The position numbers were made by a program, and so were the translations under genes. From the IMG/VR virus record IMGVR_UViG_3300027754_000244, positions 1 through 35,467 of that record: a stretch of DNA of 35,467 bases; one strand, written 5' to 3'. This document shows positions 1 to 35,467 of this stretch, in pieces. Source of the DNA: a virus. Position 1 is the first letter of the stretch. The number at the start of each line of letters is the position of its first letter. Below the pieces are notes generated by a model, which was given only the letters and a program-made list of their open reading frames with translations, was not told where the DNA came from and ran no database searches.

Positions 1-126
1 AGAATTATTAAAATAATATCCTTCATTTATACTACAAGATACTACTACATAACATTTACAATCTTCATTATTGTTTTCAGTTGCAATAAGTGTATAGCTT
101 GGAAATACATTTAATTCTGTTTTCAT
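1..126 (-). CDS. Hypothetical protein, N-terminal part, cut by window start
   Basis: The start codon lies at 126-124 and the frame stays open for 42 codons to the window edge, so only the N-terminus is visible. It begins MKTELNVFPSYTLIATENNN and contains the pattern CKCYVVVSC. The start is supported by the A-rich leader ACCAAAACAAATAAT directly before it, which is nearly the same as the leaders of the next two genes upstream (starts 346 and 497). This leader also encodes the last residues (NQNK) and the stop of the gene at 128-346, so the two genes are separated by one base. No family recognised. Confidence 0.6.
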   Translation of the reverse strand, partial: MKTELNVFPSYTLIATENNNEDCKCYVVVSCSINEGYYFNNS

Positions 127-127
127 A

Positions 128-346
128 TTATTTGTTTTGGTTAAATTCTATTGGTTCAGCTTTTTTTAAAAATTCATTTACTAACAAGTCAAGTCCCATT
201 CTTTTTAATGTTTCTTTTATTTCTTGTTCTGTGTATATGTTTTCATTATCTGATATTTCAATTGGTGTAATTGAATTATCATAGTTTCCCCAATCTTTTG
301 ATTGTAAAGCAATTTTATTTACTTGTTGTTCTGTGTAAAGTTTCAT
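128..346 (-). CDS. Small hypothetical protein (72 aa)
   Basis: A 72-residue protein starting MKLYTEQQVNKIALQSKD and ending NQNK. It is soluble-looking, rich in Glu, Asn and Ile, and probably mostly helical; the segment TEQEIKETLKRMGLDLLVNE reads as an amphipathic helix. The start is preceded by ACCAAAACAAATAACAT, an A-rich leader shared with both neighbouring genes. It lies in a run of short genes transcribed leftward with almost no spacing, a setting typical of early phage genes. I do not recognise a family. Confidence 0.7.
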   Translation of the reverse strand: MKLYTEQQVNKIALQSKDWGNYDNSITPIEISDNENIYTEQEIKETLKRMGLDLLVNEFLKKAEPIEFNQNK

Positions 347-362
347 ATGTTATTTGTTTTGG

Positions 363-497
363 TTAACTGATTGCCCATATTAAAATGCCTGATGTAATTA
401 TTATTAATAAAATAATTACATCAATGGATGTACTATCCTTATCATCTTGTTCTTTATGGTTATTAATGTCTCCATAAGACTTATCGTAATTGTTCAT
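363..497 (-). CDS. Membrane miniprotein (44 aa)
   Basis: This 44-residue gene is visible from its leader and clean frame. The ATG is at 497-495 and TAA at 365-363. The protein starts MNNYDKSYGDINNHKEQDDK, a charged N-terminal half, and then has one hydrophobic segment from about residue 25 to 43 (IDVIILLIIITSGILIWAIS). This predicts a single-pass protein with the charged part on one side of the membrane. The leader ACCAAAACAAATAACA matches those of the two downstream genes. The function is unknown. Small single-pass proteins of this kind in phages are sometimes involved in superinfection exclusion or lysis, but nothing here shows that. Confidence 0.65.
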   Translation of the reverse strand: MNNYDKSYGDINNHKEQDDKDSTSIDVIILLIIITSGILIWAIS

Positions 498-514
498 TGT
501 TATTTGTTTTGGTA

Positions 515-522
515 CAAAATTA
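515..522 (-). promoter_or_regulatory. Possible -7 promoter box for genes 497 to 1
   Basis: On the minus strand the sequence TAATTTTG fits the Bacteroidota -7 consensus TAnnTTTG and lies 17 bases before the start codon at 497. No TTTG is found at the expected -33 distance, so this is a weak call. It sits in the gap between the GIY-YIG gene stop (552) and the three-gene run that shares the ACCAAAACAAATAA leader. Confidence 0.3.
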
Positions 523-551
523 CTCAAATACAGTAAAGTATTATTAAGTAT

Positions 552-1130
552 TTATACTAAGTTTTTTAATGTTGGAACTAATTTATATCCTAATATATCT
601 AATAGTTTTTTAATAGTAGCATAAGAAGGATTGCCTTTTCCTAGCTCAATATCAGTTAATGTTCTTGATGTAATACCAGCCATCTCTGATAAATCTTGCT
701 GTTTTAAGCCTCTTGTCTTTCTCATGTATTTAATAAAGCCATTGATAGTATGTAGTTCATTAATAGTGTCAATGACTCTATTTAATGTTGCATCTAGTTC
801 TTTATGAGCATCAGCAATATCTTTTTCAAGTTTTTCTATTGCTGCACCCTTATAAAATATAGAATTCATTAATTTACATCCATGTGCTGTATAGTATTGT
901 ATCCAGAAATGCTCTTTTATCTGCAAATCTTCTTCTAAACACTCTTCAAGTACATCTATTAAAGGACAAAAGCCCTGCTCTCTTAACTCAGCCACCCAAT
1001 GATTTACTGATTCATTGTGTGAATACGTTAAATGAGCTTTGGCTCTTTGCATTCCTGAACTACTCTTACCTATATATCTGTAGTCATCTGTCTTTGGACA
1101 TCTAAGTCCATATATTAAATATTGATTCAT
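552..1130 (-). CDS. GIY-YIG nuclease domain fused to XRE-type HTH domain (192 aa)
   Basis: The N-terminal half (about residues 1-100) looks like a GIY-YIG nuclease: YLIYGLRCP and YRYIGKS give the two signature strands, followed by an Arg in MQRAKAH and a Glu in IKEHFWIQYY at the places where the family carries its catalytic Arg and Glu. A helical linker (about 105-130) joins it to a C-terminal XRE/HipB-like helix-turn-helix (QQDLSEMAGITSRTLTDIE and LLDILGYKL). I chose ATG 1130 over the in-frame ATG at 1157 because a consensus promoter spans 1135-1166 and the GIY-YIG fold begins right after 1130. GIY-YIG proteins cut DNA and in phages are often mobile endonucleases. The HTH suggests sequence-specific binding or regulation. 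The domain calls are fairly safe; the role is inferred. Confidence 0.82.
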   Translation of the reverse strand: MNQYLIYGLRCPKTDDYRYIGKSSSGMQRAKAHLTYSHNESVNHWVAELREQGFCPLIDVLEECLEEDLQIKEHFWIQYYTAHGCKLMNSIFYKGAAIEKLEKDIADAHKELDATLNRVIDTINELHTINGFIKYMRKTRGLKQQDLSEMAGITSRTLTDIELGKGNPSYATIKKLLDILGYKLVPTLKNLV

Positions 1131-1134
1131 GCTA

Positions 1135-1166
1135 CAAATATAAGAAATATATTTCACATTACCAAA
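1135..1166 (-). promoter_or_regulatory. Bacteroidota-type promoter for the GIY-YIG/HTH gene
   Basis: On the minus strand TTTG (1166-1163), a spacer of 20 bases, and TATATTTG (1142-1135) match the Bacteroidota housekeeping promoter TTTG-N19-21-TAnnTTTG exactly. The start codon at 1130 is only four bases after the -7 box, so the transcript would have almost no leader. It lies in the 44-base gap before the gene. Confidence 0.65.
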
Positions 1167-1174
1167 TCTAATAT

Positions 1175-1447
1175 TTATTTCTTAGGCTTAGATGCTGCTT
1201 TCTTAGGCACTGTATTGCTCTTTTTAGAACTATCTTTCTTATTTCTATTTTCAATAGCTATAAGTAATGCAGCACTCATTACTTCAAATAATGTATCATC
1301 AGTTTCTAATATACTACAGAATCCAGCAGCTATTGCTGATTTGTTGTTTGTATTGTCTTCACAAGCGTGATCTACATTATCACCTTTTATACCCATAAAG
1401 AAATAACCATTTAAATCTTTTAATTTTGGAATTTTACTTTGTGCCAT
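1175..1447 (-). CDS. Small basic-tailed hypothetical protein (90 aa)
   Basis: The start at 1447 (MAQSKIPKLKDLNGYFFMGI) is preferred over an upstream in-frame ATG because the leader ACAAAACAAAA lies directly before it. The central part contains a hydrophobic helix (VMSAALLIAIENR) and the last 25 residues are very Lys-rich (KKDSSKKSNTVPKKAASKPKK), a tail that could bind nucleic acid. No family recognised. It is the gene just upstream of the promoter for the GIY-YIG fusion. Confidence 0.7.
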   Translation of the reverse strand: MAQSKIPKLKDLNGYFFMGIKGDNVDHACEDNTNNKSAIAAGFCSILETDDTLFEVMSAALLIAIENRNKKDSSKKSNTVPKKAASKPKK

Positions 1448-1537
1448 TTTTGTTTTGTTTATAATGTTTATAATTAACATATAGATATAATCCAATATTA
1501 TACCAACATATCAAGATTATTGTGATGAATATGAGTT

Positions 1538-1789
1538 TCATGATTGTTCATTTAGTGCAATTTGTACAATTGCGTTTGCCTCAATAACAGTGTCATTCTC
1601 ATAACCAACCAACATACATATATGTTCTTCTATCATACTATATGCTTCTAATACTGATTGTAATGTATTATCAGCTTGTCCAATCTTTGCTCTTAACTCT
1701 ATATTTTCTTCTTTTGCTCTAGTGAGCTGTTCTCTCAATACATCTATTTCTGCCTCTAGTATTGTAGTTTGTCTTAATTCGTAACTCAT
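1538..1789 (-). CDS. Coiled-coil hypothetical protein (83 aa)
   Basis: An 83-residue protein starting MSYELRQTTILEAEIDVLRE. The first about 45 residues form a heptad-like pattern of Leu/Ile with Glu, Arg and Lys, predicting a coiled coil and so probably a dimer. Its ATG overlaps the stop of the upstream miniprotein gene in an ATGA (1789-1786), implying translational coupling. Function unknown. Confidence 0.72.
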   Translation of the reverse strand: MSYELRQTTILEAEIDVLREQLTRAKEENIELRAKIGQADNTLQSVLEAYSMIEEHICMLVGYENDTVIEANAIVQIALNEQS

Positions 1790-1899
1790 TTCTTTTTGCG
1801 TTTAATGTTACCATCACTATCCATATATGGAGCCCTATGAAATTCATAGAGCATCCATATCCAGACAATAACTATAACAAAGATAATTAAATAAATCAT
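1786..1899 (-). CDS. Membrane miniprotein (37 aa)
   Basis: A 37-residue gene coupled at both ends: its ATG (1899-1897) overlaps the upstream stop in an ATGA and its TGA (1788-1786) overlaps the next start. The first 18 residues (MIYLIIFVIVIVWIWMLY) are a membrane anchor. The rest is short and ends in the basic stretch IKRKKK, so by the positive-inside rule the C-terminus should be cytoplasmic. It sits between a small unknown protein and a coiled-coil protein, and the tight overlap suggests the three are made together. Function unknown. Confidence 0.68.
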   Translation of the reverse strand: MIYLIIFVIVIVWIWMLYEFHRAPYMDSDGNIKRKKK

Positions 1900-2120
1900 C
1901 GTATTCTAATTAATTTTTGTTTAGCATTTGTATAATCCTCTGAAGGTGTATACAAATATCTACCATTTTTAATCTCTAATCTTTTTGAGACTGTGTGTTC
2001 TTTAGCCTTAATAAATATCCTGTCAATAAATGTGTTTACAGCCTGATCTAATGATTCAGCTGTGTAGGTAAGAATGTTCTGTTTTGAATGCATTCTTGTG
2101 GAATAGATTAGTGTTGCCAT
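1896..2120 (-). CDS. Small hypothetical protein (74 aa)
   Basis: A 74-residue basic protein starting MATLIYSTRMHSKQNILTYT, with a predicted strand-rich N-terminus and a helix around AESLDQAVNTFIDRIFIKAK. The start is supported by the leader CAAATAAAACACACACA (2122-2138 on the plus strand coordinates), identical over 17 bases to the leader of the gene at 4244-4954. The stop overlaps the next ATG. Function unknown. Confidence 0.7.
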   Translation of the reverse strand: MATLIYSTRMHSKQNILTYTAESLDQAVNTFIDRIFIKAKEHTVSKRLEIKNGRYLYTPSEDYTNAKQKLIRIR

Positions 2121-2139
2121 TTGTGTGTGTTTTATTTGT

Positions 2140-2415
2140 TTACCAATATAATCTTAGATGATTGTTGTACATTACAGCTCTACAAGTTTTAAAATCAAAT
2201 GAGAATCCAGCTGGTAATGCCATTCTGTTCTCTCTTTTTAATTTACCCCCTGTTTTGCGTAATGTAAGTATTTTACAATAAAGCCCTGCTTCAGGTCTTT
2301 TCCATTGTTTAGATAGTCTTTTAGCAATTGCTATACCCTTTTGGTTAGTAGCTGCTAATCTCTTTAATTCATTGTTTTGTTCTTCTGAGTAGAAGAATGA
2401 TGATGTTCTTGCCAT
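2140..2415 (-). CDS. Small basic protein, possibly DNA-binding (91 aa)
   Basis: I place the start at 2415 (MARTSSFFYSEEQNNELKRL), just after the stop of the upstream gene at 2417, instead of the longer frame opening inside that gene. The segment EEQNNELKRLAATNQKGIAI resembles the helical, charged layout of small HTH proteins that read DNA by a Myb/SANT-like three-helix unit, with AKRLSKQWKRPEAGLYCKIL after it. That resemblance is only by eye. The protein is basic overall. Confidence 0.65.
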   Translation of the reverse strand: MARTSSFFYSEEQNNELKRLAATNQKGIAIAKRLSKQWKRPEAGLYCKILTLRKTGGKLKRENRMALPAGFSFDFKTCRAVMYNNHLRLYW

Positions 2416-2416
2416 T

Positions 2417-2965
2417 TTATTTAATTTTTGCAACACAACACATGTTAGATGTATCGTGATAGTTAACAAATATATATCTACTGCCATTATCTGTATCATA
2501 ATATGTATGATTAAATGGATGAGTTGATTGTAATGATGATATAATCTTCTCTTTACGAGCTTTGAAGAATGTCTTTACAGTCTCAACATCTTTTATCCTT
2601 CTAGAGAATGTCATAATGAAATTATCTTTAAATTTCACCATATGTTCTTTCATATAACGAGCTGTTACACAATAATCAAGATCATATAATGTCTTGATTC
2701 TATTGGGTTCAGCATCTAATATATTACCAAACCTCATTCTAACAGGATAATTGATGTTCATCAACTGATGTATTGCTACTTCATATGTATTCTCCCATAT
2801 TTCTATGTCTTTATAACCTTTTGATTTACACCATTTTATGTATTCATTGATGTTAGGACCAGCTAGTCCTACAATAGCACTATATTTAAAGAAAGAGAAT
2901 AAAAACTCTCTAACCATGTGCTTATTTACTGCATCCATGTATGTATGTTTAGGAACATTTGCCAT
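2417..2965 (-). CDS. Hypothetical protein (182 aa)
   Basis: The start at 2965 (MANVPKHTYMDAVNKHMVRE) is chosen because the leader ACATATAAAACAAAAACAA precedes it directly, while the in-frame upstream ATG lies on the far side of a terminator hairpin (2992-3025). The protein is mixed helix and strand with many aromatic residues (KYSAIVGLAGPNINEYIKW, YDTDNGSRYIFVNYHDTSN). No signal peptide, membrane segment or known motif is seen. It ends one base before the next start (2415). Function unknown. Confidence 0.72.
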   Translation of the reverse strand: MANVPKHTYMDAVNKHMVREFLFSFFKYSAIVGLAGPNINEYIKWCKSKGYKDIEIWENTYEVAIHQLMNINYPVRMRFGNILDAEPNRIKTLYDLDYCVTARYMKEHMVKFKDNFIMTFSRRIKDVETVKTFFKARKEKIISSLQSTHPFNHTYYDTDNGSRYIFVNYHDTSNMCCVAKIK

Positions 2966-2991
2966 TTGTTTTTGTTTTATATGTGAAAAAT

Positions 2992-3025
2992 AAAAAAAGC
3001 CCCCCATAATTAAATGAGGAGCTTT
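2992..3025 (-). terminator. Rho-independent terminator, leftward
   Basis: Read on the minus strand, AAAGCTCCTCAT (3025-3014), loop TTAATT and ATGGGGGGCTTT (3007-2996) form a 12-bp stem with a few G-U pairs, followed by a T run (2998-2992). It lies 19 bases after the stop of the gene at 3044-3256 and before the start at 2965. Confidence 0.75.
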
Positions 3026-3043
3026 AACACACAAATCTACCAA

Positions 3044-3256
3044 CTAACCAATATATACAATCTTTTTATCATACGTTAAGCTAACATTATATTCTTTACA
3101 CCACTCATCAAATGTCAATCTTTCATTTGGAGTGACAGTAGATCGTAGCTTAACTTTTACTTTAGGTCTTTCTTTCTGTTCTTTGTTATGTTTGTAAAAC
3201 AGTTCTAATATTTCTTTCATATGTTCTATGTTTGGTTTATTATTCTGGTCTGTCAT
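3044..3256 (-). CDS. Small basic hypothetical protein (70 aa)
   Basis: The likely start is the ATG at 3256 (MTDQNNKPNIEHMKEILELF), overlapping the 3' end of the upstream gene by 17 bases; another in-frame ATG lies at 3286. A helix (EILELFYKHNKEQKERPKVK) is followed by KLRSTVTPNERLTFDEWCKE. The sequence is Lys-rich in the middle. A terminator follows shortly after the stop. No family recognised. Confidence 0.62.
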   Translation of the reverse strand: MTDQNNKPNIEHMKEILELFYKHNKEQKERPKVKVKLRSTVTPNERLTFDEWCKEYNVSLTYDKKIVYIG

Positions 3257-3431
3257 AATCATCTGGTTTGTTTTTACTAGACTCATATCTTATTTCATCC
3301 TGAACCAATGTTGCTTGATGAGCAATTGTTTCATTGTCATCATCTTCCCAATCGCAGTGATCTCTGCAATCAGGACAGATATCAATTTCTGTCATTGTGG
3401 TGTGTGCTCCACAGCATGTTGAATAAGGCAT
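3240..3431 (-). CDS. Small Cys-rich, zinc-ribbon-like protein (63 aa)
   Basis: The N-terminal half has CCGAH and CPDCRDHC (residues 6-10 and 19-26), a spacing that would let two pairs of Cys, with possible help from His, bind one zinc ion. The C-terminal half is acidic and polar. The start at 3431 has the A-rich leader AAAAACAAAAAT. It overlaps the start of the next gene. Zinc binding is an inference from the Cys pattern; the partner or substrate is unknown. Confidence 0.7.
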   Translation of the reverse strand: MPYSTCCGAHTTMTEIDICPDCRDHCDWEDDDNETIAHQATLVQDEIRYESSKNKPDDYDRPE

Positions 3432-3456
3432 ATTTTTGTTTTTAAATTGTTAGTAT

Positions 3457-4002
3457 TTATTCAGATCCACCTATTTCATGATCATACCAGTCTTCATCAT
3501 CATCATCATCTAAACCATCACTTAATGTTTCATCCCAATCATCAATATCATCATCAGGCATGTCATCAGCTGTTCTAATAATAACTTTACCATCTATTAG
3601 AATAGCTACCATGTCTTCTGTATCATCACTATCTGTGTCTTCCACCTCAATACACATTTCACCATCATATTCTTCTAATATGAGGTTAAAATCTTTAATA
3701 TCTATTGTGTGAGCACCACCTTCATCATCATTCATAAACCAACCTATATGTTCAGGCTGTACTAATACAGTCTCTTTATCATCTGAATTTTGGTTTTGAG
3801 CTATTATATAGGGCTCAACAGGAAATCCATTTTCATTTATATATGACTCTTTATCTCTTGGTATATACACTAATGTGTGTAATTGTAAATATTCATACAC
3901 CTTACCATACACTGTGTCTGTTTGTTTGCTTATAAACAACATGCCTTGTTCTAATTTTAGAGGCACATAGTTCTTAAACACTAGCTTTGCTAATATATAC
4001 AT
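3457..4002 (-). CDS. Highly acidic hypothetical protein (181 aa)
   Basis: Starts MYILAKLVFKNYVPLKLEQG. The first about 60 residues are neutral and strand-rich and look like a small beta-domain (VYGKVYEYLQLHTLVYIPRD). From about residue 95 the protein becomes very acidic, ending in runs such as DDMPDDDIDDWDETLSDGLD. The acidic codons produce a cat/gat-rich low-complexity stretch at 3490-3570. Such proteins in phages can mimic DNA or bind host factors, but that is only a possibility here. A strong terminator lies upstream at 4027-4063, so the gene may have its own unrecognised promoter. Confidence 0.75.
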   Translation of the reverse strand: MYILAKLVFKNYVPLKLEQGMLFISKQTDTVYGKVYEYLQLHTLVYIPRDKESYINENGFPVEPYIIAQNQNSDDKETVLVQPEHIGWFMNDDEGGAHTIDIKDFNLILEEYDGEMCIEVEDTDSDDTEDMVAILIDGKVIIRTADDMPDDDIDDWDETLSDGLDDDDDEDWYDHEIGGSE

Positions 4003-4026
4003 ATTATATGTTTTTAGAATGTGTTG

Positions 4027-4063
4027 TAAAAATAGAGCCCTGCTAGGGGAAGCAGAGCCCTAT
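4027..4063 (-). terminator. Strong Rho-independent terminator, leftward
   Basis: On the minus strand ATAGGGCTCTGCT (4063-4051), loop TCCCCT, and AGCAGGGCTCTAT (4044-4032) form a 13-bp stem with two G-U pairs, followed by TTTTT. It begins five bases after the stop codon of the 50-residue gene at 4068-4220. Confidence 0.82.
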
Positions 4064-4067
4064 ATAA

Positions 4068-4220
4068 TCAATAACCCAATAATAACAATCTTGATATATC
4101 AGCCTCAACAAAGACTGATCCTTTTAATACTGTCATGTGATAAACAAGATGGCTATAATATTTAGCCCATAGTTGTTTAAACTCATAAAATTCTTTTGGT
4201 GTTAGTTCGATAGTTTTCAT
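4068..4220 (-). CDS. Small hypothetical protein (50 aa)
   Basis: A short frame from ATG 4220 to TGA 4070-4068. The protein begins MKTIELTPKEFYEFKQLWAK and is helical and amphipathic, with no membrane segment. It is supported by clean spacing from the upstream gene (stop at 4244) and by the terminator that starts directly after its stop. Function unknown. Confidence 0.6.
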   Translation of the reverse strand: MKTIELTPKEFYEFKQLWAKYYSHLVYHMTVLKGSVFVEADISRLLLLGY

Positions 4221-4243
4221 GTTTTTGCTATATTAATGTGTGA

Positions 4244-4954
4244 TTAAATAGATTTTTTTAAATAAATAGTTTCAGGATATCCACCATTAAATACGTATTC
4301 AGTGACTGGACATAACCACAATTGGTGATTATTTAATTCCTTTACATCATAATAAGCTCCATAATCTACTGATGCATGTCCTTTTTGAACAAGCAAATCT
4401 TGATTCTTACCAATAGATTTCTTTGTTAATGTATGAGTATAATTATCAAATGGTTCATTACCAAATGTTAAAGTTAGTTTTGTACCATTAACTGATTTGT
4501 TTGGTTTATTACCTGCTAGTATATCTAATAATGTATCAGCACCATCAACCATTAATAAATTATTCTTATTACCTAATCCTGCTTCAAGGAATTCAGGTAA
4601 ATCAATATACCACATACCATTTTCTTTATAAAACTTCTTTGTTACTGTCATTTTCTTTAACTCTTTAATATTATCTAATTCTTGCATGTCTCTATCAGCC
4701 ATGCCACTAAAAGCTTGCTCTGAATGTCCAAAATCTCTAGCGAATTGTTCTTTACACTTCCTTTTAATTTCTCTCTTTACAATAGTAATGTAATTATCAA
4801 AATAAAACCAAGTTGCAACAAATCCTAATGCTGATAACATACATACTAACCCTAAGTTAGTTCCACTAGTTGGAACAACAAAAGGATATAATACATCTAT
4901 AGCCACAGTGCACAAAAGTGCTACTATGGCCATTATTAAATTTAATCTTTTCAT
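4244..4954 (-). CDS. Membrane-anchored hypothetical protein (236 aa), possibly DUF6717-like C-terminus
   Basis: I start it at 4954 (MKRLNLIMAIVALLCTVAID) because the leader CAAATAAAACACACACA (4959-4975) precedes it. Two hydrophobic segments (about residues 5-25 and 35-52) make a membrane hairpin, followed by a basic cytoplasmic-looking stretch (IVKREIKRKCKEQFARDF). The C-terminal part (about 105-236) is soluble and contains MWYIDLPEFLEAGLGN and MVDGADTLLDILAGN, which remind me of the small DUF6717 family. That match is from memory and unsure. Two neighbouring genes also encode membrane proteins. Confidence 0.75.
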   Translation of the reverse strand: MKRLNLIMAIVALLCTVAIDVLYPFVVPTSGTNLGLVCMLSALGFVATWFYFDNYITIVKREIKRKCKEQFARDFGHSEQAFSGMADRDMQELDNIKELKKMTVTKKFYKENGMWYIDLPEFLEAGLGNKNNLLMVDGADTLLDILAGNKPNKSVNGTKLTLTFGNEPFDNYTHTLTKKSIGKNQDLLVQKGHASVDYGAYYDVKELNNHQLWLCPVTEYVFNGGYPETIYLKKSI

Positions 4955-4976
4955 AATCTGTGTGTGTTTTATTTGG

Positions 4977-5198
4977 TTATTTACTATGTTTACTTGCCAT
5001 ATTTCCCACAATGATGAGAAATGCACTAAAGAACATTAATCCTACCCATCCCCAGCCAATCCAATTAGGTAGTTGAGGATCTGATTCATTAAACGATGGT
5101 TCAGCCATTAATAATAGCATAAATGGTATCATTAATAGCATGAATAATACCCATCCTGTTAATTCAATTTTGTTAAATTCTTCTTCTTTTTTTTTCAT
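4977..5198 (-). CDS. Two-pass membrane protein (73 aa)
   Basis: Starts with a charged stretch (MKKKEEEFNKIELTG), followed by a first membrane segment at about residues 14-32 (WVLFMLLMIPFMLLLMA) and a second at about 46-66 (WIGWGWVGLMFFSAFLIIVG), with a polar loop between them. Both ends should be cytoplasmic. The stop lies 22 bases before the next gene, which also encodes a membrane protein. Function unknown; holin-like roles are possible for two-pass proteins of this size, but no lysis gene is nearby. Confidence 0.72.
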   Translation of the reverse strand: MKKKEEEFNKIELTGWVLFMLLMIPFMLLLMAEPSFNESDPQLPNWIGWGWVGLMFFSAFLIIVGNMASKHSK

Positions 5199-5237
5199 AA
5201 ATGTGTGTTAAATGATTGATTAATAATGTGTTGTGTA

Positions 5238-5287
5238 AATATATATCGCCTTTGGTACGCTAAAGGCTAATGACAGAGATATATATT
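5238..5287. repeat. Nested inverted repeat between minus-strand genes
   Basis: Outer arms AATATATATC (5238-5247) and GATATATATT (5278-5287) are perfect 10-base inverted copies. Inside, GCCTTT (5248-5253) pairs with AAAGGC (5262-5267) around an eight-base loop. The outer right arm overlaps the stop codon of the gene at 5286-5630. It has no long T run, so it is either an unusual terminator, an RNA-processing or stabilising element, or a protein-binding dyad. Confidence 0.65.
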
Positions 5288-5630
5288 AAAGGTCTTTAAT
5301 AGATTTACGTTCAACATAATTTATAGTGTCAAAGGAACGAGCATACTCATCAAAATACTCATTAAGCTCCTGAATAAACTCTTTACGCTTAGCTCTACCA
5401 CTGCTAAACGTAAGTTCAAATATAACACTTTCTCGTCCTTCATATCTTTCAATATGATCACGCTCAAAATACTCTTTCTGTCTCCATTCTCCAAGCTTAC
5501 AATCCCATTCAGCTTCGTATTCACTATGTGTATACATTTTATCATCTATCTTCTTGTAATCAGTGGCAGTATGAACTTTTATAGTCATAACAAGGTTAGA
5601 CTGACTATCTGTTTTGTATGTTATTTCCAT
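5286..5630 (-). CDS. Hypothetical protein (114 aa)
   Basis: A 114-residue, charged protein starting MEITYKTDSQSNLVMTIKVH. The N-terminal 60 residues alternate polar and hydrophobic residues as in a beta-sheet, and the C-terminal half has two helices (KRKEFIQELNEYFDEYARSF). The codon use includes CGT and CGC more often than in its neighbours. The stop codon lies inside a nested inverted repeat (5238-5287). A possible promoter lies at 5751-5783. No family recognised. Confidence 0.72.
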   Translation of the reverse strand: MEITYKTDSQSNLVMTIKVHTATDYKKIDDKMYTHSEYEAEWDCKLGEWRQKEYFERDHIERYEGRESVIFELTFSSGRAKRKEFIQELNEYFDEYARSFDTINYVERKSIKDL

Positions 5631-5750
5631 AACTAATTGGTTTTAAATGTGTTTTTTATTTAATATGTGTGTAAAAAGCGAATATATAGCCTAATGTTGC
5701 CTCAGCTGTATATTCTTATGTATTCATATGCAACAAAATCCCTCTGTACT

Positions 5751-5783
5751 CAAATGTATAATACCTGTATGCTTAATAACAGA
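5751..5783 (-). promoter_or_regulatory. Possible promoter with long leader for the gene at 5286-5630
   Basis: On the minus strand TCTG (5783-5780), 21 bases, and TACATTTG (5758-5751) resemble TTTG-N19-21-TAnnTTTG, with one mismatch in the -33 box. The resulting leader to the start at 5630 would be more than 110 bases and contains a possible GTTGC/GCAAC hairpin. The stretch 5631-5864 has no other gene that I can support. Confidence 0.4.
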
Positions 5784-5864
5784 CCCTATAAGAGCATTTA
5801 ACTCTTGGTATTACTACATCTGTCTATCCTTGGGAAATAGAAATGGTACATTATGTAATAAATG

Positions 5865-5963
5865 TTATAATGATACTGCTATTATAATACCTAATGCTGT
5901 TCCTACTAATAGTATAAGTATAAGAACTATTACATGTTGATCGTCTTCGTGTAGCTTTTTCAT
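5865..5963 (-). CDS. Membrane miniprotein (32 aa)
   Basis: A 32-residue frame from ATG 5963 to TAA 5867-5865. It starts MKKLHEDDQH and continues with one long hydrophobic helix (VIVLILILLVGTALGIIIAV), making a single-pass protein with a short charged N-terminus. It resembles in layout the miniproteins at 363-497 and 1786-1899. There is no strong independent evidence besides composition and the A-rich position, so the call is moderate. The 168 bases before it (5964-6131) contain no gene I can support. Confidence 0.55.
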   Translation of the reverse strand: MKKLHEDDQHVIVLILILLVGTALGIIIAVSL

Positions 5964-6131
5964 ATAAATGTTATTTAATGCTATATATATTCTATTACAA
6001 ATGCTATTTAGCTGTTATCAAAATGTGTGTTTAAATCCATGAGAGGCTCTACATCTTCTCACTAACATACAGAGAATCAATGAGTTATAATGTTTTTTAG
6101 AGCCCAACCCTACTCTTATCCCACCCTATGT

Positions 6132-6165
6132 ATAAAACAAGAGGATAGTTTCCTATCCCCTTGTT
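6132..6165 (-). terminator. Rho-independent terminator, leftward
   Basis: On the minus strand AACAAGGGGATAG, loop GAAA and CTATCCTCTTGTT make a 13-bp stem with one G-U pair and a stable GNRA-type tetraloop, followed by TTTTA. It starts 11 bases after the stop of the gene at 6176-6613. Confidence 0.8.
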
Positions 6166-6175
6166 AATTAGTTGA

Positions 6176-6613
6176 TTAAAGAGCTATCAATGCTTCAAGA
6201 CCTGTTCTTGTAACCTTAACAGTTGATGTCTTGAACTCACTTGCACCAATCCTGATATTACCTTCACTAACCATTCCAATGAAGTTGTAACCATTCTCAT
6301 TCTCAAAGATGTGGTTATCAGCAATTGTTGTGATTAATTCAGGATTAGCACGCAACTCACGACTCAATGGTTCAGAACAAGTTAATTGGATGTTAACATT
6401 CTTCTTGGTTAATGGATCAATCTGACCATTAAACACCAACACTAACACACGATTGTACTTCTCAACACCATCAACCACTTTGTACTCTCTCTTAAAGTTA
6501 GAAGGCACAAGTTCTGCCCAACCTTTGTCAGTCATTTGATTTCTAACTGAACCATTGTCAGTTAATGTACTTGTTGTTGCAGATTGATAAACTGCGAAAT
6601 TAGGTAAAGCCAT
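6176..6613 (-). CDS. Hypothetical protein, first gene of the leftward arm (145 aa)
   Basis: Starts MALPNFAVYQSATTSTLTDN and is rich in beta-strand patterns (YNRVLVLVFNGQIDP, VNIQLTCSEPLSRELRANPE). There are no membrane segments or signal peptide. The codon use is slightly less AT-biased than its neighbours and it has its own strong terminator at 6132-6165, so it may be a monocistronic, well-expressed gene. A compact beta-rich protein of this size next to the divergent control region could be a ssDNA-binding or other abundant early protein, but I recognise no family signature. Confidence 0.75.
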   Translation of the reverse strand: MALPNFAVYQSATTSTLTDNGSVRNQMTDKGWAELVPSNFKREYKVVDGVEKYNRVLVLVFNGQIDPLTKKNVNIQLTCSEPLSRELRANPELITTIADNHIFENENGYNFIGMVSEGNIRIGASEFKTSTVKVTRTGLEALIAL

Positions 6614-6668
6614 AGTAAATTTTGTTCAGCAATGCTGTCCACCATTTTTATTTATTAATTGTGTTGAG

Positions 6669-6710
6669 CAGGAGGGGTATCCCAACTTCTCAATCAACAG
6701 GAGGGGTATC
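6669..6710. repeat. Pair of 13-base direct repeats
   Basis: CAGGAGGGGTATC occurs exactly at 6669-6681 and 6698-6710, 29 bases apart. A related inverted sequence, TACCCTCCCCTCC, follows at 6720-6732. Placed about 60-100 bases upstream of the leftward start at 6613, they could be operator or iteron sites. Confidence 0.6.
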
Positions 6711-6868
6711 AATGGGAAGTACCCTCCCCTCCCATACATACAAAAGGGGGGGCTATATAAAATTTTGGGTCTAGGCACAGGATAGTTCCACAAGGAACCT
6801 TTTTGCATGAATTTTTCCAAAAGTTTCATGCACGCACTTCCTGGTTTGGCTGTGTTTCACTTCCTAGA

Positions 6869-6952
6869 TTGTCAAGCTATAGCTTTACCCATCTTACGTT
6901 TTGTCAAGCTATGGCTTTACATAATGTGTCTTATAAGGGACAAGCTCAGCTT
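6869..6952. repeat. Three AAGCT-n-AGCTT dyads, two within 20-base direct repeats
   Basis: TTGTCAAGCTATAGCTTTAC (6869-6888) recurs at 6901-6920 with one change (A to G), exactly 32 bases on. The core AAGCTATAGCTT (6874-6885) is a perfect palindrome. A third, degenerate copy AAGCTCAGCTT lies at 6942-6952. Spacing of 32 and 36 bases is near whole helical turns, as expected for cooperative binding of a dimeric regulator. Confidence 0.65.
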
Positions 6953-7111
6953 AACAATGTTGCTTTTATGGGACATTATGATATGTCTTTACATATAATG
7001 ATGGAATTAGTTTACATATTATATGCTTTATGATATAGGGACCAAAATTATAAACTCCTGTTGTATCAAAACTAGAAAATCCTGCAAGTTTTGATAATAG
7101 GCAAAAATAAA

Positions 7112-7144
7112 TTTGGTGGTTTCAAAAGAACCATTGTATCTTTG
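7112..7144 (+). promoter_or_regulatory. Bacteroidota-type promoter, rightward
   Basis: TTTG (7112-7115), 21 bases, and TATCTTTG (7137-7144) fit TTTG-N19-21-TAnnTTTG. Transcription would begin in the G7 run right after the box, about 45 bases before the gene at 7195. Confidence 0.65.
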
Positions 7145-7194
7145 GGGGGGAATAAGGGGGGGCCCTATAAACCCATTAACATTTAAAAACTCTT

Positions 7195-7440
7195 ATGTAT
7201 ATGATTACAACAATATTATTAATGCTTGTGTTATTGGTGATTATGGCTATAGGTGTAGGAATCTATATGGCTGATGAAATAGAATATGGAATAGAGCTCT
7301 CTACATTCAAATGGTCAAGTTTTGAACTAGGTGTAACTAATAGAAACTACACATGGGATGGTGGAGATGAGGAACAGGAGCTTAGGATAGGGCTGTTCTT
7401 TATTACGTTCTTTATATCATTTTTTAGAAATAGTGCATAA
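7195..7440 (+). CDS. Small membrane protein, first gene of rightward arm (81 aa)
   Basis: Starts MYMITTILLMLVLLVIMAIG, with an N-terminal membrane helix (about residues 3-26; the second ATG at 7201 is an equally good start). A polar middle (KWSSFELGVTNRNYTWDGGD) is followed by a second weak hydrophobic segment near the C-terminus (LFFITFFISFF). It lies behind the promoter at 7112-7144 and is separated from the packaging operon by another promoter. Function unknown. Confidence 0.65.
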   Translation: MYMITTILLMLVLLVIMAIGVGIYMADEIEYGIELSTFKWSSFELGVTNRNYTWDGGDEEQELRIGLFFITFFISFFRNSA

Positions 7441-7476
7441 TATAGCATTCACTCATAGACATAATTAGATTAGTTA

Positions 7477-7507
7477 TTTGTGGGTCAATAGATTATACAT
7501 ACCTTTG
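7477..7507 (+). promoter_or_regulatory. Strong Bacteroidota-type promoter for the packaging operon
   Basis: TTTG (7477-7480), a 19-base spacer and TACCTTTG (7500-7507) are a full match to TTTG-N19-21-TAnnTTTG. The start codon of the first operon gene is at 7520, giving a leader of only a few bases. Confidence 0.75.
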
Positions 7508-7519
7508 CTTTAATTATAT

Positions 7520-7876
7520 ATGGAAAACAATAAGAAAATAGTAGTTCAAAAGCTAAAAAAGCCTGTGTCAGACAACTATGCCTGTGCAGAGAAGTATTAT
7601 AGCTTATTGTCTTCATTGAATGATTTGAAGCTTACGACAAGGGAGATACAGTTGATTGCCTTCACAGCCATTAAGGGGAACATCTCCTATGCCAACATCA
7701 GGGAGGAGTTTTGTGCTAAATACAGTTCTTCAGGGCCAACAATCAATAATTTGATTTCTAAGCTGAAGCGTATGAAGATTTTCATAAAGGATGGCAGTAA
7801 GATAAAGATTAATCCTATTATATCCTTGGCATTTGATAATGATGTAGTGTTACAAATAACTATAACACATGGATAG
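7520..7876 (+). CDS. Winged-helix-like DNA-binding protein (118 aa)
   Basis: Starts MENNKKIVVQKLKKPVSDNY. Residues about 30-100 have a winged-HTH layout: LKLTTREIQLIAFTA, then ISYANIREEFCAKYSSSG, then a recognition-helix-like PTINNLISKLKRMKIFIKDG ending in a basic turn and a short strand pair. It is the first gene after the promoter at 7477-7507 and its TAG stop overlaps the next ATG by eight bases. It could regulate late transcription or act with the packaging machinery. The fold call is moderate and the role is inferred from position. Confidence 0.72.
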   Translation: MENNKKIVVQKLKKPVSDNYACAEKYYSLLSSLNDLKLTTREIQLIAFTAIKGNISYANIREEFCAKYSSSGPTINNLISKLKRMKIFIKDGSKIKINPIISLAFDNDVVLQITITHG

Positions 7877-8225
7877 TAAGCCTGCAGCAATGAATATTAA
7901 GGATTATTTGATTAGGCTGTTGGCTGTTAAAATCCTGACAAGTGAAAAGACAATAGATGCTGTCATCACCCACCAATTCCAATCTGCCAACGAAGCCCTT
8001 GATTTAAACAATAGTGTAGAGATTTCTGGATTTGGGAAATTCTTCTTTAATAATAAGAAGGCGATTAAGAGACTGGGAGCTCTCAATGCCAAGAAGCAGG
8101 AAGTGGAGAAAATCTCTATAAATGAGACATTGACAGAGCAGAAGAGAAACGCAGCTAGAGTTACATTAGCACAGACAATCACTAGAATAGGAATGTTAAA
8201 AGCTAGAATTACACATGAAGATTAA
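7869..8225 (+). CDS. HU/IHF-like DNA-bending protein (118 aa)
   Basis: The N-terminal region (MNIKDYLIRLLAVKILTSEK, then THQFQSANEAL) forms the helix pair of an HU/IHF subunit, followed by the strand signature VEISGFGKFFFNNKKA (about residues 49-65), which matches the HU motif of a Gly-Phe-Gly turn. HU and IHF bind and bend DNA as dimers. The C-terminal 50 residues are a helical extension unlike host HU. The start at 7869 overlaps the upstream stop; an alternative ATG at 7890 starts directly at the first HU helix. HU/IHF-like proteins are known members of the crAss-like structural block, where they may help organise or package the genome. Confidence 0.8.
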   Translation: MDSKPAAMNIKDYLIRLLAVKILTSEKTIDAVITHQFQSANEALDLNNSVEISGFGKFFFNNKKAIKRLGALNAKKQEVEKISINETLTEQKRNAARVTLAQTITRIGMLKARITHED

Positions 8226-8514
8226 CTTTTCACAGATGTATGAGGGCTGGAAGAACAACCTGTTTCCAGCAAATGACATGAAGACAGCCATTAAGGATAT
8301 GCATAGGGAAAGAATGGTGATATGTGAGCAGTGTGAATTTATTTCTACAAAGCATAAAACAATAAGGCCAGATGTACATTGTACAGATTGTGGCTGTACA
8401 CTATCTGCTAAAACTAGATGTCTGTCATGTGAATGTCCCTTAAAGAAATGGGGAGCTTACATTAAGACACAAGAAGAAGAACAAATCTTTTTAAAAAATA
8501 TATATGGAAAATAA
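8215..8514 (+). CDS. Zinc-finger protein (99 aa)
   Basis: The central part carries CEQC (residues about 38-41), CTDCGC (56-61), then CLSCEC (69-74): four or more Cys pairs with spacing of a zinc-ribbon, plus His residues in STKHKT and RPDVHC. The N-terminus begins MKINFSQMYEGWKNNLFPAN and the C-terminus is Glu-rich. It resembles small zinc-ribbon proteins of unknown function common in Bacteroidota phages. Both ends overlap neighbours by 11 bases. It may bind nucleic acid; no target can be told. Confidence 0.75.
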   Translation: MKINFSQMYEGWKNNLFPANDMKTAIKDMHRERMVICEQCEFISTKHKTIRPDVHCTDCGCTLSAKTRCLSCECPLKKWGAYIKTQEEEQIFLKNIYGK

Positions 8515-8755
8515 AGAAGTTTGTATTAAAAAGATTCCTTTAGATAACTTCATAAATGTACTTATGGAGCTATATAACAAAGGACTAGATTATGTTGATA
8601 TCCAAGGAGTTACAGACAATTATCAAGATAGGCTTGCTATATCATTTACAAATGAATATATGACTCCAGAAGGAATACAAAACTTCATGGGTTCTTCTCA
8701 TGTAGAGGAGATAGACATGAAACTAACAGATGAGGATTTAAACCGATTATTATGA
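8504..8755 (+). CDS. Hypothetical protein (83 aa)
   Basis: Starts MENKEVCIKKIPLDNFINVL. One helix (DNFINVLMELYNKGLDYVDI), then a strand pair (DRLAISFTNEYMTPEG) and an acidic C-terminal helix (EEIDMKLTDEDLNRLL). It is coupled to both neighbours: its ATG overlaps the upstream stop by 11 bases and its TGA overlaps the next ATG. Unknown function; the position in the packaging operon suggests a role in early head or packaging steps. Confidence 0.72.
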   Translation: MENKEVCIKKIPLDNFINVLMELYNKGLDYVDIQGVTDNYQDRLAISFTNEYMTPEGIQNFMGSSHVEEIDMKLTDEDLNRLL

Positions 8756-9039
8756 GTAAAAATTATTATAACCAAATAATTCATATTCTCCAAGAACTAC
8801 ATAAAGGATTTCCTACATATAATATGGGAAGGCATTTATCTACAGCTCTTGATGAATATGGATGTAATATTTGGGGGATGACAGATAAAGAGATGGAATA
8901 TGTTTTATATAAATATAAGTCTCAATTAGAGATGGATGTTCCACACACAGATGATGACAATGAGCTAGATAAGATTATAAAAGATGGGATGGATCTTGAT
9001 AATATTTTAAAAGAGGAGGAAGAAGATGGCAATTACTAA
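8752..9039 (+). CDS. Hypothetical acidic protein (95 aa)
   Basis: Starts MSKNYYNQIIHILQELHKGF. Helical N-terminal half containing the conserved-looking turn YNMGRHLSTALDEYGCNIWG, followed by an acidic tail (DDDNELDKIIKDGMDLDNIL and EEEEDG). The start overlaps the upstream TGA in an ATGA, and the gene overlaps the next by 14 bases. Function unknown. Confidence 0.72.
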   Translation: MSKNYYNQIIHILQELHKGFPTYNMGRHLSTALDEYGCNIWGMTDKEMEYVLYKYKSQLEMDVPHTDDDNELDKIIKDGMDLDNILKEEEEDGNY

Positions 9040-9358
9040 AAAAGCATTACTTATAGAATATGAGTTGGAGTTTTTAGAAACAAAACTTCAAGAACTAAAG
9101 GAATACATACAACAAAATCCTTTCAGTTCTTTAGCTGATAGAATGGCTTGGAAAGAAACAAAGGGAGGAGGAGCTATTCCTATATGTATAGCTAATAAGG
9201 AAGCACAGAGAAAAGACCTTACACAAGCTTTGAAGGATTATGCAGAAATTTTACGTACAGTGGATGCTATGAGAGAAAAGGAAGAAAGTAAAATAGAGGT
9301 GAGAGGGAAAGGAGAACTAAGCACAATGGCTGAGGATTTCCTTAAAAACAGAAAATGA
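9026..9358 (+). CDS. Helical protein directly upstream of TerL (110 aa), candidate small terminase subunit
   Basis: Starts MAITKKALLIEYELEFLETK. It is almost entirely helical: a long N-terminal helix (YELEFLETKLQELKEYIQQN), a Gly-rich turn (KETKGGGAIPICI), then a second long helix (AQRKDLTQALKDYAEILRTV) and a basic C-terminus. Its stop overlaps the TerL start in an ATGA. Small terminase subunits are usually helical, of this size, and next to TerL, but no DNA-binding signature is seen, so TerS is only a candidate role. Confidence 0.72.
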   Translation: MAITKKALLIEYELEFLETKLQELKEYIQQNPFSSLADRMAWKETKGGGAIPICIANKEAQRKDLTQALKDYAEILRTVDAMREKEESKIEVRGKGELSTMAEDFLKNRK

Positions 9359-11391
9359 ATCTACAGAGTATAGACTATAAAGACTGGTTTATAAATCAGA
9401 AGCGTATTCCTGACAAAACTAGTGAGGAATTTAAAGGATTCTTTGATTTTCACAAAGACTTATGTTTGAATGGCTGTATGGTGGGGGGTGTTTACATCAA
9501 CCCATTTTTATATTGGCATTTGAATATGTGGCATACAGAGGTGGATGTTATTGATGATCGTGGAAGAATCTCTCAGAAATATGCCAATCCCTTTCTTAGA
9601 GACAATGAGTGGGTGATTACCAATGAGATAGATAGGGCCCAAATAGAAAAGAAGGGACTACTAATTCTTGGTATTAGACGTTTAGCTAAGTCTGTAATAG
9701 AGGCATCTTATGTATCTTGGGGTGCAACATTTGATGAAAACTCACAAAACATCATCTCTGGACTGAATGCTCCAGATATAAAACTAATTACAGATAAGAT
9801 AGATAAAGGACTCAACTTTTTACCAGAAGCTTGGAGGTGGCAGAGGATAGAAGATAATTGGAAGAATCAAGTGACGCTAGGAATTAAAACTAGAGGAGGA
9901 GAAAGAATCCCATTCTCTTCAATTCTTATTCGTAACCTTGATGAGGGTAATAATGAAGAGGCAATTGCAGGTACTAAACCACGTAAATTAATTATAGATG
10001 AAATTGGTAAAGGAAATTTCCTTAGAGGCTTACAAGCTGCTATTCCAGGTTTCACAACTCCTTTTGGCTGGGGATGTAGCCCCATTCTCACTGGTACTGG
10101 TGGTGACATGAAGAAATTCATGGATGCAAAGAGTCTTATGTTTGATGTAGACAATTTTAATTTCCTTTCTTATAATAATGAGAAGGATACATCTAGAATG
10201 CATGGACTCTTTATTGGACATAAATATAGAATGGAAGCTAAAGAAGAGTCTACGCTAGGAGCTTTCCTAAACGAACCTCTTTCCTCAGAACTATATAATG
10301 TAAGCATGTTAGTTTCTAATGAAGAGAAGGCTACAGAGATTACAGAGACAAACCTAACAAGACTTAAAAAGGCTGGAGACAGAATAGCATATTTAAAAGA
10401 GAAGATGTATTATCCACAGGAAGTGGATGACATATTCTTAAATGAGGATACAAATATATTTGATATTGAATCTGCTAAGAGACAGAAGAGCAGGTTGTTA
10501 CAACAAGAACGTACAGGAGTTCCTGTTATATTGTATGCAGAAGAAACTACAATTAAACATGAATTTACAGATAAGCTCCCTATATCCAACTTCCCTTTGA
10601 AGAACAGTGATATGAAAGATGCTCCTGTTATTGTGTACGAATTCCCTATAGAAAACCCTCCTTATGGATTATACGTAGCTGGAGTGGATCCTTACAGACA
10701 AGGTAAGTCTGCCTATAGCTCCTCCTTAGGAGCAGTTTATGTTTACAAGCGTATGCACGAACTTACAGGAGAAAAATACCAAGATATGTTTGTAGCTTCC
10801 TATGTAGCAAGACCTGATAAGAAAGAACATTGGGAGGAACAAGCTCGTTTACTAATCAAGTATTATAATGCTAGAACACTGTGTGAGAATGATGACATAT
10901 CCTTTATTGAATATATGAAAGCTAAAGGAGATGGTCACTATCTAGAGAAACAACCTCAATGGCTGATGGAGATTGTTCCTAATACAACAGTTAAAAGAGA
11001 ATTTGGAATTCATCGCTCAAGTCAGAAAATAATTGACTATCTTCACACATGCTTAAAGAAGTATATGGAAGAAACAATATATAAAGAGAAGGATGATGAT
11101 GGAAAGATTATAAGAGAGGTGCTAGGAGTTCATAAGATATTTGATCCTGTACTTCTTGAAGAAATCATCCAATACAATGATCAGGGTAACTTTGATAGAA
11201 TTATAGCAGCAGAACTAGCTATTGCTCAAGCACTTAAGATGGACCCAATCATGGGAAGAATAGGTGGAACAAGTGATCAGAGAGTAGCTTCTATGTATAC
11301 TAAAAGAAAAAAGAGTAAATTATTTACAGAATCAAGAGGAAGCACATTTGGACAAGCTCCTAGAAAATATAAAAATAAATTGTTTTCATAA
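9355..11391 (+). CDS. terL: Terminase large subunit (678 aa)
   Basis: The motor that pumps DNA into the prohead using ATP and cuts the concatemer. The ATPase part has a divergent Walker A, GIRRLAKS (about residues 106-113), and a Walker B, RKLIIDEIG (about 210-218). The C-terminal RNase H-like nuclease begins near residue 440 with YVAGVDPYRQGKS, whose Asp is a metal ligand candidate, and continues with a second acidic cluster CENDD (about 510-514). Length and neighbours (portal follows with a one-base TAATG overlap) are typical. Expected to act at the portal vertex. The start overlaps the stop of the helical protein at 9026-9358. Confidence 0.9.
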   Translation: MNLQSIDYKDWFINQKRIPDKTSEEFKGFFDFHKDLCLNGCMVGGVYINPFLYWHLNMWHTEVDVIDDRGRISQKYANPFLRDNEWVITNEIDRAQIEKKGLLILGIRRLAKSVIEASYVSWGATFDENSQNIISGLNAPDIKLITDKIDKGLNFLPEAWRWQRIEDNWKNQVTLGIKTRGGERIPFSSILIRNLDEGNNEEAIAGTKPRKLIIDEIGKGNFLRGLQAAIPGFTTPFGWGCSPILTGTGGDMKKFMDAKSLMFDVDNFNFLSYNNEKDTSRMHGLFIGHKYRMEAKEESTLGAFLNEPLSSELYNVSMLVSNEEKATEITETNLTRLKKAGDRIAYLKEKMYYPQEVDDIFLNEDTNIFDIESAKRQKSRLLQQERTGVPVILYAEETTIKHEFTDKLPISNFPLKNSDMKDAPVIVYEFPIENPPYGLYVAGVDPYRQGKSAYSSSLGAVYVYKRMHELTGEKYQDMFVASYVARPDKKEHWEEQARLLIKYYNARTLCENDDISFIEYMKAKGDGHYLEKQPQWLMEIVPNTTVKREFGIHRSSQKIIDYLHTCLKKYMEETIYKEKDDDGKIIREVLGVHKIFDPVLLEEIIQYNDQGNFDRIIAAELAIAQALKMDPIMGRIGGTSDQRVASMYTKRKKSKLFTESRGSTFGQAPRKYKNKLFS

Positions 11392-13970
11392 TGGCAATTA
11401 TAAGATATACAAAAGACGCAACAATTAGGTATGCCTATTTGAACATATTTCCTGACCAATTTAAAACTGATAAGGAGAAGCAAGATGAAAGTTGGATTAA
11501 AAACACAATGGACTATTTTGCTAATAAGGCATATGCTGAATATACAAAGAATAGAGACACCTTTGTTAAAAACTATGATTTGATGAAGGGAATTCTCAGA
11601 AGAGAAGACTTTTATCAAGAACCAGAGGTGAGAAGTTTTACAGATGTATTAACATCAGATCTTGCTCTTCCTGCATATGTTAAAATGTATTCTATCATCA
11701 CCACTCCTGTTAATGAGTTGGTAGGTGAAATATCTAAGAGACCTGATGCTTTTCGTGTCAAGGCTTTTGATGATGATAGTAAGTCTGAAGAGCTTGAGTT
11801 TAAGACAGGTATATTACAAGAGTATGTAATCAATCAAGCTAAACAAAAGATTCAAGAGAAAGCTGCCTTACAAGGAGAAGAGATTGATGATGAGCAATTA
11901 CAGCAAATGACAATGGACCAGGTGAAGGATAGTATTGACAGCTATACATCTATTGCTGAAAAATGGGCAAACCATATTCTTACAGCACAGAAAGCTGAGT
12001 TCAACACCAAAGAAAAGAGTGAAGATGCTTTCAGAGATATGTTAATATCTGCTAGGGAGTTCTATCATATATATGAAGATAATTCAAAACTTGGGTTTAA
12101 CATAGAAGTGGCTAATCCAAAAAATACATGGTTTTTAACAACACCAGATAGAAAATACATATCAGATCCAACAGGTAGGGTGCAAGGAGCGTATGCTGCT
12201 GGTACAGTGCAGGTGATGGAACTATCTGAAATTATTGAAGCTATTCCTGATCTTACTAAAGATGAAATAGATCATTTAAGAAGTTCATTACAGGATTATG
12301 GATTGATTAATGTACGTGAATCCAATCTTGGTAATCCTAATGCTATTCCTGGGAATGACTCCATACAATATGATACATATGATCCTCTTGTTCTACAAAC
12401 TAGAATGCTCATTGAATCAGAGATGAAGGAAAACAATGATGGTCTTAGAGATTTCTTAGGGCTAACGTCTAACGTTAGTAGTTTTGGTTATAAGTATGTA
12501 GTGGTGAGAGCTTATTGGATTTCTAAGAAAAAGATAGGCAAGCTTATATATTTAGATGAGATGGGTAATGAACAATCTCTACTTGTAGATGAACATTATA
12601 AATCAGGAACAATTCCTACACAACAATCATTAGAATGGGGATGGATTAACCAATGGTATCAGGGGACAAAGATTGGTCCAGACATCTATCATATTAAACC
12701 ATACAAATTATTAAACTACTGTCCTATCATTGGTCAGGTGTTTGAGGTGAAGAATACAGAAGCTAAAAGCTTAATAGATCTTATGAAGCCTTTTCAAGTT
12801 TTATATAATGTATGTATGAACCAGCTTTACAAACTTCTTGAGAAGGAGGTGGGTAAGGTGCAACTTATGTCTATTAGACACATTCCTATTCCTAAAGATG
12901 GAGATGCACAAGATGCTCTTGACATATGGGAAATGGAAGCTCGTAATAGAGGAGTGGTATTTGTTGATGATAGTCCAGAGAATTTAAAAGCTCCTTCTAG
13001 CTTCAATCAATTCACAAGTCTAGATCTTACACGTACACAAGAGATACAATCTCGTTATACACTAGCTCAACAATTAAAGAATGAGTGTTGGGAACTAATT
13101 GGTATGTCTAGACAAAGAATGGGAAGTGTATCAGCTAGCGAGAGTGCTACAGGAACTAATGCAGCTATTACACAAAGCTATTCTCAAACAGAACCATTGT
13201 TCATAGCTCATGAATATGTGTTAGGACAGCTCTACCAATCTATAATCGATGCATCTCTGTATGTAGAGAGTCAGAAGCCACAATCTACTATTTCCTATAT
13301 TACATCTCAAGGAGAATCTGCATTTGTACAAGTGAATGGTTCTGATCTTAAGTTTAGAGACTTGAAGGTGTATTTAACTAATAGACCAGAGGATCAAAAA
13401 ATGTTTAATGAGTTAAGAGGATTGTCCCAAGCTGTTATTCAGAATGGTGGAAGCTTGTCTGACATCATTGAATTGTATTCAACTGATTCTGTTCGTCAAA
13501 TGAAAAAGGTGTTTACAACTCTTAAGAGCAGACAAGAAGAATTAGAGATTACTAAATTACAACAACAGCAACAACAATTGGATCAACAGCAGCAACAAGC
13601 TGACGCTCAAATTCAAGCTGCTCAACAGCAACAACAAGAAAAAATGGCTCATGATGATTATCAAAATGAGTTGGATAGAATAAATAAGAAAGAGATTGCA
13701 TTAATTGCTGCTGAATCTAAAGGAGGCTTACCAGATGTAGATGAATCTGGAGCTCCTGATGTATTGGAAATCAACAAGTTATCATTAGAGCAATCAAAAG
13801 CTAGCAGAGAATATCAAACTAAAATGGCTGACATTCAATCTAAAAATACATTAGCTTCACAAAAGCTACAGGTAGAAAAAGAGAAACTACAGGTGGCTAG
13901 AGAAAACCAAGCAAATGATCTTGCTATAGCTAAAGAGAATGCCAAGGGTAGGAACAAGAAAACTAAATAA
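11391..13970 (+). CDS. Portal protein (859 aa)
   Basis: Forms the dodecameric ring at the unique head vertex through which DNA enters and leaves. The assignment rests on its place directly after terL, its large size as in crAss-like portals, and its overall helical and mixed layout (YFANKAYAEYTKNRD early; YPNN-like loop regions mid-protein). The C-terminal part is low-complexity and Gln-rich (about residues 723-755, runs of QQQQ) and then a charged coiled-coil tail (SKNTLASQKLQVEKEKLQVA). The Gln/Lys tail is reasonable for the inner crown or barrel of the portal, which faces DNA, but that is inference. The start shares one base with the TerL stop. Confidence 0.85.
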   Translation: MAIIRYTKDATIRYAYLNIFPDQFKTDKEKQDESWIKNTMDYFANKAYAEYTKNRDTFVKNYDLMKGILRREDFYQEPEVRSFTDVLTSDLALPAYVKMYSIITTPVNELVGEISKRPDAFRVKAFDDDSKSEELEFKTGILQEYVINQAKQKIQEKAALQGEEIDDEQLQQMTMDQVKDSIDSYTSIAEKWANHILTAQKAEFNTKEKSEDAFRDMLISAREFYHIYEDNSKLGFNIEVANPKNTWFLTTPDRKYISDPTGRVQGAYAAGTVQVMELSEIIEAIPDLTKDEIDHLRSSLQDYGLINVRESNLGNPNAIPGNDSIQYDTYDPLVLQTRMLIESEMKENNDGLRDFLGLTSNVSSFGYKYVVVRAYWISKKKIGKLIYLDEMGNEQSLLVDEHYKSGTIPTQQSLEWGWINQWYQGTKIGPDIYHIKPYKLLNYCPIIGQVFEVKNTEAKSLIDLMKPFQVLYNVCMNQLYKLLEKEVGKVQLMSIRHIPIPKDGDAQDALDIWEMEARNRGVVFVDDSPENLKAPSSFNQFTSLDLTRTQEIQSRYTLAQQLKNECWELIGMSRQRMGSVSASESATGTNAAITQSYSQTEPLFIAHEYVLGQLYQSIIDASLYVESQKPQSTISYITSQGESAFVQVNGSDLKFRDLKVYLTNRPEDQKMFNELRGLSQAVIQNGGSLSDIIELYSTDSVRQMKKVFTTLKSRQEELEITKLQQQQQQLDQQQQQADAQIQAAQQQQQEKMAHDDYQNELDRINKKEIALIAAESKGGLPDVDESGAPDVLEINKLSLEQSKASREYQTKMADIQSKNTLASQKLQVEKEKLQVARENQANDLAIAKENAKGRNKKTK

Positions 13971-13972
13971 TT

Positions 13973-14503
13973 ATGTTTGATAAACTGATTGAAATAATAA
14001 CTAATTGGTGGTTACAATTAACACCAATCATTATTATAAGAGATTATGAGGAAGCTGTTCTTCTTAGATTTGGAAGATTTAAAACAGTTTTTAAACCTGG
14101 CATGCATTTCAAAATCCCTTTATTTGATGAGGTGATAGATCAACATGTCGTTGTTACAACATTGAGTCTTGATGCTCAATCCCTATACACTAAGGACAAA
14201 CAGAATATTGTGGTGAAAGGACTTATTAAATATAAGATAGCAGACGTTAAAATATTTCTTCTTGAGGTTTATGATGCACAAGATGCCCTGTCAGATATGT
14301 CTCAAAGTATTATAAAAAATGTCATTATGTCTATGACCATGGATGAATGTACAGATTCTGAACTTGACAATACATTAACTAAGAAGGTGAGAGTGGAAGC
14401 AAAGAAATGGGGAGTTGAAGTTCAACAAGTGACACTTACAGATCTTGCTCCAATTAGAAGCTACAGGCTAATAAATGACAATTTTACAAACAAACTTGAT
14501 TAG
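13973..14503 (+). CDS. SPFH/Band-7 (stomatin/prohibitin-like) protein (176 aa)
   Basis: The motif EEAVLLRFGRFKTVFKPGMH followed by FKIPLFDEV (about residues 25-55) is the typical start of an SPFH/Band-7 domain, and the rest (VVTTLSLDAQSLYTKDKQNI, LSDMSQSIIKNVIM, WGVEVQQVTLTDL) follows the family pattern to about residue 165. The N-terminus has a short hydrophobic stretch (ITNWWLQLTPIIII) that could insert in or lie on the membrane. Family members form ring or cage oligomers at membranes. It lies two bases after the portal gene and before the scaffold, so it is made with the head proteins. The long C-terminal coiled coil of cellular homologues is missing. Confidence 0.85.
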   Translation: MFDKLIEIITNWWLQLTPIIIIRDYEEAVLLRFGRFKTVFKPGMHFKIPLFDEVIDQHVVVTTLSLDAQSLYTKDKQNIVVKGLIKYKIADVKIFLLEVYDAQDALSDMSQSIIKNVIMSMTMDECTDSELDNTLTKKVRVEAKKWGVEVQQVTLTDLAPIRSYRLINDNFTNKLD

Positions 14504-14623
14504 AGTGAATAAAGTTAATGCTATATTATATTGAATATTGATGAGTATAGTGCCTTCTCTCTTTGCTATTAATTATAAATAATATAATTTTACATTTCGA
14601 AACCAATTAAAAATCAACTACAT

Positions 14624-15865
14624 ATGGCAGAAAATATAGATAGTCCAAGTCTTTTTAGTATCCAAGATACTATGGAAATGGGAATGGGGAACCAACAACT
14701 CTTGAGTGATTTATTTGCTCCAGAAATTGCTACATCTAATCCTGATGATATTCAGAAAATAGATAAACCTTCTCCTCCTCCTGAAAAAAAGACAGAAGCT
14801 CCTGCAAAAGCAGCTGCTCCAACTACTACAGAAGAAACTCCAGCAATTGATGAAAAGAAATCTATTACAGATTTCTTAATGGATGATGAAGAAGAAAAAG
14901 AAGATGAAGACGAACCAGTTAAAAAGGTTTCTCCAATTTCTACAACACCCAACACTGAGAACAATGAAGAAGAGGGTGAATCAAATCAATTCACTGCTCT
15001 TTCTAAAGATCTTTTAAAATTAGGAGTGTTTTCTAAAGAAGAAGATGAAGATGATGTTCCAATAAACAATGCTGAAGAATTTTTAGAGAGATTCAACGCT
15101 GAGAAAAAGAAAGGAGCTATTGAAGTGGTAAACAACTTCATAGGTCAATTTGGAGAAGAATATCAACAAGCGTTTGATGCCATATATGTAAAAGGAGTTA
15201 ATCCTAAAGATTATTTTGGAGCATTTAACCAAATACAATCTTTTGCTGATATGGATCTTGCACAGGAAGCAAACCAAGTGAAAGTGATTACGCAAGCACT
15301 CACTGACCAAGGCCTTGATCCTGAAGATGTTACAACAGAAGTAGAAAGACTAAAGAACTATGGTGATCTTGAAAGCGTTGCTGGAAAGCATCATAAGGTT
15401 TTAATAAAGAAAGAAGCTGTAAAGCTTCAACAACTAGAACAAGAAAAAGAGGTTCAATTACAACAACAAGCTCAATATAAGCAACAGTATTCCACAAATG
15501 TAAATCAAGTTTTACAGGATAAGTTGAAGAACAAAGAGTTTGATGGTATTCCTCTTAATCCAAAATTGGCTGGTGAACTACAAGATTTCTTAACAATAGA
15601 TAAGTATAAAACAAACTCTGGTGAAACATTAACAGAATTTGATAAAACCATCCTAGAACTTAAGCGTCCTGAGAATCATGAAAAGAAGGTGAAGATAGCT
15701 TTATTATTAAAGATATTAGAAAAAGATCCTACACTATCAACAATTCAAAAGACTGGTATCACCAAAAAATCAAATGAATTGTTTGGAGAGGTGGCCAGAC
15801 AGGCAAGCAAAAGTGCTGTGAAATCTCAAAAACCTGCTAATGTCTCCACATCATGGTTTCAATAA
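14624..15865 (+). CDS. Probable scaffolding protein (413 aa)
   Basis: Located between portal and major capsid genes. Starts MAENIDSPSLFSIQDTMEMG. The N-terminal 150 residues are disordered and rich in Pro, Lys and acidic residues (DDEEEKEDEDEPVKK, around residues 87-101). The central and C-terminal part is helical, with a Gln-rich coiled coil (LQQLEQEKEVQLQQQAQYKQ, about 268-288) and a Lys-rich end. An acidic, elongated, helical protein in this place is what scaffolding proteins look like; they direct capsid assembly and then leave. A structural cargo protein is the alternative. A 120-base gap precedes the gene and may hold a promoter I do not recognise. Confidence 0.7.
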   Translation: MAENIDSPSLFSIQDTMEMGMGNQQLLSDLFAPEIATSNPDDIQKIDKPSPPPEKKTEAPAKAAAPTTTEETPAIDEKKSITDFLMDDEEEKEDEDEPVKKVSPISTTPNTENNEEEGESNQFTALSKDLLKLGVFSKEEDEDDVPINNAEEFLERFNAEKKKGAIEVVNNFIGQFGEEYQQAFDAIYVKGVNPKDYFGAFNQIQSFADMDLAQEANQVKVITQALTDQGLDPEDVTTEVERLKNYGDLESVAGKHHKVLIKKEAVKLQQLEQEKEVQLQQQAQYKQQYSTNVNQVLQDKLKNKEFDGIPLNPKLAGELQDFLTIDKYKTNSGETLTEFDKTILELKRPENHEKKVKIALLLKILEKDPTLSTIQKTGITKKSNELFGEVARQASKSAVKSQKPANVSTSWFQ

Positions 15866-15896
15866 TTTATAAATAAAAATTTAAAAAAATAACAAA

Positions 15897-17450
15897 ATGG
15901 CAATTCAAACAATTCCAGGTTTAACTGGTTTTACTTACGCAAGAGTCGCTTCTATGGATGGACGTGCTGTAGGTAAATTAACAGACGCAAACCACTTGGA
16001 AAGTTTTCACTCTACTGAGCCAGCAGATTATGATAAAAAAATCATAAGTCTTTACACTCAGAGTTCTCTTTACAGTAATGATTTTTTAGACATGATTAAC
16101 AAGTCTACTCCTTACTACATTGATAATAATAGTGATGCTTGGAAGTGGCAGGTACAAGTTCCTTACAAGTTTCCAAAAATCATTGACATTCCAGTTAGCA
16201 CGCAAGAACTTACTAAACCTGGTATTGATGGTCAAGAGTTTCAATTAGTGATTGATACTAATGAGTTTTCTAAGAACGCTATCGTTTCTGTAGGTACTCG
16301 TCAGTATGGTCCTCGTTTTTATGTAATCAAAGATCCTCAACCTTGGAACATGGGATATTTGTATTCATTTACATTAGTAACAGACAATCCAACTGTAGAT
16401 TTCGTAAGCTCTACCTTTTTAAGAATAGGTATTGAACTTGAATTAGTTGATGCTGCTATTGGTGAGTTTGATCAAGACTTATTAGGATTACCACGTTTGG
16501 GTCAACAAATCACAATGTTTGAATCTTTAGGTTCTGCATATGGTTATGAGCACAAAATTACTGAGTGGGCTGATGATAAGATGTTAAGAGATAACAATGG
16601 TAAACCTTTAGATATTTTAGTTTATGCTCCTCAACGTAGGAATGAATTACCTTTAACTCGTCAAGATGTTAAGTGGGAACCATTTATTGAGTTCTGGATG
16701 CGTAAGTCTATGTTAGAATTAAAAGTTAAGCGTATGATCTGGGCTAAGCCTGGTACCGTAAAAACTAATGGTTCTAAGCAAGAATTAAAGCGTACGTCTG
16801 CTGGTGTATATCACAGAATGCGTAATAACGGTAACTTAGTACAATACAATCGTGGAGAATTTACAGCAAACTTGATTCGTTCAGTGTTTGGTGATTTGTT
16901 CTACAGACGTGTTGATGTTAAGGATCGTAGAGTTAAGATGTACACTAATGAAGCTGGGTTTGACGTGTTCCAACAAGCTTTAAAGAATGATGCATTAAAT
17001 TCTGGTTTAACTTTCATGGCTGATTCTGGTAATCGTTACATGCAAGGAGAAGGACAACACATCACTTACAACTTTGCATTCGATGCAATGGTTACACGTG
17101 AGACTGGTCGTGTTGAATTAATTCACTTAAAAGAATTAGACCTTCCTCAAACAAACTTAGAATTTGGACAAAACAAGAAGAGCACACCTGTATTTATGGT
17201 GTTTGATGTAAGCCCTATGAGTGATGGTTCATTAGTGAACAACATTCGTGAGGTACGCATGAAAGGTGCTCCTTCTATGACTTGGGGATATATTGATGGT
17301 ACTCGTAGTCACTTAGGCTTTGCTAAGTCTCAAGGTATGAGTTCTGCAAACAAATTCCCTGGTTATGAAATATGGATGAAAGATCGTTGTGATGTGTTCA
17401 TTGAAGATTTGTCTCGTACAGTCTTGATTGAAGAAATACCACAATTCTAA
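15897..17450 (+). CDS. Major capsid protein (517 aa)
   Basis: Forms the icosahedral head shell; the crAss-like MCP has an HK97-type fold. The call rests on size, place after the scaffold, and the crAss-like N-terminus MAIQTIPGLTGFTYARVASM, followed by GRAVGKLTDANHLESFHSTE and YTQSSLYSNDFLDMI. The leader AAAAAAATAACAAA gives A-rich initiation at the ATG. Arg codons are mostly CGT, about three times as many as AGA by rough count, while other genes use mainly AGA; this suits a highly expressed protein. Three RNA hairpins follow the stop (17457-17600). Confidence 0.85.
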   Translation: MAIQTIPGLTGFTYARVASMDGRAVGKLTDANHLESFHSTEPADYDKKIISLYTQSSLYSNDFLDMINKSTPYYIDNNSDAWKWQVQVPYKFPKIIDIPVSTQELTKPGIDGQEFQLVIDTNEFSKNAIVSVGTRQYGPRFYVIKDPQPWNMGYLYSFTLVTDNPTVDFVSSTFLRIGIELELVDAAIGEFDQDLLGLPRLGQQITMFESLGSAYGYEHKITEWADDKMLRDNNGKPLDILVYAPQRRNELPLTRQDVKWEPFIEFWMRKSMLELKVKRMIWAKPGTVKTNGSKQELKRTSAGVYHRMRNNGNLVQYNRGEFTANLIRSVFGDLFYRRVDVKDRRVKMYTNEAGFDVFQQALKNDALNSGLTFMADSGNRYMQGEGQHITYNFAFDAMVTRETGRVELIHLKELDLPQTNLEFGQNKKSTPVFMVFDVSPMSDGSLVNNIREVRMKGAPSMTWGYIDGTRSHLGFAKSQGMSSANKFPGYEIWMKDRCDVFIEDLSRTVLIEEIPQF

Positions 17451-17456
17451 AAAACC

Positions 17457-17533
17457 TAGAGCAAGGTTAGAACTACGCTCTACAAATACCGAGAAGAATT
17501 CCCCCCCACTCCTCCAAGTGGGGGAGTCTTCTC
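17457..17533 (+). ncRNA. Two RNA hairpins after the major capsid gene
   Basis: Hairpin A: TAGAGC (17457-17462) with GCTCTA (17477-17482). Hairpin B: GAGAAGA (17491-17497) with TCTTCTC (17527-17533), topped by CCCCCAC (17503-17509) and GTGGGGG (17518-17524) around the loop TCCTCCAA. Hairpin B is strong but lacks a T run, so it may stabilise or process the capsid mRNA rather than end transcription. The loop contains CCTCC. Confidence 0.6.
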
Positions 17534-17541
17534 ACAAACCC

Positions 17542-17600
17542 CAGATGGATGAATGCAGGCTTCATGCCTCATAGCATTACCTTCGATGGTAACCATCTGC
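17542..17600 (+). ncRNA. Cloverleaf-like three-way junction RNA
   Basis: An outer 7-bp stem CAGATGG (17542-17548) with CCATCTG (17593-17599) encloses two arms: AATGC/AGGC (17552-17560) pairing with GCCT and GCATT (17566-17569, 17574-17578), and TTACC/GGTAA (17577-17581, 17588-17592) with loop TTCGAT. Outer stem length and the TTCGA loop are tRNA-like, but there is no D arm and the total is only about 59 bases. A regulatory or processing element in the leader of the next gene is more likely. Confidence 0.5.
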
Positions 17601-17626
17601 AAATAAACCAAAAACAACTACATATT

Positions 17627-18595
17627 ATGGGTAAGACAGGAAAAATCTCTACATTAAAGAAAGAGTATAACAATTCTCAATTACAAACTATGCAAGGCGG
17701 TCTTGCTATGAAAGGAATGACAAGAATACCTGGTACAGGTGTTTTTAAATATCCCTACAAAGAACTTGATGGGCAATATAGAACAGGGTTAGATGGTGAC
17801 GCTGCTTATATAAGACGCATTGGAGATGATGTAGAAAGAGAATTAGAAACTGAAAGAGTAACATCTTTACGTAAGAAACTTGAAGCTACATTAGGAGATG
17901 TTGACTTAGGACCAAGATCTAAATTTTGGAACTATGGATTATCAACTTCTACAGATGATGCTCTTCACGTACAACCAGTTAAGCTATTAGATGGTGATAA
18001 CTATTTTGATACTAGTTTCGCTCTTCAAGAATTAGCTTTTGCATGGTTAAGAGTTCATCCAACAATTGCTTCTAGCTATCAAGCTTGGGAGCGTGGTGAA
18101 TATCCTGCAGACACACAGTTTTATGTAGCTGATGATGAGATTGAAAATGCAGTTGTTTATAAAAAGAAACAATTGATTAACAAAGCAATTATTAAGTTTG
18201 ACGCAATGGGTCCTGAGAAGAAAAGAAAGATTGCTCGTTTATTAGGACTTCCTATTAGTGATGATACAAAAGAGGAAGTGATATATAATCAAGTGGATAA
18301 CTTATTAAAGCAGACAGAACTTAAAGGTGGAAAATATTCTGGACTTAGTCCTGTTGCAATTTTTACTAAATTTGCAGATATGCAAGAGAATTTGATTCAT
18401 ATTAAAGATTTAGTAAAACAATCAATTACCCATTCAATATATAGAATAAAAGCAAGTGGTAGTGTGTATGAAGGTGAATTTGAAATAGCTAAGGATGAAG
18501 ATGATTTAGTTAAATTCTTAATAAATGAAGATAACCAAGATCAGCTATTAACACTTGAAGGAAAATTAAAAACTAAAAAATTAGCATCTGTATGA
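17627..18595 (+). CDS. Head protein, conserved in crAss-like phages by position (322 aa)
   Basis: The start at 17627 (MGKTGKISTLKKEYNNSQLQ) follows the leader AAAAACAACTACATATT, nearly the same as the one of the scaffold gene; I reject the in-frame start at 17549 because it lies in the stem of the RNA element. The protein begins with a Lys-rich flexible segment, then helical parts (ERELETERVTSLRKKLEATL; EKKRKIARLLGLPISDDTKE). There is no known motif. Directly behind the capsid gene it is likely a virion or head-completion protein. It ends with a TGA overlapping the next ATG. Confidence 0.7.
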   Translation: MGKTGKISTLKKEYNNSQLQTMQGGLAMKGMTRIPGTGVFKYPYKELDGQYRTGLDGDAAYIRRIGDDVERELETERVTSLRKKLEATLGDVDLGPRSKFWNYGLSTSTDDALHVQPVKLLDGDNYFDTSFALQELAFAWLRVHPTIASSYQAWERGEYPADTQFYVADDEIENAVVYKKKQLINKAIIKFDAMGPEKKRKIARLLGLPISDDTKEEVIYNQVDNLLKQTELKGGKYSGLSPVAIFTKFADMQENLIHIKDLVKQSITHSIYRIKASGSVYEGEFEIAKDEDDLVKFLINEDNQDQLLTLEGKLKTKKLASV

Positions 18596-19323
18596 TCCCA
18601 GTAGATAGTTTATTATATAAAATCGATCAGAAACTAAATAAACTATCAACTAATGAGCATCAACAAATTAATCTAGAAGACAAAATTCTAGCGTTAAATG
18701 AAGCTCAGATTAAACTCATAAAGCAGAAGGTTGATGGCACAAGTACAAATTCTGGTCTTGGTCTAGATGCATTTAAAAAGCGTTATGAAGATTTACAAAG
18801 TTTGGTAGAGAGTTATAATCACCAACCTCTTCCATTAACGTTATCAAATGTAGAACTAAATCAATGGAAAGCAGACATCACTGTTTTGGTTCCAACATAC
18901 ATGTTCTATTTAGATTCATATGTATTAGCAGACAAAGGAGTGTGTGTAGATAGAAAGATATGGATTAATAGTGATCTTACTAAACATGGTGATTTACAAT
19001 TTCTTTTATCAAATACCCATTATAGACCATCCTTTGAATACCAAGAAACGTTCAACTATCTTTCCACTGATGAAATTTCTATATTTACAGATGGTACATT
19101 CACACCAAAGACGATGAACATAATGTACATGAGATATCCTAAATACATAAACAAGGTGGGATATGTTATGTTAGATGGTACAAATTCTTATGATGAGGAT
19201 TGCGAACTAGAACTATATTTAGAAGACGAACTTTTAGATCTTACAGTGGAGAATCTAGCAATGTACACTGAAAATTCTTCTGCTGCTCAAAGTGCAGCTT
19301 ACAGAATTAAAACAAACGAATAA
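18592..19323 (+). CDS. Probable head-tail or neck protein (243 aa)
   Basis: Starts MIPVDSLLYKIDQKLNKLST. The N-terminal 75 residues are helical (coiled-coil-like LNEAQIKLIKQKVDGTSTN). The C-terminal part is beta-rich (VELNQWKADITVLVPTYMFY, FNYLSTDEISIFTDGTFTP) and ends in an amphipathic helix (LLDLTVENLAMYTENSSAAQ). Place and size suit a neck/connector or head-completion protein; no family proven. The start overlaps the upstream TGA in an ATGA. Confidence 0.68.
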   Translation: MIPVDSLLYKIDQKLNKLSTNEHQQINLEDKILALNEAQIKLIKQKVDGTSTNSGLGLDAFKKRYEDLQSLVESYNHQPLPLTLSNVELNQWKADITVLVPTYMFYLDSYVLADKGVCVDRKIWINSDLTKHGDLQFLLSNTHYRPSFEYQETFNYLSTDEISIFTDGTFTPKTMNIMYMRYPKYINKVGYVMLDGTNSYDEDCELELYLEDELLDLTVENLAMYTENSSAAQSAAYRIKTNE

Positions 19324-19350
19324 CTTTTTTACAATTTAAAATAAAACAAA

Positions 19351-20511
19351 ATGGCAGATTTTTCCCTAACCACGCTCTTTGTTGTACCAGTAGGCAATAC
19401 TTTACCTAGCTCTGGATCAACACAAGATTTAACAGCAGGTCAATTTGGGCTGTTTCGTAGTGATTACACAGTGGCTAACGCTGGTAACATTGCAGCATCC
19501 CCTTATTTCTATGTAGCTCAAGGTAGAGTAAACACTTATTTACAAGGATCTAAGCGTTCAGATAAAATTTCTGGATGTCCTTCAGGTTCTTCTTGCAAAT
19601 CTAATGTAACAGAATGGTACAAAGTTACAGGTTGTGCAACAGCAGCAAATCAAGTTACCAAAGTTGGTGGCTGGACTGTTAAGTGCGGTGAAGTTGTTAC
19701 ATTAACACTTCGTGCATTTTCTGCTTACATTGAAACATTGTACTTTAATGGTTTCACTCGTAGTGTAACTGTTCAAGCACCTTGTTGTGATTGTGATGGT
19801 AATCCATGTGAAACAGTAGATGTTCCAGCATTGATTGACCAAATTATTTATCAATTAGAGTTAAGAGCTCCAGGTACAAACCCTGATAACATTAGTTTCA
19901 ACACTTTCTATCAATTTCAAAGAGAGGGTGATGATGAGAATGCTTTATTAGTTATCTCTGGTAAGCCTTTAACTGTTTATGGACAACCTTGTGATGTTGC
20001 TGCATTCCCTTTTGAATATGACAGAATGTGGTTTAGAACATTCGTATATTCTGGTCCTGCAACAACTGCTGATTTTATTGTAGCTGACAGATGTAACTTT
20101 GTTGCTGAGCCAGTTATCACTCAACGTGCATCTTATGCATATGGTAGTTCTGCAGAAATTCAACAATTAGAAAAGAATTTCTACAGTTATCAAGCAGGAT
20201 ACTTGAAGAGTTTATATAGAATGGTTGGTTATAACGAAAACTTTGAGAGCTGGGTGACAGATGGTACAACTTATGATACCTTCTACATCAAGTTTAATGA
20301 GTATGACAAATCGGCTTATCAGTGGGGTGATTATATCCATGAAGATTCTACAGTGATTATTGCTGCTCCTCAGAACTTAAGTGCTGCGATTGAATCTGTA
20401 TTAGAAGCTGCATTAGGAACTGTTGCTAGTGATACTGACTGTATCACAACCACTAGTACTACTACTACTGTATGGCCTTCAACTTCAACTACTACTACTT
20501 TGATTCCTTAA
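19351..20511 (+). CDS. Virion surface protein, possibly auxiliary capsid protein (386 aa)
   Basis: Starts MADFSLTTLFVVPVGNTLPS after the leader AAAATAAAACAAA. It is rich in Cys pairs (CPSGSSC, CCDCDGNPC) and beta-strands, and ends in a Thr/Ser-rich tail (TTTSTTTTVWPSTSTTTTLI). Arg codons include many CGT, as in the capsid gene, hinting at high expression. The gene is followed by a strong terminator. Location between head and fibre genes, beta composition and expression signs suggest an abundant surface protein decorating the head. This is inference. Confidence 0.68.
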   Translation: MADFSLTTLFVVPVGNTLPSSGSTQDLTAGQFGLFRSDYTVANAGNIAASPYFYVAQGRVNTYLQGSKRSDKISGCPSGSSCKSNVTEWYKVTGCATAANQVTKVGGWTVKCGEVVTLTLRAFSAYIETLYFNGFTRSVTVQAPCCDCDGNPCETVDVPALIDQIIYQLELRAPGTNPDNISFNTFYQFQREGDDENALLVISGKPLTVYGQPCDVAAFPFEYDRMWFRTFVYSGPATTADFIVADRCNFVAEPVITQRASYAYGSSAEIQQLEKNFYSYQAGYLKSLYRMVGYNENFESWVTDGTTYDTFYIKFNEYDKSAYQWGDYIHEDSTVIIAAPQNLSAAIESVLEAALGTVASDTDCITTTSTTTTVWPSTSTTTTLIP

Positions 20512-20535
20512 TAAAGAGTAGATCATATTAACCTA

Positions 20536-20583
20536 TGCCAGAGGGTGAGAGGATATTCTCAAGTCCTCTGGCATTTTTATTTT
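20536..20583 (+). terminator. Rho-independent terminator, rightward
   Basis: TGCCAGAGG (20536-20544) pairs with CCTCTGGCA (20565-20573), with an inner GAGA/TTCTC extension, followed by TTTTTATTTT. It ends about eight bases before the next ATG at 20591, so no room remains for a promoter: either read-through occurs or the next gene is started from inside the previous gene. Confidence 0.82.
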
Positions 20584-20590
20584 AAAAAAC

Positions 20591-21151
20591 ATGATTTTAG
20601 ATATACTCGTAATACCTACTTATAATACATTAACGTTAGGAATTGCTGATGCATCAACTTATGACACAGATCCTCCAGTGGTATCATCTCCTACAATAGA
20701 AATAACTATTCCAGGATTTACCACTCCTGTGTCTCTTCCTTTTAACGTTAATGATTTTAATATATTTAATTCAACATCCTTAGGTCTTAGTCTTGTAGGA
20801 GAACCTTTAATTCCTTTACCAGATGGTGTATATTATTTAAAATACACTGTTACACCTGCGTATGTGTATTATGTACAAAAGAACATAATGCGTACTGAAG
20901 TGATACAAGAAAAGTTTGATGAGGCTTTTATGAAGCTTGACATGATGGAATGTGACCTTGCAATTAAAACACAATCAAAGGTGACTTTAAATAGTATATA
21001 TTATATGATATCAGGATCTGTTGCTGCAGCTAATAACTGTGCAATAGATACAGCAAATAGATTATATATACAAGCTGATAGAATGCTTAATAATTTTATT
21101 TCAAACAACTGTGGTTGTTCAGGCAACAACTATATAACTAACTTTTATTAA
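20591..21151 (+). CDS. Probable virion structural protein (186 aa)
   Basis: Starts MILDILVIPTYNTLTLGIAD and then has a beta-rich N-terminal domain (about residues 1-100; FTTPVSLPFNVNDFNIFNST) followed by a helical segment (QEKFDEAFMKLDMMECDLAI) and a small Cys-containing C-terminus (NNCGCSGNNY). A beta domain plus a helix bundle suggests an adaptor that sits between head or tail and the fibres. It is followed by a two-base gap and a small Cys-rich gene. No family proven. Confidence 0.7.
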   Translation: MILDILVIPTYNTLTLGIADASTYDTDPPVVSSPTIEITIPGFTTPVSLPFNVNDFNIFNSTSLGLSLVGEPLIPLPDGVYYLKYTVTPAYVYYVQKNIMRTEVIQEKFDEAFMKLDMMECDLAIKTQSKVTLNSIYYMISGSVAAANNCAIDTANRLYIQADRMLNNFISNNCGCSGNNYITNFY

Positions 21152-21152
21152 A

Positions 21153-21287
21153 ATGGCAAACTGTAGAGGTTGCGGAATTAAAGTGGGATGTGGATGTCAA
21201 TTGATAAATGGCTTGTGTTCAGCATGTAATAATGCTGCTAAACAAGTTACAAAACTTATTAAATATGTTACAGCCAAGATTAACTAA
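21153..21287 (+). CDS. Cys-rich miniprotein (44 aa)
   Basis: ATG at 21153 and TAA at 21285-21287. The protein has CRGCG, CGC and CSAC within its first 26 residues, five to six Cys that could form one zinc site, then a short helix (AAKQVTKLIKYVTAKIN). The next gene starts inside it (21265) in another frame. Sits among virion genes; could be a small zinc-bound structural or assembly protein. It is supported by its Cys pattern and tight spacing. Confidence 0.68.
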   Translation: MANCRGCGIKVGCGCQLINGLCSACNNAAKQVTKLIKYVTAKIN

Positions 21288-21531
21288 CTGTATAGAATGT
21301 AGTACTATTCCTGCATTATTAAAAGATATAGATGCTAAACTAACAATTTTAGCTAAGATAGAATACAATAACATTATATTTTCAATGAACCATAATCTTT
21401 CATGTAGCCCTATTGGTGAATTATTAAATTACAGAAGAATACTTACATATAAGTTTTGTAATGAAGATTATGCAAAATGTTTTACAATAAAGATGATAGC
21501 TAGTAGAGTTAAACTCTTAATACATAAATAA
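21265..21531 (+). CDS. Small hypothetical protein (88 aa)
   Basis: The start at 21265 (MLQPRLTNCIECSTIPALLK) overlaps the end of the Cys-rich miniprotein by 23 bases; an upstream in-frame ATG at 21208 lies deep inside that gene. The protein is helical (KDIDAKLTILAKIEYNNIIF) with a basic C-terminus (KMIASRVKLLIHK). Function unknown. It may form a pair with the miniprotein. Confidence 0.62.
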   Translation: MLQPRLTNCIECSTIPALLKDIDAKLTILAKIEYNNIIFSMNHNLSCSPIGELLNYRRILTYKFCNEDYAKCFTIKMIASRVKLLIHK

Positions 21532-21539
21532 ATTATAAA

Positions 21540-22700
21540 ATGCCAGAAGATACCACAACTACTACCACTACAAGTACCACTTCTACCAGTACAACAACAA
21601 GACCTTGTGATGCATGTTACAATGGATGTGTACAAATCGTGTCTGATGAATGTGTTAGATATACAGGACCAAATTCTATTCCTTTAGATATATATACAGG
21701 AGATAACTTAATCACCGTTGAGACAGCTCTTATTAATGCTGTTGTTTCTTTTCTAGATGGTACAGGTATTGATATAACTATCAACCCTGCTTATTATTGT
21801 GCCCTTGTTTCTAGTTATTTACCTGTTGGAACACCTAATGCTCAAGAACTATTTGAAGCTCTTGTAAGGGCTGCTTGTGACCTACAGGCACAAATAGATG
21901 TGATTGATGTTACGTTAGATGTGTTAAATGCAGATTATGATGTAGATTGTCTTACAGGAGTGATTGCTTCTTCTGATACACATGCTGTATTACAAGCTGT
22001 TATAACAAAACTTTGTGAAACAATTGTAGACCTAGATGCATTCATTCTTGATGTAGAAACAAACTATGTAAAACTAGCTGATTTCAATGCTTTAGTTGCT
22101 GCTTATTTAGCATCTCTACCTAGCTCTGGAAGTCAATATTATTTAAAGATGATTCCATTCACTGTACTTGAATACTATGGACCTTTAACTAATTTCGATG
22201 GTACAGGTGCTGGCATAACTGCATTAGGTTTTGATAAAATATATTTATGTAATGGTTTAAATGGCACTCCTGATAAAAGAGGAAGAGTGGGTGTTGGTGC
22301 TATAGATGGTGTTCCTGGAGGTCCTTTGGATGCTGCAGTGAATCCTTCATATGCTGGCAATCCTAACTATGTTTTATATGATATAGGAGGTGCAAATTCT
22401 GTTACATTAACTATAGCACAAATTCCTTCACACACACATGCAACTACAGCTTCTGCTACATCAACTGTAACAGATCCTGGACATATTCACTATTGTGGAA
22501 ATACTCCAAATCATTGGGGTGGAAGTGGAACTGTTGGAATGCTTGCAAATGGCGTAAAAAATGTACCCACTACTAGTGTCACTACAGGTATTACAGTGGC
22601 AACAGATGTATTTATAAGTAATAATAACACTGGTGGTGGAGCAGCTCATGCTAACATACAACCTGTATTAGCTTGTTATTATATAATGTATATTCCTTAA
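21540..22700 (+). CDS. Short-tail-fibre-like protein with tail-collar domain (386 aa)
   Basis: The N-terminus is Thr/Ser-rich (residues 5-21) and then has a Cys pair (CDACYNGC). The central part (about 50-190) is helical. The C-terminal part (about 225-386) matches the phage tail collar / microcystin-dependent-protein type: LTIAQIPSHTHATT (about 291-304), PGHIHY (about 312) and GGGAAHANIQPVLACYYIMY (about 365-384). The two HxH motifs may hold a metal ion, as in T4 gp12. Such proteins bind the host surface. The Thr-rich N-terminal head probably joins it to the particle. Confidence 0.85.
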   Translation: MPEDTTTTTTTSTTSTSTTTRPCDACYNGCVQIVSDECVRYTGPNSIPLDIYTGDNLITVETALINAVVSFLDGTGIDITINPAYYCALVSSYLPVGTPNAQELFEALVRAACDLQAQIDVIDVTLDVLNADYDVDCLTGVIASSDTHAVLQAVITKLCETIVDLDAFILDVETNYVKLADFNALVAAYLASLPSSGSQYYLKMIPFTVLEYYGPLTNFDGTGAGITALGFDKIYLCNGLNGTPDKRGRVGVGAIDGVPGGPLDAAVNPSYAGNPNYVLYDIGGANSVTLTIAQIPSHTHATTASATSTVTDPGHIHYCGNTPNHWGGSGTVGMLANGVKNVPTTSVTTGITVATDVFISNNNTGGGAAHANIQPVLACYYIMYIP

Positions 22701-22720
22701 TAATTATAAATCAATTATAA

Positions 22721-25096
22721 ATGTCTTGTCAACCTGGAGATCCTTGCTATGATGCATATTATCAACCTAATTCAAATTGCGGATGTGATAGCGATATTTG
22801 TGTTAATTCAGATCATGTAAATTACATAGGTCCCAATCTTCCTTGCACAGGAATCAACAATGGTGATACATTAACTGTATCATTAGAAAAAATAGATGAC
22901 GCTATTTGTAATGCCTCTGGGTCATCAGGCACATCTGGTCTCACAGGCACAGCAGGTACATCTGGACTATCTGGTACAGCAGGAACAAGTGGTCTATCTG
23001 GTACAAGTGGTGTATCAGGAACTAATGGACTTTCTGGAACTAATGGTACATCTGGTATTACAGGTACATCTGGTATTACAGGTACAGCAGGAACAAGTGG
23101 TTCTAGTGGTACAAGAGGAGCAAACGGTACAAGTGGTACAGCAGGAACAAGTGGAATAAATGGTTCATCTGGAACAAGTGGGTCTAGTGGATCCTCTGGC
23201 TCTAGTGGGCAATCAGGAACAGATGGTTCTTCTGGAACATCTGGTGACACTGGAACTGCAGGTACATCTGGTGACACTGGAACTAGTGGAACAAGTGCTT
23301 CTAGTGGAACATCAGGAATAACAGGAACATCTGGAACATCTGGATTTACTGGAACTGCAGGTACATCTGGTCTTACAGGCACAGCAGGAACTAGTGCTTC
23401 TAGTGGAACAGCAGGACAAGATGGAGATAGATATTTAACAACTTCTACAACTTCTTTATTAATAGGAGCAGGAGCAAAAAGTTTAACAGTAGGAACAGGA
23501 CTAGCATATAGTATTGCACAGACAGTCATTATAGTGTATGATGTAAGTAATACAATGCAAGGAACTGTCACCTCTTATAATAGTGGAACAGGTGCTATGG
23601 TGGTTAATGTCACCACTGTAGTGGGTTCAGGAACTTATGCTGCATGGACAGTGAATCTGTTTGGTGCAGCTGGTGGTAATGGTACATCAGGTACAAGCGG
23701 AACTTCAGGCAGTAGTGGTACATCTGGAAGTTCAGCAACTAGTGGAACTAGTGGTTCTTCAGCAACTAGTGGAGCGAATGGTTCATCTGGAACTAGTGGA
23801 GCAAATGGAGCAAATGGTTCTTCAGGAACTAGTGCTACATCTGGAAGTTCAGGAAGTTCTGGAAGTTCAGGAACTAGTGCTTCTAGTGGAACAAGTGCTT
23901 TAAGTGGTTCTTCAGGAACCAGTGGAGCAAATGGTTCATCAGGAACAAGTGGAGCTAATGGTTCAAGTGGAACTAGTGGTGGAATAGGTGCACCTGGTTC
24001 ATCAGGAACTAGTGGTGCAAATGGTTCTAGTGGAACAGCTGGAGCAAACGGTTCTAGTGGTATTAGTGGTTCAAGTGGTGTTAGTGGTTCTTCAGGAACT
24101 AGTGCGTCTAGTGGTTCTAGTGGTTCAAGTGGATCTAGTGGTTCTAGTGCAACCAGTGGGGCAAATGGTTCTAGTGGAACTAGTGGAGCAAACGGTACAA
24201 GTGGATCTAGTGGTTCAAGTGGAACTAGTGGAGCAAATGGTACAAGTGGTTCAAGTGGTACAAGTGGTTCTAGTGGAACTAGTGGTTCTAGTGGTTCTAG
24301 TGGATCTAGTGGTTCTAGTGGAACTAGTGGAGCAAATGGAACTAGTGGTTCTAGTGGAACTAGTGGAGCAAATGGAACAAGTGGTTCAAGTGGTTCTAGT
24401 GGAACAAGTGGTTCTAGTGGTTCTAGTGGTTCTAGTGGATCTAGTGGTTCTAGTGGAACTAGTGGAGCAAATGGAACTAGTGGTTCTAGTGGATCTAGTG
24501 GCTCAAGTGGAACTAGTGGATCTAGTGGTTCTAGTGGAACTAGTGGAGCAAATGGTACAAGTGGTTCAAGTGGTACAAGTGGTTCAAGTGGTTCTAGTGG
24601 AACTAGTGGTTCTAGTGGAACAAGTGGTTCTAGTGGATCTAGTGGATCTAGTGGAACTAGTGGAGCAAATGGAACTAGTGGTTCTAGTGGAACCAGTGGA
24701 TCAAGTGGAACTGGATTTACAACTATCTCTCCAGCAACTGCAGGGGCAATAGTTATATGTACTAATGCAAACTCTGGATATACAAACTCAACTGTAACAG
24801 TTAGTGGTAACTCAATATATGCAGACTCTTTCTTCCAAAACTCTGATTTAAGACTTAAAGATGTTAACACTGTAGTTTCTTCAGAAGATTTACAAACTAT
24901 ATCATTTACTTGGAAAGATAATAGAGATAATAAAATTCATTGGGGATATATTGCACAAGAAGTACAACAATTATTACCTGATGCTGTAGAAGAAAAACAA
25001 GATGGGTTCTTAGTAGTGGATTATACACAAGTACACAGCTGGAAGATTGCTCAATTAGAAAAACGTATTGCAGAACTAGAAGCTAAATTAAAATAA
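22721..25096 (+). CDS. Collagen-like fibre with C-terminal S74 peptidase chaperone (791 aa)
   Basis: Residues about 65-233 and 320-665 are Gly-X-Y triplets with X and Y mainly Thr, Ser, Ala and Asn ([15 protein letters not shown]). This suits a long triple helix, though without Pro. Between them is a beta domain (about 235-320; [20 protein letters not shown]). The C-terminus (from about 700) has [23 protein letters not shown] and [19 protein letters not shown], the layout of the S74 intramolecular chaperone that aids trimerisation and then cuts itself off before the Ser-Asp. Likely a trimeric tail or head fibre. Because it is so repetitive the true gene length may vary between isolates. Confidence 0.88.
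22915..24715 (+). repeat. Gly-X-Y coding tandem repeats, interrupted once
   Basis: At DNA level the blocks 22915-23420 and 23680-24715 are tandem nine-base units such as GGTTCTAGT and GGAACTAGT, with many ACTAGT sequences. The homogeneity at both codon and base level suggests recent expansion or gene conversion, more than protein selection alone would need. Confidence 0.85.
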
Positions 25097-25914
25097 TGCA
25101 AACAACTAATGCTTTAGTAACATATACAGATTTAACTACAATGGGGCTCCCTCCAATAGGAACACCCCCTACAGGTAATCAGATTGCTACTAAACAATTT
25201 ATAGTTAATAATTATTATGTAGATCAATCTGTTTCTCCATTCTCTACTTATTCATCCAATAGGTGTCCTATATATCAAAGTATAATTCCATTAAGTCCAT
25301 TACCATATTCTTATACATTATATTATGATTATGATGATTCATTACCTACTGTTATAGGATTTACAGTTCCACAAGATGCTTGTACAGCAGTTAATTCATT
25401 TACTGTATATTCTAGTTCTAGTTCAATAAGTATTGGAACTGTTCTTTATTATAATTTATATGGAACAATTCAAATACAAGCTAATCCAAACAGTACACCC
25501 TCTCAAAATTATTATAGTATAAATAATAATATTATACAATTCTCTGATAACTGTACTGTTGGTTCAATATCTGCTTGTGTATCACCTACTTTATTCTATA
25601 TTGAAAACTCATCTTTAGATATTATAATTACAGGTATTAATGTTAATGGAGTTGCTCTTACAGGTGTAACAGGAACAGGATTCCCATTAGTAACAGGTGA
25701 TGCTGTGAACGGATATTCAAATCAATTAGGCACACAAAATGTAGATATTTTCTACTCTAATTCAACTTATGGACAAAGAATTCAAGGTAATGATAGTAAT
25801 TTAGCATTCTATTGCAATGATACAGTAGGTGTTGGTTCACACACTACACAATTTGGTGGAGCATATGTTGGAGCAGGAACATTCCAGATATATGCATACG
25901 ATGGTGGTTGTTAA
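25096..25914 (+). CDS. Probable surface or fibre-associated protein (272 aa)
   Basis: Shares one base with the upstream stop (TAATG). Starts [20 protein letters not shown]. The sequence is Ser-, Thr-, Tyr- and Asn-rich, beta-rich, and almost free of Lys and Arg, typical of phage receptor-binding or adhesin proteins. A C-terminal part (GAYVGAGTFQIYAYDGGC) is Gly-rich. No family recognised. Being coupled to the S74 fibre gene suggests it is a partner, either tip or base. Confidence 0.68.
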   Translation: MQTTNALVTYTDLTTMGLPPIGTPPTGNQIATKQFIVNNYYVDQSVSPFSTYSSNRCPIYQSIIPLSPLPYSYTLYYDYDDSLPTVIGFTVPQDACTAVNSFTVYSSSSSISIGTVLYYNLYGTIQIQANPNSTPSQNYYSINNNIIQFSDNCTVGSISACVSPTLFYIENSSLDIIITGINVNGVALTGVTGTGFPLVTGDAVNGYSNQLGTQNVDIFYSNSTYGQRIQGNDSNLAFYCNDTVGVGSHTTQFGGAYVGAGTFQIYAYDGGC

Positions 25915-25976
25915 ATATGTAATTTATTTAGTACACTTAAATTACCCTAATTCTAGTTTAATTATAATAAACCAAT

Positions 25977-26534
25977 ATGACAGTAACAATAATTCTTACC
26001 TTAGCAGGAAATGATACAGGTCCATTTGATCTGTATTCAGATGTAGATGGATATACAAGTGCATTTATAGTAGGAGTGTCTAGAGGTGTACTATTAACAG
26101 GACTTACAACAGGAACAGTTCCTGATGGCACTACAAATATATTAGTACAATCTACAGGGGCTTGTGATAGAGATCTTTATTTAACAGTGGCTGGAGCACC
26201 AACTACCAGCACTACTACCAGCACTACAACTTCTACCACTACAACCATTGCTCCTTCTGAATATATATTAGCTCAAATAGGAACATATGCTAATCCAGCA
26301 TCTGGATGTAGTCTTGGTACAATATTAAGAATATTCTTAGATGCTGCTGACTATGCTTTGTTTGTAGCTAATTTTAATTCATTTGGAGGTATAGGAGGTG
26401 GAGGACCAAACACTTGTACAGCAATTGCTAGAAACAGCACAGGTGCTGTCATCACTGCTTATCTATTTGATTATGATAATGTTTGCTGGAAACTTACAGG
26501 TGGAAACTTCACTTATAACTCTATGCAATGTTAA
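25977..26534 (+). CDS. Surface protein with shared TGPF module and Thr-rich linker (185 aa)
   Basis: Residues 1-72 form a beta module (MTVTIILTLAGNDTGPFDLY, ending in LVQSTGACDRDLYLTVAG) that recurs at the start of the protein at 35028. A Thr/Ser linker (TTSTTTSTTTSTTTT, about residues 76-90) leads to a C-terminal domain with Cys (PASGCSLGTILRIF, GGGGPNTCTAIARN, DNVCWKLTGG, final MQC). The domain plus linker layout suggests an attachment or fibre accessory protein. A terminator follows. Confidence 0.7.
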   Translation: MTVTIILTLAGNDTGPFDLYSDVDGYTSAFIVGVSRGVLLTGLTTGTVPDGTTNILVQSTGACDRDLYLTVAGAPTTSTTTSTTTSTTTTIAPSEYILAQIGTYANPASGCSLGTILRIFLDAADYALFVANFNSFGGIGGGGPNTCTAIARNSTGAVITAYLFDYDNVCWKLTGGNFTYNSMQC

Positions 26535-26540
26535 TTTAAT

Positions 26541-26607
26541 AAAAAAACCCTGTTTATTGGTTTACAGGGAGTCCTCCTGGCCTTTCTAGGCTGGGAGTTT
26601 TTGTTTT
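26541..26607 (+). terminator. Double-hairpin terminator, rightward
   Basis: CCCTGT (26548-26553) with ACAGGG (26564-26569), then CTCCTGGCC (26574-26582) with GGCTGGGAG (26589-26597, with G-U pairs) and TTTTTGTTTT. It closes the fibre operon six bases after the stop codon at 26534. Confidence 0.8.
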
Positions 26608-26655
26608 AGCTCTAATCAGATTGATTAATGTATATAATCAAATTAGTTAATTAAA

Positions 26656-26688
26656 TTTGGTGAATATCAAATAATTTCCCTATCTTTA
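26656..26688 (+). promoter_or_regulatory. Promoter for the neck/tail operon
   Basis: TTTG (26656-26659), a 21-base spacer and TATCTTTA (26681-26688) resemble TTTG-N19-21-TAnnTTTG, with A in the last place of the -7 box. It lies after the terminator and 26 bases before the start at 26715. Confidence 0.6.
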
Positions 26689-26714
26689 CACTAATTTAAC
26701 TAAATTAAACTTAT

Positions 26715-27965
26715 ATGTCTGAAACTCAACCCCTTTTAGAACAGCTTGAGCAAATGTTACATTGGAAGAAATCAAAGAAATTCTATGCTGACAAATTAGG
26801 AATTACAGAAACAGAGATTGATGAATTACTAGTAGATATAAAAAAGAGAGAAAAGGCTGAGGAAGATGCAGAAATTGGAACCTACATATCTGATCTAGAG
26901 AATACAGTGGTTAAGTTCACTGAAGATATGATAAAGGGTACAGGAGAGATTGTAGTTAATGTTAAAGAAGAAATTAGAAGTTTAGAGGATCTTATAGAGA
27001 AATGTAAAATAGACACAACAAAGTGGGATATAACTAAATATGTACAGAATTTCTGGGGTAATGAAGATAATCCTCGATGGCAAGTAAAAGCCTGGTTAGG
27101 AAAAAAGTCTACAGAGCAAGTCTTTCAAGACTATTTTGTAGACTTTTTAGCTTCATATGAGCCTATGAGTCAAGCAGTTATGGGTCCTAAGTTTGTTCCA
27201 AGTAAGTCGCATGCGAGCTTAGTTATCAACAAACAAGACTCACATTTGAACAAATTTGATATAGATGGGAATAATGATATAGAAGATAGGTTTGCTACAA
27301 TGATGTTTAAGACAGAGACTATTATCACCCAAGCTCAACTATCTAACAATCTAGACCATATTATTTATATAATTGGTTCTGATGAGTTTAATAGTGAGCA
27401 CACCAATAACACTACAAAAGGAACTCCTCAAACTAACATACATACATATCATGAGGGATTTTTAAAGATATGTAACCATGAGATTTTTGTAATTACAATG
27501 TTATTACAATATGCTAAAAATGTTAGTGTAGTGTATGTATCAGGTAATCATGATGAATATGTAGGTTGGCATATGGTTAATTGGTTACAAACCTATTTTA
27601 GAAAAGAAGAACGAGCTGACTTTAACATCAGCCCTAAATATAGAAAATACGTAGGATATGGTAATTCAGCACTAATGTTCAACCATGGAGATGCTATTAA
27701 GCCTGCAAAACTTGCTGGTATATTTCCAATGGAGTTTAAGGAAAATTGGTCTAATTATAACAACTTCTATATATTCACAGGAGACAAACACCATGAGGTG
27801 AGTCTTGATTTTAACGGTATTAAATTTTACCAAATTCCAGCTTTCTCTAATTCTAAGAGTCTTTGGGATGATAAGAATGGTCACGTAATGTCTAAGGGAG
27901 AAGTGACAGCATTCTTGATAGATGAGAATGATGGAATGACAAATATATTCAAACAGTATTTATAA
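26715..27965 (+). CDS. Metallophosphoesterase (416 aa)
   Basis: A calcineurin-like phosphoesterase: QDSHLNK (about residues 173-179, Asp and His), GSDEF (about 221-225), the hallmark SGNHDE (about 276-281), NHGD (about 322) and TGDKHHE (about 355-361) give the metal-binding residues in order. The N-terminal 170 residues are an extension with a short HTH-like stretch (KKFYADKLGITETEIDELLV) and a Lys/Glu helix, absent in simple phosphoesterases. The first gene of the last operon, it shares one base with the next start. Such a gene is a known member of the crAss-like structural block. Whether it acts on DNA, on a nucleotide or on a host surface phosphoester cannot be told here. Confidence 0.85.
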   Translation: MSETQPLLEQLEQMLHWKKSKKFYADKLGITETEIDELLVDIKKREKAEEDAEIGTYISDLENTVVKFTEDMIKGTGEIVVNVKEEIRSLEDLIEKCKIDTTKWDITKYVQNFWGNEDNPRWQVKAWLGKKSTEQVFQDYFVDFLASYEPMSQAVMGPKFVPSKSHASLVINKQDSHLNKFDIDGNNDIEDRFATMMFKTETIITQAQLSNNLDHIIYIIGSDEFNSEHTNNTTKGTPQTNIHTYHEGFLKICNHEIFVITMLLQYAKNVSVVYVSGNHDEYVGWHMVNWLQTYFRKEERADFNISPKYRKYVGYGNSALMFNHGDAIKPAKLAGIFPMEFKENWSNYNNFYIFTGDKHHEVSLDFNGIKFYQIPAFSNSKSLWDDKNGHVMSKGEVTAFLIDENDGMTNIFKQYL

Positions 27966-28696
27966 TGGCAACATTAAGGAAATTCGTATCAGATGTAAGA
28001 GCAATGCATAAATTGCTTTCTACAGACAATCTTTTAACTGATAGAGCAATAGCTTCTGAAGTTAAAAATAACACACAATTGTTGATTAAGCGTGAAACAA
28101 ATCTCAGAAAGCTTTGGGCTACTGACACTGTATTCAATACACTTCCATGTCTTGAAATGATTGAGGTGCCTATTTCTGATTGTTGTGAATATGTTGATCC
28201 TTGTAATGTAGCTAGAAGTAAATTTAAACTTCCTCGTATAAGTGAAGGAAATTATCAATATCTTATTCAGGGTGTTTATTCTATTAACGCTATGGGTGGT
28301 AGAGCTAGAAAGTTTAAAGAGATTACAATCAATAGATATTTAAATCTATTAAAACTTCCTATTATCAAGAATGATCAATATTATTGGATAGCTAATGGAG
28401 GATTTTTATATATTAACAATCCTAATTTACAATCTGTAAGAATCTCTGCATTCTTTGAAGAAGATTTAACTAACGATATTTTATATCCTTCTTGTGGATG
28501 TGGAAATGTAGTTTATACAACAGATGAACTTTGTCAAAATCCTTTAGATAGGGAATACGGTTGCCCTGGTTATTTAGAAAAACAAGTGTTAGAACTAACC
28601 TCTCAAAAATTATTATCTACTTATTTTCAAATTAAAAATGATATGACTGTTAATAATATAGATGGTCAATCTCCTAATGCTCAACCAACTAGCTAA
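27965..28696 (+). CDS. Conserved neck/tail protein of crAss-like phages (243 aa)
   Basis: Starts MATLRKFVSDVRAMHKLLST. The N-terminal 60 residues are helical, the rest beta-rich, with Cys-rich loops (CCEYVDPC and CGCGNVVY). Its place, between the metallophosphoesterase and the HU-like gene, is that of an uncharacterised structural protein in the crAss-like tail block. It could be a ring of the neck. Overlaps with both neighbours (TAATG). Confidence 0.7.
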   Translation: MATLRKFVSDVRAMHKLLSTDNLLTDRAIASEVKNNTQLLIKRETNLRKLWATDTVFNTLPCLEMIEVPISDCCEYVDPCNVARSKFKLPRISEGNYQYLIQGVYSINAMGGRARKFKEITINRYLNLLKLPIIKNDQYYWIANGGFLYINNPNLQSVRISAFFEEDLTNDILYPSCGCGNVVYTTDELCQNPLDREYGCPGYLEKQVLELTSQKLLSTYFQIKNDMTVNNIDGQSPNAQPTS

Positions 28697-29175
28697 TGCC
28701 TAGAGTCCATATAGAGTGGCGAAGTTCTAGTAAAGAAAACTACATTAATTTCTGTAAAAAGAACCCAAACATTATAATTACATTTAATGAATGGAAAAAT
28801 ATTGTATATCAATACAATGAGTATTTCAAGAATTATATATTAGAAACTGGAGAGAAAGCAAGACTTCCTTTTGGATTTGGTGAATTCTCTATTAATAAGA
28901 AGAAGAGAAAGAAGTTTAAGAATATTAAGGGTGAAGAATATATTAACCTACCAGTAGACTGGCAAAGGAGTAAAGTGAAGGGTAAACGTATTTATAATTT
29001 TAACTATCATACAGAAGGATATTTCTTTGGTTGGATGTGGTTTAAAGAGTCTGCTAGAATAAAGAATGTAGACCTTTGGTATTTTAAACCTTCTCGCACT
29101 ACATCAAGACTATTATCACATTACATACAAACTGACAATAAATATCAAAATATTTATATGCAGTGGAAAAAATAA
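28696..29175 (+). CDS. IHF/HU-like protein (159 aa)
   Basis: The middle (about residues 30-75) reads as a HU/IHF subunit: a helix FNEWKNIVYQYNEYFKNYIL and the strand motif RLPFGFGEFSINKKKRK, equal in layout to the GFG turn of HU. The C-terminus carries a basic and aromatic extension (GYFFGWMWFKESARIKN) not found in host HU, suggesting a virion-specific version. HU/IHF-like proteins are known members of the crAss-like structural block in just this place, before the tail tubular gene. Start shares one base with the upstream stop. Confidence 0.7.
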   Translation: MPRVHIEWRSSSKENYINFCKKNPNIIITFNEWKNIVYQYNEYFKNYILETGEKARLPFGFGEFSINKKKRKKFKNIKGEEYINLPVDWQRSKVKGKRIYNFNYHTEGYFFGWMWFKESARIKNVDLWYFKPSRTTSRLLSHYIQTDNKYQNIYMQWKK

Positions 29176-29181
29176 AACAAA

Positions 29182-30138
29182 ATGTCATACTATTACAAGT
29201 ATAATTTCATCTCTCCTGAATCGGTTTATGCCACTGTTAAAGAAGAGTTAAAAAGCTATTTTGACACAGGTGCTGTGGATGATTTGCTTTTCCCAACCTA
29301 TTTAGATAAATGTCTAAGAAAATTAGGTAGGTCTTCATATGTTATAAGTGAAGACATTCTTGATATATCAGACTTTCAAGCTAGGCTACCAGATAACTTT
29401 ATTGCTGTTAGAGAAGCATGGATGTGTACAGAGATCCCTCTTCGTCCTTATCAAGATTCTACATCCTTCTATTCCCAAGCTTCTTCCCAAACCACTATTC
29501 AAATCTCTCCTCTTACAATAGGAGGAACTCCTTGTGTAAATGCTGCATGTCAAGATGCTGCATGTACAGGCACTTGTATGCCTGAACTCATCCAAGCTGT
29601 ATATAAAACCAACCAATCAGTTGCTAGAGGTATAGCTAAAAGTTATTTGTTAAAACCAGGTAATATATCAGCAAGATCAAACTGTTCTGTAGAATATACT
29701 AATGCTTGGCAATTTGCTTCTGTGGCCCCTTCTGTACATGAATTCACACCAGGATCTGCAGGATATGATTCTTTTGATATAAGAGATAACAAATTTGTTA
29801 CTAATTTTAGATGTGGGGTGGTTCATTTGATATTTTATGTTACAGAATATGATTGTACAGGAAATCAAATGATTCCAGATAACTATCGTATTAAAGAATT
29901 TATAGAGCACTTCATTAAATATAAAGTGTTTGAAACACTATCCAATCAGCTCACTGATGAAACCTTTGCACAGATACAACAGAAAATGCTGTATTATAAA
30001 GGACTAGCAGATGAAGCATTTGTGATGGCTGATATTGAAATAAAGAAACAAACTCCTTGGGCTAAGCAAAGAAGAATCAAGAATGACTTACAAAGATTTG
30101 CCCAATATGAGTTACCTAATAGAAGTAGAAGAAATTAA
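29182..30138 (+). CDS. Tail tubular (P22 gp4-like) adaptor protein (318 aa)
   Basis: Starts MSYYYKYNFISPESVYATVK. A helical N-terminal part (KEELKSYFDTGAVDDLLFPT, LDKCLRKLG) and a C-terminal helical part (KEFIEHFIKYKVFETLSNQL, EIKKQTPWAKQRR) flank a beta insertion with Cys pairs (CVNAACQDAACTGTC, about residues 116-130). In the crAss-like block this position, before the giant stabilisation protein, holds the tail tubular protein related to P22 gp4, which binds the portal and forms the neck. The identification is mainly from order, size and helical termini. Confidence 0.72.
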   Translation: MSYYYKYNFISPESVYATVKEELKSYFDTGAVDDLLFPTYLDKCLRKLGRSSYVISEDILDISDFQARLPDNFIAVREAWMCTEIPLRPYQDSTSFYSQASSQTTIQISPLTIGGTPCVNAACQDAACTGTCMPELIQAVYKTNQSVARGIAKSYLLKPGNISARSNCSVEYTNAWQFASVAPSVHEFTPGSAGYDSFDIRDNKFVTNFRCGVVHLIFYVTEYDCTGNQMIPDNYRIKEFIEHFIKYKVFETLSNQLTDETFAQIQQKMLYYKGLADEAFVMADIEIKKQTPWAKQRRIKNDLQRFAQYELPNRSRRN

Positions 30139-30153
30139 TAAAAAATTTATTAA

Positions 30154-33100
30154 ATGGCTGATCAAGAACAAGGGAATGTTAGGCAGGAATTTAATTTAGG
30201 TAGAATAGGTTTAAATCTAGATTCATCTGTTAATCAGGTGGAGAAGGGCAAACTTACGTATGCCTTGAACGCTGCTTTAGAAAACTTTGATGCTAATTCT
30301 GTTAACTATCAGAATGAGCCAGGTAATGAGTTATGTCTTAACTTTCCTGAAAACTATCATCTTATTGGTACTCATTTTATAAATGAACAAAACAAACATA
30401 TATTCTTTTTGACCAATCCTGAAACAGGAGAATCACAGATTGGATATATGGATAATAATGATTGTATATATGTTCAGTATATACAAGGAGATTGTCTTAA
30501 TTTTAATATAGACTATCCAATACATAAAGCTGTACACAAGATTACAAATTGCACTACAGAGATATATTGGACAGATGGGATTAACCCTAGAAGATATTTA
30601 AATTTAAATGATCCACCTTGGGTAACTGTTATAGGGGTGGATATTTGTGATATTGTCACTGAGGTGGGAACAATTGATTGTAATAAATTAAAGGTTCAAC
30701 CTAATTTTAATATACCAGAGTTAGAGGTGGTAGACATTGTTAATGGTGGAGAATTAAAAGCTGGTGTATATCAGTTTGCTATTCAATATTGTAATGCATC
30801 AGGAGATGGGTATACATCCTATTATTCTGTGACCAATCCTACACCTATTGCTAACACACAACTAACTACGTTAAACTTTGATTACATTGTTAGTCAATCT
30901 ATTAGAATAGATATTAAGAATATAGATGCTACAGGATATTTCCAATATTATAACATAGCTGTAATTAAAACAATAAATGCTATCACTTCTGTAGAATTAG
31001 TGGGTACATTTTTCATTGATGATACATCAAGACAAATTACTTATTCAGGACAAAATAAGGCAGCTATTCCTCTTACAACAGCTGATATATTAGAAAAGTT
31101 TCCTTATTATGAGATTGCTCAAGATTTAACATCAGTACAAGATATATTAGTTTGGGACAATTTAACATCTATAGATAGAATCAACTATCAACAAATTGCT
31201 AATAAGATTACATTATTATGGCAAACCTATAAGATTCCTGCTGATGAAAACTATTCAGATGGGTTGAATGCTACAAATTTAAGAAGTTATTTAAGAGATG
31301 AAATATATGCATTTGAGATTGTTTTCTTATTAGATAATGGTAAACAAACAGATGGCTTTCATATTCCTGGTAGAGCAATGAACTATAATGAGTTCTCTCA
31401 TCCAGATGTGCCTGATACAAATGCTGACTTTATTGGAGAGGGTCCAACAGCTCCTTATTGGAAAATATATAACACAGCTTCTGTATTAGGAAATTCTCCA
31501 GTAGATGCTAATTATAATATTGGCAATGCTACACCGTATCAATATGGTGAATTTGCTTATTGGGAATCTTTAGAAACCTATCCTTGTAATGTAGAAGTTT
31601 GGGGTGATCTTGCTGGTACACCTATTAGACATCACAAGTTTCCAGATGTATTAGTTTCCCCTGTATTTGAAAGTGCTGTACCAACAATTCTTTCTAATAA
31701 GTATTTTGTTGAAATGCAGACATCAGATGCTGTTTATCCAATTGGAGTTAAAATAAATGTACAACAAGTTTCTCAATTAATAACTGCTTCTACCCTACCA
31801 CAAACTGTAAAAGATTCTATTGTTGGATTTAAAATTGTTAGAGGAGATAGGAGTACAAACAAGTCTATTATAGCCAAAGGGGTGTTGAGAAATGTAGGAA
31901 GTTATATAAGAGAAGAAACTCAATACTACTATCCAAACTATCCATATAATGATCTTAATGAAGATCCATTTCTTCTTGAACAAAACAATGCGTATAACTC
32001 TGAATGTAACACATTTTCAATATCAGTGTCAGTAGCTGGAACAATTCAATACATGGATTGTAGCACAGGACAAATGGTAACAAAGACCATGCCTACAGCT
32101 TTAACAAGCATATGTTCAATCACTCTTCCTGTTGTATTAAGTGGTACAGCAACTATTACAAAAATCACTTCTGTAACATATGTACTAACTTCTTATTTTG
32201 AAGCACCATATAATAGTACAATATTCACTTATACAAATGGTGTAACATTGGTCACTGTTAATGTCACTGTGGCTGTTGGTTTTCCAATATCTGTAAGTTC
32301 AACAACTGTTCCTGTTTGGTTTGGTGGATCTACTAAATACAGTATTACACAAAGCGATACTAAGAATGCTGCATGTTATCCTGCTCAATTAGATGGATTT
32401 GCAATTACATTAATAAATGATCCTAGATATAGACATGTATTTAATTCTCCTGAAACCTCCTTTGGACAACCTACATTAGGTAATGTTCTTAAATTAGAGA
32501 ATGTATTGTATGGTGCAGGAAAAGCTCATTTTGTACAGGTTAAGAAGAATGCTACATATAAACTAATCACTAGACAAGCACAACAAGATGCGTTAGTATC
32601 AAGTTATAACATTGCTATAATTACAGGAGTATTAGATGCAACAGCAATGTTCACTGCTTTCCAAGCATATTTACAAATATATATTAATGGAATAAGTAGA
32701 CAAAACTTTGGTTATTCTTTCAACTCTGTAGCAAACTATGATTATTCTGCTATAGTGGATAATGATGTAGATAATGGTATTAAGCAAAGAGAACTAGACA
32801 TATGTCAATATCTTATTCCTGGAGTTCAATCAGTGGGAGATAATTACAATGTTAATAACTGGCAAAGAGAATCTTCTGTTTACATAAAAACAATAGACAC
32901 TAGAAATTCTATACCAGTGGTAGCTCTTCCTTTTCCTAGTGAAACTCCTTCATTAATTATTAGTGGATCAAGTGCTATTGATGATACATCAAGATTTACA
33001 GTTTCTCAAAGAGGACATTGTGACACTCCAGAATTTCAAGAACCTATTGATGTAGTTTCTTATTATGGTTCTATTAAAGTGTTATATCCTAATCAATGGG

Positions 33101-35016
33101 GACAGATATATTCTTATGTTACAATTGAAACAGGCTTTCAAAGACTATTTGATTTACTTCCTACATATGACACAGAAACTGTATTTGGTGGAGATACATT
33201 TATAAGTAGATTTGCTTATAAAACAAAACTTCCATTCTTTATAGACAATAGAGTGGGAGCTCCTGATGATTCAGATGTGTTCTTTGATGAGATAGGTAAT
33301 ATAGCTTTTCCACAATATTGGTATTCATCTAGATCTATTCTATATGATTGGACTACACCTAATAATAAATTACTTAAAAACATTATATCAATCAAAGCTC
33401 ATAATCTTGATTGTCCTAATGATTCCACTGTACTAGTAGGAACTACCACTACAACTAGTTCAACAACTACATCTGCTAATGGTGTTGTAACAGCAGCTCC
33501 TTTGAATTCTAGTTACACTGGTAAAATGTATTTATTTGCTTATGGTATCCCTAATTTCTATGTAGAGAGTTCTATAAATGTAGATCTTCGTCAAGCATTT
33601 AACAACTTAGAAGGTGACTTCTACCCACACGTGAGCTCAGGTATTCCTGATACATGGTTACAACAAAGTGTTGTTCCTATTGTATTTGATAATACATATA
33701 CATACAATGTCACTTATTCTAAACAGAATAAAGAAAACTTTTTCTCTCATTTACCAATAGATTGGGATGATGATCAATGTTATACAAACTTTCCTTTTAG
33801 AGCAATATATTCTGATTCTCAACAAAGCTATGTAGATAATAGAATTAACAGCTGGTTAATCTATCGCCCTATATCATTCTTTGATTTCCCTCAGAACTAT
33901 GGCGATCTTACATCACTAGATGGTATTCAGAATAAGGCTATATTAGCTAGATTTGATAATAAGAGTTTATTGTATAATACAATGCTCACTGTTCAAACTA
34001 GTAATCCTCAAGCTGCTTATTTAGGTAATGATACATTATTTAGAAGTGCTCCTCCAATAGATTTTGCTGAAACAGACCTTGGATATGTAGGATGTCAAAA
34101 TAAGATGTTACTAAAGATTCCTCAAGGACAAATAACTATAGATGCTAAAAGAGGACAAGTATTTTTAATTTCAGGGAATCAAGCACAAGATTTATCAGCA
34201 TTTGGTTCAGGACTTAATAGGTTCTTTACAGATCATTTATCTTTTGAAATACTTAGATATTTCCCTACAGCAAACACAGATAACCATTTCAATGGACTTG
34301 GGTTACATGGTGTATATGACTCTAAGTTTGATAGAATAATTATATCAAAACTTGATTATGTTCCTTTATCTGATAATGTATTATATGATGAAGATTTACA
34401 AGAGTTTTATGTAAACAACACTTATGGCGATCTTATATTAAGAAAGGTGGTTCAGTTAACAGATAGAGAATATTTCTGTAATAAGAGTTGGACCCTATCG
34501 TTTAATTTCAATAGTAAGAGTTGGGTGAGTTTCCATAGTTATATTCCTAATTTCTATATAGCTGAGAACAACTTCTTCTATAGTGGATTAAATGAAGGAT
34601 GTGATTTAGAAGCTTTAGCTATAAATGAGATTCCTACACCTACCACCACTACAACAACAACAACGATTTTAGATTGTGCTTTAGAAGGTGAAGCGTATGT
34701 AGGAGAGGAAACAACAAGCACAACCACTTCTACCACAACAAGTACAACCACAAGTACAACCACAAGCACAACAACAAGTACAACCACAAGTACAACCACT
34801 GCTGCTCCTGATCCTATAGTGGCAGTTTATGAAAGATGTCTTGATAGCTTTATAGCTTATATTGATGCAGCAATTACATCATCAGCTTTTGCTGAAGATA
34901 ATACACCACAATGTTATCAAAAAATAGATCAAGGAGTGTTAACACTAATGAGTGCTACTTACCCAGGAATGACTAATGTTCCATCATTAATAAGTTCTTT
35001 TTGTTCTTGTGTTTAA
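30154..35016 (+). CDS. Tail stabilisation / hub protein (Stab), 1620 aa
   Basis: The largest gene in the window. Starts MADQEQGNVRQEFNLGRIGL and shows a long beta-rich protein with many repeats of short strands, as in the tail hub or muzzle of crAss-like particles. Thr/Ser linkers occur at about residues 1095-1110, 1495-1503 and 1518-1550, the last a repeat of TTTS units, and the final 70 residues (DPIVAVYERCLDSFIAYIDA) form a helix and a Cys end. The block order terL to tubular to Stab fixes the identity. The Thr-rich linkers probably hold surface domains at the tail end. No signal for a catalytic domain. Confidence 0.82.
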   Translation: MADQEQGNVRQEFNLGRIGLNLDSSVNQVEKGKLTYALNAALENFDANSVNYQNEPGNELCLNFPENYHLIGTHFINEQNKHIFFLTNPETGESQIGYMDNNDCIYVQYIQGDCLNFNIDYPIHKAVHKITNCTTEIYWTDGINPRRYLNLNDPPWVTVIGVDICDIVTEVGTIDCNKLKVQPNFNIPELEVVDIVNGGELKAGVYQFAIQYCNASGDGYTSYYSVTNPTPIANTQLTTLNFDYIVSQSIRIDIKNIDATGYFQYYNIAVIKTINAITSVELVGTFFIDDTSRQITYSGQNKAAIPLTTADILEKFPYYEIAQDLTSVQDILVWDNLTSIDRINYQQIANKITLLWQTYKIPADENYSDGLNATNLRSYLRDEIYAFEIVFLLDNGKQTDGFHIPGRAMNYNEFSHPDVPDTNADFIGEGPTAPYWKIYNTASVLGNSPVDANYNIGNATPYQYGEFAYWESLETYPCNVEVWGDLAGTPIRHHKFPDVLVSPVFESAVPTILSNKYFVEMQTSDAVYPIGVKINVQQVSQLITASTLPQTVKDSIVGFKIVRGDRSTNKSIIAKGVLRNVGSYIREETQYYYPNYPYNDLNEDPFLLEQNNAYNSECNTFSISVSVAGTIQYMDCSTGQMVTKTMPTALTSICSITLPVVLSGTATITKITSVTYVLTSYFEAPYNSTIFTYTNGVTLVTVNVTVAVGFPISVSSTTVPVWFGGSTKYSITQSDTKNAACYPAQLDGFAITLINDPRYRHVFNSPETSFGQPTLGNVLKLENVLYGAGKAHFVQVKKNATYKLITRQAQQDALVSSYNIAIITGVLDATAMFTAFQAYLQIYINGISRQNFGYSFNSVANYDYSAIVDNDVDNGIKQRELDICQYLIPGVQSVGDNYNVNNWQRESSVYIKTIDTRNSIPVVALPFPSETPSLIISGSSAIDDTSRFTVSQRGHCDTPEFQEPIDVVSYYGSIKVLYPNQWGQIYSYVTIETGFQRLFDLLPTYDTETVFGGDTFISRFAYKTKLPFFIDNRVGAPDDSDVFFDEIGNIAFPQYWYSSRSILYDWTTPNNKLLKNIISIKAHNLDCPNDSTVLVGTTTTTSSTTTSANGVVTAAPLNSSYTGKMYLFAYGIPNFYVESSINVDLRQAFNNLEGDFYPHVSSGIPDTWLQQSVVPIVFDNTYTYNVTYSKQNKENFFSHLPIDWDDDQCYTNFPFRAIYSDSQQSYVDNRINSWLIYRPISFFDFPQNYGDLTSLDGIQNKAILARFDNKSLLYNTMLTVQTSNPQAAYLGNDTLFRSAPPIDFAETDLGYVGCQNKMLLKIPQGQITIDAKRGQVFLISGNQAQDLSAFGSGLNRFFTDHLSFEILRYFPTANTDNHFNGLGLHGVYDSKFDRIIISKLDYVPLSDNVLYDEDLQEFYVNNTYGDLILRKVVQLTDREYFCNKSWTLSFNFNSKSWVSFHSYIPNFYIAENNFFYSGLNEGCDLEALAINEIPTPTTTTTTTTILDCALEGEAYVGEETTSTTTSTTTSTTTSTTTSTTTSTTTSTTTAAPDPIVAVYERCLDSFIAYIDAAITSSAFAEDNTPQCYQKIDQGVLTLMSATYPGMTNVPSLISSFCSCV
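34710..34800 (+). repeat. 12-base tandem repeat coding Thr/Ser linker
   Basis: Units such as AGTACAACCACA recur with small changes, encoding TTTS-type repeats near the C-terminus of the Stab protein. Related stretches lie at 20450-20510, 21545-21605, 26200-26250, 33440-33475 and 34635-34665. Confidence 0.8.
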
Positions 35017-35027
35017 AATAATAATAA

Positions 35028-35467
35028 ATGTCTCAAACAATAATAATAAAATTAACTTGTGCAGGCTATCGAACAGGCCCATTTAATATCTATGATGATT
35101 TAGGTAACACTCTTGGTATAGACATAACCAAGCAAAACCTTATTGATGGATATACAGTGAGTGTGGATGATGCTGTTACAATGATTATTTTAGAATCTAC
35201 AGGAAAATGTAAGACCATTATAGAAATGTCTATTGTAGATCTCACTATAGAACAGATAGCAGCCATTACATTTACTCCTTGTAATACAGCCTCTCTTTGG
35301 AGACATCTTACTAATACAACAATTTATAATAAGTATTATGGTAATATAGAACCTTACATAATAGAATATCCTTTTAACTATCAATCGTTTGATGAAATCC
35401 TACAGAATGTAAAAGACTATACAAAAGCCTTTACATATTTCCCTAGTGTTGATGGTGTGTTTAATGA
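35028..35467 (+). CDS. Surface protein with TGPF module, N-terminal part cut by window end
   Basis: ATG at 35028 after the leader AATAATAATAA, open to the window edge (146 codons visible). The N-terminus (MSQTIIIKLTCAGYRTGPFN, then YDDLG and LESTGKCKT) is homologous by eye to the first 70 residues of the protein at 25977-26534: both have TIIxxL, TGPF(N/D), Y-D, and an STG-C pattern. The following part (ASLWRHLTNTTIYNKYYGNI) is different. Likely an attachment or tail-tip protein that shares an anchor module with its paralogue. Confidence 0.75.
   Translation, partial: MSQTIIIKLTCAGYRTGPFNIYDDLGNTLGIDITKQNLIDGYTVSVDDAVTMIILESTGKCKTIIEMSIVDLTIEQIAAITFTPCNTASLWRHLTNTTIYNKYYGNIEPYIIEYPFNYQSFDEILQNVKDYTKAFTYFPSVDGVFN

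Follow-up and report, generated by a model that had tools for sequence, protein, structure and literature searches.

SPFH proteins and their membrane partners

Among the described SPFH/Band-7 systems, the stomatin/QmcA type (SPFH1), including the archaeal PH1510-PH1511 operon, and the HflK/HflC-FtsH system come closest to the phage locus described here. In stomatin-protease operons the SPFH gene lies next to a gene for a membrane protease, and co-evolution of stomatin/SPFH genes with NfeD-type proteases has also been found (PMC2636767). The HflK/HflC-FtsH system combines SPFH proteins with a membrane zinc metallopeptidase, and a coiled-coil hat closes the HflKC cage (PMC12048511). SPFH genes are also scattered among phages, for a reason called unclear in a 2026 paper (PMC13239085). 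Such phage SPFH/Band-7 proteins (phrog_200), encoded by the T4-like phages Aeh1, RB43 and 44RR, by DLP3, by Schitoviridae and by Skarpretter, have an unexplained role and a patchy presence within genera (PMC8540360, PMC1524935, PMC7326821, PMC13239085). They comprise 260-344 aa where a length was at hand, are encoded outside the head-operon slot considered below and have no known partner. A short, prohibitin-like form is encoded directly past the terminase large subunit gene of podovirus ctgrD200 (MW202733); its annotated start (L162:5935-6498 in MW202733.1) looks too late, and the ORF reaches about 187 aa. In the Crassvirales head module, as found in crAss001, cr10_1 and Flavobacterium phage Fpv1, the gene order is terminase, portal, a variable position, scaffold and major capsid protein (MCP), with the position past the portal gene of these phages occupied by a head-fibre gene, a peptidase gene or nothing, and by no SPFH gene. 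A literature search for SPFH in crAss-like phages found no report.

A minimal SPFH protein encoded between the portal and scaffold genes

The window analysed here is the whole stretch of 35,467 nucleotides of a viral genome (IMG/VR record IMGVR_UViG_3300027754_000244), and all features described are located on its plus strand. One gene run carries the genes for the terminase large subunit (9355-11391) and the portal (11391-13970; recognized by Pfam P22_portal, phrog_6547 and tblastn to crAss phages), followed by an ATG-initiated ORF of 176 codons designated SPFH-A (13973-14503), which starts 2 nt past the portal stop codon, a scaffold-like gene (14624-15865; assigned from its position and a weak match to phrog_16294) and the MCP gene (15897-17450; Crass_capsid PF23898, E=2e-28). 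Judged from the MCP profile, the crAss-like portal and this gene order, which is that of crAss001, cr10_1 and Fpv1, the window is a Crassvirales-like phage, and the location of the ORF between portal and scaffold, as given in an earlier note on this DNA, holds. Pfam and PHROG annotation of the slot neighbours examined revealed no NfeD as in SPFH-NfeD operons.

SPFH-A is a genuine SPFH/Band-7 protein, as that note had proposed from the sequence. Residues 21-160 (14033-14452) match Pfam Band_7 (PF01145, profile positions 2-147 of 176) with 92.9 bits and E=3.1e-26, exceeding the curated cut-off of 23.6 bits, and comparison with PDB sequences retrieved stomatin (2e-12), QmcA (2e-10), HflK (1e-8) and HflC (6e-8). 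An AF2 model built from an alignment of 38 relatives has a mean pLDDT of 79.5 and a pTM of 0.62, with residues 165-176 below 50, and reveals the SPFH1/SPFH2 fold; Foldseek matched it to human stomatin (1e-13) as well as to HflK/C, QmcA and prohibitin (range 1e-13 to 1e-9). Thus, similarity to HflK and HflC, with which a comparison had been suggested, is found in both sequence and fold, and the region of the PGxHFKIP motif resembles HflC in particular. SPFH-A also has in common with stomatin/QmcA the order of strands and helices and a short N-terminus that in the stomatins is membrane-associated. In SPFH-A this amphipathic, Trp-rich segment (aa 1-22, 13973-14038; AF2 helices 2-10 and 12-16) is weakly hydrophobic, with a maximal KD19 of 1.25 as compared to 3.0 in QmcA and a hydrophobic moment of 0.53. 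No classic transmembrane helix could be found there in the KD19 profile, and the segment is likely to serve as a peripheral or in-plane membrane anchor.

The main structural departure is at the other end. The AF2 model contains no coiled-coil helix, in line with the earlier observation that the usual coiled-coil tail is missing, and where cellular SPFH proteins have a long coiled coil, SPFH-A has a 16-aa tail of low pLDDT (14453-14500), conserved in the alignment of relatives and ending in ..RSYRLINDNFTNKLD. Since SPFH-A stops 16 residues past the SPFH core, it has neither the coiled coil of HflK/HflC (SPFH3) or flotillin type nor the C-terminal cage-forming region, and hence differs from HflKC in lacking the coiled-coil hat and from stomatin/QmcA in lacking the coiled coil and C-terminal region and in being phage-borne. 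In size it may fairly be called the shortest form of the fold, as in the earlier note, but it is not unique in this, since other phage forms are equally short or nearly so: SPFH-B, introduced below, has 173-175 aa, BFVD A0A6J7WFI0 has 173 aa and the ctgrD200 protein, about 29% identical to SPFH-A and from an unrelated phage, has about 187 aa. A length of exactly 176 aa is kept in 140 of the 148 relatives found, and the median dN/dS among relatives is 0.08 as compared to 0.106 for the portal; SPFH-A is therefore under purifying selection. Scans of genome contigs returned no cellular homologues or prophages for SPFH-A or SPFH-B.

The portal-scaffold junction as an exchangeable slot

Relatives were gathered from IMG/VR using the SPFH protein and three portal queries, and the suggested survey of this gene place in other crAss-like phages revealed a slot with four states, holding SPFH-A, a second family designated SPFH-B (27% identical to SPFH-A), a two-gene cassette or nothing. 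Empty slots leave 135-209 nt between portal and scaffold, and 64 nt in L176. The cassette replacing SPFH (L122:8064-8529, L136, L139 and L149) encodes an acidic protein of 78-83 aa and an approximately 84-aa HEHFH protein with HEHFHLKHPDWSE. Comparison of the L122 cassette with Pfam and PHROG gave no convincing match; the HEHFH protein is probably a second, soluble zinc-peptidase-like protein, and it was found nowhere else in the full genomes of relatives. In a tree of 104 distinct portals, 77 slots hold SPFH-A, 20 are empty, four hold the cassette and three SPFH-B, although such counts depend on the queries, as a portal query from an SPFH-lacking locus (L154) yielded 60 empty slots among 80 loci. 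The slot state changes 10 times on this tree, and for SPFH-A well-supported branches demand at least eight changes.

An SPFH gene is lacking in many relatives whose portals are 79-87% and whose MCPs are about 95% identical, and none was found elsewhere in the genomes (110-117 kb) of relatives with an empty slot. SPFH identity is only weakly coupled to portal identity (Spearman rho 0.32), and between L054 and L075 the portals are 92% but the SPFH proteins 69% identical; together these values suggest swapping of the SPFH gene. The gene is thus accessory, swappable cargo in a fixed slot reaching from the portal stop codon to the scaffold promoter, and it is not conserved with the head module. Because the slot gene is missing or replaced in relatives with the same head genes, a requirement in head assembly is unlikely, and the earlier suggestion that the protein recruits portals or proheads to the membrane finds no support in a gene exchanged at least eight times and present in the same family outside head operons.

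The slot is followed, ahead of the scaffold gene that forms its 3' border, by a conserved block of about 80 nt (14515-14593), read as TTAATGCTATATTA ... TTTG-N19-TAATTTTAC from an alignment of nine loci covering every slot type. Its invariant core, TTAATGCTATATTA, is kept in all slot states, and the version in the window is TTAATGCTATATTA...TTTG-N19-TAnnTTTTAC. The TTTG...TAnnTTTG arrangement is akin to Bacteroidota promoters, and the block is probably a late promoter for the scaffold and MCP genes. This assignment draws on conservation across relatives and not on statistics within the window, as an exact late-promoter-like query (TANNTTTTAC, 18-21 nt spacing) gave matches elsewhere only and not at the block.

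Three further variants of the slot were observed. In one sub-clade an extra gene of 66-68 aa (LEFRNPIPVVVE..) lies between portal and SPFH (L071:6882-7088, L076:7797-7997). Two SPFH genes are truncated, either naturally or as assembly artefacts, with loss of the N-terminal part in L131:3651-3953 and of the tail together with some of the promoter-like block in L046:2930-3430 (L046 and L104 being one contig).

A membrane HExxH protein as candidate partner

SPFH-B occurs also in phages without crAss-like head genes nearby (L167-L172, L174, L228, L238, L239), in some of which a predicted endolysin is encoded close to it (L168). At every such locus seen, a gene for an HExxH protein lies directly upstream of SPFH-B with a gap of -20 to +5 nt, resembling the stomatin-protease operons. 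The encoded proteins have 134-145 aa, a hydrophobic N-terminus and an HExxH with a downstream EE motif, and the two that were scanned both match phrog_1365, which PHROG labels as of unknown function. Searching from the HExxH side (61 loci), SPFH was adjacent at all non-crAss loci except L537, a weak match.

A profile of the SPFH-B-adjacent protein also matches SPFH-positive crAss-like genomes with E values of 1e-31 to 1e-57. In these, the HExxH gene is located on the strand opposite to SPFH, about 35-48 kb away circularly (measured in genomes of at least 105 kb). No HExxH gene was found in the 35-kb window or in short close relatives, which is uninformative because the usual position falls outside the window and, so far as checked, outside those contigs. 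The candidate partners have 134-161 aa and consist of an N-terminal helix and a peptidase-like domain only. Hence they differ from FtsH in their size of about 140 aa and in having no AAA ATPase domain, and from the partners of stomatins in being HExxH metallopeptidase-like and not of NfeD/ClpP type. H102, E103, H106 and E125 are conserved across 16 aligned homologues from SPFH-bearing phages, and the AF2 model (pLDDT 91.8) places the N-terminal helix at 2-26, the HExxH helix at 97-114 and the third Glu on the C-terminal helix. Foldseek of this model against PDB gave no fold match; from its motif and predicted helix arrangement the protein can be described as metallopeptidase-like. A hydrophobic N-terminus is present in 22 of 22 HExxH proteins from SPFH-bearing contigs and in none of four paralogues from SPFH-lacking genomes, and by eye several homologues have lipobox-like N-termini. 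The C-terminal domain is probably periplasmic. The hint of membrane proteolysis contained in the earlier note thus gains substance, with the data pointing to a phage-encoded membrane metallopeptidase-like partner rather than to the suggested shielding from host FtsH.

Among crAss-like genomes of at least 100 kb, the membrane HExxH protein is present in 12 of 13 with SPFH and in 0 of 13 without (Fisher p=2.7e-6, in a test that ignores kinship, with the SPFH-lacking genomes drawn from few clades); two of the latter carry shorter HExxH paralogues without the hydrophobic N-terminus. The exception, G017, has SPFH with no partner detectable in 112 kb. Starting from the HExxH side, five of six new contigs of at least 100 kb have SPFH (G068, G070, G074, G081, G097), and the sixth, G091, has HExxH and no SPFH, with no portal found there either. 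Three independent tree contrasts, including the close relatives G018/G002, are all concordant in most pairings (sign test p 0.25). In a ranking of 92 accessory families from 20 full genomes by concordance with SPFH, HExxH comes fifth, or second when soluble paralogues are excluded, and so clade structure explains part of the co-occurrence. The two proteins also covary in distance when portal distance is taken into account (partial Mantel r 0.53, p 0.0012, 17 genomes; r 0.60, p 0.0004 for SPFH-A only). In a core-genome control with nine genomes, SPFH and HExxH correlate at a level attained by the top 0.9% of gene pairs, although this share rises to 10% when the single SPFH-B genome is removed. 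Altogether the evidence favours the pairing but does not prove it.

The pairing is not general, because well-known phages carry either gene alone or both at separate places. In Det7 and Tunturi_3, SPFH and an HExxH relative are both encoded but lie apart. Of the remaining phages compared, Skarpretter, OLIVR1, Lbo-JY46 and ctgrD200 have only SPFH, and Horatius, Otaku, KMI5 and cr124_1 have only a distant HExxH (phrog_1365) relative.

Proposed function and alternative explanations

With a probability of roughly two in three, we consider SPFH-A to be a swappable accessory minimal SPFH protein that works with a phage-encoded membrane HExxH...E metallopeptidase-like protein, and not a head-assembly factor. 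SPFH-A would be expressed as the last gene of the terminase-portal run, and its product would form assemblies at the inner membrane, where, much as in the HflKC-FtsH, prohibitin-m-AAA and stomatin/QmcA-NfeD pairs, it may confine, recruit or regulate the peptidase; a physical partnership of the two proteins, their membrane location and the regulation of the peptidase would all belong to this model. More speculatively, the module might act on envelope proteins of the host or of a superinfecting phage, and might serve superinfection exclusion, counter-defence or lysis timing. A broader proposal, for which we see even odds, is that phages possess a two-part membrane module of their own, made up of an SPFH protein and a metallopeptidase and different from FtsH-HflKC and stomatin-NfeD. 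In it a minimal coiled-coil-less SPFH protein would be joined by a membrane-anchored HExxH peptidase of about 140 aa, and the module would be transferred among unrelated phages and would remodel the envelope proteome of the infected cell, for example to block superinfection or host defence.

Phage SPFH genes themselves were already known (PMC13239085, PMC8540360, PMC1524935), and the new elements are the metallopeptidase-like partner and the minimal coiled-coil-less SPFH protein. One phage SPFH family thereby obtains a testable partner, which suggests a reason for its retention, and a very small natural SPFH-protease pairing becomes available to study. The portal-scaffold junction of these crAss-like phages is a cargo slot, and therefore genes found there are not to be presumed head-building.

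The best surviving alternative, though an unlikely one, is a stand-alone moron acting on the host membrane, in which SPFH joins host SPFH/FtsH complexes as a dominant-negative or decoy subunit and lowers host FtsH proteolysis, with HExxH merely belonging to the same accessory pool. The missing coiled coil, by which host rings could be poisoned, and the strong similarity to HflK/C and stomatin would suit such a role, as would G017 and the other phages having SPFH without HExxH; however, the adjacency at every non-crAss SPFH-B locus seen, the sharp division of crAss-like genomes by co-occurrence and the distance covariation argue for the peptidase partnership. A virion or head-morphogenesis protein, located at the portal vertex or carried as cargo and docking portals or proheads at the membrane, is quite improbable: the gene does follow the portal gene, and in crAss001 the genes past the portal encode the head fibre gp21 and then the tail fibre gp22, but SPFH is missing from many relatives whose head proteins are almost the same, unrelated genes substitute for it in the slot and the same SPFH family lies outside head operons in unrelated phages. 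That SPFH is a neutral passenger, recently acquired and without function for the phage, is hardly credible despite its frequent absence and the two truncations, given a dN/dS below that of the portal, the near-constant length and the occupation of the same slot by a second SPFH family.

Additional observations

Cyanophage Lbo-JY46 of Leptolyngbya (L161/PP438436.1) is the highest-scoring phage-record match for both the portal and the MCP of the window, and carries, at a large distance from the head genes, a longer SPFH of 260 aa. MT835563.1 (L225/H2), filed as Bacteriophage sp., was rejected as a phage SPFH source since by eye it looks like bacterial DNA that contains an SPFH operon of the NfeD type. 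A small ORF that is MazG-like by eye (..YGTTL..LEEAMDA..YLEKL), located at G018:27411-27662 and in relatives, is present in 10 of 10 genomes with SPFH and in two of 10 without, and in L168 a gene resembling it (L168:7217-7423) is found two genes upstream of HExxH; it is possibly a third associate of SPFH and HExxH, or a coincidence.
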